DNA of 64,000 nt from Bacteroidota bacterium (GTDB taxonomy: Bacteria > Bacteroidota > Bacteroidia > Bacteroidales > UBA4417). Shown piece by piece: positions 1 to 64,000 of this stretch. The notes below the pieces were generated by a model. The model was not told the origin of the DNA. It did not search any database and worked only from the letters and a program-made list of their open reading frames with translations. The position numbers and the translations under genes are program-made. Every line of letters starts with the position of its first letter. Position 1 is the first letter of the stretch. The stretch is from contig JAKLFM010000011.1 in assembly GCA_022711175.1 (NCBI GenBank), forward strand, positions 1-64,000. The letters run 5' to 3'.

Positions 1-13
1 CTGGAAGTAGTTT

Positions 14-3214
<3,201 letters not shown>

Positions 3215-3276
3215 TTACTATTTGAAACAGACCATTGAACAAGGCGATCACGCTACGGGCATTAATCGCCGGACTG

Positions 3277-4503
3277 CTACTCCTGGTTAAACACTTTATT
3301 CATCACCAGTGCCACAGTACCCATCAAACCGGCATTGTTTCCGAGTTCGGAGGTCACGATCTGTGCATCGCGCCTGATTTTGGAGATGGTGTATTTGTTG
3401 AGGTTCTGTTGAATGGGATCAATAAGGTAATTTTCGGCACGGGTAAGTTCGCCACCTACGATAATGAGTTCGGGGTTGAAGATGTGGATAAGCACGGCAA
3501 TGCCTTTCCCAAGCTGTTCGCCGATGCTGGCGAGCAACCCGATGGCAAACTGGTCGCCGCGGTGTGCAGCTTCGAGGATCAGGTCGCTGTTGATATTCTC
3601 GGGATTGTTATCGGCCAGTGTATGCAGCAGCGAGGTGGCGCCGGCTTCGAGTTCCCTTCGTGCTTTCTTTATCATGGTAGTACCGGAGGCAAGTGTTTCG
3701 AGGCATCCTATTTTACCACAATAGCACAGTTCGCCTTCGGGATCAACCTGTATGTGGCCAAACTCACCCGAGAAGCCCGAGTTGCCAACATATAATTTAC
3801 CGTTGAGTATCATGCCAAGCCCAATGCCCGAGCCTATGTTGAGGCACAGTACATTGCTCTTGCCTTTTGCCAGCCCGAAAGCCTGTTCGCCCAGGGCCAT
3901 GGCGCGGGTATCGTGCTCAACAAAAACAGGATGATTGAGCATGTTTTCAAACATAATGGTGGCAGGCTTTTCCTCATGCAGATAGCTATAGGTTATACCT
4001 GTATGTATATCGATTAGGCCGGGCATGGCGATGCCGATGCCGATAAGCTTATTATCGTCGATTCCCGATTCCTGGAGGTAATCTATGACCGATTTTTGCA
4101 GAAACGAGAGTATATTCTCCTGTGTTTCAAGGCCTTCGTTTAAAACCTTGATTTTAGCTGCCGGCTGATTGTGGAAATCGAACAGCCCTATCCTTACATA
4201 AAACCTGTTCACATCAATGCCCATTACATACCGCGAAACCGGGTTGATGCCATATAAATTCGGCCGCCTGCCGCCACTCGATGAACCAATGCCTTCTTCA
4301 AGTATCAGTTGGTCAGCCATCAGCTCGTCAATAGCCCTGGTGATGGTGGGGGTACTCATACGTATGCTCTTGCTGAGTTCGGGTATTGATTTGCAGCCAC
4401 TGCGGTAAAGCTCTTCGAGAATTAATATTTTTAACAAATTCTTCTTCGACAGGTTGGCTTTTGTACCGGTTTCGGCAGAGCCAAAAAGTAATTGAGCATT
4501 CAT
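3277..4503 (-). CDS. ROK-family transcriptional regulator (NagC/Mlc/XylR type)
   Basis: The 408-residue protein has an N-terminal winged helix-turn-helix (about residues 20-85, with SIPELSKSIRMSTPTITRAI) followed by a ROK sugar-kinase-like domain. The ROK zinc motif is intact (CYCGKIGCLE, Cys-x-Cys-x4-Cys). A glycine-rich segment NIGSGIGLGM precedes it, as in the family. NagC, Mlc and XylR are known to repress sugar genes until they bind sugar or sugar phosphate. Here the gene precedes the beta-galactosidase in the same direction, so it most likely controls that gene and itself. A 9-bp-arm palindrome at 4720-4742 in the upstream gap resembles ROK operators. Some ROK proteins are active kinases, but the DNA-binding domain favours a regulator. 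Confidence 0.9.
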   Translation of the reverse strand: MNAQLLFGSAETGTKANLSKKNLLKILILEELYRSGCKSIPELSKSIRMSTPTITRAIDELMADQLILEEGIGSSSGGRRPNLYGINPVSRYVMGIDVNRFYVRIGLFDFHNQPAAKIKVLNEGLETQENILSFLQKSVIDYLQESGIDDNKLIGIGIAMPGLIDIHTGITYSYLHEEKPATIMFENMLNHPVFVEHDTRAMALGEQAFGLAKGKSNVLCLNIGSGIGLGMILNGKLYVGNSGFSGEFGHIQVDPEGELCYCGKIGCLETLASGTTMIKKARRELEAGATSLLHTLADNNPENINSDLILEAAHRGDQFAIGLLASIGEQLGKGIAVLIHIFNPELIIVGGELTRAENYLIDPIQQNLNKYTISKIRRDAQIVTSELGNNAGLMGTVALVMNKVFNQE

Positions 4504-4719
4504 GGTATTGATTTAATGTATTTTATAGAAAGTTGTTGCTGCTGTATTTCAAAACCATCCCTTTGTTTCCTTAGCGCAGGTAAACTTATGAAAAAAAATA
4601 TCAATATTTACCGACATAGTTAAATTTATTAGAAAGAAATTATCAGTTAATACAGCCTGAGGCTTAAAGGGTTGATTTTACTGATATTGACAAAGTAATG
4701 ACAGAAACTTCACCTCAGT

Positions 4720-4742
4720 TATTTGTGATTTATTCACAAATA
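4720..4742. promoter_or_regulatory. Palindrome, candidate ROK operator
   Basis: Arms TATTTGTGA and TCACAAATA are perfect inverted repeats of 9 bp separated by TTTAT. The ATTT...AAAT edge pattern is reminiscent of NagC/Mlc sites. It lies 217 bp upstream of the ROK gene start. Operator function is inferred. Confidence 0.45.
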
Positions 4743-4830
4743 GCCGGCATCATATATTTACCGATGGAAGCTTGATAGATAATGATGACTTAAAGTCAGG
4801 AGTAAAGTCCGGCATTACCTTTTAAGTTTA

Positions 4831-4838
4831 TACTTTTG
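4831..4838 (+). promoter_or_regulatory. Bacteroidota -7 box upstream of methyltransferase
   Basis: TACTTTTG matches TAnnTTTG and ends 18 bp before the ATG at 4857, so the leader would be very short. No clear TTTG was found at the -33 spacing. Confidence 0.5.
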
Positions 4839-4856
4839 CCCTCTTAAAACAACGAT

Positions 4857-5612
4857 ATGCAAACAGCCGAACGCAGCTCAGTGCAGGACCCTTCAGAACA
4901 GGTAATCTATAACCGTTGCCTTTTTGCTTACGAAGCATCAAAACCGGCTGTTGCCGGCAGTGTGATTGAACTGGGCAGCGGCGAAGGTTACGGAATACAA
5001 TTACTGGCTCCTTTGGCAGCTCAATACCTGGCTATCGACAAGTTTGAACCCGTTTTGCCTGCCGGCGGAAATATTGAATTCAGGAAACTGTTGTTGCCTT
5101 CGCTTGCCGGTATTCCGGATAATTCTTTTGATGCGGCTTTTACCTTCCAGGTGATCGAGCATATAAAAGATGACAGGGAATTTTTAAAGGAGATCTACCG
5201 TGTGCTGAAGCCCGGAGGCCGGTTACTCTTAACCACCCCGAACAGGCTGATGACCCTCACGCGCAATCCCTGGCACGTGCGTGAGTACACACAACCGGAA
5301 CTTCATAAACTGGCAGCCGGCATATTCCCCGAAGTTGAAGTGAAAGGCGTTTTCGGCAATTCAAAGGTGATGGAATATTACAACCGGAACAAGGAATCGG
5401 TGAGGCGTATTATGCGTTTCGACTTCCTTGACCTTCAGTACCGTCTGCCTCGCCGGCTGCTGCAAATTCCCTACGACATTATGAACAGGCTTAACCGAAG
5501 GAAACTCCTTACTTCAAATACGGGTCTTGTCAATACAATTACAACCGACGATTTTTTTCTTTCATCATATACTGACGAGGCGCTCGACCTTTACCTTGTT
5601 GCTCAAAAGTGA
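4857..5612 (+). CDS. Class I SAM-dependent methyltransferase
   Basis: 251 residues with a methyltransferase type 11 fold. Motif I is IELGSGEGYGIQLL (about residues 37-50), and the post-I acidic residue is in LAIDKFEP. The segment FTFQVIEHIKDDREFLKEIY is the classic motif with the EHI turn, and LKPGGRLLLTTPNR follows. The substrate cannot be deduced. Such proteins often methylate lipids, quinones or glycans, but no pathway partner is adjacent. The gene appears monocistronic: a -7 box lies just upstream, and 173 bp separate it from the pyrophosphatase. Confidence 0.85.
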   Translation: MQTAERSSVQDPSEQVIYNRCLFAYEASKPAVAGSVIELGSGEGYGIQLLAPLAAQYLAIDKFEPVLPAGGNIEFRKLLLPSLAGIPDNSFDAAFTFQVIEHIKDDREFLKEIYRVLKPGGRLLLTTPNRLMTLTRNPWHVREYTQPELHKLAAGIFPEVEVKGVFGNSKVMEYYNRNKESVRRIMRFDFLDLQYRLPRRLLQIPYDIMNRLNRRKLLTSNTGLVNTITTDDFFLSSYTDEALDLYLVAQK

Positions 5613-5785
5613 CATAAGAGGTTGTCGCAGTTGATTGGTATCACCGGCAATATTTTTATTGACACAGTTCTCTTTGATAAATCATAATTTTTGTAGTATT
5701 GTGCATCCCAAATACTCCCGTTACCAACCTGAGTATCCATTGCGAAAACAACAATTACTTTAAATAATCACCTAAACCTGTTCGT

Positions 5786-7993
5786 ATGTTTTCAGCATTC
5801 CCGACCATTTTCTGGCTGGTTCCGACAAGTTCGGTACTGGCGCTTTTGTTTGCCTACTATTTCTTCAAAGATATGATGGGCTATGACGAAGGCACCGACC
5901 TGATGAAAAAAATTGCCTCTCATGTTCGTAAAGGGGCTATGGCTTACCTCAGGCAGCAATACAAGGTTGTGACCATTGTGTTTATCATCCTTGCTGCTTT
6001 ATTTGCTTTCCTGGCGTATGTTTTGAAGATTCAAAATCCCTTTGTGCCGTTTGCCTTCATTACCGGTGGGTTTTTCTCTGGTCTTGCAGGTTATTTCGGT
6101 ATGAAAACGGCAACTTATGCTTCGGCTCGAGCCGCTAATTCTGCAAATCAATCGCTCAATAAAGGATTGGTAGTCGCTTTCAGGAGCGGTGCAGTAATGG
6201 GCTTGGTGGTTGTAGGCCTCGGTTTACTCGATATTTCTATCTGGTTCTGGATTCTCAACCAGATTTATCCCGCTGCTGCCACACCTGACGGAGCTAACCT
6301 CAACATCATCACAACAACAACGCTTACCTTCGGTATGGGTGCATCAACCCAGGCACTGTTTGCCCGCGTTGGTGGCGGTATTTTCACCAAAGCTGCCGAT
6401 GTTGGTGCCGACCTGGTTGGGAAGGTGGAAGCCGGTATTCCGGAGGACGATCCCCGCAACCCTGCCACCATTGCCGATAACGTTGGCGATAATGTTGGCG
6501 ATGTCGCCGGTATGGGCGCCGACCTTTACGAATCGTACTGCGGGGCAGTGCTTTCAACAGCATGCCTTGGCGCTGCCGGTTTCATCAGCCGCGGCGTTGA
6601 TATGCAGTTCAAGGCTGTAATCGCTCCTATGGTGATTGCGGCTATCGGTATTCTGCTCTCAATTTTCGGTATCTTCCTGGTGCGCACCAAAGAAGGAGCT
6701 AGCCAGAAACAACTCCTCAGGTCGCTGGGTTTTGGTGTAAATTCCTCAGCGGTCGGCATTGCAATTTTCTCCTTTTTGGTGCTTTATTTTCTTGGGTTAC
6801 CAAATTATACCGGGATATGGCTCGCCATGGTTGCCGGACTGCTGGCAGGTATTGGTATTGGTCAGTCCACCGAGTATTTTACCTCTTCGTCATACAATCC
6901 AACAAAAAAAATTGCCAGCGCTGCCAAAACCGGTCCTGCAACTGTGATCATCTCAGGCGTGGGAACAGGTATGATTTCAACGGCAATTCCTGTTCTCATT
7001 GTTGGCGCTGCCATCATCCTTTCATTCGGATTTGCTTCGGCATGGAATTTCGCCGATTTTAGCATGGGACTTTACGGTATTGCCATTGCAGCTGTTGGTA
7101 TGTTGTCAACACTCGGTATTACACTGGCAACCGATGCTTACGGCCCCATCGCTGATAATGCCGGCGGCAATGCCGAAATGAGCCATCTCGGCCCCGAAGT
7201 GCGCAAACGTACCGATGCCCTCGATTCATTAGGAAATACAACGGCCGCTACCGGCAAAGGTTTTGCCATAGGCTCGGCTGCTTTGACTGCACTTGCGCTG
7301 CTTGCATCATTTCTCGAAGAAGCACGTCTCGGAATGATCCATTTCCATCCCGATAACCCTGCAACGGCACAACTTAGTAACGGAAACCTTATGGAAGTGC
7401 TCAAAGTGTTCGATGTCACCTTCATGAACCCGCGGGTGCTTGTGGGCAGCTTTATCGGCGGTATGGCTGCTTTCCTGTTCTGCGGACTTACGATGAACGC
7501 GGTAGGACGCGCAGCGCAGAAAATGGTTGAAGAGGTACGTCGCCAGTTCCGCGAAATTAAAGGCATCCTCACCGGCGAAGCTGAACCCGAATATGCCCGT
7601 TGCGTTGCCATTTCAACGAAAGCCGCTCAGCGCGAAATGCTGTTCCCGTCGATGCTGGCAATCTTCATTCCAATACTTACCGGTATGCTGCTCGGCGTTC
7701 CCGGTGTAATGGGACTTCTGCTCGGCAGTACAATCACCGGTTTCATTCTTGCCGTATTCATGGCCAACGCAGGCGGCGCCTGGGACAATGCCAAGAAATA
7801 TATCGAAGAAGGCAACTTTGGCGGCAAACACAGCGATGCTCACAAGGCAGCCGTTACCGGCGATACTGTTGGCGATCCGTTTAAGGATACTTCAGGCCCC
7901 AGCCTCAACATCCTCATTAAACTCATGACGATGGTTTCGATTGTGATGGTTGGCGTAACGCTCACCTTCAACATTCTTATTTACGGCTTGTAA
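5786..7993 (+). CDS. hppA: Membrane-bound ion-translocating pyrophosphatase, K+-dependent type
   Basis: Integral membrane pyrophosphatase of 735 residues with about 16 hydrophobic segments. It couples PPi hydrolysis to Na+ and/or H+ export. The catalytic loop is complete: DVGADLVGK at residues 205-213, then [17 protein letters not shown] and [11 protein letters not shown]. The cation-dependence site reads [10 protein letters not shown] (residues 483-492). The first Ala (487) occupies the position that is Ala in K+-dependent and Lys in K+-independent enzymes, so this is the K+-dependent class, which contains all known Na+ pumps. Whether Na+, H+ or both are pumped cannot be read here. The Na+-NQR elsewhere in the window fits a sodium-based economy. 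It appears monocistronic and is followed by a hairpin at 8018-8042. Confidence 0.96.
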
Positions 7994-8017
7994 AACAGGT
8001 TATTAACACAAATACCG

Positions 8018-8042
8018 AAGGCCGCCCGGTTTGGACGGCCTT
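8018..8042. terminator. Terminator-like hairpin after hppA (copy 1)
   Basis: The 10-bp arms AAGGCCGCCC and GGACGGCCTT pair with one C-A mismatch around a GGTTT loop, 24 bp after the hppA stop. The following sequence is only moderately T-rich. It is a near-exact copy of the hairpin at 8551-8575. Confidence 0.6.
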
Positions 8043-8325
8043 CACTGTTTCGTGCCTATTGGAAATATTACGATGCTCAACTTTTGAAAATCGGCGTCCG
8101 AAGGATTGCTGCGTTTTTTTTGATGACTTTATGAGCCGGAATGTGACAATCTGCCGGACGACCGACCTAATGAAAATTATGTAGCCATTCAAGGTGAAGC
8201 TCGCGCTGCAGGCTTCGGTAAGCGATACAGAAGCATGCGCGGGTTCGCGCGCAGGCGCGGCTTGTGTCGCGTGAAAGAGATTCACCGTAGAAAACAAGTA
8301 ATTTTCATACAGTCTTGATTTTTAC

Positions 8326-8351
8326 TCCACTTTGTATCAAGACAAAGTGGA
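8326..8351. repeat. Hairpin element, 9-bp perfect stem
   Basis: Arms TCCACTTTG and CAAAGTGGA enclose an 8-nt loop, followed by AAAGAAAAA. It resembles in form the hairpin at 10585-10618, suggesting a dispersed palindrome family. Confidence 0.5.
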
Positions 8352-8550
8352 AAAGAAAAATTGCAAGATTTTTGTTATCCTCAACCTACCACTTTGATTC
8401 AATGTTGTCATGATGGTCATACTTCTATGGATTCAATGTTACACGAACCAATTTATAAATGTGCAGGTAACTGCCTTGGGCAGTTTAAATTCATCATTAT
8501 CAAAAGGTTAAACATATCAGCTTTCCCGAATATTACCAGCGGAAATACGA

Positions 8551-8575
8551 AAGGCCGCCCGGTTTGGACGGCCTT
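8551..8575. terminator. Terminator-like hairpin for the PNGase F-like gene (copy 2)
   Basis: Same hairpin as at 8018-8042, with homology extending over about 46 bp in the same orientation. Read leftward, it lies 26 bp after the stop of the gene at 8601-10514 and is followed by TTTCGTATTT, so it can act as that gene's terminator. Confidence 0.6.
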
Positions 8576-8600
8576 CCCTGTTTCATACCCCGGCAGGAAC

Positions 8601-10514
8601 TTACTCCTTATTAAACCGTTTCTTATACTTTCGTTCCCCGTTTACCTGCACCTCAAAGAAATACCTTCCCGAAGGCAAATGGCTCACATCAATCGCCGTT
8701 TCGCGGTTGCTCAAATTGAGAAACAAATGGTCCTCGAGAAGCTGGTTTTCCGAACCCCTTATCAGCACGTGAATATCCGATGGTTTGGAAGCCAGGCAGT
8801 CGAAGGTGAGTTTATCCTTCACCCTGAGCGGGTACACGCCAAAGGCAAAAGTGGTAATGCTGGTATCGGCTTTGAAATCAGGGGTTGCCGTGAAGGCAAG
8901 ATGCTGGCCGCTGCCGCAGTCGCTTTCAAACGCATACAACAGGTTGCCTTTGATATCCATTAGTCGCAGGTAACCACGTCCCTGTTCAGGTTCGAACCAA
9001 AACTCCAAACCGTTGCCGGTGCTGTCCTGCAGGAAAAGCTCATAACAGCCCGGATCGAACCGGATGGTATCGTAATAGGTGGTGTTGGCTTTAAAGGTAT
9101 TGCTGTTGCGGTTAAATACAATTCCTCCGAAAGCATTCATAATGAACACTTTATTGTCGAAAGGATGGTTGTTGGTGCGGAACTGAACCACAACTTCGGT
9201 GGGCATAAGCACCGGCGAACTAAAGGTTGACTGCAGCCGGTTGTCATAGTTCCATTCATCTTTAGCACCATTGGGTGAAGTGGCAAATGCAAAAAATGTG
9301 TTGCTGCCTTTTTTATAATCAACAGGCCCGCGCAGGCTCACGACTGCAGTTTCATTGAACCTTAGGTTTCCATGCCAGTTGTGTGTCCTGGTTTTATAAC
9401 CCTCAGTGCCATAATAGATTACTGCCGAAGTAAGATTTCTCCTTCCCATATTCCTGATCACAATTCGCGGTTCGCAGCAAATCGGGTTTATGCGGCTAAA
9501 CTCGCTGCTGCTGCCTGGCGCTATGATTTTTTCCACTGCCACATCGTTCGAGTTATTGGGCGATCGATACTGTATAAGGTAAGAGGCGATGTTTTCGTGC
9601 GCCTCCACCTTGCCGGTAGCCCTGTAAGGTTCCATATCCATGTCAATGGTCTGTGTTCCCGATTTCAGGTTCAGGTCGATGATGTCGGGTTGCTGCAGAT
9701 TGCCGGGACACCAGTATCCGCGATCAAAAATCCATGTTCCGCCCTGAGGATACAAAGGATTGTCACCACACTTCTTCCATATGTTGCGCCGGTCAACCAC
9801 GCGGCCATTGAGCTTGATGTCGCGGTAGCGTGAACAAAACTCGCTGCAACCCCTTGGCTCATCCATGCCGTGTCCGGTATGCTGAATGCGCAGCCGCCCG
9901 ATCGAAGCACGGGCATCGGTACTGAATTCAATAGGAGCCAGCTTGGTTTCTATGCTCTCCTTCGGATCGCCGTAGGTGTATTCGTCCTGCCACAGTTTTG
10001 TAATGGAGATTGCATCGGCAGCCGGTGTGCCTGTGATGATATCGAACTTTATCGTCAATGCCCAGCCAACGGTAACAGGCTCGTAGCCGGTGTGCATATA
10101 ATCAATTTCAACCTTATCGCGCAGCAGCATGGAAAAATCGGTCACGTCAACCGTCCAGCCATATTTCCAGTCGCTGCTGAAAATGCTTCCGTAAGGGGTG
10201 AGCATCCTGCCGATTTCATAATCTCCGGCATCGGCGCCGTTGCCTCCTTTGTGTTTCACATAAATATGGTCGAGGTAATCCCAGTGGGCACAGGGCATGG
10301 TATCGGGGCAGCCGAGCGTCACGGTCATCATGATCCTGCGCACATCGGTGCTGTTACCGGGGAAATTGCCCCAGGCAGGGTAATGTTTAACGCCCTGCGA
10401 CGGATCGGTGGTGACGAGCACACGGTTGTGGGTGACGATGCTGAGTGTGTCGGGGGTGCGGGCGCTTAGCAGCAAAGCATTGATGATAATGAGAAACAAA
10501 AGCAGGTATTTCAT
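8601..10514 (-). CDS. PNGase F-like peptide:N-glycosidase with T9SS sorting domain
   Basis: 637 residues with a signal peptide (1-18). Residues about 50-330 resemble PNGase F, which removes asparagine-linked glycans from glycoproteins. Two catalytic positions of the Elizabethkingia enzyme are recognisable: Asp79 in CAHWDYLD (D60 equivalent) and Glu225 in RGCSEFC (E206 equivalent). The shared contexts YEIGRMLTPYGS and DRGYWCPG are also present. I could not place the third catalytic Glu (E118) with confidence. The C-terminal 75 residues, with FGVYPL, LPSGRYFFEVQ and a basic end KKRF, look like a type IX secretion type A sorting domain, so the protein is probably surface-attached or released. 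It is much longer than the PNGase F core (about 315 residues). The middle region, 330-550, is unassigned beta-rich sequence. Confidence 0.82.
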   Translation of the reverse strand: MKYLLLFLIIINALLLSARTPDTLSIVTHNRVLVTTDPSQGVKHYPAWGNFPGNSTDVRRIMMTVTLGCPDTMPCAHWDYLDHIYVKHKGGNGADAGDYEIGRMLTPYGSIFSSDWKYGWTVDVTDFSMLLRDKVEIDYMHTGYEPVTVGWALTIKFDIITGTPAADAISITKLWQDEYTYGDPKESIETKLAPIEFSTDARASIGRLRIQHTGHGMDEPRGCSEFCSRYRDIKLNGRVVDRRNIWKKCGDNPLYPQGGTWIFDRGYWCPGNLQQPDIIDLNLKSGTQTIDMDMEPYRATGKVEAHENIASYLIQYRSPNNSNDVAVEKIIAPGSSSEFSRINPICCEPRIVIRNMGRRNLTSAVIYYGTEGYKTRTHNWHGNLRFNETAVVSLRGPVDYKKGSNTFFAFATSPNGAKDEWNYDNRLQSTFSSPVLMPTEVVVQFRTNNHPFDNKVFIMNAFGGIVFNRNSNTFKANTTYYDTIRFDPGCYELFLQDSTGNGLEFWFEPEQGRGYLRLMDIKGNLLYAFESDCGSGQHLAFTATPDFKADTSITTFAFGVYPLRVKDKLTFDCLASKPSDIHVLIRGSENQLLEDHLFLNLSNRETAIDVSHLPSGRYFFEVQVNGERKYKKRFNKE

Positions 10515-10584
10515 GAGATATGGTAGGTTTAAATTTTTAATGACATTTTTTAACGTGTTGAAAATCAGATGTTAATTTGAAGTC

Positions 10585-10618
10585 TTACTTTCTTTTGTCT
10601 TGCCACAAAAGAAAGTAA
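10585..10618. repeat. Hairpin element, 13-bp perfect stem
   Basis: Arms TTACTTTCTTTTG and CAAAAGAAAGTAA pair perfectly around an 8-nt loop TCTTGCCA, followed by CAAAGAAAAAG. It lies between divergent genes, so it is unlikely to be a simple terminator. I recall similar TTGTCTTG-centred palindromes as common in Bacteroidota intergenic DNA, but could not check this. Confidence 0.55.
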
Positions 10619-10721
10619 CAAAGAAAAAGTCAGTCACTCAGGACCAACCTTTGTTCGTATATAGGGCGTGGGTTTTCACTTTAATTTAATTCCCGGCTAT
10701 TCTTATTCCGGCAAAGAAAGT

Positions 10722-10729
10722 TAATTTTG
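10722..10729 (+). promoter_or_regulatory. -7 box upstream of yebC
   Basis: TAATTTTG matches TAnnTTTG 59 bp before the yebC ATG. No TTTG was found at the expected -33 spacing. Confidence 0.4.
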
Positions 10730-10788
10730 CGCCGCTTTCCGGCATCACCGGAAATAAAATTTTCACATCAAAGCTAACAATCCGACAA

Positions 10789-11499
10789 ATGGGAAGAGCA
10801 TTTGAATTTCGCAAGGCGCGCAAACTGAAACGATGGGGCAATATGGCCCGTACCTTCACAAAATTAGGCAAGGAAATAGAAATAGCCGTGAAATCGGGAG
10901 GCGCCGATCCAAGCGGAAATCCCAGGCTCAGGCTGCTTATTCAGACCGCCCGCAGCGAAAACATGCCCAAGGATAACATTGAAAGAGCCATCAAACGCGC
11001 TGTTTCGAAAGACTCGACCGACTACAAGGACGTGGTGTACGAAGGGTATGGCCCTTACGGCATTGCTGTTGTGGTTGAAACCGCCACCGACAACCCCACC
11101 CGCACGGTGGCCAACGTACGCAGCTATTTCAACCGTTATAGCGGCAGCCTCGGCACCACCGGCATGACCGACTTCCTGTTCGACCGCAAATGCACTTTTA
11201 AAGTGGCCATGAAGGAAGGCCTCGACCTAGAAGAGCTTGAACTTGAGCTGATTGACTATGGCCTCGACGAAATTTTCGTGGATGAAGGCGAGATTATGAT
11301 CTATGCCGAATTCCAGAGTTTCGGGCCAATACAGAAATACCTTGAGGAGAATAAGTTCGAGATCAGGAGTTTTGCCTTTGAACGCATACCACACGAAACC
11401 AAAGAGTTAACTCCCGAACAGCAGGCCGAAGTGGATAAACTGCTCGAACGGCTTGAAGAGGACGACGACGTTACCAACGTATTTCACAACATGCGGTAG
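10789..11499 (+). CDS. yebC: YebC/PmpR/TACO1 family protein
   Basis: 236 residues, full length for the family. The N-terminus MGRAFEFRKARKLKRW and the downstream FTKLGKEIEIAVKSGG are hallmark sequences, followed by the conserved NMPKDNIERAIKRA and YEGYGPYG blocks. The family was long annotated as transcriptional regulators. Recent work on YebC and mitochondrial TACO1 places it at the ribosome, helping translation through polyproline or difficult stretches. It is cytoplasmic and appears monocistronic, with a TAATTTTG box upstream. It is followed by 327 bp of repeat-containing intergenic DNA. Confidence 0.95.
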   Translation: MGRAFEFRKARKLKRWGNMARTFTKLGKEIEIAVKSGGADPSGNPRLRLLIQTARSENMPKDNIERAIKRAVSKDSTDYKDVVYEGYGPYGIAVVVETATDNPTRTVANVRSYFNRYSGSLGTTGMTDFLFDRKCTFKVAMKEGLDLEELELELIDYGLDEIFVDEGEIMIYAEFQSFGPIQKYLEENKFEIRSFAFERIPHETKELTPEQQAEVDKLLERLEEDDDVTNVFHNMR

Positions 11500-11581
11500 C
11501 TGCTGCATGCAATCATACTGACCTGCACCAATATTTCAGACTTCTTATCTTGGCCTGCTCCTTCGCCATTTGGTGCCATTT

Positions 11582-11763
11582 TTACATTTGCTGTTTGTTA
11601 ATCATCATTTTACATTCTCCGGGGATGATCTCACCCGCAGCTTCACGCCCCTGTATCCCTGAAAGGAGCTGCCCACGCTTCCGCATTTAAAGCTTTCCCG
11701 GAATCCAGCCACTCTTACATTTGCTGTTTGTTAATTGCCATTTTACATTCTTCAGGGATGATC
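11582..11763 (+). repeat. Direct repeat pair, 49 bp each
   Basis: Copies lie at 11582-11630 and 11715-11763. Both begin TTACATTTGCTGTTTGTTAA, both contain CATTTTACATTCT and both end GGGATGATC, with about five differences. A partial echo (TTTGTTAATTTTACATTC) occurs near 40467, suggesting a dispersed family. Confidence 0.65.
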
Positions 11764-11773
11764 ATGATTCAAT

Positions 11774-11798
11774 AAAAAAAGCCGCACAAAGGCGGCTT
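11774..11798 (-). terminator. Intrinsic terminator of rpsP
   Basis: Arms AAGCCGC and GCGGCTT (loop ACAAAG) at 11779-11798 are followed, on the minus strand, by a T-run (11774-11780). It starts about 28 bp after the rpsP stop codon. Confidence 0.85.
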
Positions 11799-11826
11799 GT
11801 AATCGTATTTTCAGAAATCCCTGAAA

Positions 11827-12492
11827 CTATGCTTCGGCTTCGGGAGTTTTGGCTTCGGCAGTGGGTGCTTCTTCGGCAGTGGGTGCTTCGGCAGCGGGAG
11901 CTTCAGCAACAGGTGCTTCTTCGGCAGCGACTTCTGCTACAGGAGCTTCTTCGGCTACTTCGGCAGCGGCTTCGGCAACGGGTGCTTCTGCAACTTCGGC
12001 AGCGGCTTCTTCCTTAGCTTCGGCGGCAACTTCGGCAGCGCGTTTCTTGGCCAGTTCCTTAGCTTTGGCTTCGTTTACCTTAGTTTCGGCTTCGAGGCGT
12101 TTCTTTTCGTCGGCTTTCGATTCCTGTTTTACCTTGTTGGCGTGGCTGCTGATTTTGGTGTCTTTTTCCTGTTTCCAGGCGTCGAATTTGGCCTGGGCCT
12201 GTTCCTGTGTCATGGCGCCTTTGGCAACGCCTTTGAGCAGGTGGTGCATGTAGGCCACTCCCGTGTATTTAAGGATGGCTTCAACGGTTTCGGAGGGCTG
12301 TGCCCCTGTTTTTACCCAATAAAGGGCGCGGTCGAAATCGAGCTGAATGTCGGCAGGGCGGGTAAGCGGATTGTAAGTGCCAATCTTTTCAATAAAACGC
12401 CCGTCACGTGGTGCACGACCATCCGCGATAACAATGTGGAAATAGGGCTGACCCTTCATACCACGTCTTTGTAATCTGATCCTGGTTGGCAT
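11827..12492 (-). CDS. rpsP: 30S ribosomal protein S16 with long Ala/Glu-rich tail
   Basis: Residues 1-80 are a normal S16 (MPTRIRLQRRGMKGQPYFHI, then DGRAPRDGRFIEKIGTYNP), a primary assembly protein of the small subunit. The family is usually 80-90 residues. Here it is 221. A charged, probably helical segment (about 95-150, Lys/Glu-rich) is followed by about 70 residues made almost only of Ala, Glu, Pro and Val, with repeated EEAPVAE-like units. Extended S16 tails are known in Bacteroidota. The tail's role is unknown. It has its own terminator, and a near-consensus GATCTTTG box lies about 90 bp upstream. Confidence 0.95.
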   Translation of the reverse strand: MPTRIRLQRRGMKGQPYFHIVIADGRAPRDGRFIEKIGTYNPLTRPADIQLDFDRALYWVKTGAQPSETVEAILKYTGVAYMHHLLKGVAKGAMTQEQAQAKFDAWKQEKDTKISSHANKVKQESKADEKKRLEAETKVNEAKAKELAKKRAAEVAAEAKEEAAAEVAEAPVAEAAAEVAEEAPVAEVAAEEAPVAEAPAAEAPTAEEAPTAEAKTPEAEA

Positions 12493-12801
12493 GTTTTAAG
12501 GATTGTTTTTGTGATAAATGAATTTGTTTTTTATCTGCCGGAAACTCAACGGATTGCACTTTCCGGGCAAAGCGGGTGCAAAGATCGGAAAAAAAATGAT
12601 AGGTGAGATGGGGGAGGAGAAAAAATGATGGAGATGTTAATGGTTGAAGCTAAAAATCGTGGTGGTTTGCTTGGTTGTTCAAAATCAATCAACACCAATT
12701 CCTGTGCGGGTTGCGAACTTCCAATTATATACTTCTCCTGCCACTTTTTATTGCCTTTGTTTTGCGTTTTGATTGTTTATTTGAAGATATTTAAATATAT
12801 T
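12493..12801. other. Intergenic region at the boundary of the AT-rich patch
   Basis: 309 bp. The right-hand side of rpsP holds its upstream region, with a near-consensus -7 box (CAAAGATC on the plus strand, about 12580). Base composition falls sharply to AT-rich from about 12600 on. I see no gene. Confidence 0.5.
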
Positions 12802-13395
12802 TTAGATTAGTGAGATAAAAATACTGCCAATTATCAAAAAAATTAAAATGACACTAGCACAACCTTTACTAGAAGTCTCAATAGATAGGTTTTCTTTTGC
12901 TGCTATATTTTCAACATATTTCTTAGCAGCTTGTTCTGTCATTTTCCGTTTAGATATACAATATTGAATAGCCATAAAAGAGGAAGATTTTTTTAAGTAA
13001 TTTAGAATTTCAGTATCAACATCTCTTATATATGTTTCTTTATCATAAGCTATAATTCCTTCACCAGGTGTAAATTTATGTCCACAATTCAAACAAGTGA
13101 TCACAGTGTCACTACTTTTATGAAACCCAGCTAAGATTCCAATTCCACCAGTCAATACCGCTCCACCAATCGCTTTACCAACACTAAATCCCTTAGGGTT
13201 GTCTGTTATTTGGTCAGAAATACATTTAGGGCAATGTATTTTTTGTTGTCTTTGATCAAAGCCAGATGAAATTGAGGTGCTTATTTCAATTTCCATATTG
13301 TCAATTCCACATGAAGGACAGAACTTTGTTTCAGGTGTCAATTCAATTCCACAATTTCTACAATACATGGGTTCCTTTTTTTTATTACTTGACAT
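12802..13395 (-). CDS. Zinc-ribbon protein with C-terminal membrane anchor
   Basis: 197 residues. There are two Cys4 sets: C12/C15/C26/C29 (YCRNCGIELT...KFCPSCG, a zinc-ribbon of the double zinc-ribbon kind) and C55/C58 with C101/C104 (HCPKC ... CLNCGHKF). The second set is interrupted by a glycine-rich hydrophobic stretch (GKAIGGAVLTGGIGILAGF). Residues 178-197 form a hydrophobic C-terminal helix, a likely tail anchor. Its ATG overlaps the TAA of the upstream gene by one base (TAATG), so the two are translationally coupled. Base composition is clearly more AT-rich than the flanking core genes. Function is unknown. The pairing with a HEPN-like protein suggests an accessory or defence-type module. 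Confidence 0.75.
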   Translation of the reverse strand: MSSNKKKEPMYCRNCGIELTPETKFCPSCGIDNMEIEISTSISSGFDQRQQKIHCPKCISDQITDNPKGFSVGKAIGGAVLTGGIGILAGFHKSSDTVITCLNCGHKFTPGEGIIAYDKETYIRDVDTEILNYLKKSSSFMAIQYCISKRKMTEQAAKKYVENIAAKENLSIETSSKGCASVILIFLIIGSIFISLI

Positions 13396-14135
13396 TAGAC
13401 TAATTTTGAATTATGATTCGCTAACTCGAATATCATATCACCAAACTGAACTGCTCCATCTTTCATTTTATTTATTTTTTGGTATTCATTGTATATCTTA
13501 CCCTGATTTTTATATATTCTTTTAATTAACTTTCCAACAATTTCAGACAATATGTTTTCTGTTAGCTTGTCAAATTCTTTAAGTGATTTGTCAATGTCGT
13601 AAGACTCGATATCTTTTTGGTTCCTATGAATTTTTATTTTATCACCTTGCAAATCTATTCGTGAAATTTCGTAAAGGTCAAATTTATGTTCAGAGTCACC
13701 TTTGACTAGTTTATAGTTTGCAGAATGCGCTGCGATTTTATTTCTCAGAACTATTAATTCATTTTCGGTAAGATACTTAGAATATTCTCTAGACTGCCTA
13801 ATTTTATGAACTTCCATCAAGTTCTCAATTGCTAATTTTTGTTGGTAAACAGAATTTAAAATACCATATAGTCTCAAATATTTCTCACCTACGTCATCAT
13901 GTCTGGATGGTCCTTGTAAACCAAATTCATAAAAAGACAGTTTAGCCAATTCAGTATCATCAATTATGTAATACGCGTTTAAAATAATATTCCAACCAAA
14001 CTCTTTTTCGAAGCCATACTGCTTTCTTATGTATTCTCGAAATATTATTTTGCTATTTTCAGCATTCCAATTGTCAGAAAGATTGCCAAGAATTTCTTTT
14101 TGCAATTCATTAAGTTTTTCAATTATGGTTGTCAT
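13395..14135 (-). CDS. HEPN-like hypothetical protein
   Basis: 246 residues, mostly helical and AT-rich. I do not recognise a named family, but LRNKIAAH at residues 130-137 fits the Rx4-6H motif (R131, H137) of HEPN-domain ribonucleases, placed in the middle of a helical protein as in that fold. The first gene of a two-gene unit, it is translationally coupled to the zinc-ribbon membrane protein by a TAATG overlap. HEPN proteins include toxins and abortive-infection RNases. A non-catalytic helical bundle is equally possible because the motif is short. No MNT antitoxin lies next to it. Confidence 0.6.
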   Translation of the reverse strand: MTTIIEKLNELQKEILGNLSDNWNAENSKIIFREYIRKQYGFEKEFGWNIILNAYYIIDDTELAKLSFYEFGLQGPSRHDDVGEKYLRLYGILNSVYQQKLAIENLMEVHKIRQSREYSKYLTENELIVLRNKIAAHSANYKLVKGDSEHKFDLYEISRIDLQGDKIKIHRNQKDIESYDIDKSLKEFDKLTENILSEIVGKLIKRIYKNQGKIYNEYQKINKMKDGAVQFGDMIFELANHNSKLV

Positions 14136-14175
14136 TCTTGTCCTTTTTACAATAATAGCTTGATTAGTTTATAGG

Positions 14176-14400
14176 TCTGATAAAATCATCCTTATGCACC
14201 TATATATGAGATGAATAGGCCTGATTGTGAGTTCTTTTACTATTTCAAATTTCTTCTTTCAGCAAACATACAAAATCATATCCGATTTTATAACATGTCT
14301 TTAAAGGACTTATTAACCGTATTTTAAACGTATTCACCTGAGATTCAGGTAAGGATGTCCTTTTGTACCCTGTGCAACCCAAAGTTGTTACTCTCCCCGC
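14176..14400. repeat. Degenerate direct repeat, copy A
   Basis: The best-conserved core, 14253-14328, shares CTTCTTTCAGCAAACATACA and the following AAATCATATCC with copy B at 15317-15393. Weaker similarity runs on both sides to about 225 bp in total. Confidence 0.6.
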
Positions 14401-14467
14401 TTTGTGTTGATCCTGAAATTTATCGCCAGGTCTAAGAACAGGATATGGCCGTACCTGAGTTCGCCGG
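14388..14467 (-). pseudogene. 3'-end remnant of the lipoprotein gene at 16521-17546
   Basis: The 66 bp at 14402-14467 match 16538-16603 with about six differences. Read on the minus strand they encode GELRYGHILFLDLAINFRIN, against GEFRYGHFLFLDLAINFRIN in the intact protein. Then come T-K-R-G-E and a stop at 14388-14390. The rest of the gene is missing. Confidence 0.75.
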
Positions 14468-14578
14468 GGATTAGAACTGTTCGTCCTTTGCCTTGGACAC
14501 AAAGGATTGATAACCAAAGCACTGTTAAAAAGGAGGGCGCTAATCATTCATTATTATTAGGGTTTGTATTCGTCAGGA

Positions 14579-15148
14579 TCAGTTTTTATGTTTTGAATCA
14601 AGTGAGAAAATATTCCAGCCGTAGATCATATTTTTTTCGGCAGATCTTATTCTTAGCCATCCCTGTTCTTTTTTCATGTTTTCACACAACACCCACCATT
14701 CTATCTCAGGATCTTGAAAACTTGAAAATATCATCTGATCTACACCTATAAATATCCTTTTTTGATACCAAATGTCTACGTATCCCTCACCTAAATATAA
14801 TAGTACAAAAGCTGTGTCTTTCTTACGAGTAGTCAAAGTTGTATCAACTGCATCAATTCTTGTCATTTCTGGTAAAATTGCCAGCCCCGGTTTCAGTACA
14901 TGAACATTACCTCGTATTGCTACTATTTTTTCATCCGAGATTAATTGAAATGCAACTGATGTTGTATCTCCCTCATTTGTATAAGCCTTTAATGGTGAGA
15001 GAATAACCCATTCTCCAAATTGACAGCCTTCCTGTGGGCAAACATTGTATACTATAGTAGGCATACACTGATATTGAGATTGACCGTAAAGCTCTGATAA
15101 ATTAACATTTAGAGCCAATGCAAATAGTAGAACTGGTATGATTTTCAT
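14579..15148 (-). CDS. Secreted hypothetical protein
   Basis: 189 residues from the ATG at 15148. A longer frame starts at 15229, but the internal Met begins a clean signal peptide (MKIIPVLLFALALNVN, with processing near LYGQ), so I prefer it. The mature part contains Cys residues near CMPTIVYNVCPQEGC and short beta-rich segments. I do not recognise a family. It sits in the AT-rich accessory patch between the two copies of the direct repeat. Function is unknown, and export to the periplasm is inferred only from the signal peptide. Confidence 0.6.
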   Translation of the reverse strand: MKIIPVLLFALALNVNLSELYGQSQYQCMPTIVYNVCPQEGCQFGEWVILSPLKAYTNEGDTTSVAFQLISDEKIVAIRGNVHVLKPGLAILPEMTRIDAVDTTLTTRKKDTAFVLLYLGEGYVDIWYQKRIFIGVDQMIFSSFQDPEIEWWVLCENMKKEQGWLRIRSAEKNMIYGWNIFSLDSKHKN

Positions 15149-15501
15149 AGTGAAATAAGTTATTAATGGTTCTAAAATATTGTCAGGAAAATTGATCCTG
15201 ATCTGGCGTACGCGTTGATTTTGAATCATTTGACCAACTCATTGGTTTAATAAAATCATACTTATCCTCCAAAACAGGATAACCCTGATGATCTACTTCT
15301 TTTCAGCTATAAAAACCTTCTTTCAGCAAACATACAAAATCATATCCTGTTTTATAGTATGTTTAAAAGGACTAATTAACTGTGTTTTGAACAAATACAT
15401 CATAATTAACTTAATCCGGTTGTTGTTATAACCTGTGGCCGAAAAAGCTGCTACCTTCCCGCTTAACCTTTTGTTTGCTGCACCATTTTATTATTTTTCA
15501 T
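15149..15501. other. Intergenic region with repeat copy B
   Basis: 353 bp. Repeat copy B fills most of it. No gene was seen. Confidence 0.6.
15247..15470. repeat. Degenerate direct repeat, copy B
   Basis: Matches copy A about 1064 bp upstream; see the core at 15317-15393. The end near 15428-15464 (ACCTGTGG...CCCGCTT) resembles the sequence just after the stop of the remnant in copy A. Confidence 0.55.
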
Positions 15502-16383
15502 TCAGTCATTTTCTTCGTAATAATAGGAATAGTCAATTCCTTTCAAATACATCTCGCGGCTGTTGATTTTGTTGGTTAATGCGTTTTTCAGCAGATTCTT
15601 CAGAATATCGCTGTTTGTGGGACTTAGCATCATTGCGTTCATATAATCACGCTTGCCTATCATACTCCAGTCCACGCATTTTTTAAGGCGTTTTTTCAGC
15701 ATCAGGTCCAGCCATACACGGGTGCTTCGTCCGTTGCCTTCCATAAAAGGGTGAGCAATGTTCATCTCCGCATATTTGTTTACGATTTCATCGAAGGTGG
15801 TTTCGGGCATGGCTTCTATTTGTTTTAAGGTGTCTCCCAAAAAACGTGATACAGCAAACTGAAAACCGCCTTTCGAAATATTTTTCTGCCTGATTTGTCC
15901 GGCAAAATCGTATAATCCGCCAAATAAATAGGCGTGTATTTGTTGCAATCCTTTTGTTGTACCAACTTCTATGCTGCTGATAAACGAACTCTCGAACAGC
16001 GCGTATGCCCTGGCTTTACTTTTTCCGTCGATGCTCTCATCGCTGTATGTGAACCATTCGATAAACCTGTTGGCCCGTTTGCCCGGAAATTCTTTGCCTA
16101 AGGCAATGATGCCGTTATAGTCCAGCATATCGGTCAAATAGCGCTTGCCATCACTTGCCATAAGCTTCAGTTGGGTAGTGTCGCTAACCAACTTGCTGTT
16201 TTCACGTTTCAGCTTGGCTTTGAGATATTTCCAGTAGTTGCGGGCTTTTGCGTAGTCATCCTGGCTGGTAAGCACGGCCACTATATCCTGCACACTAAAC
16301 CACCACCGGGCATTTTGCTCGTCCCAAACGGCCCGCACTTCGCGGTCGTCAAAAAATCGAATGGATATTTTTGCAGCACTCAC
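15502..16383 (-). CDS. Fic-domain protein with a BRO/DinD-like N-terminal domain
   Basis: 293 residues. Residues about 1-110 ([20 protein letters not shown] ... [13 protein letters not shown]) resemble the N-terminal domain of phage BRO antirepressors and DinD-type proteins. Residues about 125-265 are a Fic domain with a complete active-site motif [12 protein letters not shown] (211-222), which transfers AMP or another nucleotide moiety to a target. The C-terminal end SYYYE (286-290) resembles the (S/T)xxxE(G/N) inhibitory helix of class III Fic proteins such as NmFic, with Glu instead of Gly/Asn at the last position. This suggests an autoinhibited enzyme. No separate antitoxin is adjacent. 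A TAACTTTG box lies upstream. Confidence 0.82.
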
Positions 16384-16425
16384 GATATAAAGTTCTTCTG
16401 CTTCAATACATAATATTTATCTGTC

Positions 16426-16433
16426 CAAAGTTA
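16426..16433 (-). promoter_or_regulatory. -7 box upstream of the Fic gene
   Basis: CAAAGTTA on the plus strand reads TAACTTTG on the coding strand, 43 bp before the ATG. No TTTG or TTG was seen at the -33 spacing. Confidence 0.4.
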
Positions 16434-16520
16434 AGATAACTTTTGTTTTGTAGTTGCTGCCGGATGGTGATGCGTTATGATGGGTGGTAAGGGATGGACT
16501 GTACGAAAGGTTGAATTATT

Positions 16521-17546
16521 TTACGCCTTCCCCCGCGTTGTGTTGATCCTGAAATTTATCGCCAGATCGAGGAAGAGGAAATGGCCGTACCTGAATTCGC
16601 CGGTGCCGAACGTGAAAAACGAAGGCAGGTATTTGATGCCCGCACTAAAATATTCACTAAACCTGTAAACGGTTGAAAATGAGAGCCCGGCACGGGTCTC
16701 AACCTTTGAATAAAGCAGTGTGTCAATATATTCGGGGAATAATTGGCCCGTGTAGCGTTTGTAGTAGGAGTATTTCGAAATATTCAGCCCGTAGCTGAAC
16801 GAAACCCGCCTGTAATCGTTGCCGTGCAGCAGGTCGAAGTAGGAGCCGAACGACCGTTCGTATTCACCTTCAACATCATAAGGCGCCGGTATCGGAATAA
16901 TGAAATCGGTGAGCATGCCCGCACCGGCTCCAAAAAACTGCCTGTCCCTGTAATAATAACAGCCTTCACCGGTGATCCCCAGGAAACCAAACGACTTCCC
17001 GGTGTGGGTTTGTTTGTTGATTACAAACGAGTTGCCTTCGGGCACCGACAGTTTGAACAGGATGGTTCCGCGGCTGCAGGCAACGTCCCTTTTCCGGCCC
17101 GCAGTGCATTGGCTCAACGCATTCTGTGGCTTTATTTTCGTTTTGTACTTCAGGTTGGCGTTGTTGATATAGTCGAGGTCGAACCACACATTAGCCGGGT
17201 ACCTGAACCGCTTCGGGTTGCTAAGGTCAACAAGGTAGCCAAAAGGAAGGGTGCCGTTCATATAGTTTCCGATAAGAAATTCAGGCGATAATTTGCGCGG
17301 AAGCAATATTTCGCGGCGCTGATCCTGCTTTTCGAGGGTAACCCTGAGCGGCTCTTTCGACCTTTCAACCGTAAGACTTACGGGAGCGTAAGCATATGGC
17401 GTGCTGTCGGTGAGATACACTTTTACACTGTCCTGTTTTGTATAGAGGTTCACTTTGGTGTAAGGAGAATTTACCAGCGTGGCGCAGGAAGTGAAAAGCA
17501 GCATCATGAAAACTATTACCGGAGTTGTTTTAATCATTGTCTGCAA
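16521..17546 (-). CDS. Outer-membrane lipoprotein of unknown function
   Basis: 341 residues. A lipoprotein signal peptide ends in LLFTSCATL, with the lipobox Cys at about residue 21. Met1 or Met4 may be the start. The mature protein begins with a segment resembling PEGA-type domains (residues about 30-90) and ends with alternating beta-strand-like segments such as RYGHFLFLDLAINFRI, which suggests a barrel-like or beta-rich end. I do not recognise a precise family. Its 3' end is partly duplicated at 14402-14467, making it the left border of an accessory patch. Confidence 0.7.
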   Translation of the reverse strand: MQTMIKTTPVIVFMMLLFTSCATLVNSPYTKVNLYTKQDSVKVYLTDSTPYAYAPVSLTVERSKEPLRVTLEKQDQRREILLPRKLSPEFLIGNYMNGTLPFGYLVDLSNPKRFRYPANVWFDLDYINNANLKYKTKIKPQNALSQCTAGRKRDVACSRGTILFKLSVPEGNSFVINKQTHTGKSFGFLGITGEGCYYYRDRQFFGAGAGMLTDFIIPIPAPYDVEGEYERSFGSYFDLLHGNDYRRVSFSYGLNISKYSYYKRYTGQLFPEYIDTLLYSKVETRAGLSFSTVYRFSEYFSAGIKYLPSFFTFGTGEFRYGHFLFLDLAINFRINTTRGKA

Positions 17547-17822
17547 ATATTAGTTTCCCTGAAACTGAATTGAAGAAGGTTTGATAAGGAGTAATCCGCG
17601 GTTGCCGGCAATATTATTTTTTCCAAAATTAGTGATAAGTGCATTTCCTCGCGGGGATGAGTTTTTATTATCCCAAAATGCCAGGCTTTTCTGCAAAGAA
17701 TTTATTTTCAGGTGTTTCCGAAATATTTCAATTCTTATCAACACCATCAAAAAGACTATGGGTAATTCGGTATTTTAGCAAAACCTCGAAATTTTTTCAA
17801 TTACCTGATTTTCAGCATACGC

Positions 17823-20800
17823 ATGCCCCAGTTCAGCCACCTTCACGTTCACTCACAATACTCCCTGCTCGACGGCGCTTCGGATATCACTGCCCTGTTC
17901 AACAAAGCCAAAAACGACAATATGCCCGGCCTGGCGATTACCGATCATGGCAATATGTTCGGTGTTTTCCAGTTTGTGGCCGAAGCCGAAAAGCATAACA
18001 CCAAAGAGAATACCATCATCAAACCCATTGTGGGCTGCGAGTTTTACGTGGTTGATGACCGTCACCGCAAGAAATTCGGCGGCGGCGAGCGCGATGTGCG
18101 TTACCACCAGTTGCTGCTGGCCAAAAATGCCGAAGGCTATGCTAACCTTGTAAAACTCTGCTCACTGGGATATATCGAAGGCTTTTACAGCAAATATCCC
18201 CGCATCGATAAGGAACTTATCGTTCGCTATCACAAAGGCCTCATTGCCACCACCTGCTGCCTGGCAGCATCGGTTCCGCGCGCCATCATGCGCAAAGGCG
18301 AAGCCGAAGGCGAAAAGGAATTCAAATGGTGGCTCGACCTGTTTGGCGAAGATTATTATGTTGAATTGCAGCGTCATAACATTCCCGAGCAGGACGAAGT
18401 AAACGAAGTGCTGAAGCGCTTTGCACGCAAACACAATGTAAAAATGGTGGCGAGCAACGACTCACACTATGTTGAAAAGGACAATTACAACGCCCACGAT
18501 ATTCTACTCTGCGTAAATACCGGTGCCAAGCAGTCAACACCCACCTTTCGCGAATACGGCGACGACGACGGCAGCGTTAACGGCCGCAGGTTCGCTTTTC
18601 CCAACGACCAGTTCTATTTCAAAACCACCGGCGAAATGAACGAAGTATTTGCCGATGTGCCCGAAGCCATTGACAATACGAACGAGATCGTGGGCAAAAT
18701 AGAAGTGCTGAACCTCAAAAAGGATATACTGTTGCCCAATTTCCCTGTGCCCGACAAATTCAGGATACACCAATCGGCGGAAATTTTCAAGGGCAAGGAG
18801 CTTTCGCCAGATTCGCGCAACCAGTGGGAATACCTGAAGCATCTCACCTTCGAAGGCGCCAGGAAGCGTTACGGCGAACTTACTCCCGACCTTACCGAGC
18901 GCATAAACTTTGAGCTGCAGACCATTCACGATATGGGCTTTGCCGGTTACTTCCTCATTGTGAGCGATTTTATCAGGGCAGGCCGTGATATGGGTGTGTT
19001 CATTGGCCCGGGCCGCGGATCGGCAGCAGGAAGCGTGGTGGCATACAGCATCGGCATCACCAACATTGACCCAATCAAATACGACCTGCTGTTCGAGCGG
19101 TTTCTCAATCCCGAACGCATCAGCATGCCCGATATCGACACTGACTTCGACGACCAGGGACGGCAGAAAGTTATTGATTACGTGGTGCAGAAATACGGCC
19201 AGAACCAGGTGGCGCAGATCGTCACCTTCGGCACCATGGCTGCCAAAACCAGCATTAAGGACGTAGCCCGCGTGCTCGACCTGCCGCTTCCCGAGAGCAA
19301 TGCGCTCACCAAACTCGTGCCCGACAAGCCGGGTACCTCGCTCAAGCGCGTGCTGCATGCACCCATGTACAAGAGCGAAGGCGCAGGATCGCTCGAAGAA
19401 AAAGAGGCGCTTGGCAACGACGACCTTGAGAACGTGCGTAAACTGAGGCAGGAATATGCTTATGCCGGCCTCGACCCTGTGGGACAGCTTAAAAACACCA
19501 TCCTCCACGAAGCCGAAGTGCTCGAAGGATCGGTGCGCAATACGGGCATACACGCTGCCGGCATCATCATCGCCCCACAAGACCTCAGCGACCTCATCCC
19601 TGTTTGCACTTCTAAAGAATCGAACCTCTGGATTACCCAATACGAGGGCAATATCATCGAAAGTGCAGGCGTCATCAAGATGGACTTCCTCGGGCTGAAA
19701 AACCTCACCATCATCAGGGATGCACTGGAGCTGATAAAGCAAAATCATGGCATTGCGATTGATATTGACAACATTCCGCTCGACGATGCGCGAACCTTCG
19801 AGCTTTACCAGCGCGGCGATACCAACGGCACGTTCCAGTTCGAAAGTCCCGGTATGCAGCAGTGGCTCAGGCAGCTGAAACCCGATGTCTTTACCGACCT
19901 CATCGCCATGAACGCCCTTTACCGCCCGGGCCCCATGGAGTACATCCCCAACTATGTTGCCCGCAAACTCAAACGTGAGCCGGTAACCTACGACCTGCCC
20001 GAAATGGAGGAAATCCTCAGGGACACATACGGCATCACGGTTTACCAGGAGCAGGTAATGCTGCTTTCGCAGAAGCTGGCAGGTTTCAGCAAGGGGCAGG
20101 CCGATGAACTCCGCAAAGCGATGGGTAAAAAGCTGCGCGAGAAACTCGACAATACAAAACCAAAGTTTATTAAGGGAGGTACCGAAAAAGGGCACCCCGC
20201 CGACAAGCTCGAAAAAATCTGGACCGACTGGGAAGCATTTGCCTCTTACGCATTCAACAAGTCGCACTCTACCTGCTATGCTTTCGTGGCCTATCAAACG
20301 GCATACCTCAAAGTTCACTATCCCGCCGAATACATGGCGGCACTGCTTACCAGCAACCTCAGCAACCTCGACAATATAACTTTTTACCTCGACGAGTGCC
20401 GCCGCATGGGGCTCAAGGTGCTCGGTCCCGATGTAAACGAATCGGACCTCAACTTCACGGTAAATAAAAACGGTGAAATACGTTTCGGGCTTATGGCGCT
20501 GAAAGGCGTAGGGGAGTCGGCGGCCGACAGCATCATTGCCGAACGCAAAGAAAACGGGCCATACAAAACAATTTTCGAATTTGTAAAACGTGTAAACCTG
20601 CGCACAGTCAACAAAAGCACGGTAGAATCGTTGTCGCAGGCCGGTGCGTTCGACAGTTTTGAAGGGATGCACAGGGCTCAGTTTTTTAATAAGGAGCTGC
20701 AGGAAGAAACCACTTTCATCGAAAAAATGATCAGGTTCGGGAGCACTTACCAGGCCATGAAGCAATCGATGCAGGTATCACTTTTTGGCGAAGCCGATGA

Positions 20801-21494
20801 CCACGAAATTCCCGATCCGCCGGTTCCATACTGCGAGCCATGGTCGAACCTCGAAAAGCTCAAACGGGAGAAAGCTATAGCAGGTTTCTTCATTTCGGGG
20901 CACCCGCTCGATGATTATCGCCACGAAATCAACTCGTTATGTAATATCAATATTAAATCGATCAAGGAAAATCTCACCGGAATTCAGTCGCGCGATTTTA
21001 TTTTTGGAGGGATTATTTCGTCAGTACGGCACGATACCCTGAAAAACGGTAATGGATGGTGCCGCTTTACCATCGAAGATTTTGAGGATTCCTACGAAGG
21101 TGCGCTTTTCAGCGAAGATTACCTTAAATTCAAACACCTGATTGAGGAAGATAAAGCGCTCATAGTGAAAGCACGGGTGCAGGAACGGTATGGAAGGTCG
21201 GGGCAGTTTGAGCTTAAATTCCTGCAAATGACATTGTTGAGCGAAGCCTTTGAAAAGTATGCCAGGCAGTTGCTCGTGCAAATTCCGCTCAGCGCCATGA
21301 ACGAAGGTTTTGTCCAGGGCTTCACAAAAACCATAAAGTCAGCAAAAGGCGAATGTAAACTCAGGATTCAGTTTCTCGACCTCGACCAAAACCTGAAACT
21401 CGAAATGTCGTCGCCGAAACACAAGGTGAAGTGTTCAACCGTTGTGCATGAGCTTTCCCGCCTGGGTGGTGTGGGTTATAAAGTGACGATATAG
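17823..21494 (+). CDS. dnaE: DNA polymerase III subunit alpha
   Basis: 1223 residues, the replicative polymerase subunit. The N-terminal PHP domain begins HLHVHSQYSLLDG. The polymerase active site is ISMPDIDTDFDD, with Asp437 and Asp439 matching the E. coli catalytic pair D401/D403. Downstream come TYGITVYQEQVMLL, the KAMGKK motif, SYAFNKSHSTCYA, helix-hairpin-helix sequence and a C-terminal OB-fold region (about 1010-1100). Length is normal for Bacteroidota DnaE. It is cytoplasmic and appears to be transcribed alone. No intrinsic terminator is evident after the stop. Confidence 0.98.
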   Translation: MPQFSHLHVHSQYSLLDGASDITALFNKAKNDNMPGLAITDHGNMFGVFQFVAEAEKHNTKENTIIKPIVGCEFYVVDDRHRKKFGGGERDVRYHQLLLAKNAEGYANLVKLCSLGYIEGFYSKYPRIDKELIVRYHKGLIATTCCLAASVPRAIMRKGEAEGEKEFKWWLDLFGEDYYVELQRHNIPEQDEVNEVLKRFARKHNVKMVASNDSHYVEKDNYNAHDILLCVNTGAKQSTPTFREYGDDDGSVNGRRFAFPNDQFYFKTTGEMNEVFADVPEAIDNTNEIVGKIEVLNLKKDILLPNFPVPDKFRIHQSAEIFKGKELSPDSRNQWEYLKHLTFEGARKRYGELTPDLTERINFELQTIHDMGFAGYFLIVSDFIRAGRDMGVFIGPGRGSAAGSVVAYSIGITNIDPIKYDLLFERFLNPERISMPDIDTDFDDQGRQKVIDYVVQKYGQNQVAQIVTFGTMAAKTSIKDVARVLDLPLPESNALTKLVPDKPGTSLKRVLHAPMYKSEGAGSLEEKEALGNDDLENVRKLRQEYAYAGLDPVGQLKNTILHEAEVLEGSVRNTGIHAAGIIIAPQDLSDLIPVCTSKESNLWITQYEGNIIESAGVIKMDFLGLKNLTIIRDALELIKQNHGIAIDIDNIPLDDARTFELYQRGDTNGTFQFESPGMQQWLRQLKPDVFTDLIAMNALYRPGPMEYIPNYVARKLKREPVTYDLPEMEEILRDTYGITVYQEQVMLLSQKLAGFSKGQADELRKAMGKKLREKLDNTKPKFIKGGTEKGHPADKLEKIWTDWEAFASYAFNKSHSTCYAFVAYQTAYLKVHYPAEYMAALLTSNLSNLDNITFYLDECRRMGLKVLGPDVNESDLNFTVNKNGEIRFGLMALKGVGESAADSIIAERKENGPYKTIFEFVKRVNLRTVNKSTVESLSQAGAFDSFEGMHRAQFFNKELQEETTFIEKMIRFGSTYQAMKQSMQVSLFGEADDHEIPDPPVPYCEPWSNLEKLKREKAIAGFFISGHPLDDYRHEINSLCNINIKSIKENLTGIQSRDFIFGGIISSVRHDTLKNGNGWCRFTIEDFEDSYEGALFSEDYLKFKHLIEEDKALIVKARVQERYGRSGQFELKFLQMTLLSEAFEKYARQLLVQIPLSAMNEGFVQGFTKTIKSAKGECKLRIQFLDLDQNLKLEMSSPKHKVKCSTVVHELSRLGGVGYKVTI

Positions 21495-21598
21495 GTTGAT
21501 GTATTAGTTTGAGTTTCGGCGATTCTTAAGATCAGAGATCATATACAATATGAATGAATTTCTTGATTTTATTTGCATAGGATCTGCATAAGAACTAT

Positions 21599-21735
21599 GC
21601 CTCAAAGTACTCAAAGAAGGCACAAAATGCACAAAGAAGCAGTAAAAGGCAATCATGGAAATAAAAGAATTATAAATCACCAGGAATCTTCGTGACCTTT
21701 GTGTCTCCTTGGTGTAGCTTTGTGTAACAGCTTTT
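21599..21735. repeat. Imperfect inverted repeat upstream of the GxxExxY gene
   Basis: The left arm, about 21602-21640 (CAAAGTACTCAAAGAAGGCA and on), pairs imperfectly with the right arm, about 21692-21733 (ACCTTTGTGTCTCCTTGGTG and on). Both are runs of CACAAAG/CTTTGTG units. Confidence 0.4.
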
Positions 21736-21774
21736 ATTTAAAATCACGCAGTAATAAAAAGATAGACAAAAATT

Positions 21775-22155
21775 ATGAACTATATTACAGAGAATGAGTT
21801 ATCTGGCATCATCATAGGCTGTGCTATCGAAGTTCACAAACAACTTGGACCCGGGTTGCTGGAATCAGCGTACCAGGAATGCCTGTACTATGAGCTATCC
21901 AAAGCAGGGCTGAAGGTGACAAAGGAAAAACCTATGCCTATAGTTTACAAGGAGGTAAGGTTAGATCATGGATACCGGATTGATCTATTGGTTGAAGATA
22001 AGGTAGTTGTAGAAATAAAATCTGTTGAGTCCTTTACTGATGTGCACACAGCCCAAGTGTTGACCTATCTGAAATTGGGAAACTATAAGCTTGGATTATT
22101 GTTGAATTTTTATGTCAGCGTGATGAAATCGGGAATTAAAAGAGTCATTAACTGA
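21775..22155 (+). CDS. GxxExxY family protein (PD-(D/E)xK-like)
   Basis: 126 residues, matching the family in length. The name-giving motif is GPGLLESAY (about residues 25-33). A nuclease-like core follows: DLLVEDKVVVEIKS contains the Asp...Glu-x-Lys arrangement of PD-(D/E)xK enzymes. The function is not established. The family is widespread, often multi-copy, in environmental bacteria. The gene is preceded by an unusual imperfect inverted repeat (21599-21735) and is more AT-rich than dnaE. It appears monocistronic. Confidence 0.88.
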   Translation: MNYITENELSGIIIGCAIEVHKQLGPGLLESAYQECLYYELSKAGLKVTKEKPMPIVYKEVRLDHGYRIDLLVEDKVVVEIKSVESFTDVHTAQVLTYLKLGNYKLGLLLNFYVSVMKSGIKRVIN

Positions 22156-22213
22156 GTAGTCTTAAAAATTCATTAATCAGGAGAAAAAAGCATCAGTTAA
22201 ACATGGAAATTTA

Positions 22214-22221
22214 TAATTTTG
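22214..22221 (+). promoter_or_regulatory. -7 box upstream of trxA
   Basis: TAATTTTG matches TAnnTTTG 52 bp before the trxA ATG. No good -33 element was seen. Confidence 0.45.
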
Positions 22222-22273
22222 TTTGGAATACAATTGAATCATAATAAATTACAAATCAAAAACATAACATAAA

Positions 22274-22591
22274 ATGGCAATTCATTTCACCGACGCGACC
22301 TTCGAAGAACAGGTATTAAAATCGGATAAACCTGCAATCATTGACTTTTGGGCTGAGTGGTGCGGACCATGCAGAATGGTCGGCCCGATCATCGAAGAAA
22401 TGTCGAAAGAATACGAAGGCAAAGCTGTGATCGGCAAAATTGATGTGGACTCCAATCCGGGTGTCACCTCGCGTTACAGCATCCGCAACATCCCTACCAT
22501 ACTGTTCATCAAAGGCGGCGAAGTGGTTGATAAACAAGTAGGTGCGGTTCCCAAATCGGTGCTCGTAGGTAAGCTGGAGAAGCTTCTTTAA
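22274..22591 (+). CDS. trxA: Thioredoxin
   Basis: 105 residues, a single thioredoxin domain with no signal peptide, hence a cytoplasmic disulfide reductase. The active site is WAEWCGPC, about residues 27-34. The cis-Pro is in RNIPTILF and the C-terminal GGEVVDKQVGAVPK is typical. A TAATTTTG box lies upstream. It probably forms its own transcript, with 110 bp to the DUF58 gene. Confidence 0.97.
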   Translation: MAIHFTDATFEEQVLKSDKPAIIDFWAEWCGPCRMVGPIIEEMSKEYEGKAVIGKIDVDSNPGVTSRYSIRNIPTILFIKGGEVVDKQVGAVPKSVLVGKLEKLL

Positions 22592-22701
22592 TTGTTAATT
22601 GGTTGATTAGCTGATAAATTAGTTCCGATCCTGGTAGTTATCAGGACTTTCGGGACGGTTGATTTGTTGATTCTGATACACCTGGACAAAATCTTCGAAC
22701 A

Positions 22702-23637
22702 TTGCCTGAACATATTGATCAAAGCCGGCTTCAACCCTTTGGCAACCTCGAACTTATTGCCCGTCAGGTGGTCGAAGGTTTCATTGTGGGACTTCACAAA
22801 AGTCCTTTTCATGGCTTTTCGGTCGAGTTTTCGGAACACAGGCTTTACAACCCCGGCGAATCAATCCGCCACATCGACTGGAAGCTTTTTGGACGTACTG
22901 ACAGGTTATATGTAAAACGTTACGAAGAGGAGACCAACCTTCGCTGCCAGATTGTGATCGACAATTCATCGTCAATGTATTTTCCTGTTAAAGAGAAACT
23001 TACGGTTGACGATCCCAATAAAATTGTCTTTTCGGTTTATGCGGCTGCCAGCATCATGAACCTGCTGCACCGCCAGCGCGATGCCGTTGGACTCAGCTTG
23101 TTCAGCGATACGCTTGAACTGCATACACCTGCAAAATCGAGTTCCGTGCACCATAAATACCTGCTCGGCGAACTCGAAAAACTGCTCACACCTGTTTCGC
23201 TGCAGGCAAACAAATCATCATTGGTGGCAGCTTCGCTTCACAACGTTGCCGAAAATATACATAAAAGGTCATTGGTTGTGCTGTTCAGCGATATGTTTGC
23301 AACCGGCTACAACCAGGATGAACTTTTCGATGCGCTGCAGCACCTTAAATACAACAAGCACGAGGTTGTTCTTTTCCATGTGGTTGAAAAATCGCACGAG
23401 CTTGATTTTGAATATGATAACAGGCCGCACCGGTTTATTGACATGGAAACCGGCGACGAGGTGAAACTACAGCCGGCGCAGGTGCGCAGTTCCTATTTAA
23501 AAGCGGTAAGGGAATACAGCGAAACCCTGAAAATGAAATGCGGACAATATCACATCGATTTTGTTGAAGCGGATATAAACCGCGGCTTCCGGCAGGTTTT
23601 ACTGCCCTACCTGCTCAAGCGTGAAAAAATGCTGTAG
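22702..23637 (+). CDS. DUF58 domain protein
   Basis: About 311 residues. There is no ATG between the in-frame stop at 22660-22662 and the conserved ELIARQVVEGFIVGLHKSP block. The likely start is therefore TTG at 22702. The DUF58 signature NPGESIRHIDWKLFGRTD is present, with a von Willebrand-like MIDAS motif VIDNSSSM (DxSxS) further on. DUF58 proteins usually work with MoxR AAA+ ATPases. None is adjacent here, so this copy is orphaned or its partner lies elsewhere. It has no clear membrane segment. Confidence 0.88.
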   Translation: MPEHIDQSRLQPFGNLELIARQVVEGFIVGLHKSPFHGFSVEFSEHRLYNPGESIRHIDWKLFGRTDRLYVKRYEEETNLRCQIVIDNSSSMYFPVKEKLTVDDPNKIVFSVYAAASIMNLLHRQRDAVGLSLFSDTLELHTPAKSSSVHHKYLLGELEKLLTPVSLQANKSSLVAASLHNVAENIHKRSLVVLFSDMFATGYNQDELFDALQHLKYNKHEVVLFHVVEKSHELDFEYDNRPHRFIDMETGDEVKLQPAQVRSSYLKAVREYSETLKMKCGQYHIDFVEADINRGFRQVLLPYLLKREKML

Positions 23638-23656
23638 GAGTTCCCTTCTCTTTCAA

Positions 23657-23690
23657 CAAAAAAAATCACCGGAGCTGTTCGATCCGGTGA
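23657..23690. terminator. Intrinsic terminator shared by convergent genes
   Basis: Arms TCACCGGA (23666-23673) and TCCGGTGA (23683-23690) form a perfect stem. On the minus strand the stem is followed by a run of T (23657-23665), so it mainly serves the DUF4476 gene. Confidence 0.88.
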
Positions 23691-23714
23691 ATTGTGATGA
23701 GCGATTTTCTAAGC

Positions 23715-24617
23715 TTATCTTCTTCCTGAATTCAGGAAATTGTTCAGTTCGTCAATCGAAGATTCATAGGTGAATGCATCGTTCACTTTGAAATAGTTAC
23801 CCTGGTCGAGGGTGTATGGGAAAGCGAATTTGGCAAATTCGAGCCTGCTTGATTCGTAGGTGAAGAGAAGCATTATTTCTCTTACCTGGCTGCTTAGCAA
23901 GCAGTTGCTGCCCACAATCTGTTTGGCTATGGTGAGTTTGCTGTCCTCAAAAGTTTTGGAAGCGATGCTTTGTTTTGCCTGTATAAAATCAGGCTCGGCC
24001 ATTGGCCAGGGGCAGCCGTAAGGGCCGTTGTAACCCGGCATCACATAGAGTTTAGGATCGTAGCCATGCTGGTGCCCGCCGCCGGTTTTGTTTGTAACAT
24101 CCTGTGAGCCGGCGCCCTGGTTATCGTTCACAATATTTACGTTGTTGCCCACTCCGTTGGCCGAAACATTCACATTGTTATTGATGGTAGTGTTGTTTAT
24201 AACCGTGGTTGTAACGTTGGTGCCCGGTGCAACGCCGTTTGGCTGATAACCCACAACTACCTGACCGGGTGCTGGCAAGGGCGCCTGCATAAGCGGGTAT
24301 GAGTTCATGAGCCGGAGCACATAACGGCCTTTTTTACCGGGCCTGATAGCGTATGTAGCTTCGTGATCTATCTCGGCGAAAACGGTTTTGTTGAGTTCGC
24401 CCAACCTCTTATCAAGGAAGATGATTTTCACTTTATAATTGGGCGCCGGCAGGTCTGTCACCTTGATATAGGTTTCGGGAATTCCGTTTTGCAGCATCCC
24501 GTTGAGCACTACCGAAAAGCGTTCGCCGTTTTCGGTAAAAAAAGCCAGGTTCGAGGTCTGCGATTTTCCGGCCAAAGCAGCCAGTAAAATGACGAGTAAT
24601 GGTAAGATCTTTTTCAT
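23715..24617 (-). CDS. Secreted DUF4476 protein
   Basis: 300 residues with a signal peptide (MKKILPLLVILLAALAGKSQ). The centre is low-complexity, Asn/Val/Thr-rich (TTTVINNTTINNNVNVSANG). The C-terminal 90 residues, FIQAKQSIASKTFEDSKLT onward, match the DUF4476 helical domain, with alternating F/L and Ser-Arg helix repeats. Function is unknown. The domain is common in Bacteroidota secreted proteins. It has a strong terminator immediately downstream. Confidence 0.87.
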   Translation of the reverse strand: MKKILPLLVILLAALAGKSQTSNLAFFTENGERFSVVLNGMLQNGIPETYIKVTDLPAPNYKVKIIFLDKRLGELNKTVFAEIDHEATYAIRPGKKGRYVLRLMNSYPLMQAPLPAPGQVVVGYQPNGVAPGTNVTTTVINNTTINNNVNVSANGVGNNVNIVNDNQGAGSQDVTNKTGGGHQHGYDPKLYVMPGYNGPYGCPWPMAEPDFIQAKQSIASKTFEDSKLTIAKQIVGSNCLLSSQVREIMLLFTYESSRLEFAKFAFPYTLDQGNYFKVNDAFTYESSIDELNNFLNSGRR

Positions 24618-24719
24618 GGCATTGAGTGTATGAGGTTGAAGTCTAAAGATTAAAGTTTAAAGTTTCATGTTTAGCAGATGCAATTATCAGGCCAGATTTA
24701 TTTAGTAATAGATGGTGTC

Positions 24720-25397
24720 CTACCATTCAGGTTGTTCAATTTTGTACATGAGTGAAGATATTGCCGAAGTTTTCCTTGAGATATAAGGAGTTGGCCGGTC
24801 GGGACGCCACTTGCGCGGGCCCGGCAGCACGGCAGCAATAGCGGCACTTTCGCTTCGCGAGAGTTTTGATGCAGGCTTGTGAAAGTATTGCTGTGCCGCC
24901 ATTTCGGCGCCATAAATTCCATCGCCCATCTCAATCACATTCAGGTAAACTTCCATGATTCGTTTCTTGCCCCAGCAAACCTCAATAAGTCCGGTAAAGT
25001 AAACTTCGAGGCCTTTGCGCACCCAGTTCCGGGCAGGCCAGAGGAACACATTTTTTGCCGTTTGCTGCGAGATGGTGCTGGCGCCGCGCAGTTTACGCCC
25101 TTTTTTATTCAGTTTCTGCGCTTTTTGTATGGCTTTCAAATCAATTCCGTGATGCCTGATAAAATTGTTGTCTTCGCTTGCAATTACGGCCAGCGGCAGG
25201 TTTGGCGATATTTTCCCGAACCTCACCCAATCGTACTGCATCCTTGGTTTTTCGCCTTCGGCAAGCTGTTGTACCACCCTTATCATCATGAGTGGCGTAA
25301 CAGGCGGGTTGATAAACCGGTACAGCAGGGCAACAACAACAGTGGAAATCAAAAAGAAAAAAAAGGCGAATCGTATGTATTTGAATATCAACCGCAT
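24720..25397 (-). CDS. mtgA: Monofunctional peptidoglycan glycosyltransferase
   Basis: 225 residues with one N-terminal membrane anchor (about 8-28), then a GT51 domain. Catalytic region: VIASEDNNFIRHHG, with the essential Glu. Further motifs are LRGASTISQQTAKN, KKRIMEVYLNVIEMG and GIYGAEMAAQQYF. It polymerises lipid II glycan chains at the inner membrane, without a transpeptidase domain. A TACATTTG box (25473-25480) lies upstream, next to a 16-bp palindrome. Confidence 0.95.
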   Translation of the reverse strand: MRLIFKYIRFAFFFFLISTVVVALLYRFINPPVTPLMMIRVVQQLAEGEKPRMQYDWVRFGKISPNLPLAVIASEDNNFIRHHGIDLKAIQKAQKLNKKGRKLRGASTISQQTAKNVFLWPARNWVRKGLEVYFTGLIEVCWGKKRIMEVYLNVIEMGDGIYGAEMAAQQYFHKPASKLSRSESAAIAAVLPGPRKWRPDRPTPYISRKTSAISSLMYKIEQPEW

Positions 25398-25472
25398 TGT
25401 GACTGTGTGATCTTACCTTCGTGAAGCAGGGAGCTTATTGTGAAACAAAAAACAATTTCTTTGAACCAGCGG

Positions 25473-25494
25473 CAAATGTACCAATAATTTGGTA
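25473..25494 (-). promoter_or_regulatory. mtgA -7 box and adjoining palindrome
   Basis: TACATTTG on the minus strand at 25480-25473 matches the -7 consensus. Immediately upstream is a perfect palindrome with arms TACCAA and TTGGTA around TAAT (25479-25494). Confidence 0.4.
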
Positions 25495-25682
25495 TGTTTG
25501 CTCAGCCTGACGCCAGGCAAAACCGGCTTTTCAACCGGTTGCTTTTCAGTGAATTACCGAATTTGCAATGATTCTGTTTTGAAAATACTGAACGCCGCCG
25601 GGTCAGGATTGAATACGGGTTTAACATCCGCGAATAACACTTATTAAAACTGTTCATTAACTAAATCAACCACTGCCAGCAC

Positions 25683-26999
25683 ATGAGCAAATTTATCGGC
25701 ATCAGGCACGAAGACAAATACGCGATGGAGCGTCGTGCACCTCTTACTCCCAAGCACGTTGAACGCCTCATCAGCACCAAGAAACTCGATATTGTTGTTG
25801 AGTCATCGCCAAAGAGAATATTCAAAGACGAAGAGTACCTGAAAGCCGGAGCTGTGGTTACCGACAACCTGCAAAACTGCGATGTGATTTTCGGCGTAAA
25901 AGAAATGCCCGAGTCTTTCTTTGAAATGGAGAAAACCTACGTTTTCTTCTCGCATGTAATTAAAGGCCAGCCCTATAATATGCCCATGCTGAGGAAAATG
26001 ATGGAGATGAAATGTAACCTCATTGATTACGAGAAGGTAATTGATGAACAGGGTAAGAGGCTGATCTTTTTCGGCAGGTATGCAGGCCTTGCCGGCATGA
26101 TCAACTCCTTGTGGTCGCTGGGTTTACGCCTGAAAGAATATGGCTTCGACACGCCATTCCTAAAGATAACTCAAACCCGTCATTATGGCTCGCTGGCCGA
26201 AGCGCGGAATGCCGTCTCGGCAGTGGGGCAGGAGATAGCTGAAAAGGGATTGCCAAAGGAATTGCGGCCTTTCACGGTTGCATTTACCGGTTACGGCAAT
26301 GTTTCGCAAGGCGCCCAGGAAATTCTTGGTTTGCTTCCGGTAAAGGAAATCAGCCCGGCAAAACTGCTGGAGCTCGAAAAACGCGATCACCTTCCCAATA
26401 ATCTCATTTACAAGGTTGTATATAAGGAGGAAGACCTCGTTGAACCTGTTGAAGCCGGCGCCGAATTCGACCTGCACGATTACTACACCAACCCGCAACA
26501 TTACCGCAGCACCTTTGGCCAATACCTGCCTCATTTAAGCATGTTGATCAACTGCGTGTACTGGGATGCCCGCTATCCGCGGCTCATCACCAAAGAACAA
26601 CTGTCAGGGCTGTTTCGTGACGGCAGGCCGAAACTTACTGTGGTCGGCGACATTTCGTGCGATGTTAATGGTTCGGTTGAGTTTACAGAAAAAGCTACCG
26701 AAATCGAAGACCCGATTTTCGTTTACGACCCCTTTCTGCAATCCATTGCCATGGGGCACAAGGGCGATGGTATGCTGGTAATGGCGGTTGATATCCTGCC
26801 AAGCGAGTTGCCACGCGATTCATCGTATGGCTTCAGCGATGTGCTCATCAATTTCGTAAAACCCATTGCCGACTGCGATTTTGAAGAAGACTATGAAGAC
26901 CTTGACTTGCCGCGGGCAGTTAAAAGAGCGCTCATTCTTCATAACGGGGAGCTCACTCCCGACTATAAATATCTCGAAGAGTTCGTTGGCGCTGAATAG
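25683..26999 (+). CDS. Lysine-ketoglutarate reductase (saccharopine-forming) subunit
   Basis: 438 residues matching the N-terminal (LKR) half of eukaryotic bifunctional AASS. The alanine-dehydrogenase/PNT-type N-terminal domain includes RRAPLTPKHVERL and IFGVKEMPE, followed by a Rossmann domain (VAFTGYGNVSQGAQEIL). The known reaction joins lysine and 2-oxoglutarate to saccharopine with NADPH. It is followed 92 bp later by the saccharopine dehydrogenase half, so the two together form the first steps of lysine degradation to 2-aminoadipate semialdehyde. The direction cannot be proven from sequence. Confidence 0.85.
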   Translation: MSKFIGIRHEDKYAMERRAPLTPKHVERLISTKKLDIVVESSPKRIFKDEEYLKAGAVVTDNLQNCDVIFGVKEMPESFFEMEKTYVFFSHVIKGQPYNMPMLRKMMEMKCNLIDYEKVIDEQGKRLIFFGRYAGLAGMINSLWSLGLRLKEYGFDTPFLKITQTRHYGSLAEARNAVSAVGQEIAEKGLPKELRPFTVAFTGYGNVSQGAQEILGLLPVKEISPAKLLELEKRDHLPNNLIYKVVYKEEDLVEPVEAGAEFDLHDYYTNPQHYRSTFGQYLPHLSMLINCVYWDARYPRLITKEQLSGLFRDGRPKLTVVGDISCDVNGSVEFTEKATEIEDPIFVYDPFLQSIAMGHKGDGMLVMAVDILPSELPRDSSYGFSDVLINFVKPIADCDFEEDYEDLDLPRAVKRALILHNGELTPDYKYLEEFVGAE

Positions 27000-27091
27000 A
27001 GGCATTAGAAACGGTTCAAAAACAATCAATTAACTTAATATCAACTCATTAACGCCTTTAAATTTACTAAGGCATTACAAAAATCACTTTT

Positions 27092-28432
27092 ATGAAAAAA
27101 GTACTGATACTGGGTGCAGGCCTTGTAGTTCGACCAATCGTTAAGCACCTGCTGAACAAAGGAATCTATGTTACTGTGGCTACACGCACAAAATCGAAAG
27201 CCGAGGAAATGATTGCAGGGCACCCCAACGGCACCGCAGTTGCCTGGACCGTGGAAGACGAGGCCACGCTTGATAAAATGGTTGCCGGCCACGATCTCAC
27301 CGTAAGCCTGCTGCCGTACCTTCATCACGTAATGGTGGCAAAACACTGCCTGGCCAATAAAAAGAACATGGTCACCACCAGCTATGTGAAACCCGAAATG
27401 CAGGCATTGGACGCCGCTGCAAAGGAAGCCGGTATTATCATTCTGAATGAACTCGGCCTCGATCCCGGTATTGATCACATGTCGGCCATGCGCATTATCG
27501 ACACCGTGCACAACAAAGGCGGAAAGATTGAGGAATTCTACAGCCTTTGCGGGGCTTTGCCGGCACCCGAAGTTGCTGAAGCCAATCCTTTCAGGTATAA
27601 GTTTTCATGGAGTCCCAAAGGTGTGGTGATGGCAGGCAACAACGATGGTAAATACATGCGCGACGGCAGGGAAGTTTATATTCCGACAGCCGACCTGTTT
27701 AAGAATCCCCTGCAGGTTGATTTCCCGAAAGTAGGTAAGCTGGAAGTATATCCGAACCGCGATTCCATCTCATACATTGATATATACGGAATCCCTGAAG
27801 TAAAGACCATACAGCGCGGAACTTTCCGCTACAAGGGATGGTGCGAAACACTTGACCTGATGAAAAAACTGAACCTTATTTCCTACGACAAAGTTGCCCT
27901 TAAAGGCAAATCGTACGCACAGTTTATTGCCATGCAAATAGGGGCTGCTGATGCAAAGGACATTCGCCGTAATGTGGCTGATTTTGCTGGTATTGGAGCT
28001 GATGCATATGCCCTTGATGCTATGGAATGGCTTGGATTTTTCAGCGATGAGCCTGTTGGCCGCGTTGAGGATTCGCCCTACGAAGTAACCAGCGACCTGA
28101 TGATCTCAAAGATGGAACTTGGTCAGAATGAGCGTGATATGGTGGTAATGCAGCACAATTTCCTCGCCGCTTACCCTGACGGAAGCAAGGAGGTGATACG
28201 TTCGCGTATGCTTGATTTCGGCACACCGGCAACTGACACTTCGATTGCCCGCACGGTTGCATTGCCTGCAGCTATTGGTGTTGAGATGATACTCGAAGGT
28301 AAGATTCCGGTTAAAGGCGTCTTCAGGCCGGTATTGCCCGAAATATACAATCCCATACTCGATGCACTTGAAAAACTCGACATCAGGATGGAAGAAGAAT
28401 ACGGGCTTCCGGTAAGTGAACGTATTGCATAA
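27092..28432 (+). CDS. Saccharopine dehydrogenase (glutamate-forming)
   Basis: 446 residues matching the C-terminal half of AASS. The N-terminal Rossmann motif is VLILGAGLVVRPIVKHL, then VSLLPYLHH, a conserved NELGLDPGIDHMSAM block and SLCGALPAPEVAEANPF. It should oxidise saccharopine to glutamate and 2-aminoadipate semialdehyde. It lies downstream of the LKR gene as a probable operon, and an intrinsic terminator follows at 28459-28483. Its separation from LKR contrasts with the fused eukaryotic enzyme. Confidence 0.9.
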   Translation: MKKVLILGAGLVVRPIVKHLLNKGIYVTVATRTKSKAEEMIAGHPNGTAVAWTVEDEATLDKMVAGHDLTVSLLPYLHHVMVAKHCLANKKNMVTTSYVKPEMQALDAAAKEAGIIILNELGLDPGIDHMSAMRIIDTVHNKGGKIEEFYSLCGALPAPEVAEANPFRYKFSWSPKGVVMAGNNDGKYMRDGREVYIPTADLFKNPLQVDFPKVGKLEVYPNRDSISYIDIYGIPEVKTIQRGTFRYKGWCETLDLMKKLNLISYDKVALKGKSYAQFIAMQIGAADAKDIRRNVADFAGIGADAYALDAMEWLGFFSDEPVGRVEDSPYEVTSDLMISKMELGQNERDMVVMQHNFLAAYPDGSKEVIRSRMLDFGTPATDTSIARTVALPAAIGVEMILEGKIPVKGVFRPVLPEIYNPILDALEKLDIRMEEEYGLPVSERIA

Positions 28433-28458
28433 CAATCAACAGAACCAATGATCGGAAG

Positions 28459-28483
28459 GGGTTGCAGCAATGCAGCCCTTTTT
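28459..28483 (+). terminator. Intrinsic terminator of the saccharopine operon
   Basis: Arms GGGTTGCA and TGCAGCCC (one G-T wobble) with a GCAA tetraloop are followed by TTTTTCG. This argues against a start for the next gene at 28470. Confidence 0.85.
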
Positions 28484-28520
28484 CGTTGCTTTACACTACT
28501 TTTGCTCAAAATTTATACGA

Positions 28521-29273
28521 ATGACAAGTTTTCTAAAATGGATTGGCGGCGGGCTTGGCTGGGCTGCCGGCGGTCCATTGGGAGCCATACTCGGTTTTTT
28601 CCTAGGCTCCATGATTGATGGTATCTCAACTACAACCCAGCAATACAGTGATACACAAGCCGGCCCTGTGCCAGGATACAGGCCTGCCACACAGCCCGGC
28701 GATTTTACCCTGAGTTTGCTTGTGCTTTCGGCAGCCGTGATGAAAGCCGACTCGAAAGTGATGAAATCGGAACTTGATTATGTCAAGAAATTTCTGTTGC
28801 ACCAGTTTGGAGAACAACAGGCCGAACAACAGCTGCAACTGTTGAAACAGGTGCTGCAACGCGATGTGGATGTAGTGGCCGTTAGCCAGCAAGTGAGGCA
28901 GTACATGGACTATTCGTCGCGACTGCAACTGCTGCATTACCTTTTTGGGATTGCCGGCGCCGACAATACCTATAATCCAAAGGAGGTTGAAATGGTGTTG
29001 CGCATTGCCCAATTGCTTGGTATTCGTCAGCCGGATGTCGAAAGCGTGAAGGCAATGTTTGTAAAAGACACCCAAAGTGCATACAAAATACTTGAAATTC
29101 AGCCCGATGCCAGTGATGAAGAAGTAAAAAAAGCGTACCGTAAAATGGCACTCAAATTCCATCCCGATCGCGTTGCTCACCTTGGTGAAGATGTTCAGAA
29201 AGCTGCAAATAAGAAGTTCCAGGAATTGAATGCCGCCTATGAAGCCGTGAAGAAGGAGCGTGGCATGGTATAG
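28521..29273 (+). CDS. DjlA-like co-chaperone (TerB-like plus J domain)
   Basis: 250 residues from the ATG at 28521. A frame upstream to 28470 crosses a terminator, so the later start is preferred. The N-terminus has a glycine-rich hydrophobic segment (GGLGWAAGGPLGAILGFFLG), possibly a membrane insertion. A helical TerB-like domain follows (about 58-160), then a J domain (about 190-250) with the HPD motif in KFHPDRVAHLG. It should stimulate DnaK ATPase. Membrane association is inferred. Confidence 0.88.
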   Translation: MTSFLKWIGGGLGWAAGGPLGAILGFFLGSMIDGISTTTQQYSDTQAGPVPGYRPATQPGDFTLSLLVLSAAVMKADSKVMKSELDYVKKFLLHQFGEQQAEQQLQLLKQVLQRDVDVVAVSQQVRQYMDYSSRLQLLHYLFGIAGADNTYNPKEVEMVLRIAQLLGIRQPDVESVKAMFVKDTQSAYKILEIQPDASDEEVKKAYRKMALKFHPDRVAHLGEDVQKAANKKFQELNAAYEAVKKERGMV

Positions 29274-29322
29274 TAACGATTCCTTATCAGAATAACCAAC
29301 ATATCCGTAAATCTGCCACATT

Positions 29323-29811
29323 TTGATCAAACCGGAAGAACTTGGTAAACTTGCCGCGAAAAAGAGGCCCGAAAATAAGGTGTTCTTCAGTCGCTTATCA
29401 CGATATGACAAGCGAAAGCTCGATGAACTGTTTCATGATCTTCACGCGGAGGTATTCGAACAAACCGACTGCCTTGCATGCGCCAACTGCTGCAAATCGC
29501 TCGGCCCAAGGATAACGGATGCCGATATCAGGCGGGTTTCTAAATCGTTGCATATCAAACCATCACAATTTACTGATGATTTCCTGCGCATTGATGAAGA
29601 CGGGGATTATGTGTTCAAATCTATGCCCTGTCCTTTTCTGCAATCCGATAACCGTTGCAGGATTTATGACGACCGTCCCGCAGCCTGCCGCGAATATCCG
29701 CACACCAACAGGCCACGAATGTACCAGGTACTTGATCTTACGAAACGAAACATCGAAACCTGCACGGCAGTGTTCAGCATTGTCGAAATGATGAAGCAGA
29801 AACTTGATTGA
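29323..29811 (+). CDS. YkgJ-family cysteine-cluster protein
   Basis: About 162 residues. No ATG precedes the conserved part, and the likely start is TTG at 29323. The Cys pattern CLACANCCKSLG, CPFLQSDNRCRIYDDRPAACREYP is the YkgJ / Fe-S or zinc-cluster signature. Biological role is unknown. It lies 49 bp after the DjlA-like gene, possibly on the same transcript. No antisense or tandem partner of note. Confidence 0.85.
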   Translation: MIKPEELGKLAAKKRPENKVFFSRLSRYDKRKLDELFHDLHAEVFEQTDCLACANCCKSLGPRITDADIRRVSKSLHIKPSQFTDDFLRIDEDGDYVFKSMPCPFLQSDNRCRIYDDRPAACREYPHTNRPRMYQVLDLTKRNIETCTAVFSIVEMMKQKLD

Positions 29812-29912
29812 TGCTTTTCGGCGTTTGCCCTGAGTTTACCGCCATTCACCGATTTTCGTTGGTTTCGTGGAACCATATCAGGCTAAATTTGCTTCATCAT
29901 AATAAAATAACC

Positions 29913-30440
29913 ATGAAAAAAATATTCACAGGCTCATCAGCTATAGGCGTAATCGTTGTACTGTTTGGCGTTTTGCTTTTGGTGCGCAATGTTTTCAACC
30001 TCGACATCCCCATATTTACCATTCTGCTTTCAACCGCGCTTATTATTGGCGGTGTATTGATGATTCGCGGCAGTTTCCTTCAACGGGGTGAAGGAGCGCG
30101 TGTGCAGTTCGAGGACCGGCATTTTAGTTACCGGCCTGAAGAGCGCAATTACAGCGTTCAGTTTGGCGAAGGTACCCTCAACCTCAAAGGCCAGAGGCCC
30201 GACGCAAATATTGCTCTTTCGGTAGAATGTTCGTTCGGAAAAATGAGAATCATCGCCGACCGCGAAGTGCCGCTTATGATCACCGGGAAATCGTCGTTTG
30301 GCGAATTACGTGGCCCTGATCTGAAAACCGCATCATTTGGCGATTACACATATATGTCGCCCGATTACAATCCTTCGCAGCCCGGTTTTACGATCAATGC
30401 CAATGTCTCCTTCGGCGAACTGGAAGTTCTGTATGTGTAA
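29913..30440 (+). CDS. LiaF-like membrane protein
   Basis: 175 residues from the ATG at 29913 (MKKIFTG). A longer frame from 29808 overlaps the upstream gene and lacks a sensible N-terminus. Two hydrophobic segments occupy about 8-26 and 34-50 (VIVVLFGVLLLVRNVF; ILLSTALIIGGVLMI). A beta-rich LiaF-type domain follows, with repeated VSFGE / SSFGELRGP / CSFGKMRI units. In Firmicutes, LiaF restrains an envelope-stress sensor. Whether it does so here is unknown. The gene ends 8 bp from a convergent methyltransferase gene. Confidence 0.8.
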   Translation: MKKIFTGSSAIGVIVVLFGVLLLVRNVFNLDIPIFTILLSTALIIGGVLMIRGSFLQRGEGARVQFEDRHFSYRPEERNYSVQFGEGTLNLKGQRPDANIALSVECSFGKMRIIADREVPLMITGKSSFGELRGPDLKTASFGDYTYMSPDYNPSQPGFTINANVSFGELEVLYV

Positions 30441-30448
30441 TGTTTGCG

Positions 30449-31327
30449 TTACCTCACGAACCTCAGAAAAGTGCCGAGTGGCAGGCGTTTCGCGAATTTA
30501 TCACAAAGATAGAGCTCGCCGTATTCTTTGGTGCCGGTATTACTGAAGTGAGAATTCACAAGGTTATCGGCAACCAATGCTGAGAATCCGATTGAGTACA
30601 TGTTAAGAATAAGGAAGGCGTTCTCGTTTTCGAGCAATTGACTGCACAGGTGCATCATTTCGGGGAGGCTATCGTCGAGCACCCACTTCTCGCCTTCGGG
30701 ACCACGGCCGTAAGCAGGCGGGTCAAGGATGATACCGGAGTATTTGCTGCTACGCCGTACTTCACGTTGCACAAATTTCAATGCATCTTCAACCACCCAG
30801 CGGATATGATCGAGCCTGCTCAATTCCATGTTTTCGCGCGCCCAGGTAACCACCGGCTTCACCGAATCGACATGCAGTACGTCGGCGCCTGCAGCCCTTG
30901 CCGCCAGCGATGCACCGCCGGTATAGGCAAATAAATTGAGCACTTTCGGTGTTTTCACCTGTAACGACCTGATCGTTCTATAGGTAAAATTCCAGTTTTC
31001 GGCCTGCTCCGGAAATACGCCAATATGCCGGAATGCCGTGAGCCCCAGTCGCATTTGTATTTTAAACTCACCGGCGGCATACCCGAATTCCCATTGCTCG
31101 GGCATTCCTTTCTTTAAAATCCATTTTCCTTTCTCAGGATCGTTTTTTTCCTTGCGGAATTCGGCATTCGACAAATTATTCCACTCACTGCGCTTTAGCG
31201 AACATTCCCACAAAGCCTGTGGCTCAGGGCGAATGAGCACATATTTGCCAAAGCGTTCGAGCTTTTCAAATCCGCCCGAATCGATCAGTTCATAATCACG
31301 CCAGTTTTCGGGAGTGAGAAGTTGCAT
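30449..31327 (-). CDS. RlmI-like SAM-dependent methyltransferase
   Basis: 292 residues of the Methyltrans_SAM (RlmI/RlmK-like) group. Motif I is VLNLFAYTGGASLAARA, the post-I acidic residue is in LHVDSVKPVV, and the catalytic-like motif is ILDPPAYGRG. Related enzymes make m5C in rRNA, but the RlmI PUA domain is absent, so the substrate is uncertain. It is the last gene of the leftward dnaX run, 32 bp after the nucleotide-sugar dehydrogenase. Confidence 0.85.
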   Translation of the reverse strand: MQLLTPENWRDYELIDSGGFEKLERFGKYVLIRPEPQALWECSLKRSEWNNLSNAEFRKEKNDPEKGKWILKKGMPEQWEFGYAAGEFKIQMRLGLTAFRHIGVFPEQAENWNFTYRTIRSLQVKTPKVLNLFAYTGGASLAARAAGADVLHVDSVKPVVTWARENMELSRLDHIRWVVEDALKFVQREVRRSSKYSGIILDPPAYGRGPEGEKWVLDDSLPEMMHLCSQLLENENAFLILNMYSIGFSALVADNLVNSHFSNTGTKEYGELYLCDKFAKRLPLGTFLRFVR

Positions 31328-31359
31328 AGGAGAGTGAAAGAATATTCTGATGGTGAGCG

Positions 31360-32622
31360 TTACAATCTTCCGTCCACAAGGTTTTTATTAATAGTACCCT
31401 TTATGTCGAACAAAACGGTATTTCCGTTTTTAAGTTTTAACAGGTCTAATTCACGGAATTCCTTATGAGCCACAGCAAACACTATGGCGTCATATTTCTT
31501 GCCGTTCGCAAGCGAAGGCAATGTCTCAACGCCATATTCGTGTTTTACCTCCTGCGGATCTGCCCAGGGATCGTAAACATCAACATTGCAGCCAAAATCT
31601 TTCAGTTCATTGATAACGTCAATCACTCGGCTGTTGCGGATATCAGGGCAGTTTTCCTTGAAAGTGATGCCGAGCACCAGTACATTGCTTCCGGCGATGG
31701 TATGCCCTTTGTGGATCATCAGCTTTATAGTACGATTGGCCGAATAGAAGCCCATATCGTCGTTGAGGCGACGCCCGGCAAGAATGATCTCAGGATTATA
31801 ACCCAATTCCTGTGCTTTGTGTGTGAGATAATAGGGGTCAACGCCGATACAATGCCCGCCTACAAGCCCGGGTGAAAAGGGGAGGAAGTTCCATTTGGTA
31901 CCTGCTGCCTGCAGAACCTCGTGTGTATCGATATTCAACTTGTTGAATATCAATGCTAATTCGTTCACAAAAGCAATATTGATATCCCGCTGCGAGTTTT
32001 CAATCACTTTTGCTGCTTCAGCTACCTTAATGCTCGATGCAAGATGGGTGCCGGCAACAATGATCATTTTATAAAGATCATCAACTTTTTTGGCTACTTC
32101 GGGTGTTGAACCGGAGGTTACTTTTTTAATTTTTGTGACATTATGCTCCTTGTCACCGGGATTGATACGCTCCGGCGAATAACCGCAATAGAAATCAACA
32201 TTGAACTTCAGCCCGCTGAACTTTTCGAGGACCGGAACACACTCTTCCTCGGTTGCACCGGGGTAAACAGTTGATTCATAAATTACTATATCACCTTTTT
32301 TGAGCACCTTACCAACTGTTTCCGATGCTTTTACAAGTGGAGTCAGGTCAGGCCTCTTATATTTATCAATAGGCGTAGGGACGGTCACGATAAAGTAATT
32401 GCAGTCTCTGATTTGATCGAGGTCGCTGGTGTAGGTCAGGTATTTGGCCGCTGCAAGGTCTTCGTCCGAAGTTTCGAGCGTGCGGTCGTGTCCGTTTTCC
32501 AGTTCGCTGATCCTGGTTTTATTGATATCGAAACCTTTAACAGGCAGTATCTTGCCAAATTCAACCGCCAAAGGCAGTCCAACGTATCCAAGCCCTATGA
32601 GGGCAATTTTTATTTCACTCAT
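31360..32622 (-). CDS. Nucleotide-sugar 6-dehydrogenase (TviB/WbpA group)
   Basis: 420 residues of the UDP-sugar dehydrogenase family. The NAD-binding motif is [32 protein letters not shown] follows, and the catalytic Cys lies in [12 protein letters not shown]. It oxidises C6 of a UDP-sugar to the uronate using two NAD+. Motif spacing favours UDP-GlcNAc/UDP-GalNAc dehydrogenases of the Vi-polysaccharide TviB type over UDP-glucose dehydrogenase. It would supply uronic-acid sugars for surface glycan. The UDP-GlcNAc 2-epimerase at 54415 could belong to the same or a related pathway. Confidence 0.9.
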
Positions 32623-32712
32623 TTTGAAAAGCAGATTATAGTTGATTAGTATTGTGAAAAGTATCTTACTTGTTTAATTGTTCAAAGTTGCAAAGGTGAC
32701 TTAACCGGGGCA

Positions 32713-33285
32713 TCAGGCCTGCTTCGGCCTGTTCTGTGGACTGAGGTTAAATTTTTCGGGGTGCCTGGCAATTGCATCCATATAAAATGCCTCAATCTCC
32801 TTTATATCCTTTTCGTAATTGCCGGTCGGATAAAACGCCGGGCCGATGCCGACAACTTTTTTACTGTAATCGAGAATGCCGAGCATAATGGGAACTTTTG
32901 CATGTTCGGCAATGTAGTAAAAGCCTCTTTTCCAATGAAGTACGAGGCTGCGCGTGCCTTCGGGGGTTATCGTTATTACCAGTTCATCCTGATGACTGAA
33001 CATTTCACCAACCTGATGCACAATGTTGCTGCTTCGCGAGCGATCAACCGGGATGCCGCCAAGGGCTTTTACAATAAGCCCCAGTGGGAAAAAGAAAGCT
33101 TCCTTCTTGATGAGGTATTTTGCCCTGACCCCAATAGTCATATAGCCGAAAAAGCCTACAAAAAAATCCCAGTTGCTGGTGTGTGGCGCTACAATTACCA
33201 CGCACTTTTTAATATCGGGAGGCAGATTTCCCGTGGTCTTCCAACCGAAAAGGTTTAATACAAATCGTCCGAATTTCTTTCGCAT
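32713..33285 (-). CDS. 1-acylglycerol-3-phosphate O-acyltransferase-like protein
   Basis: 190 residues of the PlsC-like superfamily. The acceptor motif HTSNWD (variant HX4D) lies at about residues 36-41, and PEGTRS and GGIPVDRSR are both present. It transfers an acyl chain to a lysophospholipid or related acceptor at the membrane. A hydrophobic N-terminus may anchor it. It follows the sugar kinase by 2 bp (stop 33288, start 33285), so the two are very likely co-translated. Substrate is not proven. Confidence 0.85.
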   Translation of the reverse strand: MRKKFGRFVLNLFGWKTTGNLPPDIKKCVVIVAPHTSNWDFFVGFFGYMTIGVRAKYLIKKEAFFFPLGLIVKALGGIPVDRSRSSNIVHQVGEMFSHQDELVITITPEGTRSLVLHWKRGFYYIAEHAKVPIMLGILDYSKKVVGIGPAFYPTGNYEKDIKEIEAFYMDAIARHPEKFNLSPQNRPKQA

Positions 33286-33287
33286 AG

Positions 33288-34202
33288 TTATATTTCAGGC
33301 TTAAACCCGGGTGAAACATAGTTTTCCATAGTAAGGCATGTGGCGGATGAAAATGCAATGCCGCAAGCGATCAGTTTGTTCCAGTCAGCGCGGGTGAATG
33401 CCGATGGATGTTGTTTCGTGAGTCCGCCGTTGACAAGGCCATAAATCAAACCGGCGGTAAAATTATCGCCGGCGCCGATTGTTGACACAGGATTAATTGC
33501 TGGCGTCATGTATGAATTCCGGAATTCCGGTGTATAAAGAAGCACTTCCTTTTCGCCTTGTGTAATGACAAGGAAAGGGCAATATGGTCTGAGCAACTCA
33601 TAAATTTCATCAGGATCATTGGTACCGGCAAGGAATTCGAAATCTTCGTGCGAACCTTTTACCAGGTTCGACATCTGCATATTTTCGTAAAACTTTTCCC
33701 TTACTGAGGGCATATCAGCCAGGTGATGCTTGCGCACATTGGGGTCAAAAACAATAAAAGTACCACATGACCTGGCTTTTTCAGCGATGCGAAGCACATG
33801 CTGCCTGCGCGAAGGTTTTACGGAATAAAACGAGCCGAAAGCCAAAACATCACCGGTGCTGAATTCAGGCAGGTCAATATCAGGCAGAACTTCAGGCTGG
33901 TGATGGTAGAATGTATAGGAAGCATTCAGGTTCTCATCAAGAAATGCAAGTGCAATGGAGGTATTGTAATCACTATATGTTACCGTGAACACCGTCGATA
34001 CATGGTTTATTTCCAGCGATCTATCAATGATATTTCCGGGTTCATCAAGGCCAAACTCACTGATGAAATGTACATTACCTGAAGTACGGCCCAGGGCGAC
34101 AGCCGTGTTGAGCATACTGCCGCCTGCAATACAGCTTACGGGGCTGCCATCCTTAAAAAGGACATCGAGAACAGTTTCGCCTAATGTGAAAATCTGAGCC
34201 AT
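33288..34202 (-). CDS. PfkB-family carbohydrate kinase
   Basis: 304 residues. The N-terminal GEXXXD-like start (FTLGETVLDVLFKDG), GGSMLNTAVALGR substrate motif and the C-terminal ATP/anion-hole motif IGAGDNFTAGLI mark a PfkB kinase. Fructokinase or a related sugar kinase is most likely. The acceptor is not determinable. It lies 17 bp after dnaX, in the same run. Confidence 0.88.
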   Translation of the reverse strand: MAQIFTLGETVLDVLFKDGSPVSCIAGGSMLNTAVALGRTSGNVHFISEFGLDEPGNIIDRSLEINHVSTVFTVTYSDYNTSIALAFLDENLNASYTFYHHQPEVLPDIDLPEFSTGDVLAFGSFYSVKPSRRQHVLRIAEKARSCGTFIVFDPNVRKHHLADMPSVREKFYENMQMSNLVKGSHEDFEFLAGTNDPDEIYELLRPYCPFLVITQGEKEVLLYTPEFRNSYMTPAINPVSTIGAGDNFTAGLIYGLVNGGLTKQHPSAFTRADWNKLIACGIAFSSATCLTMENYVSPGFKPEI

Positions 34203-34219
34203 CGCAAATAGTTCCGTTA

Positions 34220-36043
34220 TCAGCCGTCCAACCCTAAATCCAGTTGATCTTTCAGTGTTTTAATGAGCGGCGCTTTTTCAATCATCTGCTCATATTTGTC
34301 TTTATCGGAATAGGGTTTCCTGGTTTCTTCAACTTGCTCTTTCACTGTAGTTTCAACATTTAGCAAGTCATTGCTGAGGGTATCTTTCAGGAAAATGAAG
34401 AGATCCGATTTGTTACGGTTGAATTCTGCTTCGAGCACCCGGTTCTCAAGTTCAAGATGGATGGTTCCTTCTTCGCCGAGGGTTGGTTCATGGCCCGAAA
34501 GTGCAGCATAGAGCAGGGTTGACGATTCTTTGATGCTTGCAGCAAACTTATTCCAGGCATCGGATAACTGATCCTGTGTAAACGGGCTGTTTCTTTTCCC
34601 ATCCGATTCAGCCTTCTTTTGATCGCTCTGTGCCTGCGAAATGGCAGATTTAATTGAAAGCGAAACCGGCCCCATAGCTCGTGCCTGGGCAGGTTTGGTC
34701 GAAGCGAGGGCAGGAATCTCAGCGGTTTGAGGCTCGGGATTTGGTGTGGTTTTTATTTCTGTAACTTGTTGTGGTTGCTCCTTAACCGAAGTAACAAGTT
34801 GAGCTGCAGGCTCTTCGGCTTTTGCAGGCTCTGGTTCGGTTTTGATAATTTCAGGCGCTGGCTGCTCAGCTGCTTTTGTTGTTACCGGCTCTTCCTTTGA
34901 TACAACGGGTATTTCAGCCTGCGCGGGGGCTGCAGGGGCTGCGGGTTTAATTACTGAAAGTTGGCAAAGGCGAATAAGCGTAACCTCAATGAGCAGTCGT
35001 TTATTATTCGAAGTACGGTAGTTAATATCGCATTTGTTATTGATATCGAGCGCGTTAATGATAAAATCGAGTGGGCATTGTTTTGTTTGCGACAAATAGC
35101 GGTTGCGAATGCTTTCGCTGGTTTCGATCAGCTTTGCAGTTGATGAATCGCGGCACATCATCAGGTTGCGGAAGTGATCGCCAAGTCCGGTTATAAAATG
35201 CTGTCCTTCAAATCCTTTTTCAATGATCTCATTAAAAAGCAGTAATGCATTTTGAATATTGCCGGTAAGCATGTAGTCGGTCATCCTGAAGTAGTACTCA
35301 TAGTCAAGAACATTCAGGTTATCGATCACAAGCTGGTAGGTAATGGTTTGATTTCCAAGGCTTACCATCTGGTCAAACATCGAAAGTGCATCCCTAAGGG
35401 CGCCATCGGCTTTCTGAGCGATGATGTGCAAAGCCTCGGGTTCAGCATTTACATTTTCGCTCTGTGCAACCCATGCAAGGTGTTTTGCTATATCGTCAAC
35501 TGTAATGCGCTTGAAATCAAAAATCTGGCAACGGCTCAGGATAGTTGGCAGGATCTTATGTTTTTCCGTAGTAGCCAATATAAAAATGGCATACGAGGGC
35601 GGTTCTTCCAGCGTTTTGAGGAAAGCATTAAAAGCCTGCGACGACAGCATATGAACCTCATCAATGATGTACACCTTGTATTTCCCCATTTGCGGAGGTA
35701 TGCGAACCTGCTCTACCAGGTTGCGGATATCGTCAACACTGTTGTTCGATGCAGCATCAAGTTCGTTTATGTTGAAAGATGCCGAATTATTGAAGGCTTT
35801 ACAGAAATCACATTCGTTGCAGGGTTCCAAACTTGGGCTAAGGTGCTGGCAATTAATCGTTTTTGCAAGTATTCGGGCACATGTAGTTTTCCCGACGCCA
35901 CGCGGGCCGCAAAACAGAAATGCCTGCGCTACCTGGTTGTTACGGATGGCATTTTTGAGTGTCGAAGTAATCGCCTGCTGCCCTACAACAGAATCGAAGG
36001 TCACTGGCCTGTACTTGCGTGCCGATACAATGAAATTTTCCAT
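34220..36043 (-). CDS. dnaX: DNA polymerase III subunit gamma/tau
   Basis: 607 residues, the clamp-loader ATPase. Walker A is GPRGVGKT (46-53), the four zinc Cys are 65, 75, 78 and 81, the DEVH Walker B box is at 128-131, and the sensor segment is PTILSRCQIFDF. The centre (about 375-475) is low-complexity, rich in Pro, Ala, Glu and Thr, and the C-terminus carries the tau domain that binds the polymerase. A TACTTTTG promoter lies upstream. It heads a run with a kinase, acyltransferase, nucleotide-sugar dehydrogenase and methyltransferase. Confidence 0.97.
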   Translation of the reverse strand: MENFIVSARKYRPVTFDSVVGQQAITSTLKNAIRNNQVAQAFLFCGPRGVGKTTCARILAKTINCQHLSPSLEPCNECDFCKAFNNSASFNINELDAASNNSVDDIRNLVEQVRIPPQMGKYKVYIIDEVHMLSSQAFNAFLKTLEEPPSYAIFILATTEKHKILPTILSRCQIFDFKRITVDDIAKHLAWVAQSENVNAEPEALHIIAQKADGALRDALSMFDQMVSLGNQTITYQLVIDNLNVLDYEYYFRMTDYMLTGNIQNALLLFNEIIEKGFEGQHFITGLGDHFRNLMMCRDSSTAKLIETSESIRNRYLSQTKQCPLDFIINALDINNKCDINYRTSNNKRLLIEVTLIRLCQLSVIKPAAPAAPAQAEIPVVSKEEPVTTKAAEQPAPEIIKTEPEPAKAEEPAAQLVTSVKEQPQQVTEIKTTPNPEPQTAEIPALASTKPAQARAMGPVSLSIKSAISQAQSDQKKAESDGKRNSPFTQDQLSDAWNKFAASIKESSTLLYAALSGHEPTLGEEGTIHLELENRVLEAEFNRNKSDLFIFLKDTLSNDLLNVETTVKEQVEETRKPYSDKDKYEQMIEKAPLIKTLKDQLDLGLDG

Positions 36044-36108
36044 CAGGATATGCTATCTTTCTATAAATCAATTACTTGAATAGCCTTTACATGAGGCCTC
36101 TTCATCTC

Positions 36109-36139
36109 CAAAAGTACGATAAAAAGCCATATTTCCAAA
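36109..36139 (-). promoter_or_regulatory. Promoter of dnaX
   Basis: On the minus strand TTTG (36139-36136), 19 bp, then TACTTTTG (36116-36109). This is a near-ideal Bacteroidota promoter, about 66 bp before the start codon. Confidence 0.75.
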
Positions 36140-36193
36140 CCTGTTTCGCACCAACCCACTATATATAGCCGGCACTTTGGTAGCCTTGAAATT

Positions 36194-36706
36194 ATGATGG
36201 CAAAATGCCTAAATTGCAGTCAATTCTGTCCAATCATTCAAGCAATGGATTTAAAAACGATGTATCCCCCTTCTGAACCTTGTTCATGCGAAACCTGTGT
36301 AAGCTACTGTAAGCGCCCCGGTTGGTGGACACCCGAAGAAGCTGAAAAGGCCATTGAATGTGGTTTTGCCGGCAGGATGATGCTCGAGATCGCCCCCGAA
36401 TTCAACTTTGCAGTACTATCGCCGGCTTTTAAAGGAAACGAGCTGCAATATTCCAGCCGGGTTTTTGCCGATAACGGTTGTACCTTCCTGATGAACAAGC
36501 GCTGCGAGCTTTTTAATACCGGATTTCAGCCGCTCGAATGCCGTTTTTGCCATCACAAGCGCCAGGGGCAGGGCAAAATGTGTCACCATGATATTGAAAT
36601 ACTATGGAATACCGAAAAAGCCAAGCGTATTATTGTACGCTGGGGAAATAACACAGGTTTCTGGCTAAAGCAGGGACTCGACGTTCATGAGAGGAAACGA
36701 TCCTGA
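36194..36706 (+). CDS. Cysteine-cluster protein
   Basis: 170 residues; the start is either 36194 or 36245 (MDLKTMYPP). Cys-rich: CLNCSQFC, CSCETCVSYC, and then CTFLMNKRCELFNTGFQPLE with CRFCHHK, which resembles YkgJ-type cysteine clusters. It could bind a metal or Fe-S cluster. Function is unknown. It is divergent to dnaX, and no strong partner is evident. Confidence 0.7.
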   Translation: MMAKCLNCSQFCPIIQAMDLKTMYPPSEPCSCETCVSYCKRPGWWTPEEAEKAIECGFAGRMMLEIAPEFNFAVLSPAFKGNELQYSSRVFADNGCTFLMNKRCELFNTGFQPLECRFCHHKRQGQGKMCHHDIEILWNTEKAKRIIVRWGNNTGFWLKQGLDVHERKRS

Positions 36707-36799
36707 GTTTATAAACGAATCCTTTTTACCAGGCTATAATGATTAGGGAGTTTCAGTTCACTCTCATTTTCTCTACTTTTGTTTCAGAATGTTTTGACA

Positions 36800-38110
36800 A
36801 TGCTGGTACTCGTACCAAAAATAACCAATAGGCTGAAGTATATCTTCGACTTACTCCTGGGCGACCTGCTGGGTGTTGATGTTTCATTTACTACATCAGA
36901 GAATGAATATCGTGCGTTCGAAAATGCTAAGTTTGCTTATGGTGTTGCATTGAACGACGGAGGCCTCTATTTTGCCTCTAACAGGCTCTTGTTCGAGACC
37001 GGTATTGCCTCGTACGAAGTTTCGTACTTTGACTTTTCAGGTTCCGGGGCTTTTTTTGCTGTTTACCATAAAGCATCAGCTCTGCCTTTCGATGTTTTCG
37101 CGGCATCATTCTTCCTGGTTTCGCGTTATGAAGAATACCTGCCGCATATGCGCGATGAGCACGGGCGTTTCAGGGCATCGCAGAGTGAAGCATACAAGCA
37201 TGGGTTTTTACGCAAACCCCTTGTAAATTTATGGTCGCTGGAGCTGAAGAAAATTTTTGAAAAATGGTTTCCGGAAACAGAATTTAAGCTGCCAAAATTC
37301 AAATACCAGGCAACTGTTGATATTGATGCGGCATTTGCATACAAGCACAAAGGATTAACAAGGGCATTGGGCGGATTTGTTAAGGCTTTAAGATTGAACG
37401 ATTACAGGGAGTTTAAGGAACGCCTGGATGTTTTGCTGAATCGAATCCCCGACCCCTTTGATACCTATAAACTGCACCTGGCCCTACAACAAAAATATTC
37501 CCTAAAGGTTATCTTCTTTTTCCTGCTCGCCGATTATGGTCCCAACGACAAGAACATACCGGTTCATAACCGTTATTTCAGGCAGGTAATCCGCGAACTG
37601 GCCGACTATGCTGATATAGGAATCCATCCTTCCTATGCTTCGGCTGAAAAGCCAGGTGTTTTACAACAAGAGATCACCAGGCTATCGAATATTTTGCACC
37701 GCGAAATAACCAAAAGCCGGCAGCATTTTCTCAGGCTCGAAATGCCGCTTACCTACCGAAATCTCATAAACTGCGATATTACTGAAGATTATACAATGGG
37801 CTATGCCGAAGAACCGGGATTCAGGGCATCAATCTGTACGCCTTTCAGTTTTTTTGACCTCGACCTCGATACCAAAACCTCGTTGAAGATATTTCCGTTT
37901 GCTGTTATGGACGGAACACTCAACGATTATATGAACCTTACACCGGCTCAGGCCATTGATGTTATCAGCGGGCTCATAAAAGAAGTGAAGACTGTGGGAG
38001 GCACTTTTATCAGCCTTTGGCATAATAGTACGCTGAATGATAAAAATCACTGGAAAGGATGGCTCACTGTTTATGAAGAAATGATTAAGACGGCTGTAAC
38101 CAGCCGATAA
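36800..38110 (+). CDS. Polysaccharide deacetylase-family protein (DUF7033-type)
   Basis: About 436 residues from the ATG at 36800; a TTG at 36779 is the alternative. The N-terminal 150 residues (FSGSGAFFAVYHKASALPFD; FFLVSRYEEYLPHMRDEHGRF) match the DUF7033 region that precedes a NodB-type deacetylase fold. The metal-site candidates are Asp and His residues in ATVDIDAAFAY and IGIHPSYAS, and SLWHNSTL. It probably deacetylates a surface glycan. It is followed 14 bp later by the FemAB/GNAT-like gene, probably in the same operon. Confidence 0.82.
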   Translation: MLVLVPKITNRLKYIFDLLLGDLLGVDVSFTTSENEYRAFENAKFAYGVALNDGGLYFASNRLLFETGIASYEVSYFDFSGSGAFFAVYHKASALPFDVFAASFFLVSRYEEYLPHMRDEHGRFRASQSEAYKHGFLRKPLVNLWSLELKKIFEKWFPETEFKLPKFKYQATVDIDAAFAYKHKGLTRALGGFVKALRLNDYREFKERLDVLLNRIPDPFDTYKLHLALQQKYSLKVIFFFLLADYGPNDKNIPVHNRYFRQVIRELADYADIGIHPSYASAEKPGVLQQEITRLSNILHREITKSRQHFLRLEMPLTYRNLINCDITEDYTMGYAEEPGFRASICTPFSFFDLDLDTKTSLKIFPFAVMDGTLNDYMNLTPAQAIDVISGLIKEVKTVGGTFISLWHNSTLNDKNHWKGWLTVYEEMIKTAVTSR

Positions 38111-38124
38111 ATTGGCATTATCAA

Positions 38125-39066
38125 GTGATTAAGCACCTAACCAACGACCTCATCGACAGGGAACAATGGGATGCCTGCATCAATCGGGCTGTGAACGGTT
38201 ATGTGTATGCATACTCCTGGTACCTCGATATTGTTTGCCCCGGCTGGGAAGCCCTAGTTGAAGACGATTACTCCGCTGTGTTTCCGCTGCCGTCAGCGCT
38301 GAAGTATGGAATAGCCTATTGCATTCAACCTTATTTTACACAGCAATTGGGGCTGTTTTCGGTAGCACCCTTGTCATCCGGTGTGGTTGAATCATTCATA
38401 CAGGCAATTCCTGCAAAATTTAAGTATATTGATCTTAATTTCAATACATTAAATAACATTAAAGATGAACGGCGCCTGGTCATCCCTATGGCTGATTATG
38501 AATTGGACCTGATTGCTGAATATGAAAAAATTGCCGCCGCTTTTTCATCCAATCTGAGCCGTAACCTGAAAAAGGCTGCAAAATGCTGCCTCACACTGGT
38601 TAAGAATGTTAAGCCTGACGATGTTGTTCACTTGTTTCGTAACAACAGGGGACAAAGGCTCAGCCATCTTGGTAATAAGCAGTATTTTCTGCTTACACGA
38701 CTCATTTATGCATGTATTTATAAAGGAATTGGCGAGGTGTGGGGAACATATGATGAGCACAACCAGCTTTGTGCCGGAGTGGTTTGGCTGAGAAGCAACA
38801 ACAGGATCATCTTCTTGTTTTCGGGGCTTTCGCAACAAGGGCGGCAATGTGGAGCGATGCCTTTTCTTATAGATTCAATGATCAGGCAGCATGCCGGAAC
38901 GCCGGTAATCCTCGATTTCGAAGGTTCGAACGACGAGGATTTAGCCAGGTTTTATGCAGGTTTTGGTTCAAAAAGAGTAACCTATCATCGTATCATCATG
39001 AACAGACTGTCAGTATTCGGACAAATTGGCCTCCGGTTTGTCAGGTCGTTGAGAAAATTGAGATAG
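38125..39066 (+). CDS. FemAB/GNAT-like N-acyltransferase
   Basis: 313 residues with a GTG start at 38125. The pattern (YAYSWYLDIVCPGWEALV; SRNLKKAAK; a central GEVWGTYDEHNQLCAGVVWL; then FLFSGLSQQGRQCGAMPFL) resembles the FemAB/BioF2 acyltransferase fold, which transfers an acyl or aminoacyl group. It lies 14 bp after the polysaccharide deacetylase and may modify the same glycan or a sugar-nucleotide. Family assignment is by overall pattern and is not certain. Confidence 0.65.
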   Translation: MIKHLTNDLIDREQWDACINRAVNGYVYAYSWYLDIVCPGWEALVEDDYSAVFPLPSALKYGIAYCIQPYFTQQLGLFSVAPLSSGVVESFIQAIPAKFKYIDLNFNTLNNIKDERRLVIPMADYELDLIAEYEKIAAAFSSNLSRNLKKAAKCCLTLVKNVKPDDVVHLFRNNRGQRLSHLGNKQYFLLTRLIYACIYKGIGEVWGTYDEHNQLCAGVVWLRSNNRIIFLFSGLSQQGRQCGAMPFLIDSMIRQHAGTPVILDFEGSNDEDLARFYAGFGSKRVTYHRIIMNRLSVFGQIGLRFVRSLRKLR

Positions 39067-39101
39067 AAACTGCCATTGTCCCGGCGGTAATATTAATTGA
39101 G

Positions 39102-39109
39102 TATTTTTG
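39102..39109 (+). promoter_or_regulatory. -7 box upstream of upp
   Basis: TATTTTTG matches TAnnTTTG, 43 bp before the ATG. A TTG lies 23 bp upstream of it, slightly long for this promoter class. Confidence 0.4.
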
Positions 39110-39152
39110 CAATGCCAAATTTTATTGATTTCTAATAATTTACCTGCAGCAA

Positions 39153-39803
39153 ATGGTTATAAATCTTGGAACACGCCAGTCAATAGTAAACCAAATGGTT
39201 TCTGAACTCAGGGATGCCACTGTGCAGCAAGACAGTATGCGTTTCAGGCGAAACCTTGAACGGATGGGCGAGATTTTTGCATACGAGATAAGTAAAAAGT
39301 TAGAGTACGAAACCAGAGAAGTCATCACTACGCTGGGAACAGCTATGGTTCCTGTACTAAAGGAATATCCTGTACTGGGGACCATTCTGCGTGCCGGACT
39401 ACCCTTGCATCAGGGATTGCTTAATGTTTTTGATAAATCGGAAAACGCTTTCGTATCGGCGTTTCGCGAACACCGTAAAGAAGACGAATTCGCTGTTCAA
39501 ATTGAATACATCTCATCGCCTGATCTCACAGGCCGCGTTCTTCTGCTTGCCGATCCCATGCTGGCTACCGGGCATTCGCTTCTTCATTCAATCAGGGCAT
39601 TGCAGAACAATGGTAAACCATCCCATACACATATCGTTAGTGTTATGGCCAGTGTGCAGGGAATTGAGTTCCTTCAGAAGTCGTTGCCTAAGGCCGGATA
39701 TACCATCTGGGTCGGCGCCATTGATGATGAACTTACGGCACATGGTTACATAGTGCCCGGATTGGGCGATGCCGGCGACCTCGCCTATGGGAAAAAGGCA
39801 TAA
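39153..39803 (+). CDS. upp: Uracil phosphoribosyltransferase
   Basis: 216 residues. The PRPP-binding loop is LLLADPMLATGHSLLHSI, with the canonical DPMLATG. The conserved uracil-binding C-terminal motif GYIVPGLGDAGDLAYG is complete. It salvages uracil to UMP in the cytoplasm. The gene appears to have its own promoter. Confidence 0.97.
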   Translation: MVINLGTRQSIVNQMVSELRDATVQQDSMRFRRNLERMGEIFAYEISKKLEYETREVITTLGTAMVPVLKEYPVLGTILRAGLPLHQGLLNVFDKSENAFVSAFREHRKEDEFAVQIEYISSPDLTGRVLLLADPMLATGHSLLHSIRALQNNGKPSHTHIVSVMASVQGIEFLQKSLPKAGYTIWVGAIDDELTAHGYIVPGLGDAGDLAYGKKA

Positions 39804-39894
39804 TTTTTGTACTGATCAGTTTGGCAAACAATATTTCCGGAAGGCTGCAACTTTTCGTTAGGGGATGCGTTTTACTACCTGGTAGACCAATTTC

Positions 39895-40392
39895 ATGAAT
39901 TCTTTTGTAAAATTTTTACTCATTATTGCTACCGGAAGCATCAAATTCCTGTTTGCTCCTCCGCTCTCATTTGGCTTTGGCTTTAACTTCCTTCAAACAT
40001 GGGCTTTTACCTCGGTTGGTGGTGTTCTTGGTGTTTTGTTCTTTTTCTTCCTTGGCCGGTTCATACTTAAACTCTATTCAAAATATTACAGGCAGGCATT
40101 TAAAGATAAAGTGCATCAATTTGCCGACAGCATTGGTAAATTGCATCTGGCCGAAAAGTTTTTCCCAAAAAAATCAAAGAATTTTACCTGGCAGAACAAG
40201 CTCATCGCCAGGATCAAAAAGCGCTGGGGTTTTATAGGTATTGTCATTCTTACACCTGTGCTGTTTTCAATACCAATCGGCACCTTGCTCGCCTTGAGCC
40301 TTTACTCCGACAGGAAATATCTTCCGCTGTACTTATCGGCCAGCGTAGTGGCGTGGTCATTGGTACTTTCTTCATCTATAGCAATTTTCTGA
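39895..40392 (+). CDS. Membrane protein of unknown function
   Basis: 165 residues with hydrophobic segments at about 5-18, 32-55, 115-138 and 145-165. A positively charged middle (KKSKNFTWQNKLIARIKKRW) separates the pairs. It resembles small-multidrug-export-type or VTT-like proteins only loosely, so I leave the function open. It is encoded between upp and a permease with no overlaps. Confidence 0.6.
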   Translation: MNSFVKFLLIIATGSIKFLFAPPLSFGFGFNFLQTWAFTSVGGVLGVLFFFFLGRFILKLYSKYYRQAFKDKVHQFADSIGKLHLAEKFFPKKSKNFTWQNKLIARIKKRWGFIGIVILTPVLFSIPIGTLLALSLYSDRKYLPLYLSASVVAWSLVLSSSIAIF

Positions 40393-40554
40393 CTTTTTCA
40401 CAGGGCGGGCAAATTCGTTCAACCAGGGTTTGTATTTTACTGCATTTGTTTTCGATACATGTAATTTGTTAATTTTACATTCCTGAAAAAGGAACTTTGT
40501 TCCATGTTGCTTAGATGGTATTGTTTTCCCGTTTTTAATCTTTAATTATAAAGA

Positions 40555-41811
40555 ATGGCCGGTACATTTTTTTCGGGTCTTGTTTACGAAAATGTCCGCA
40601 TATCGCTCGGTTCAATCCGGAGTCATATGCTTCGAACAGTGCTCACGGTTCTTATCATTGCATTCGGAATTATGGCGCTTGTTGGAATCCTTACCAGCAT
40701 TGATGCCATAAAGTATTATCTGAACGATAATTTCCAGATGATGGGTGCGAACACGATTACCATTCGCAACCGTTCGATGCAGGTTCATTTCGGTGGCAGG
40801 CCACAGAAAGCCAAGTTTTTCAGGGAAATTACCTTCGACGAGGCTATGCGCTTTAAGCAGGAATACCAGTTTCCGGCCAGTACCTCAGTTTTTCTATTTG
40901 CCACCAATACGGCCACAGTCAAGTTCTCGTCCAATAAAACGAATCCCAATATTCCTGTTATTGGTTCTGATGAGGATTATATTGCCACATCGGGTTATGA
41001 GCTTGAAAAAGGCCGGAATTTCACTCCTTCGGAAGTGTATTATGGGGCAAATGTGGTAATAATAGGCAGCGATATTGTAAAACGTGTTTTTAAAAACAAC
41101 GAAGAGCCCGTTGGGCAGTTTGTGAGTATTGGCCCTGGGCGATACCTGGTGATTGGTGTGTTAAAGGAGAAAGGATCAAGCCTGGGGTTTAATCCTGATG
41201 CCATTACATTAGTATCGATCAATAATGTGCGTGAGAAATTCCCGCGCCCCAATGCCAGTTATTCTATCAACATTACCACCAGCGACGGAACACTGCTCGA
41301 TGCTGCTGAAGGCGAAGCTGCAGGGCTGCTGCGTATAATACGCAAACAGGAGGTTGGCGAGGAAGACAGTTTCGATATGTCAAAAAGCGACAACCTTGCC
41401 AATATGCTTTTCGAGAACCTTAAATACCTGAGACTCGCAGCTACGATCATCGGAATTATTACGCTGGTAGGAGCGGCAATTGGGCTGATGAATATAATGC
41501 TCGTTTCGGTAACAGAGCGGACGCGCGAAATAGGTGTGCGTAAAGCAATTGGCGCAACTCGCCGCACAATTCGTAACCAGTTCCTGGTTGAGGCAGTTGT
41601 TATTGCTCAAATAGGAGGGGTACTTGGAATAATTTTCGGTATCGGCATAGGCAATGCACTTTCACTTGCCATCGGTAGCAGCTTTATTGTACCCTGGCCC
41701 TGGATTATTCTTGGAGTTACATTGTGCTTCCTCGTTGCCTTAGTTTCAGGAATTCTGCCGGCAAACAAAGCCGCGAATCTCGATCCTGTTGATTCGCTCA
41801 GGTATGAGTAA
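40555..41811 (+). CDS. MacB/FtsX-type ABC transporter permease
   Basis: 418 residues. One N-terminal transmembrane segment (SHMLRTVLTVLIIAFGIMAL), a large periplasmic MacB_PCD domain and three C-terminal transmembrane segments of the FtsX domain (RTREIGVRKAIGATRRTI is the cytosolic coupling motif). Such permeases act in lipoprotein, toxin or antimicrobial export with an ATP-binding subunit. None lies next to it, so the partner is elsewhere. It converges with the T9SS Plug gene 13 bp away. Confidence 0.9.
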   Translation: MAGTFFSGLVYENVRISLGSIRSHMLRTVLTVLIIAFGIMALVGILTSIDAIKYYLNDNFQMMGANTITIRNRSMQVHFGGRPQKAKFFREITFDEAMRFKQEYQFPASTSVFLFATNTATVKFSSNKTNPNIPVIGSDEDYIATSGYELEKGRNFTPSEVYYGANVVIIGSDIVKRVFKNNEEPVGQFVSIGPGRYLVIGVLKEKGSSLGFNPDAITLVSINNVREKFPRPNASYSINITTSDGTLLDAAEGEAAGLLRIIRKQEVGEEDSFDMSKSDNLANMLFENLKYLRLAATIIGIITLVGAAIGLMNIMLVSVTERTREIGVRKAIGATRRTIRNQFLVEAVVIAQIGGVLGIIFGIGIGNALSLAIGSSFIVPWPWIILGVTLCFLVALVSGILPANKAANLDPVDSLRYE

Positions 41812-41824
41812 ATAGGCAGATACG

Positions 41825-43192
41825 TTATTTTGCCCGGCTATCGTAAATGCCCATTCCTACAAGTTGGTCATACGTGGTTCCCCTTTCTCGCTGGTACACC
41901 AGTATCGTGTATGTGTTCTGTGTTTCGGAATGGTTGCCTTCAATATATCCCATGTCGGCTACCGGTGATTGGTTGGGCAGATACATATAGGCAAAATTGT
42001 AGTATCCCTGTTTAAGTTTTAATACAGCCTCGTAACCGCGGCGGTTAAAGTTGTAATGCATAAGGTTGCCGCTGTTGAATTGCCAGCCGTTGAATGCCCC
42101 GCCGATGTAAACCTGCCCGTCAGCAACAGGTGCGTCGTATCGGATAAAAAATCTCACATCCGCATATTCGCCCATGGTTTCTACTGTTGGCTGGTCTTCG
42201 GTACGCAGTAAGAACCGTCCGTCGATATCCTGGTTGTTGATGTAAACTTTGTAAGACCTTCGTTCCGTATCCCAAAGAGTCACCAGGTAGGTACTGTCGT
42301 TCATCTCAATGTGCCGCACATTGCCTGCAACGGTCTGCACACTTTTCAAATCGAGAAACCTGAATTCATTGCCGGCATCAAACTGGTTACTGCCATTGTC
42401 AAACGAATAGTCGAGCATATCGCCGCGTACCATAAAAGGTTTGAGAGTGGTAAGTGCATTATCCCAGCGGTAATTCTGCAATACTGTCACATGTATATCC
42501 TGGTATGGTGAATCAACGCGGTATCCGGCTGAATTAACCGTGAAATCAATTTCCTGCCGGGTTTCAAAATCTTCAATGGTTGATGCTCTTGTTACCGAAG
42601 CATTAACGGCAAAACGCGAATCAACTACCATAAACCTGCGGGTTAAAATCGGGATTTCATCACCGCGGCTGTTTTTTTTATAAACCTTCAGAATATAATT
42701 GCCCGAAAGCATGATTTTCATCCTGTCGTTTGGCAGTGTAAGTTGGTAATGTGTGTAATGCTGTAAAGTGTTGAAAGCGAATGCATAGTCTTCTATTGCA
42801 TCCTCCTGGAGGCCTTCGATATACTCATTTGCCCAGATGTCGGAGTTCTTCCAGTTTGCGTCGCAATGCACTATTGTGTATAAATATGGTTCAATGTTGG
42901 CGTTAAGGTCATCAAATTCGAGATGCAGCGTTTCACCACTGTTAAGATTTATGAAAGGAGATGATAACTCGGTTTCTGACTGCCGGAAAACTACCGATCG
43001 AATTTGTTTCTGGTAAATAACATCTTCATTCCTCAGGAAGTTGTCGGCAAAGTAGTTTACCGTATCCTTATCATGACCGCTGAAAGTTCTATCGTCTCGC
43101 ATTGCTACAGGAACAGAAGCTAATATGGTTGTAGTAGCATAGCAAGCAATTACAAATGAAAACAACAGGCCAAGTATTCGAAATCTTCTCAT
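41825..43192 (-). CDS. Type IX secretion system Plug protein (DUF5103)
   Basis: 455 residues with a signal peptide (about 1-25). The DUF5103 region is long and beta-rich. It contains the FSGHDKDTVNYFADNF start and LHLEFDDLNANIEPYLYTIV, and the C-terminus contains a starch-binding-like fold (GQVYIGGAFNGWQFNSGNL). In Flavobacterium, Plug closes the periplasmic side of the SprA T9SS translocon. It fits the T9SS sorting domain on the PNGase F-like protein. A TAACTTTG box lies upstream at 43207-43214. Confidence 0.85.
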   Translation of the reverse strand: MRRFRILGLLFSFVIACYATTTILASVPVAMRDDRTFSGHDKDTVNYFADNFLRNEDVIYQKQIRSVVFRQSETELSSPFINLNSGETLHLEFDDLNANIEPYLYTIVHCDANWKNSDIWANEYIEGLQEDAIEDYAFAFNTLQHYTHYQLTLPNDRMKIMLSGNYILKVYKKNSRGDEIPILTRRFMVVDSRFAVNASVTRASTIEDFETRQEIDFTVNSAGYRVDSPYQDIHVTVLQNYRWDNALTTLKPFMVRGDMLDYSFDNGSNQFDAGNEFRFLDLKSVQTVAGNVRHIEMNDSTYLVTLWDTERRSYKVYINNQDIDGRFLLRTEDQPTVETMGEYADVRFFIRYDAPVADGQVYIGGAFNGWQFNSGNLMHYNFNRRGYEAVLKLKQGYYNFAYMYLPNQSPVADMGYIEGNHSETQNTYTILVYQRERGTTYDQLVGMGIYDSRAK

Positions 43193-43206
43193 ACCAAAGG
43201 TTTTTG

Positions 43207-43214
43207 CAAAGTTA
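43207..43214 (-). promoter_or_regulatory. -7 box upstream of the Plug gene
   Basis: CAAAGTTA on the plus strand gives TAACTTTG on the minus strand, 15 bp before the start codon. The -33 element is not clear. Confidence 0.35.
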
Positions 43215-43325
43215 CTGCGTATTTCCTGAAATTTTTATGTACAATTCCTGTTCCAATTCGTATTCAATTGTCTTATATTTGTCGTATATCGACGAGCAAA
43301 CAAAACATTTTTCTGTTAGTTGCAC

Positions 43326-43356
43326 TTGTAAACATCTAAAAGTCTATATATTTTTG
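43326..43356 (+). promoter_or_regulatory. Promoter of the nqr operon
   Basis: TTG (43326-43328), 20 bp, then TATTTTTG (43349-43356). This is a good match to the Bacteroidota promoter, about 43 bp before the nqrA ATG. Confidence 0.7.
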
Positions 43357-43398
43357 ACGCTAAATAAAAACGCTGCAACAGTTTATTAACAATGCCTT

Positions 43399-44739
43399 AT
43401 GGCTGAAACTAAAAGAATCAAAAAGGGCCTCAATATCAACCTGTTAGGGGAGGCTCAAAAAAAGATTGCCAAAATTGAGGTTTCTGAATTTGCTCTTAAG
43501 CCAACCGATTTTAATGGTATTTTTCCGCGGTTGCTTGTTAAAGAAGGTGATCAGGTGAAGGCCGGGACATCCGTTTTCTGCGATAAGTACCGTGAACAGA
43601 TCAGATTCTCCTCTCCGGTTAGCGGTAAAATTGAAGAAATCAGGCGTGGCGACAAGCGTATTTTGCTTGAAGTCGTCATAAAAGATGATAAAGCCGGTGA
43701 TTATGAGGATTTTGGCAAAACAGATATAGCCTCTGCCGATCGGGGTAAAATCAAAGAGAACCTGCTGAAAAGTGGTGTCTGGCCTGTAATTCGCCAGCGG
43801 CCGTACAATGTCATTGCCAACCCCGACGACACACCACAGGCTGTCTTCATCTCAGGTTTTGATTCGGCACCCCTGGCGCCGGATTATGGTTTCACACTGA
43901 AAGACGATCTGGTTGATTTTCAGGCAGGTGTGAATGCAATGGCAAAGCTTACCGATGGTAAAGTCTTTATCGGAGTTCCGGCAACCGATCATCCCCTGGC
44001 AGGTGTTAAAAATGCTGAAATCACTTGTTTCGAAGGCCCGCACCCTGCCGGAAATGTAGGAATCCAGATTCATCACATACAGCCGTTGAATAAAGGCGAC
44101 CTGGTGTGGACGGTTAACCCTCAGGATGTGGTTATTATCGGGAGGCTGTTTACACAAGGTCGCTATAATCCATCGATTGCTGTTGCAGTTACCGGATCCG
44201 AAATAAAAGAACCTCAATATTATAAGGTAAATAAAGGTGCCCTGGTAAGTACTTTGTTATCTGATGAATTGAAGAATTCAGGTAAACGCATCATCAGCGG
44301 TAATGTGCTCACCGGTGAAAAAGTCAGTTATTCGGGATACCTGGGCTTTTATCATAACCAGGTTACAGTAATTCCCGAAGGCAACTACCATGAGTTTTTC
44401 GGATGGGCATTACCGGGATTCGGTAAATTCAGCTTCTCAAAAGCCTTTTTCTCCTGGGCACACGGAACAAGGAAATACCGCCTTGATACCAACCTGCACG
44501 GAGGTCTGCGCTCATATGTTATGACCGGCCAATACGAAAAAGTTCTTCCAATGGATATTCTGCCAATGCAACTTATTAAAGCATGTCTGGCTGAGGACAT
44601 TGACCTGATGGAAAAACTCGGCATCTATGAAGTTGATGAGGAAGACTTTGCGCTTGTCGAATTTATTGATACTTCAAAAACCGAAATACAATCCATCATC
44701 CGCAAAGGCATCGACCTAGTTCGCAAAGAGATGAGTTAA
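43399..44739 (+). CDS. nqrA: Na+-translocating NADH:quinone reductase subunit A
   Basis: 446 residues, full length. It is a soluble, peripheral subunit of the Na+-NQR, which oxidises NADH, reduces ubiquinone or menaquinone and exports Na+. Recognisable elements are KKGLNINLLGEAQKK at the N-terminus, a biotin/lipoyl-like fold (VKAGTSVFCDKYREQIRFSS) and the FEGPHPAGNVGIQIHHI segment. It heads the nqrABCDEF operon, with a promoter directly upstream. Confidence 0.96.
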   Translation: MAETKRIKKGLNINLLGEAQKKIAKIEVSEFALKPTDFNGIFPRLLVKEGDQVKAGTSVFCDKYREQIRFSSPVSGKIEEIRRGDKRILLEVVIKDDKAGDYEDFGKTDIASADRGKIKENLLKSGVWPVIRQRPYNVIANPDDTPQAVFISGFDSAPLAPDYGFTLKDDLVDFQAGVNAMAKLTDGKVFIGVPATDHPLAGVKNAEITCFEGPHPAGNVGIQIHHIQPLNKGDLVWTVNPQDVVIIGRLFTQGRYNPSIAVAVTGSEIKEPQYYKVNKGALVSTLLSDELKNSGKRIISGNVLTGEKVSYSGYLGFYHNQVTVIPEGNYHEFFGWALPGFGKFSFSKAFFSWAHGTRKYRLDTNLHGGLRSYVMTGQYEKVLPMDILPMQLIKACLAEDIDLMEKLGIYEVDEEDFALVEFIDTSKTEIQSIIRKGIDLVRKEMS

Positions 44740-44827
44740 CCGGGAATTTTTTCCTGAGGCAGCAAAAAACATCAGCAAAGATCACTACACTCAACCATTT
44801 CCATACATAGGATTTCACAGGATAAGA

Positions 44828-45997
44828 ATGAAAGCTCTACGCAATTATCTCGACAAGATTAAACCACGGTTCCAGGAAGGAGGGAAGCTCGAAAAGTTAC
44901 ATTCCACTTTCGATGCTTTTGAAACATTCCTTTTTGTGCCCGATAAAACCACGTTTAAAGGCAGCCATATCCGCGACAGCATTGACCTGAAACGTACAAT
45001 GACGGTTGTGTTGCTGGCCTTGATGCCAGCGTTGCTATTTGGTATCTGGAACGTGGGTTATCAGCATTCGCTGGCATTTGGCAAGGATGCCGGGTTCTGG
45101 CAGATTGCAGGATTTGGCCTCATGAAAGTTTTACCCATCATTGTGGTATCATATGTATCAGGTCTTGCTGTAGAGTTTATTTTTGCTCAATACCGCAAGC
45201 ACGAAGTCAACGAAGGCTTCCTTGTTTCGGGTATGCTGATACCTTTGGTGATGCCGCCCGATATCCCTTTGTGGATGGTTGCCGTCTCAACGGTATTTGC
45301 CGTTATTCTGGGTAAGGAAGCATTCGGCGGAACAGGAATGAATGTTTTTAACCCGGCTTTACTTGCCCGGGCTTTCCTGTTTTTCGCTTACCCGGCTTCA
45401 ATGACCGGCGATACAACCTGGACAGCCGGCCTTGCCAATGGTGAAGGAATTGCCGATGGCTATTCAGGCGCCACACCTTTATCCAATGCTGCAGCCGAAC
45501 TTGTTGATAAAATACCTTCCGTTTCCGACCTGTTTTTTGGATTCATACCCGGTTCTATCGGCGAAACATCAAAGTTAGCGATAATTATTGGTGCTGTTAT
45601 TCTGATCCTTACAGGAATCGGCAGTTGGCGAATCATGCTTTCAGGATTGTTGGGTGGCGTGACCATGACGTTAATTTTCAATGCATTTGCCGCCAATAAA
45701 TACATGACCATCGATCCGCTAACACAAATTCTGATGGGCAGTTTCCTCTTCGGGATGGTTTTTATGGCTACCGACCCGGTAACTGCCGCTCAAACCAACA
45801 AAGGAAAATGGATCTACGGATTCCTTGCGGGTTTCTTCGCCATTATGGTCAGGGTGTTTAATCCCGCATACCCCGAAGGAACCATGCTGGCAATCCTGCT
45901 CATGAATACTTTTGCGCCGCTTATTGACCACTATGTTATTGAAGCCAATATCAAACGCAGGTTGAAAAGGGCAAATGCAGTTGTTAAAACGAAATAG
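44828..45997 (+). CDS. nqrB: Na+-NQR subunit B
   Basis: 389 residues, an integral membrane protein with about ten hydrophobic segments. The flavinylation motif is DGYSGATPLS, with Thr216 the expected covalent FMN acceptor. NqrB conducts electrons to riboflavin and forms the Na+ path. ApbE encoded at 49482 should attach the FMN. Slightly shorter than the Vibrio protein (about 412). It lies 88 bp after nqrA. Confidence 0.97.
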   Translation: MKALRNYLDKIKPRFQEGGKLEKLHSTFDAFETFLFVPDKTTFKGSHIRDSIDLKRTMTVVLLALMPALLFGIWNVGYQHSLAFGKDAGFWQIAGFGLMKVLPIIVVSYVSGLAVEFIFAQYRKHEVNEGFLVSGMLIPLVMPPDIPLWMVAVSTVFAVILGKEAFGGTGMNVFNPALLARAFLFFAYPASMTGDTTWTAGLANGEGIADGYSGATPLSNAAAELVDKIPSVSDLFFGFIPGSIGETSKLAIIIGAVILILTGIGSWRIMLSGLLGGVTMTLIFNAFAANKYMTIDPLTQILMGSFLFGMVFMATDPVTAAQTNKGKWIYGFLAGFFAIMVRVFNPAYPEGTMLAILLMNTFAPLIDHYVIEANIKRRLKRANAVVKTK

Positions 45998-46009
45998 GGA
46001 CAATGAGAT

Positions 46010-46729
46010 ATGGAACATAGCAATAAATACATTTTTATCTACTCGCTGGTGATGGTTGTTTTGGTAGCAGTGGCCCTTACCATTGTTGCCGTGCAACTGA
46101 AACCGGCACAGGATAACAACATTCGCATCGAAAAAATGCAGAATATCCTGTCATCAGTTAATATTCCAATCACGGGTGTGCCGAAGGGCGATGTCATTAA
46201 TGTTTACAATAAGTACATTAAGACTGCTTTTGCGGTGAATGTTGCCGGTGAAATTTGCGAAACCGATGCCGAAAAGGTTTTTAAAATTGAAATGGCCAAT
46301 GAATTGAAAAAGGAGCCTGCACAGCAGCAACTGCCAGTGTTTGTAGCCGTGCTGGATAAAGGCGACTCGGCTTACATTGTGCCTTTGCGTGGCAAAGGGC
46401 TATGGGGCTCAATATGGGGATACATTTCCTTCAAGACCGATTACAATACCGTTGAAGGCTGTATCTTCGACCATAAAAGCGAAACACCTGGACTGGGGGC
46501 CGAAATTAACCAGGAATGGTTCCAAAAACCTCTTTTCGGTAAGAAGATATTTGATGAAAAAGGAGAATTGGTTTCAATCGGAATTATGAAGAAAGGCCAG
46601 CCTAAAAACGAAGCCCACGATGTTGATGCCATTTCCGGTGGGACAATCACCAGCAAAGGGGTTCAAAAAATGATCAAGGATAACCTGACAAGCTACCAGG
46701 CTTACTTTAAAAAGCACTTAAAATCATGA
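46010..46729 (+). CDS. nqrC: Na+-NQR subunit C
   Basis: 239 residues with one N-terminal membrane segment (about 8-30) and a periplasmic FMN-binding domain. The flavinylation motif reads DAISGGT (206-212), with Gly in place of the usual Ala before Thr212, followed by ITSKGVQ. Thr212 should carry the FMN linked by ApbE. It overlaps nqrD by 4 bp (ATGA), indicating translational coupling. Confidence 0.95.
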
Positions 46730-47388
46730 GCGACGTAAAGGTAAAGAAAGAAAAAGATCCGTGGTTTTCGCCCAAAAACCTATCGCTGCTAAAAAAGCCC
46801 TTCAATATCGAAAATCCTGTTACGGTGCAGGTGCTCGGTATATGTTCCGCGCTTGCAGTTACGGTTCAGATGAAACCCGCTATAGTTATGGCACTCAGCG
46901 TTACCATTGTAACCGCGTTTTCAAACCTCATCATTGCGCTTATCCGCGATTCCATTCCTTCACGTATTCGCATCATTGTGCAGTTGGTTGTGGTTGCAGC
47001 ATTGGTAATAATTGTTGACCAGATACTCAAGGCCTATGTGTACGACGTAAGTAAAAAGCTTTCAGTTTTTGTGGGGCTCATCATCACAAACTGTATCCTC
47101 ATGGGTCGTCTCGAGGCTTTCGCCATGGCAAATAAGCCCTGGCCTTCGTTTATCGATGGTATAGGCAATGGGTTGGGATACGGTATTATATTGGTTACTG
47201 TGGCTTTTTTCCGCGAGTTGCTCGGGTCGGGCAAATTCTATGGCATGAAAGTGATTCCTGATGCCTTTTATAAAGCCGGCTATGTTGATAACGGGCTTAT
47301 GATTCTGCCACCAATGGCACTCATGACAATCGGCATTATCATCTGGATACAACGCTGGAAGAAACCCGAACTGCAGGAAAAGAACTGA
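46726..47388 (+). CDS. nqrD: Na+-NQR subunit D
   Basis: 220 residues, six hydrophobic helices, an Nqr/Rnf membrane subunit. Conserved motifs: [41 protein letters not shown]. Together with NqrE it forms the membrane core with the intramembrane Fe-S centre. The Cys in ITNCILMGR is expected to contribute to that centre. It overlaps nqrC by 4 bp. Confidence 0.96.
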
Positions 47389-47427
47389 TGATAATGATAC
47401 TAAGTTTTAAAGGTAAATTGCTTAAAA

Positions 47428-48045
47428 ATGGATAATTTATTCAACCTGTTTGTTCGAAGCATCTTCATCGATAATATGATTTTTGCATATTTCCTTGGGA
47501 TGTGTTCTTACCTGGCGGTGTCAAAAACAGTTAAAACCTCTCTTGGTCTGGGTGTTGCCGTCACTTTTGTATTGCTGATAACAGCACCGGTTAACTGGCT
47601 GGTTGATACATATATGCTCAAAGCCGGAGCGCTTTCGTGGCTAAGTCCCCAACTTGCCGATCTCGATCTGAGCTACCTCAGTTTCCTGATTTTTATTGCC
47701 GTTATTGCTGCCATGGTGCAGCTGGTTGAAATGGTTGTTGAGAAATTCTCACCTTCACTTTATAACGCACTCGGAATCTTTCTGCCACTCATCGCTGTTA
47801 ACTGCGCCATTCTTGGAGTTGCCCTTTTTGTGCAGGAACGCGAGTACGAAACCATTGGAGAAGTGACGGTATATGCCGTTGGTTCAGGAATTGGCTGGCT
47901 GCTTGCCATTGTTTCGCTGGCTGCCATCAGGGAAAAAATACGTTATTCAGCCGTTCCCAAACCATTAAAGGGACTAGGCATTGCTTTTATCCTCACCGGG
48001 CTTATGGCAATCGCATTTATGAGTTTTATGGGAATAAAAATCTGA
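47428..48045 (+). CDS. nqrE: Na+-NQR subunit E
   Basis: 205 residues, six hydrophobic helices. Conserved: [19 protein letters not shown] at the N-terminus, [20 protein letters not shown], and [14 protein letters not shown]. The paired Cys positions ([10 protein letters not shown] and VNCAILG) match the intramembrane Fe-S ligands described for NqrD/NqrE. It lies 39 bp after nqrD. Confidence 0.96.
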
Positions 48046-48090
48046 TGAAAGGCTTAAAACTGAGAATTACAAACCGGAATTGACCACAAC

Positions 48091-49362
48091 ATGATAACAA
48101 CAACAATTTTATTACTGGGAAAACTTGCCGGGCCGCTCATTATCGGTACAACGGTGTTCCTGCTTGTCACCGTTCTGCTTGTAGCAATGCTGCTCTTAGC
48201 TAAAGCTAAGCTTGCACCGTCGGGGCCGGTAAAAATTACCATCAACGGTGAAAAAGAGCTCACGGTAAATGCAGGTTCGAGTTTACTCACTACCCTCGCA
48301 AATCAGAAACTGTTCCTGCCATCGGCCTGTGGAGGCGGAGGTACTTGCGGAATGTGTAAATGCCAGGTACTCGATGGTGGCGGGACAATCCTGCCCACCG
48401 AGGTTGGTTTTTTTACCCGTAAGCAACAACTCGACAATTGGAGATTAGGTTGCCAGGTGAAAGTGCGCGAACCACTTAATATTACGATTCCTAAAGAAGT
48501 TTTCGGAATTAAGAAATGGGAATGCGAAGTGATTTCGAACCACAATGTTGCCACTTTTATTAAAGAATTTGTGGTGAAACTTCCCGAGGGCGAATCGCTC
48601 GAGTTCCAAAGCGGAGGATATATACAAATTGATGTACCCAAAATCGAAGTGGATTTCAAAACCATGGATGTTGAGCCTGAATACCGCGAAGATTGGGATA
48701 AACTCAAAATCTGGGACCTTAAGATGAAGAATCCTGAAGAGATATTCAGGGCTTATTCAATGGCTAATCACCCTGCTGAAGGTAATATTATTAAGCTTAA
48801 TATTCGTATCGCCACGCCGCCATGGGACAGGGCCAAAAACCAGTTTATGAATGTTAATCCCGGTATTTGTTCTTCATATATATTCTCGCGCAAACCCGGC
48901 GATAAAGTAACGATAAGCGGCCCGTACGGTGAGTTTCATATAAAACCCACCAAAAAGGAAATGGTATTCATTGGTGGCGGGGCTGGAATGGCGCCACTCC
49001 GCTCTATGATTTTCCACCTGTTTCAAACCGAGCATACCGACAGGCAGGTGAGTTTCTGGTACGGGGCAAGGTCGTTGCGCGAAACATTTTATGATGACGA
49101 ATTCAAGGCTATCCAGGATAAAAATCCGAATTTCAGTTTTAACCTGGCACTTAGTGAACCACTGCCCGAAGACAATTGGAAAGGCTATACCGGATTTATT
49201 CACCAGGTTGTACTCGATAAATACCTGAGTAACCATCCCGAACCCGAAGAGATCGAATACTATCTTTGCGGACCGCCGATGATGAATACGGCTGTGTTTA
49301 AAATGCTCGACAATCTGGGTGTGCCTCCCGAAAATATCGCATTCGACGATTTCGGAGGTTAA
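48091..49362 (+). CDS. nqrF: Na+-NQR subunit F (NADH dehydrogenase)
   Basis: 423 residues. One N-terminal membrane anchor (about 5-36), a 2Fe-2S ferredoxin domain with Cys80, Cys86, Cys89 and Cys121 (SACGGGGTCGMC and LGCQVKV), then FAD and NADH domains. FAD-binding motif RAYSMANHP; NADH motif GGGAGMAPLRSM; C-terminal CGPPMMNTAV. It feeds NADH electrons into the complex. A strong terminator at 49373-49401 ends the operon after this gene. Confidence 0.97.
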   Translation: MITTTILLLGKLAGPLIIGTTVFLLVTVLLVAMLLLAKAKLAPSGPVKITINGEKELTVNAGSSLLTTLANQKLFLPSACGGGGTCGMCKCQVLDGGGTILPTEVGFFTRKQQLDNWRLGCQVKVREPLNITIPKEVFGIKKWECEVISNHNVATFIKEFVVKLPEGESLEFQSGGYIQIDVPKIEVDFKTMDVEPEYREDWDKLKIWDLKMKNPEEIFRAYSMANHPAEGNIIKLNIRIATPPWDRAKNQFMNVNPGICSSYIFSRKPGDKVTISGPYGEFHIKPTKKEMVFIGGGAGMAPLRSMIFHLFQTEHTDRQVSFWYGARSLRETFYDDEFKAIQDKNPNFSFNLALSEPLPEDNWKGYTGFIHQVVLDKYLSNHPEPEEIEYYLCGPPMMNTAVFKMLDNLGVPPENIAFDDFGG

Positions 49363-49372
49363 GAAATCATCT

Positions 49373-49401
49373 TCCCGGCTACTTTCAGCCGGGATTTTTT
49401 T
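49373..49401 (+). terminator. Intrinsic terminator after nqrF
   Basis: Arms TCCCGGCT and AGCCGGGA (loop ACTTTC) at 49373-49394 are followed by a run of seven T. It separates nqrABCDEF from apbE. Confidence 0.92.
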
Positions 49402-49425
49402 GTTGTCAGGAACACGATACACTTT

Positions 49426-49458
49426 TTTGAGTAATTTTCATCTCGAAAATCAACTTTG
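49426..49458 (+). promoter_or_regulatory. Possible promoter of apbE
   Basis: TTTG (49426-49429), 21 bp, then CAACTTTG (49451-49458), one base off TAnnTTTG. It lies 23 bp before the apbE ATG and after the nqrF terminator. Confidence 0.4.
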
Positions 49459-49481
49459 TCAAAGTATTAATCCCTACTAAT

Positions 49482-50501
49482 ATGTTACCATTCAGGCACT
49501 TGCTGATTACCTTCTGCTGCATATATGCAACGATTCTGATAGTTGGATGTTCCGGGAAACCTGTTATGGTAAAATTCTCGGGCGAAACCCAGGGAACCTA
49601 TTATGCCATCACATACTTCGAAAAAAAGGCAAGTAACTACCAACAGCAGATTGACTCTCTTTTGCACCGTTTTGATTCATCGGCGTCGCTCTGGAAACCA
49701 AATTCATTGCTTTCAAAAATTAATAACAATGATTCAACCGCAAGAACGGATGAAACATTGGAAATCCTCTTCAGGAAATCGATGGAGATTTCGGAGCAAA
49801 GCAACGGCGCGTTTGATATCACAGTTGGGCCTTTGGTTTCAGCCTGGGGGTTTGGTTTTTCCGATCGGTTGAAAGTTGATAAACATATTGTTGACAGCCT
49901 GCTGCCATTGGTCAACTATAAGCATCTCACCCTCACAAACGGCAGAATTTTGAAACAGGATAACCGCATGAGGCTCGATTTTAACGCCATAGCACAAGGC
50001 TATGCGGTTGACCTTGTTGCACAGTTTCTTGAATCAAAAAAAATTAAATCATACCTTGTTGATATTGGAGGAGAAGTACTGGCAAAAGGTACAAAGCCTG
50101 ATAAAACAGAGTGGAGCGTGGGAATTGAATTGCCTGCTGCCAGTGCTGATGATGAGCGCCAAGTGAAAGCAATTGTTTCACTCCACGATAAAGCTCTCTC
50201 AACATCGGGAAATTACAGGAAATATTACGAGGAAAATGGTGTGCGTTACTCTCATACTATTGACCCGTCCACAGGCTACCCGGTAAAGCATTCTGTGTTA
50301 AGTGTATCGGTGCTTGCTTCGGATTGCATGACTGCCGATGCATGTGCTACGGTCATGATGGTCAAAGGTCTTGAAAACTCTAAACCTTTCCTTGCCGCTC
50401 ATCCCGGGCTTGAAGCCTATTTTATTTATTCGGATTCAACAGGGGCAATGCAAACATGGTACACGCCCGGATTTGGAAAACTTATCAAGGAAGAGTTATA
50501 A
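49482..50501 (+). CDS. apbE: FAD:protein FMN transferase (flavinyltransferase)
   Basis: 339 residues. A lipoprotein signal ends ILIVGCSGKP, so it is exported to the periplasmic side. ApbE motifs: FSGETQGTYYAITYF, DITVGPLVSAWGFG, LVDIGGEVLAKGTKPD and the near-invariant YSHTIDPSTGYPV. It covalently attaches FMN to Thr in NqrB and NqrC. Its place after nqrF fits. The separate terminator upstream suggests its own or partial readthrough transcription. Its stop overlaps the A-run of the next terminator. Confidence 0.96.
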   Translation: MLPFRHLLITFCCIYATILIVGCSGKPVMVKFSGETQGTYYAITYFEKKASNYQQQIDSLLHRFDSSASLWKPNSLLSKINNNDSTARTDETLEILFRKSMEISEQSNGAFDITVGPLVSAWGFGFSDRLKVDKHIVDSLLPLVNYKHLTLTNGRILKQDNRMRLDFNAIAQGYAVDLVAQFLESKKIKSYLVDIGGEVLAKGTKPDKTEWSVGIELPAASADDERQVKAIVSLHDKALSTSGNYRKYYEENGVRYSHTIDPSTGYPVKHSVLSVSVLASDCMTADACATVMMVKGLENSKPFLAAHPGLEAYFIYSDSTGAMQTWYTPGFGKLIKEEL

Positions 50502-50526
50502 AAAAAATCCCGGACGGTGCCGGGAT
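50501..50526. terminator. Bidirectional terminator between apbE and the nqrM-like gene
   Basis: Arms ATCCCGG (50507-50513) and CCGGGAT (50520-50526) are preceded on the plus strand by a run of seven A. Read on the minus strand this is a hairpin followed by seven T, ending the NqrM-like gene. It may also stop apbE. Confidence 0.85.
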
Positions 50527-50547
50527 ATAATAAGAAGTGGTAAGCGA

Positions 50548-50733
50548 TCAGCTGTTGTTACAGGTGCTATCAGCGCTACCGCCACACGAACAGTCCATGG
50601 CTTTGCCCGTTTTGGGGTCAACACTGCTGCACGACTTCCTGAATTGGCCGTCACGTATAAAAAACATCCTGATTGCTATTCCGGCAAAAGCAATTCCTAT
50701 GAGTATTGTAGCAACTAAGATGAGTTTGAGCAT
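50548..50733 (-). CDS. nqrM: NqrM-like small membrane protein
   Basis: 61 residues: one transmembrane helix (about 3-24) followed by a short Cys-rich tail. Cys at 35, 48, 50 and 58, in RKSCSSVDPKTGKAMDCSCGG. This resembles NqrM (DUF539), the Na+-NQR maturation factor of about 60-85 residues, in which a membrane helix precedes a conserved Cys and a C-x-C tail and which is needed to assemble the Fe-S centre between NqrD and NqrE. The gene lies convergent to apbE, right beside the nqr operon, and 23 bp after the multi-domain DNA-binding gene. A shared terminator follows. Assignment is by pattern and context; the N-terminal tail differs in length from Vibrio NqrM. Confidence 0.7.
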   Translation of the reverse strand: MLKLILVATILIGIAFAGIAIRMFFIRDGQFRKSCSSVDPKTGKAMDCSCGGSADSTCNNS

Positions 50734-50756
50734 TTCGGTTCTGGTTTATCCGTGAG

Positions 50757-52274
50757 TTATTGGCTGCCTTTGGGTTTACGTCCGCGTCCGCCTTTGTCAT
50801 TACCCGCCGGTAAATTATTGTATTGTTTGTATTTCAGTCCGATATAGCTCTTTCTGAAAAAGATGAAAGTATTGGTCTTGTCTAATTTCAGGTTCGATAA
50901 AATATTTTTATCGGAGGTATTTCGGAACTTACATACATAAACAGTAATATCGCTGATATGTTTAGGTTCCTCTGAGGCTTCGAGAAATTCTTTTACAAGT
51001 TCCTTGATAGTGCCGGTTTTTACGGTCTGCCATTTTTTGAGTGCATAGGTGCTTGTTTTTCCAATAGCAACCACTTCTTCGATACTGAGAATGGATGAGC
51101 GCAGCGATTCAATGTTCGGCGGGATGCGTGTTGTGCGCATCTTAAGCTCTTTGCATATTTCTGTCAGTTTCATCGGGTGGCCCACATCTTCGAGAATCTT
51201 GAGGATATGCTCCGACAGTTTTATGAGGGTGTTGCGGTTGAAAGTAATGGTTGTTTTATCAAATCCCAACCCGAATTCTTCCATAGCCATACGGCGGCAA
51301 ATTTGTTTCAACCTGTCGTTGGTGGTTTGATGCGGGGATACGAACTTATTCAGAAAATCCTGTGCGTCAATCTGGTATGATTTCTCGATACGTTTCTCTT
51401 TTATCGTTTCAATGGCTGTAAAGTACTTCCTGAAGTCGAAGATTTCCTTGTACTTGCGGCTCACCAGGTAGTAATAGTTGTAATTGTTTTCCATATCCTG
51501 AAAAGCCATATAATAACGCTGGAAAGTACCTGCAAAAACAAGCCCGTAGAACTTGCCGGTAAACGATACACCTTCAAGTTTATTGATTTTGCTTACCAAA
51601 TCATCATCAATCACCAGCAGTTCTTTTTTCAGATCGAGGTTGTAATCAAAGTGTTTTTCAATCGTGATAAAGCGCTGGGCGATTTTGTTGACAATGCTTT
51701 CAAGCTTTTCAGGTATTTTTTGGGCAATTTGCCGGACTCTTTCGCGGGTGATCCCATATTGGTCGCCTATGGATTGGAGGGTCCGTTTTTGCGAATCGTT
51801 AAAAAAACCGAAGTTATTCATGAATATATACTGTTCGCGTTCGTTCAGTACATAGCCGATGAGGGTTTTCAGGTATTTGAAAAACGGAAAGTGTTTATTG
51901 ATAAAGAGTTCTTTATAGTTTTCGGTGACTTCAGAAGGTACTTTGAAGTTAACGTAGCAGAAGAGTTTAAAATCTTCGAAGCCCAGCAGGGGTTCATTCA
52001 TTCGAAGGCTATCGAGCGTAAGACCCGAAATATCGAGATATTTCTGCGAAAGCCCGATGAGTTCCAGGTCGGTTTTTAATCCACAGTTCCTGATGTCGCG
52101 AAACGTACCACGTTCGAGGTAGTAATACAGGATTTTATAAAGCGTGTCGAGTGACCCTTCGAGGCATACATTTTTTGTACGCTCCGAGAGGTTGTTGATT
52201 TTCTTCAGTTCCTCAATGTGGTAATTAATGAGGTTGGATAAAGGTGCCACGGCTTTTTGATTTTGGTTTGACAA
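50757..52274 (-). CDS. Multi-domain DNA-binding protein (alpha-CTD-like, sigma-4-like HTH, HARE-like wings, AT-hook)
   Basis: About 505 residues with a TTG start at 52274. Four kinds of DNA-binding segment can be proposed. Residues about 25-80 (ERTKNVCLEGSLDTLYKILY ... RDIRNCGLKTDLELIGLSQ) resemble the helix-hairpin-helix of the RNA polymerase alpha C-terminal domain. Residues about 163-190 (TLQSIGDQYGITRERVRQIA) match the sigma-70 region 4 HTH. Residues about 355-415 and 420-480 resemble two HARE-HTH-like winged helices (KLTEICKELKM; STYALKKW). The C-terminus is basic, with an AT-hook-like GRGRKPKG (497-503). The middle (210-340) is unassigned. It is probably a nucleoid or transcription-associated protein. 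Function is unknown. The NqrM-like gene follows 23 bp downstream, probably on the same transcript. Confidence 0.75.
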   Translation of the reverse strand: MSNQNQKAVAPLSNLINYHIEELKKINNLSERTKNVCLEGSLDTLYKILYYYLERGTFRDIRNCGLKTDLELIGLSQKYLDISGLTLDSLRMNEPLLGFEDFKLFCYVNFKVPSEVTENYKELFINKHFPFFKYLKTLIGYVLNEREQYIFMNNFGFFNDSQKRTLQSIGDQYGITRERVRQIAQKIPEKLESIVNKIAQRFITIEKHFDYNLDLKKELLVIDDDLVSKINKLEGVSFTGKFYGLVFAGTFQRYYMAFQDMENNYNYYYLVSRKYKEIFDFRKYFTAIETIKEKRIEKSYQIDAQDFLNKFVSPHQTTNDRLKQICRRMAMEEFGLGFDKTTITFNRNTLIKLSEHILKILEDVGHPMKLTEICKELKMRTTRIPPNIESLRSSILSIEEVVAIGKTSTYALKKWQTVKTGTIKELVKEFLEASEEPKHISDITVYVCKFRNTSDKNILSNLKLDKTNTFIFFRKSYIGLKYKQYNNLPAGNDKGGRGRKPKGSQ

Positions 52275-52326
52275 TAATTTGCGAATTTAATAAAAATTTT
52301 GCCGAATTCAGCATTTTGAGCAAAAT

Positions 52327-53112
52327 TCAGACAAGTTTTTTTTCTGAAAGCTGTTTGCTGATTTCATAGCATATAATTGCATTTGCTATTGATGCATTCA
52401 GCGACTCGGGCGGCTTAAGTACTTCATCCTGACCAAATGAAGGGATATTAACAGTATGTGTAACAAGTTGTTTCACCCCGACCGATATGCCATGCGATTC
52501 GCTGCCGATGACAACGATTCCGTTATGACTGAAGGTTATCTCATGAAGTTTCGTTCCGTTTAGCAATGCACCATAAACAGGTGTGTCTTTTGGTTTTCGA
52601 TTTATGAATTGTATTAAACCTGTTTTGAAAACCCTGATTCGTGCAAATGAACCCATGCTGGCCTGTACAACTTTTGGATTGAATGGATCCACGCACTCTT
52701 CGGAGCAAACGAGTTGCCGAATGCCGAACCAGTCGGCTGTACGCATTATTGTTCCCATGTTGCCGGGGTCCTTGATATCATCAAGTGCAAGAATGTATTC
52801 GCTGAAATCGATGGATGAGATATCCCGATGAGGTATTTCTGCAATGGCAATCACCTTGTTTGGGGTAACCAGGTCACTTATTCTGCCGAGTTCTGCGGTT
52901 GATATTTCAGTAACGCCGGCTGAGCTTTTGGTTATCATCGGCAAATTCTCATCAATCCATTCAGGTAATGCAAAAACAGCTTTGACCGTTAAATTGCTGT
53001 TCAGTAATTCATCCACACATTTGTCGCCTTCGACAATGAAAACACCGTGTTCCTGGCGGAATTTCTTGATTTTAAGAGAATTGATGTATTTGACCTGGTT
53101 CTTTGAGAGCAT
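52327..53112 (-). CDS. TrmH/SpoU-family RNA 2'-O-methyltransferase
   Basis: 261 residues. An N-terminal substrate-binding domain (SKNQVKYINSLKIKKFRQE; EGDKCVDELL) precedes a SPOUT knot. The family motifs LDDIKDPGNMGTIMRTADW, VVIGSESHGIS and the C-terminal PPESLNASIANAII are all present. It methylates ribose in tRNA or rRNA. The exact target is not known. It starts right after the rplI terminator, so it may depend on readthrough or its own promoter. It lies 52 bp from the next gene. Confidence 0.9.
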   Translation of the reverse strand: MLSKNQVKYINSLKIKKFRQEHGVFIVEGDKCVDELLNSNLTVKAVFALPEWIDENLPMITKSSAGVTEISTAELGRISDLVTPNKVIAIAEIPHRDISSIDFSEYILALDDIKDPGNMGTIMRTADWFGIRQLVCSEECVDPFNPKVVQASMGSFARIRVFKTGLIQFINRKPKDTPVYGALLNGTKLHEITFSHNGIVVIGSESHGISVGVKQLVTHTVNIPSFGQDEVLKPPESLNASIANAIICYEISKQLSEKKLV

Positions 53113-53138
53113 AAAAAAATCCCGAACTAATTCGGGAT
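53113..53138 (-). terminator. Intrinsic terminator after rplI
   Basis: Arms ATCCCGAA and TTCGGGAT (loop CTAA) at 53119-53138, followed on the minus strand by a T-run (53113-53119). It lies between rplI and the TrmH-family gene. Confidence 0.9.
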
Positions 53139-53174
53139 TAAGGTAGTAAAAACTGATATGTTTGTCAACAGGAA

Positions 53175-53624
53175 TTATTCGGCAACAACTTCAAAGTTGA
53201 TGTTAACCTGGATATCTTTATGCAGTTTCACAGTGGCTTTGTATGTGCCCAGTTCTTTGATGGATTCGCCGTCAACGTGAATCTTCTTACGGTCAACATC
53301 ATAATTGAACTGCTCCTTTATGGCATCGGCTATCTGAATGGCATTTACCGAACCGTAAATTTTTCCGGTTGCAGCAGCTTTGGCGCCAATCTTTACGGTG
53401 ATATCTTCAAGCTTCTTAGCCATGGTTGATGCGTCAGCACTGGCTTTCTGATCCTTGAATGATTTCTGGCGAATGATTTCGGCGTTCATTTTCTTGCTTG
53501 ATTCAGTGGCAAGAATTGCAAATCCCTGAGGAATGAGATAATTGCGTCCGTAACCATCTTTAACGGTTACAACATCATGTGCATAGCCAAGATTGGGTAT
53601 GTCTTTCTTTAAAATAACTTCCAT
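53175..53624 (-). CDS. rplI: 50S ribosomal protein L9
   Basis: 149 residues. N-terminal domain MEVILKKDIPNLGYAHDVVT with the typical GYGRNYLIPQGFA, then a long helix and a C-terminal domain (GKIYGSVNAIQIADAI). It binds 23S rRNA near the L1 stalk. It is the last gene of rpsF-rpsR-rplI, with a terminator just after its stop. Confidence 0.98.
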   Translation of the reverse strand: MEVILKKDIPNLGYAHDVVTVKDGYGRNYLIPQGFAILATESSKKMNAEIIRQKSFKDQKASADASTMAKKLEDITVKIGAKAAATGKIYGSVNAIQIADAIKEQFNYDVDRKKIHVDGESIKELGTYKATVKLHKDIQVNINFEVVAE

Positions 53625-53636
53625 CTTCTCTCCTCC

Positions 53637-53909
53637 TTATTTAAGTAAGTCAGCTACATATGGCAGAATGGCCAGGTGGCGTGCGCGTTTGATAGCCTGG
53701 GCTACCTTGCGCTGGTATTTGGTACTAGTGCCGGTAATGCGCCTGGGCAGAATTTTTCCCTGCTCATTTACAAATTTCAGCAGGAAGTCGGCATCTTTGT
53801 AATCAATGTATTTGATACCGCTCTTTTTAAAACGGCAGTATTTCTTTTTCTTGACATCAACCGTGATGGGAGTCAGGTATTTTATTTCTGAATTTCCTTG
53901 ATTAGCCAT
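53637..53909 (-). CDS. rpsR: 30S ribosomal protein S18
   Basis: 90 residues with [19 protein letters not shown] and [20 protein letters not shown], hallmarks of S18. It binds S6 on the platform of the small subunit. It sits between rpsF (20 bp away) and rplI (12 bp away). Confidence 0.98.
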
Positions 53910-53929
53910 AATTCGTTCAATTTTACGGG

Positions 53930-54295
53930 TTAGTTAGCCTGGCTGTTTGTTTCGGCAACTTCGGCGGGCTTGTTTGCACGTTTCTTCTCGTTGTATGCGA
54001 TAGCATGTTTGTCTAGAGCTACGGTGAGAAAACGCAGAATACGCTCATCGCGTTTAAAAGCTGTTTCGAGGTCGGCAATGAGTTTGCCTTCAGCCTTAAA
54101 TTCGATGAGGTGGTAAAACCCCGTTGATTTTTTCTGGATCGGATACGTGAGTTTACGCAATCCCCAGTTGTTTTCGTGGACGATTTCGGCCCCCTTGTCC
54201 TTCAGGAATTTCTGAAATTTGCTTACCGTTTCCTTCATCTGTTCATCAGATAAAACGGGAGTCATAATGAAAACGGCTTCGTACTGTCTAACCAT
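53930..54295 (-). CDS. rpsF: 30S ribosomal protein S6
   Basis: 121 residues, beginning [20 protein letters not shown], with [18 protein letters not shown]. It pairs with S18 in the platform. It heads the operon, with a strong promoter upstream (54348-54377). The C-terminal tail ([17 protein letters not shown]) is longer and more polar than in E. coli S6. Confidence 0.98.
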
Positions 54296-54347
54296 TTGTT
54301 TCCCTTTGGGTTAAATTAAACTTTTATTGATTTTTTTAAATGGAGTG

Positions 54348-54377
54348 CAAAGGTAGTAAATTGTTCGATACCACAAA
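54348..54377 (-). promoter_or_regulatory. Promoter of rpsF-rpsR-rplI
   Basis: On the minus strand TTTG (54377-54374), 18 bp, then TACCTTTG (54355-54348). Near-consensus promoter 52 bp before the start codon. Confidence 0.8.
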
Positions 54378-54414
54378 GAATCGCAATAAATAAATAGCGA
54401 AAATACCCGGATAT

Positions 54415-55563
54415 TTAAATCCTGGCGGAATGGCTGAGCATCGTATTGCAGATGAATTCAGCCGCCCGTCCGTTCCCGAATACCTCGGGGAATTGCAGAT
54501 CCGATTTGTTGAGCAGTTCATCAACGGCATTTACAATTCGGCTTTCATCCGCATCAGCGATAATACCGGCTCCATTTTCAATAATTTCGGTCCATTCGGT
54601 TTCAGGACGGGCAACAACCAGTGGTTTATGGAAGAAATATGCCTCTTTTTGCACTCCTCCTGAATCAGTAATAATGAGAGAAGCATTTTTTTCCAAAGCA
54701 ATCATTTCAAGGTACGACACGGGAGGAATCAGGTGAATGCGATGGTTTTTTGATAATCTGGTGCTGATTCCATCTCCTGTTTTGTCAAGCAATAGTTTCC
54801 TGGTACGCGGGTGAAGCGGAACAACGATATCAGTGTTGTTATTGGCTATTGTTATCAATGCGTCGAAAATTGAGTGTAGCCTTTCGGGGATATCGGTGTT
54901 GTTATCGCGATGGATTGTGCAGAGGATGAATTGCTTTCCGGTCAGATTCAGTGAGTTGATAATGCCGGTTTTAGCTTCTGATATCCGGCTGTAATGCACC
55001 AGGTTGTCGAACATGATGTCGCCGCAGTGGAAAACGCCCGGGTTATCGGCGGAATAAGGTGCAGTGTTATCAGTTCTGAAACCTTCTTTTTCCAGGTTCC
55101 TGATACCGGCGGAAGTAGGCACAAAGAGCAGGGTGGAGGCGTGGTCGCACATGATGCGGTTTATTTCCTCCGGCATGCTTTTGTTAAACGAACGCAAGCC
55201 TGCTTCGATATGTACCACTGGAATACGCAGTTTGGAGCCTGCTAAAGCACCGGCCAGTGTTGAATTGGTATCGCCATAGAGTACAAGAAAATCGGGTGCT
55301 TCAGCAAGAAGAGCATCCTCAATTCCCTGAAGCATCATGGCAGTTTGCTTTCCATGGCTGGCCGAGCCTATATTCAGATTAATATTTGGAGCGGGTATTT
55401 CAAGTTCATCAATAAAAACCTGCGACATATTTGCATCATAATGCTGTCCGGTGTGAACAATAATTTCGTCGATTTCGGCTGCAAAATGGTTGCGGATTGC
55501 CCTGCTTAGTGCAGCAGCTTTTATGATTTGCGGCCTGGCTCCAACTATGGTTAGTATCTTCAT
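54415..55563 (-). CDS. wecB: UDP-N-acetylglucosamine 2-epimerase (non-hydrolysing)
   Basis: 382 residues. Motifs: GARPQIIKAAALSRA, HTGQHYDANMSQVF, YGDTNSTLAGALAG, HIEAGLRSFNKSMPEEINR, and the C-terminal SGGVQKEAYF with ARPETEWTE. It interconverts UDP-GlcNAc and UDP-ManNAc for surface polysaccharide or teichoic-acid-like glycans. No other dedicated glycan gene is adjacent. The dehydrogenase at 31360 could act on a related nucleotide sugar. RadC lies 63 bp upstream. Confidence 0.93.
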   Translation of the reverse strand: MKILTIVGARPQIIKAAALSRAIRNHFAAEIDEIIVHTGQHYDANMSQVFIDELEIPAPNINLNIGSASHGKQTAMMLQGIEDALLAEAPDFLVLYGDTNSTLAGALAGSKLRIPVVHIEAGLRSFNKSMPEEINRIMCDHASTLLFVPTSAGIRNLEKEGFRTDNTAPYSADNPGVFHCGDIMFDNLVHYSRISEAKTGIINSLNLTGKQFILCTIHRDNNTDIPERLHSIFDALITIANNNTDIVVPLHPRTRKLLLDKTGDGISTRLSKNHRIHLIPPVSYLEMIALEKNASLIITDSGGVQKEAYFFHKPLVVARPETEWTEIIENGAGIIADADESRIVNAVDELLNKSDLQFPEVFGNGRAAEFICNTMLSHSARI

Positions 55564-55626
55564 GTATTAAAGGCTCCGTGTGAGAATGTACTATAAGCGT
55601 AACTATTTTGGCCGGGTTTTATTGTT

Positions 55627-56322
55627 TTATAGCAGCCCTTCATCGGCATAGCTGAAGTACGATTCATCGCCTACAATGATGTGGTCGAGCACCGGCAAAT
55701 CGAGCAAATCGCCTCCCTGTTTCAGTTTATGGGTAAGTTTATTGTCGGCATCGCTGGGCTTGGTCATTCCTGAAGGATGGTTATGACCCAGGATGAGTGA
55801 GGATGCCTTGGCATCAAGCGCGATTTTGAAGATTTTTTTAGGATCAACCACGGTACCGGCAAATCCGCCGGTGCTTACCAATTCGATACCGAGAATGCGG
55901 TTTGCCCTGTTTAACAATACAATGCAGAATTTTTCTTCGGTAAGGTAGGCGAGGTTTTGCTGGAGAACCTCAAAAGCATCGTGACTTGACTTGATTGCCT
56001 TGCGAACTAAAATTTCGGAACTTCTGCGTCGCTTGCCTATTTCGAGCGCTGCAGCTATGGTGATTGCCTTGGCATCACCAATTCCTTTAAACCTTTTCAA
56101 CTCTTTAACACTAAGTTTCGACAATTCAATAAGGCTGCCATCAACCTTATTCAGAATTTCCTGCGCGAGATCAACTGCCGATTGTTCCTTTGTGCCGATA
56201 TTTATAAGCAGAGCTATCAGTTCGGCATCGGAGAGCGCAGTAGGGCCTTTGGTGACAAGTTTTTCGCGGGGGCGGTCATCTTCGAGCCATGAATGTATGG
56301 GAACTCTGCCTGTTTCTGACAT
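55627..56322 (-). CDS. radC: RadC/JAB-domain DNA repair protein
   Basis: 231 residues. The C-terminal JAMM/MPN+ metalloprotease-like domain has the metal signature LGHNHPSGMTKPSDAD, with FAGTVVDPKKIFKIALDAKA before it. The N-terminal helices contain a helix-hairpin-helix (LKRFKGIGDAKAITIAAALE). The family is widespread, but its molecular role (DNA repair or not) is not settled. It follows the rpsT terminator. Confidence 0.95.
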   Translation of the reverse strand: MSETGRVPIHSWLEDDRPREKLVTKGPTALSDAELIALLINIGTKEQSAVDLAQEILNKVDGSLIELSKLSVKELKRFKGIGDAKAITIAAALEIGKRRRSSEILVRKAIKSSHDAFEVLQQNLAYLTEEKFCIVLLNRANRILGIELVSTGGFAGTVVDPKKIFKIALDAKASSLILGHNHPSGMTKPSDADNKLTHKLKQGGDLLDLPVLDHIIVGDESYFSYADEGLL

Positions 56323-56403
56323 ATTGCTGATAGTGAAAATTTATATCTTGTTAAATTTCAGGCATCCAAATTACGCAGATTCTGCTAAAATGGAGCACCG
56401 CAG

Positions 56404-56434
56404 AAAATAAAAAAACTCCTGCTTATGACAGGAG
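56404..56434 (-). terminator. Intrinsic terminator of rpsT
   Basis: Arms CTCCTG (56416-56421) and CAGGAG (56429-56434), followed on the minus strand by TTTTTTTATTTT. It lies 25 bp after the rpsT stop. Confidence 0.92.
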
Positions 56435-56459
56435 CTTCAAATACGGTTTCAGCAATGAT

Positions 56460-56711
56460 TTAAAGTGTATTCACTTTGCGTGTGAGCTTCGACTTCAGGT
56501 TAGCAGCTTTGTTCTTATGAATGATCTGCTTTTTGGCCAGCTTGTCGATGAGCGAAACAATGGTAGGAAGTTTCTCAGTAGCTTCATCTTTTTTGGTAAG
56601 TGCCCTGAAACTTTTTACTGCATTACGCATGGTTTTTGCATAATAACGGTTGCGCAGCCTTTTCTTTTCGTTGGCGCGGATTCTCTTGATGGAGGATTTG
56701 TGGTTTGCCAT
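56460..56711 (-). CDS. rpsT: 30S ribosomal protein S20
   Basis: 83 residues, with [20 protein letters not shown] at the start. It binds 16S rRNA helix 44 and the 5' domain. It lies 19 bp after the 3' end of tRNA-Glu, in the same direction, so the two probably share the promoter at 56822-56852. A terminator follows directly. Confidence 0.97.
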
Positions 56712-56730
56712 TGTTAAGCTTATTTTTTTG

Positions 56731-56802
56731 TAGTCCGTAGGGGAATCGAACCCCTGTTACCAGGATGAAAACCTGACGTCCTAACCCCTAGACGAACGGA
56801 CC
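56731..56802 (-). tRNA. tRNA-Glu (anticodon UUC)
   Basis: 72 nt, read on the minus strand. The acceptor strand begins GGTCCGT and pairs with ACGGACT at the 3' end (G1 opposite T72). The D-arm is TCGTCTAGGGGTTAGGA, the anticodon arm CAGGTTTTCATCCTG has TTC at the anticodon and the T-arm is AGGGGTTCGATTCCCCT. CCA is not encoded. A promoter lies 20-50 bp upstream and rpsT follows 19 bp downstream. Confidence 0.95.
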
Positions 56803-56999
56803 CTGTCAAATTTTGAGGCTGCAAAGGTAATACTATTTTTCAAATTGACAAGTAATCCTGAATCGTCATCGAAAAAAAATTCATTACTTGTAAATCGCAG
56901 ATTATCAATATATAATGATTCAAACCATGAGATTCCTTTGAAGTGAAACCACTCTTTTAGCACTAAAGGTAATTCTTTGGCACTGTTTTCGAAAGTCAT
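56781..56999 (-). CDS. Doubtful short ORF overlapping tRNA-Glu
   Basis: 72-codon frame 24 bp downstream of the GT9 gene. The first 60 residues (KEWFHFKGISWFESLYID) read like a real protein, but the frame runs through the tRNA promoter and into the tRNA before stopping. It may be a truncated remnant. I do not consider it a confirmed gene. Confidence 0.2.
   Translation of the reverse strand: MTFENSAKELPLVLKEWFHFKGISWFESLYIDNLRFTSNEFFFDDDSGLLVNLKNSITFAASKFDRVRSSRG
56822..56852 (-). promoter_or_regulatory. Promoter of tRNA-Glu and rpsT
   Basis: On the minus strand CTTG (56852-56849), 19 bp, then TACCTTTG (56829-56822). Same -7 box as the rpsF promoter, about 20 bp before the tRNA 5' end. Confidence 0.75.
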
Positions 57000-57022
57000 T
57001 ATGCTGTTATCCTGGGGCTATT

Positions 57023-58060
57023 TCAGCTTTTTATCTCCGGAACAAAGCTTTGAGCGGCTGTTAATACATCTGCTGTAGTTATGCGGTTCATACAGTTGAA
57101 GTGCTTCCTGGGACAATGGTTCAGGCCTTTGTGGGTGCAAGGGCGGCATGAAACCTCTTTCTCAACCACCACACTTTTTTGAGGAAACGGATAAAAACCG
57201 AGTTCGCGGCTGGTGGCTCCAAAAATTGCCACAACCGGAACTTTCTGCGATTGAGCCAGGTGCATCATACCGCTGTCGTTTGTAATTACCAGGGCGCTCC
57301 TTTGCAGCAATGCTGCCGACTGCAGCAAACTGAACTTTCCGGCATAACTTACAATGTCTTTCTTTGTGAGAGCAATAATGCCATCGCAAAGACGACTGTC
57401 GGCACTGCCGCCAAGCATGACAACCTCGGTTGACGAATCGTTGTGCAATGAGATGGCGACTTCGGCAAACCTTTCGGGAAGCCATTGTTTATTTTTATAC
57501 GAGGCTCCCGGGCAGATAACTACCAATTGCCTGGCTCCGGTAATCCCGTCAGCTTTGAGTTGCCGGTTTACTATGTCATTGTCACTGTGCGATGCATAAA
57601 CCTCGGTTCCTTTGTCATCGTAGTGGATGCTGTACTTCCTTACGGCTTCGAAATACCGCAGGTAAACCGGCTTAATGGTTTTGAATCTGTTTATGCCAAA
57701 ATAAATGAGCAGCGTCCGGGCAAGTATTTGTTTGTTGTAACCTGTAACTTCGCTAAAACTTGTATTTAAGCGTATATACCTTGTTCTCAGGCTTTTATGC
57801 AGATCGATGAACCAATCGAAATGCTCCTCCCTGAGTTGCCTTGTTATCCTTTTCAATTCGCCTTTGCCCGCATCATCATAAGTAATTACTTTGCTGAGGT
57901 GAGGGTTGTTTATGAGCAAGGTGGCATATTTTGCCTTAACAAGGAACGTGATACTAGCATCAGGAAACATTGCCCTAACACACCTGATCACCGGGGTGGT
58001 AAGGATGATGTCGCCGATTGAACTTAGCCTGGCAATCAGTATTTTTGAAGGAGTCTTCAA
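57023..58060 (-). CDS. Glycosyltransferase family 9 (heptosyltransferase-like)
   Basis: 345 residues. N-terminal ILIARLSSIGDIILTTPVI and a GT9 nucleotide-binding C-terminal half (VVICPGASYKNKQWLPERFA; ITNDSGMMHLAQSQKVPVVA; IFGATSRELG) are standard for lipopolysaccharide heptosyltransferases. It presumably adds a sugar to a lipid-linked core at the inner membrane. A Cys-rich C-terminus (VSCRPCTHKGLNHCPRKHFN) is common in this family. It lies 40 bp downstream of xylA, but that does not prove a shared function. Confidence 0.9.
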   Translation of the reverse strand: MKTPSKILIARLSSIGDIILTTPVIRCVRAMFPDASITFLVKAKYATLLINNPHLSKVITYDDAGKGELKRITRQLREEHFDWFIDLHKSLRTRYIRLNTSFSEVTGYNKQILARTLLIYFGINRFKTIKPVYLRYFEAVRKYSIHYDDKGTEVYASHSDNDIVNRQLKADGITGARQLVVICPGASYKNKQWLPERFAEVAISLHNDSSTEVVMLGGSADSRLCDGIIALTKKDIVSYAGKFSLLQSAALLQRSALVITNDSGMMHLAQSQKVPVVAIFGATSRELGFYPFPQKSVVVEKEVSCRPCTHKGLNHCPRKHFNCMNRITTADVLTAAQSFVPEIKS

Positions 58061-58100
58061 AATTTATCGTGATGTAAGATTGTACAGCGCGCAGTCAGCA

Positions 58101-59429
58101 TTATATGTAGTCGTTGATGAGCGACTCAAGGAATTCCTGTTTCCCGCTTCTTACTTCCGGTTCACCATCTTTAACAGCCAGATTCCGCAGTTCGCTGAGT
58201 GAGAGCCTGCCTTCTTCAAAAGCTTTGCCTTCGCCTTTATCAAACGATTCGTACCGCTGTTTTTTCATGGCAATATATGGTGAATCTGTTAGTACCTTGT
58301 CGGCAATGAGAAGCGCTCGTGCAAAAGCATCCATTCCGGCAATATGGGCAATGAAAAGATCCTCGTGATCGGTTGAATTGCGTCGGCGCTTTGCATCGAA
58401 ATTAATGCCACCTCCCTGGATTCCCCCGTTTTCGAGGATAACGAGCATTGCTTCAACAAGTTCATAAATGTTGATGGGGAACTGGTCGGTGTCCCAGCCG
58501 TTTTGATAATCGCCACGGTTGGCATCAATTGAGCCGAGCATTCCGGCATTGGCAGCAACCTGTAAATCATGCTGAAAGGTATGTCCGGCGAGGGTTGCAT
58601 GGTTTACTTCAATGTTCAGTTTAAAATCTTTATCCAGCCCATACTCTTTCAAAAATCCCACTACCGTACCAGCATCGAAGTCGTATTGGTGTTTGGTGGG
58701 CTCCATAGGTTTCGGTTCAATGAGGAAAGTGCCCCTGAATCCGTTTTGACGGCCATAATCCCTGGCAAGCATAAGGAAACGCCCCATGTGTTCAAGTTCG
58801 CGTTTCATATTGGTGTTGAGGAGCGAGAGATAGCCTTCGCGTCCGCCCCAAAAAACATAGTTTGTTCCACCCAGTGCAACTGTGGCATCAATGGCATTTT
58901 TAACCTGGGTGGCAGCCCAGGTAATAACCCGGAAATCGGGATTGGTTGCAGCACCGTTCATATATCGCGGATGCGAGAAAAGGTTTGCAGTGCCCCAAAG
59001 CAGGTTTACGCCTGTTTGTTTCTGCAGACTGGCAGCATATTCGACTATTTCATGCAACCGTTTTTCCGATTCAGCAATGGTTTTCCCTTCCTCTACCAGG
59101 TCGAAATCGTGGAAACAGTAATACTTCAATCCTGTTTTGGTCATGAATTCGAAAGCGGCATCCATTTTCATGCGTGCTTTAAGCATCACATCGTTCCCTT
59201 CGTTCCATTTAAAAATGTGGGTTGCTTTGCCAAACGGGTCTCCGCCATCGCCGCACAGGGTATGCCAGTATGCCATCGAAAACTTCAGCTGGTCTTTCAT
59301 TGCCTTGCCTGCAACAATGCGCTCAGGCTCAAAATATTTGAACGACAGGGGATTTCTGCTTCCTTTTCCTTCAAAAGGAATTTTCCCGATGCCGGGAAAG
59401 AATTCGGTAGATCCGGTGTAATAGCTCAT
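58101..59429 (-). CDS. xylA: Xylose isomerase
   Basis: 442 residues, class II size. Metal and substrate residues are in the conserved blocks [48 protein letters not shown] and GSIDANRGD. It converts D-xylose to D-xylulose in the cytoplasm. It is the second gene of xylB-xylA, starting 12 bp after xylB. Confidence 0.98.
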
Positions 59430-59441
59430 ATGATGTGTTTT

Positions 59442-60926
59442 TTATTGTTCTTTCAGTTTTTGCTCAAGGCGGTTTTTCCAACCCAGATAATGATCAGCGA
59501 GTTGTGGGTCAGCCATAGGCTTAATATCCTGCACTACTGCCAAAGAATGAAAAGCTTCGTTCGCATTGGCAAAATATCCTGCACCCAGAGCGGCTCCGCG
59601 CGCCGCACCCTGTGCTCCGTCAGTATTATACAATTCGATTGCTGCTCCCGAAAGGCTTGCTAGCATGGAGCCGAACAGCGGGCTAAGGAACATGTTGGCA
59701 TTACCGGCCCTGATGCGTGATGCATTAAGTCCTGATTGCTGCATGATCTCCATTCCATACACAAACGAAAACACGATGCCTTCCTGTGCGGCGCGTATCA
59801 AATGGCTGATATTGTGTATATTAAAGTTCAAGCCTTCGAACGAAGCACCGGGGTTTCTATTGTCGAGCACACGCTCGGCGCCATTCCCGAAAGGGAAAAT
59901 GCTTAAGCCATCGCATCCGGCAGACACTGAAGATGCCATTTTGTTAAGTTCATTATAACTTTTTCCGGATGCAATATTGCTCCTGAGCCAGGAATATAAA
60001 ATGCCTGTTGCGTTGATACATAACAGCTGACCAAGCCTGGGTGAATCGTTGCTGTGATTAACATGCAGAAAAGTATTGATTCTTGACCTGTTATCGAACT
60101 TCAATTGATCAGTTACGCCATAAACCACTCCTGAAGTTCCTGCTGTGGCGGCAACTTCACCCGGATTGAGCACATTGAGCGAAAAGGCGTTGTTGGGCTG
60201 GTCGCCGGCCCGGTAAGTTACAGGTATGCCGGCATTTATGCCCAGATCAGCTGCAGCCTGCTGAGTTACATAACCTTGTATGCCGAAAACAGGTTTTATT
60301 TCGGCCAGCAGCGAGCTATCTATTCCGTAATGCTCAAGCAGTTCTAGAGAAATGCGATTGCGCTTAAAATCCCAGAATACTCCTTCGGAAAGTCCTGGTT
60401 CGGTGGTGCAAATTTCGCCGGTAAGGCGGTAAGCGATATAGTCGCCGGGCAGCATGGCTTTACTGACCTGTTCATATGTTTCCGGCTCGTTTTCTTTCAC
60501 CCACCTGAGCTTTGAAGCTGTGAAATTGCCCGGTGAATTGAGCAAATGGCTGAGGCAAAAATCATGTCCGAGCGCATCAAAAGCGTGCTGGCCGATTTCA
60601 ACTGCACGGCTGTCGCACCAGATAATTGCATTGCGCAGCGGTTTCCCCTTTTTGTCAACAATTACCAGCCCGTGCATCTGGTATGCAATGCCAATGGCTT
60701 TGATTTGCTTAAGTATGGCGGGATTTGCAGTTGCAATAATTTTGAGCGCCTCACAGATATTACGGTACCAGGTATCAGGATTTTGTTCTGCAAAGCCGTG
60801 AACGGGCGAAAGTATTTCCATCTCGGCAGGAGGGTAGGTTGCTGATGTAACAACCTCTCCTGTATCAGCATTAAAAATGCACGTTTTTACCGATGAACTG
60901 CCTAAATCAATGCCGAGGAAAATCAT
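59442..60926 (-). CDS. xylB: Xylulokinase
   Basis: 494 residues of the FGGY family. ATP-binding N-terminus FLGIDLGSSSVKTCIFNADT, the substrate segment AYQMHGLVIVDKKGKPLRNA, and a C-terminal GGNANM-like AGNANMFLSPLFGSMLA. It phosphorylates D-xylulose to xylulose 5-phosphate, feeding the pentose phosphate pathway. It is the first gene of the operon. Its upstream region has a TATCTTTG box and a palindrome at 60984-61003. Confidence 0.95.
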   Translation of the reverse strand: MIFLGIDLGSSSVKTCIFNADTGEVVTSATYPPAEMEILSPVHGFAEQNPDTWYRNICEALKIIATANPAILKQIKAIGIAYQMHGLVIVDKKGKPLRNAIIWCDSRAVEIGQHAFDALGHDFCLSHLLNSPGNFTASKLRWVKENEPETYEQVSKAMLPGDYIAYRLTGEICTTEPGLSEGVFWDFKRNRISLELLEHYGIDSSLLAEIKPVFGIQGYVTQQAAADLGINAGIPVTYRAGDQPNNAFSLNVLNPGEVAATAGTSGVVYGVTDQLKFDNRSRINTFLHVNHSNDSPRLGQLLCINATGILYSWLRSNIASGKSYNELNKMASSVSAGCDGLSIFPFGNGAERVLDNRNPGASFEGLNFNIHNISHLIRAAQEGIVFSFVYGMEIMQQSGLNASRIRAGNANMFLSPLFGSMLASLSGAAIELYNTDGAQGAARGAALGAGYFANANEAFHSLAVVQDIKPMADPQLADHYLGWKNRLEQKLKEQ

Positions 60927-60968
60927 AATGCGCTTACTGTTTTGCAGGATGCAAATTTAAAACCATGC

Positions 60969-61003
60969 CAAAGATAGTAGTGATACAATCCAAACAGATT
61001 GTA
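60969..61003 (-). promoter_or_regulatory. xylBA -7 box and palindromic candidate operator
   Basis: TATCTTTG (minus strand, 60976-60969) fits the -7 box 43 bp before xylB. A perfect inverted repeat, arms TACAATC and GATTGTA with a 6-bp spacer CAAACA, occupies 60984-61003, where the -33 region would lie. A regulator bound there could block polymerase. Confidence 0.5.
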
Positions 61004-61051
61004 ATAAAAATCTATCTGTCGCCTCATTGTGAATCAGTGCTTCACAACACG

Positions 61052-61747
61052 TTATGAGCGGAATTCTTCGTGGTCGCCCTGGAACCTGAAGCCAAGTCGC
61101 TTGGCAGTGCGGATCCTGCTGCTGTCGATAGCGCTCATCATGTCGCCGACGGTAACAACTTTTACATTATCATACGGAGGTGTGAGCAGGTCGAAATTAA
61201 CAGTATAACGAATGGCCGAATCGATGATTTGTTTGGCACTTTCGGGTGTCATCACAGCATTCTGGAAATTGTTGTAAAGGAGACCGATTTCGCGTTTTCC
61301 CTCGATGAAATAATGGTTTTCGTTGTTGATAAAAACGCGGCCTATAAGGTAGCCGAGGTCGTTTTGCCTGTTATACCGAAACGAATCAGCCAGGAAGTTG
61401 AAAATCATGATCATTCCACAATATGAGCGGTTTGGATCCTCGCGCACATAAGCGGTTTTCATCACTTCGTGATCGCGCGAAAACTCGAATACATTGCTGT
61501 GCATCATGAAGATAAGCACATCGCTTCCAAACTTGAGTTCGGCTTCAAATTCGCTGATATCCTGAAACTCGAAAGGCACTTTTGGATTGTCATCGCGATA
61601 CTTTTGCCTGAAGTCATCCGACATCTTTTTCATCACAGCCTTAAAGCCTTTGAATGTTTCAGCCGTATTTTTATATACCAATTGCTTGAAACTGTATTTC
61701 TTAGCCAATCCGTGCAGAAGATCATCATTTGGAAGAATATCCATCAT
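61052..61747 (-). CDS. Conserved hypothetical protein
   Basis: 231 residues, no signal peptide or membrane helix. Mostly alpha/beta, with a basic N-terminal half and blocks such as ELKFGSDVLIFMMHSNVFEF, SYCGMIMIFNFLADSFRYNR and GRVFINNENHYFIEGKREIG. I recall similar Bacteroidota-only proteins without a function. It follows the FAD-dependent enzyme gene by 74 bp. Confidence 0.75.
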   Translation of the reverse strand: MMDILPNDDLLHGLAKKYSFKQLVYKNTAETFKGFKAVMKKMSDDFRQKYRDDNPKVPFEFQDISEFEAELKFGSDVLIFMMHSNVFEFSRDHEVMKTAYVREDPNRSYCGMIMIFNFLADSFRYNRQNDLGYLIGRVFINNENHYFIEGKREIGLLYNNFQNAVMTPESAKQIIDSAIRYTVNFDLLTPPYDNVKVVTVGDMMSAIDSSRIRTAKRLGFRFQGDHEEFRS

Positions 61748-61821
61748 AACTGTTCAATTTTTGTTCATTTACCTTAACGGAAAACGCTATCGAAAGTAAG
61801 AAAAATAGGCTGACAGCGAAT

Positions 61822-63393
61822 TTACCGGACGTATTTTTGTATAAAGGCAGTTGCGCATCTCACTCCATCGATCGCTGACGAAACAATTCCACCGGCATAA
61901 CCGGCACCTTCGCCGCAGGGATAAAGTTTCATAACCTGCGAATGTTCAAGTGTTTGCTCATTGCGCGATATTCGTACCGGTGAGGATGTCCGCGATTCGG
62001 TGCCGAGAATTACAGCTTCGTTTGTGAGGAAACCTTTCATCTGTTTGTCGAATAAACGAAATCCTTCCCTGAGCCTCTCCGAAATATTTGATGGTAAAAT
62101 GCTGTTCAAGTCTGCCGCTATGATTCCCGGATAGTAGGAGCAGCCCGGCAATGATGAAGAAACCATGCCGTGAACAAAGTCGCTGAGACGTTGTGCCGGT
62201 GCTTTCTGCGAATAGCCTGCTGCCTGCCAGCAGCGCTCCTCAACCTGCCTTTGTAGTTCGAGGCCGGCAAAAGCACCAAACCGGGAGAGGTGTTGTATAT
62301 CATCATCTTCTATGGTAACGACGATCCCTGAGTTTGCGTATGGCGAATTACGTTTGCTGTTGCTCATACCGTTTACAACCACCTGGCCGTCGGCTGTGGC
62401 TGCGGGTACAATTGTGCCTCCCGGGCACATGCAAAATGAAAACACTCCTTTTCCGCCAACCTGTTTCACAAGGCTATAGGCAGCTGCAGGCAGGAAAACA
62501 TCGCGGCCAGCGCCTGAAGGCAAATGATACTGGATTGAATCAATGAGTTCCTGGGGGTGCTCAACACGAACACCGAGCGCAAAACTTTTAAATTCGAGAT
62601 GCAACCCTTTTGAATGCAAAAGATCATAGATATCACGTGCCGAATGGCCGGTGGCAATGATAACAGCCTGTGCATCAAATCGGTTGCCGTTTTTATCGAT
62701 AACACCTCGTGCGCTGCCTTTCTCAATGATTATATCGCTGATTCTGCTGTTGAAATGAAATTCGCCGCCTGCCTCGGTAATCGAATTGCGGATTGCCTGG
62801 ATAATAGCAGGCAGCTTATCGGTACCAATATGCGGATGGCTGTCAATGAGTATATCCGGTTCAGCACCATGGGCAACAAGTGTTTCGAGAATTTCGGTTA
62901 CGTTTCCGCGCTTCGACGAGCGGGTGTATAATTTGCCGTCGCTAAATGTGCCTGCGCCGCCTTCACCAAAACAGTAATTTGAGTCAGGATTCACAATACC
63001 TTCGCGGTTTAGCTGAGCAATATCGTATTTCCTCGACTTTACATCTTTTCCACGTTCAAAAACCACGGGCCGGAAACCTTTTTCGATAAGTGTAAGTGCC
63101 GCAAAAAGTCCTGCCGGACCGGCTCCGACAATGATAACAGGCTGACGGCGTGTTACATCGGGATATTCTTTCTTCCTGATCTTGAAATCACCCGGTGGCT
63201 GTTCATCAATAAATATTTCAGCTTTAAGCCTGACCTTCACCTTTTGTGAACGGGCATCAATTGAGCGCTGTATTGGTCTGATATATTTTATCCGACCGGC
63301 CGGCACATGCATAAAGTGAGCAAAGGCGCCTTTCCACCCCGAAGGGTCGGCGGCCTGACGCGGAGTCATGGCTATTTCGAGCTCTTTACGCAT
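61822..63393 (-). CDS. FAD-dependent dehydrogenase (COG2509-like)
   Basis: 523 residues. FAD-binding motif IIVGAGPAGLFAALTLIEKG near residue 85, and the conserved signature NYCFGEGGAGTFSDGKLYTR. GVRVEHPQELIDSIQY and FSFCMCPGG are typical of this COG2509 group. The substrate is unknown. It is cytoplasmic or peripheral. The gene precedes the hypothetical above in the same direction. Confidence 0.85.
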   Translation of the reverse strand: MRKELEIAMTPRQAADPSGWKGAFAHFMHVPAGRIKYIRPIQRSIDARSQKVKVRLKAEIFIDEQPPGDFKIRKKEYPDVTRRQPVIIVGAGPAGLFAALTLIEKGFRPVVFERGKDVKSRKYDIAQLNREGIVNPDSNYCFGEGGAGTFSDGKLYTRSSKRGNVTEILETLVAHGAEPDILIDSHPHIGTDKLPAIIQAIRNSITEAGGEFHFNSRISDIIIEKGSARGVIDKNGNRFDAQAVIIATGHSARDIYDLLHSKGLHLEFKSFALGVRVEHPQELIDSIQYHLPSGAGRDVFLPAAAYSLVKQVGGKGVFSFCMCPGGTIVPAATADGQVVVNGMSNSKRNSPYANSGIVVTIEDDDIQHLSRFGAFAGLELQRQVEERCWQAAGYSQKAPAQRLSDFVHGMVSSSLPGCSYYPGIIAADLNSILPSNISERLREGFRLFDKQMKGFLTNEAVILGTESRTSSPVRISRNEQTLEHSQVMKLYPCGEGAGYAGGIVSSAIDGVRCATAFIQKYVR

Positions 63394-63458
63394 TGATTAT
63401 TAAACTACCAGGTTTGAAATTGAATGAGCTAACGTCATCAGGAGATGCACACCCAAAA

Positions 63459-64000
63459 TTATTCGAAAGTAAAAGCCAGTTGAAATATTTTAGAGTTGAG
63501 CCGTTCGATGCCTGTGGTGTAAATGGTTTTATCACGCTTCAGTATATCAAAAAGGCCATACGACATGCGCAACTCCGTCCCGAATTTGAAAAAGGCGGTA
63601 TAGAAATCAAACCCGACACCAATTTCACCATATAGGTCGTGCTTATCGAGAAAAATATGTGCTACAGTGCTGTTATCCTTTTTCTTGGCATTGGATGCGA
63701 GGTCCAACGCGTATTTTCCGCCGGCCAGCACATAAGGCCTTACGTTATGAATGCGCTTTCCTTTAAAACGAAACCATAACGGAAAATCAACAAACGTTGA
63801 CTGAATATTCTTGGTGATCTCATCCACGCGCGGAGTTTCTGCTCCTTCCCAGTTCACTATATTATAGGTGAGGCCTCGTTCGCCAAAAGTGAGTGAAGGT
63901 GTAAAACGCAGGTCGAAATATTCACCCAATCGCAGGTTGCTCACAATGCCAATTACAAAGCCATATGTGGGATTAGCCAAAACACTGTAAAGGTGAGCCG
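63459..64000 (-). CDS. PorT-like outer-membrane beta-barrel protein (5'-truncated by window edge)
   Basis: At least 180 residues. The frame stays open to the window end, so the true start is beyond 64000. A TTG at 63980 lies inside the coding sequence. Alternating strand pattern, e.g. LRFTPSLTFGERGLTYNIV, FPLWFRFKGKRIHNVRPYVL, GEIGVGFDFYTAFFKFGTEL, with an aromatic C-terminal end FQLAFTFE (final Phe-Glu). It resembles PorT-like/OmpA-like porin-family barrels. Function unknown. Confidence 0.8.
   Translation of the reverse strand, partial: AHLYSVLANPTYGFVIGIVSNLRLGEYFDLRFTPSLTFGERGLTYNIVNWEGAETPRVDEITKNIQSTFVDFPLWFRFKGKRIHNVRPYVLAGGKYALDLASNAKKKDNSTVAHIFLDKHDLYGEIGVGFDFYTAFFKFGTELRMSYGLFDILKRDKTIYTTGIERLNSKIFQLAFTFE

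Follow-up and report, generated by a model that had tools for sequence, protein, structure and literature searches.

We identified a short gene at the nqr-apbE cluster of a Bacteroidota genome, and judging from its position and its inheritance together with Na+-NQR the product is most likely the previously unrecognised NqrM counterpart of this phylum, divergent from the NqrM family PF04400. We put at roughly 0.82 the probability that this protein is the Bacteroidota NqrM, whose four thiols would take up iron or an Fe-S unit and deliver it to the NqrD/E site. A literature search found no Bacteroidota NqrM, nor did we come across any protein of this phylum annotated as an assembly factor for the NqrD/E iron centre. 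The window, that is, the whole stretch of 64,000 nucleotides analysed here, contains the cluster on the forward strand as follows.

43399-44739, (+) strand: nqrA (TIGR01936)
44828-45997, (+) strand: nqrB (TIGR01937)
46010-46729, (+) strand: nqrC (TIGR01938)
46726-47388, (+) strand: nqrD, with Cys40 and Cys123 in motifs matching iron ligands (TIGR01939)
47428-48045, (+) strand: nqrE, with Cys26 and Cys126 in motifs matching iron ligands (TIGR01940)
48091-49362, (+) strand: nqrF (TIGR01941, 624 bits)
49482-50501, (+) strand: apbE, encoding the flavin transferase that is the other known NQR maturation factor (PF02424, 290 bits)

The cluster was complete, since nqrA to nqrF all scored above the TIGRFAM equivalog cut-offs and apbE matched PF02424. 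The iron-ligand cysteines of NQR are described in PMC10739449. The candidate gene and its neighbours are encoded on the opposite strand.

50507-50526, (-) strand: terminator-like hairpin and T-run, read from 50526 to 50507 on the candidate's own strand, just 3' of its stop
50548-50733, (-) strand: candidate Bacteroidota NqrM, 61 residues, ATG start (translated open reading frame, relatives and alignment)
50551-50658, (-) strand: Cys tail, with Cys35 at 50629-50631, Cys48 at 50590-50592, Cys50 at 50584-50586 and Cys58 at 50560-50562
50659-50730, (-) strand: N-terminal transmembrane helix, residues 2-25 (AlphaFold, pLDDT about 96)
50757-52274, (-) strand: sigma-70 region-4-containing protein (PF04545)
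52327-53112, (-) strand: SpoU-family rRNA methyltransferase (PF00588)
Beyond the methyltransferase gene, upstream of the candidate: rplI and rpsF, named by sequence reading

The open reading frame at 50548-50733 (-) was translated as MLKLILVATILIGIAFAGIAIRMFFIRDGQFRKSCSSVDPKTGKAMDCSCGGSADSTCNNS followed by the stop, with cysteines at positions 35, 48, 50 and 58. AlphaFold predicted residues 2-25 to be helical and the tail to be unstructured. Thus, the 61-residue protein with one helix and these four cysteines that had been proposed from the letters alone (hereafter the sequence-only reading) was confirmed, as was its placement convergent to the apbE end of the cluster; 46 nt separate it from apbE. 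The basic residues R22, R27, R32 and K33 lie on the C-terminal side of the helix, suggesting that the tail is probably cytoplasmic. The protein was encoded in a single copy in the genome of the window.

The sigma-70 region-4 gene precedes the candidate on the same strand with a gap of 23 nt, and the two are possibly co-transcribed. Its product has 505 residues, with region 4 in the N-terminal half. A sigma-like gene was kept beside the candidate in several relatives (L001, L002, L003 and L019), and in other relatives there was none between the SpoU methyltransferase gene and the candidate. In many relatives, the nearest upstream neighbour of the candidate was the methyltransferase gene.

The candidate is a real, conserved gene. 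It is short and lies on the strand opposite to nqr, so that a chance open reading frame might be considered; the probability of this is virtually nil in view of its relatives, its invariant cysteines, its third-position bias and its own terminator. A tblastn genome scan found 29 relatives, all in Bacteroidota records. In the 28-sequence alignment of the family, F31, C35, S37, C48, C50 and C58 were invariant, and the four cysteines were also invariant across 29 diverse family sequences. Comparison with the nearest relative showed 11, 7 and 29 differences at the first, second and third codon positions, respectively; 22 of the codon changes were synonymous and 13 nonsynonymous.

Subsequently, the distribution of the family was examined in a sample of 296 genomes of the phylum Bacteroidota, all with a completeness of 90% or more. 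Of these genomes, 45 matched the family profile, and 55 had nqrF above the cut-off. All 45 family-bearing genomes carried nqrF, and none of the 241 nqrF-less genomes carried the family (Fisher 7e-44), so that the co-occurrence with Na+-NQR put forward by the sequence-only reading as a check was observed in this sample. Ten nqrF genomes were without the family. Eight of them belong to the family f17, whose genomes had unusually high NqrF scores, and the others were G264 and G167. No protein with a helix and cysteines was found in the 6 kb examined in G264, and the nqrF match of G167 lies in a frame of 779 residues and covers only positions 129-403 of the profile. When an expanded profile was used on 148 Bacteroidales genomes, all 39 genomes with strong hits carried nqrF (Fisher 1.5e-4); several Bacteroidales with nqr showed no detectable relative of the candidate.

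The gene was also linked to the cluster by position. Either apbE or nqrF abutted it in 22 of the first 29 relatives. A wider set of loci contained 54 entries, some of them repeat views of one genome, in which it was convergent to apbE within 600 bp. In three entries (L018 and L031/L087) it followed apbE on the same strand, which is the proteobacterial order. Since apbE is the closest neighbour, and at some loci (L022) apbE was in view and nqr was not, the protein might serve ApbE and flavinylation generally, or RNF, instead of inserting iron into NQR. We consider this improbable. In many genomes of the family f6 the gene was apart from nqr and apbE, yet it was present only with nqrF, and four thiols would suit metal handling better than flavin transfer. 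Furthermore, none of 11 Bacteroidales that have rnfC and lack nqrF gave a strong hit; two of them carried only relatives of the B/C type described below. These results indicate that the family follows NQR rather than RNF, and RNF was accordingly rejected as the partner. RNF was scored in the Bacteroidales sample only, and by rnfC because an RnfB search at E 1e-40 was too strict and uninformative.

The candidate and its 28 aligned proteins did not match PF04400 at the Pfam gathering cut-off of 22 bits, nor was any relevant NCBIfam match found for them. PF04400 matched nothing in the genome of the window and nothing in the 296 Bacteroidota genomes. As positive controls, Aeromonas NqrM scored 84.4-84.7 bits and Ruegeria NqrM 30.3 bits. 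Because the model recognises Aeromonas NqrM, its absence from Bacteroidota is meaningful at that sensitivity; the match to the DUF539/NqrM profile suggested by the sequence-only reading was thus not obtained although the control worked, and a standard profile search would not have recovered the NqrM reading.

Matches to two other families of small proteins were weak. FixS (PF03597) matched residues 5-31 of the candidate at 12.1 bits (E 0.17), below its cut-off of 23.1 bits. FeoB_associated (PF12669, cut-off 27 bits) did not match the candidate and reached only E 3.2 with the best relative. Both identities were rejected as sub-threshold. That the candidate is another small metal-handling membrane protein of one of these kinds, adjacent to nqr by chance, is very improbable, as the scores are far below the cut-offs, its linkage to nqr persists throughout the phylum sample, and neither oxidase nor feo genes were recognised in its immediate vicinity.

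We then compared the family with eight true NqrMs, from Aeromonas, Proteus, Providencia, Enterobacter, Neisseria, Klebsiella, Ruegeria and Tritonibacter, four of which are annotated nqrM in their records. An NqrM-like query served only as bait in the plasmid search, and the sequences analysed were the real records to which it led. Profile-profile comparison with the eight NqrMs gave a probability of 91.3% (E 9.7e-7) for the narrow family and 95.8% (E 7.8e-9) for the expanded family. In the joint alignment, C35, C48, C50 and C58 of the candidate fell on C33, C45, C47 and C51 of NqrM, and the fourth cysteine was out of register only in an alphaproteobacterial sequence. The first cysteine of V. 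harveyi NqrM, Cys33, is reportedly the essential one, and we take Cys35 to be its counterpart. When 18,559 frames were searched, the Bacteroidota HMM reached Proteus NqrM at E 4e-4, and in the NqrM HMM search of the same frames the candidate family and the f17 family ranked directly after the true NqrMs. Taken together, these findings suggest that the candidate family and proteobacterial NqrM probably share ancestry. Against this, when the NqrM model was run over 99 whole Bacteroidales genomes, the top match was a family member only at E 0.0013, and two more members were among the top eight, the rest being mostly noise.

The shuffled controls showed where this similarity lies. Profiles with shuffled tail columns equalled the real score in 35 of 200 trials for the narrow family and in 5 of 200 for the expanded family, and a tail-only comparison with NqrM was not significant; shuffles of the transmembrane columns only never equalled the real score (0/200). 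The helix therefore supplies most of the profile score. We considered that the family might be a non-homologous functional replacement that does the job of NqrM and whose helix-plus-four-Cys design arose independently in Bacteroidota. The non-significant similarity of the tail alone and the position of the family below the Pfam threshold for PF04400 are in line with this, as is the different cysteine arrangement (CCGGGxC...C) found at the same spot in f17 genomes. However, the four cysteines align in order with similar spacing, the Bacteroidota HMM matches Proteus NqrM, no transmembrane shuffle reached the real score of the comparison with its probability of 96, and the f17 proteins also resemble NqrM. 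An independent origin is accordingly the less likely explanation, with a minor share of the probability, and divergence from a common NqrM ancestor is preferred. As for the NqrM identity assigned by the sequence-only reading, the co-occurrence and the Cys register speak for it and the functional reading is supported by genomics, whereas the protein stands outside PF04400 and the homology is probable only.

All eight f17 NQR genomes lacking the candidate family encoded another protein with a helix and cysteines directly after apbE on the same strand. These f17 CCGGGxC...C proteins were found at the following loci.

L060: 3817-4044, (+) strand
L061: 231-446, (-) strand
L062, L063, L064 and L066
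L202: 1000-1230, (+) strand
L203: 3344-3562, (-) strand

They had no significant Pfam match and resembled NqrM by profile with a probability of 95.

In many Bacteroidales with nqr, the only relatives were those with altered or fewer cysteines. The A'' type has GGSC...CGCG..C, which is near the NqrM layout, and the B/C types have GKFPxTxVGHNxEMRKxGIxC... with one to several cysteines. The B/C types were convergent to apbE in several genomes. We rejected the assumption that all weak Bacteroidales hits are the same protein, since inspection showed many of them to be of the B/C type. Tandem pairs of an A'' type and a B/C type were observed at L162, L163, L164, L165, L166, L146 and L198, in which the B/C member had lost the first cysteine and its motif was rewritten (GKFPxTxVGHNxEMRKxGIxC). 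C-type proteins with one tail cysteine were observed at L126:3319-3672 (-), L128:1682-1915 (+) and L125:1359-1568 (-), one of them convergent to apbE. In the members of the candidate family at L101, L106 and L108 (G363, G343 and G338, respectively), one TAA was present inside the matched frame; it probably represents the stop codon of the gene itself, falling within the end of the model.

Two genomes, G402 and G330, had neither nqrF nor rnfC, yet carried divergent four-Cys copies. In G402, which belongs to the genus of the window, the copy was about 30% identical and the neighbouring sigma-like gene 76% identical, and the copy occupies the very place from which the nqr-apbE block is missing. 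At the fast-diverging same-genus copy L122:1374-1559 (-), whose genome has neither nqrF nor rnfC, the nqr-apbE block was absent between the T9SS-plug-like and the sigma-like genes. The copies in G402 and G330 look like relic genes drifting after the loss of NQR. The sequence-only reading had named a missing NqrM profile match and homologues in genomes without Na+-NQR as evidence against itself; the match to PF04400 was indeed missing, and two genomes without NQR had these divergent copies.

In V. cholerae, NqrM has been reported to be necessary for the NqrD/E iron centre (PMC12174285), and ApbE for the attachment of flavin (PMC6209661). We propose that the candidate, a small protein of the inner membrane, consists of one helix and a Cys-rich, probably cytoplasmic tail, and that it would be needed for NQR. 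The four tail thiols may bind iron or an Fe-S unit, which would be handed over, while Na+-NQR is assembled, to the site that four cysteines form between NqrD and NqrE. A membrane-tethered four-thiol tail beside the NqrD/E site fits such a delivery.

Na+-NQR is one of the main enzymes by which Bacteroidota of the gut, mouth and rumen conserve energy. The candidate family offers a concrete gene for deletion or co-expression and may permit heterologous production of Bacteroidota NQR, and the natural variation of its Cys motif is a means to ask which thiols matter. We tentatively raise the broader possibility, on balance doubtful, that all NQR lineages use a helix-plus-Cys assembly protein beside apbE, in at least three versions (PF04400, the Bacteroidia family of the candidate and the f17 CCGGGxC family), which was duplicated and whose Cys motif was rewritten or largely lost in many Bacteroidales. 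If this is true, the iron-insertion chemistry of NQR was re-engineered within one phylum. An origin of Na+-NQR within Bacteroidota has been proposed (PMC12174285).

Among known proteins, the FeoB-associated family PF12669 likewise consists of small single-helix Cys proteins, but is linked by name to FeoB and not to NQR. FixS/CcoS (PF03597) is also a small single-helix maturation protein, but the candidate was not recognised beside oxidase genes. The f17 proteins share with the candidate a helix and a Cys tail beside the apbE of nqr, whereas their Cys layout is CC-x(4)-C...C and no significant similarity extends beyond the helix. NqrM of Proteobacteria (PF04400) has, like the candidate, one N-terminal helix followed by a basic stretch, the Cys order C-x(11-12)-C-x-C-x(n)-C and a gene that adjoins apbE or nqrF in the nqr cluster. 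Unlike NqrM, the candidate scores below the PF04400 model and is without the C-terminal Arg/Lys-rich extension. The sequence-only reading was mistaken in describing its tail as longer than in Vibrio: with Aeromonas NqrM as the comparison used, the candidate has 61 residues versus 74, and only the spacing from CxC to the last cysteine is longer, at 7 residues versus 3. Finally, the candidate gene is usually convergent to apbE, whereas proteobacterial nqrM is co-directional with it.
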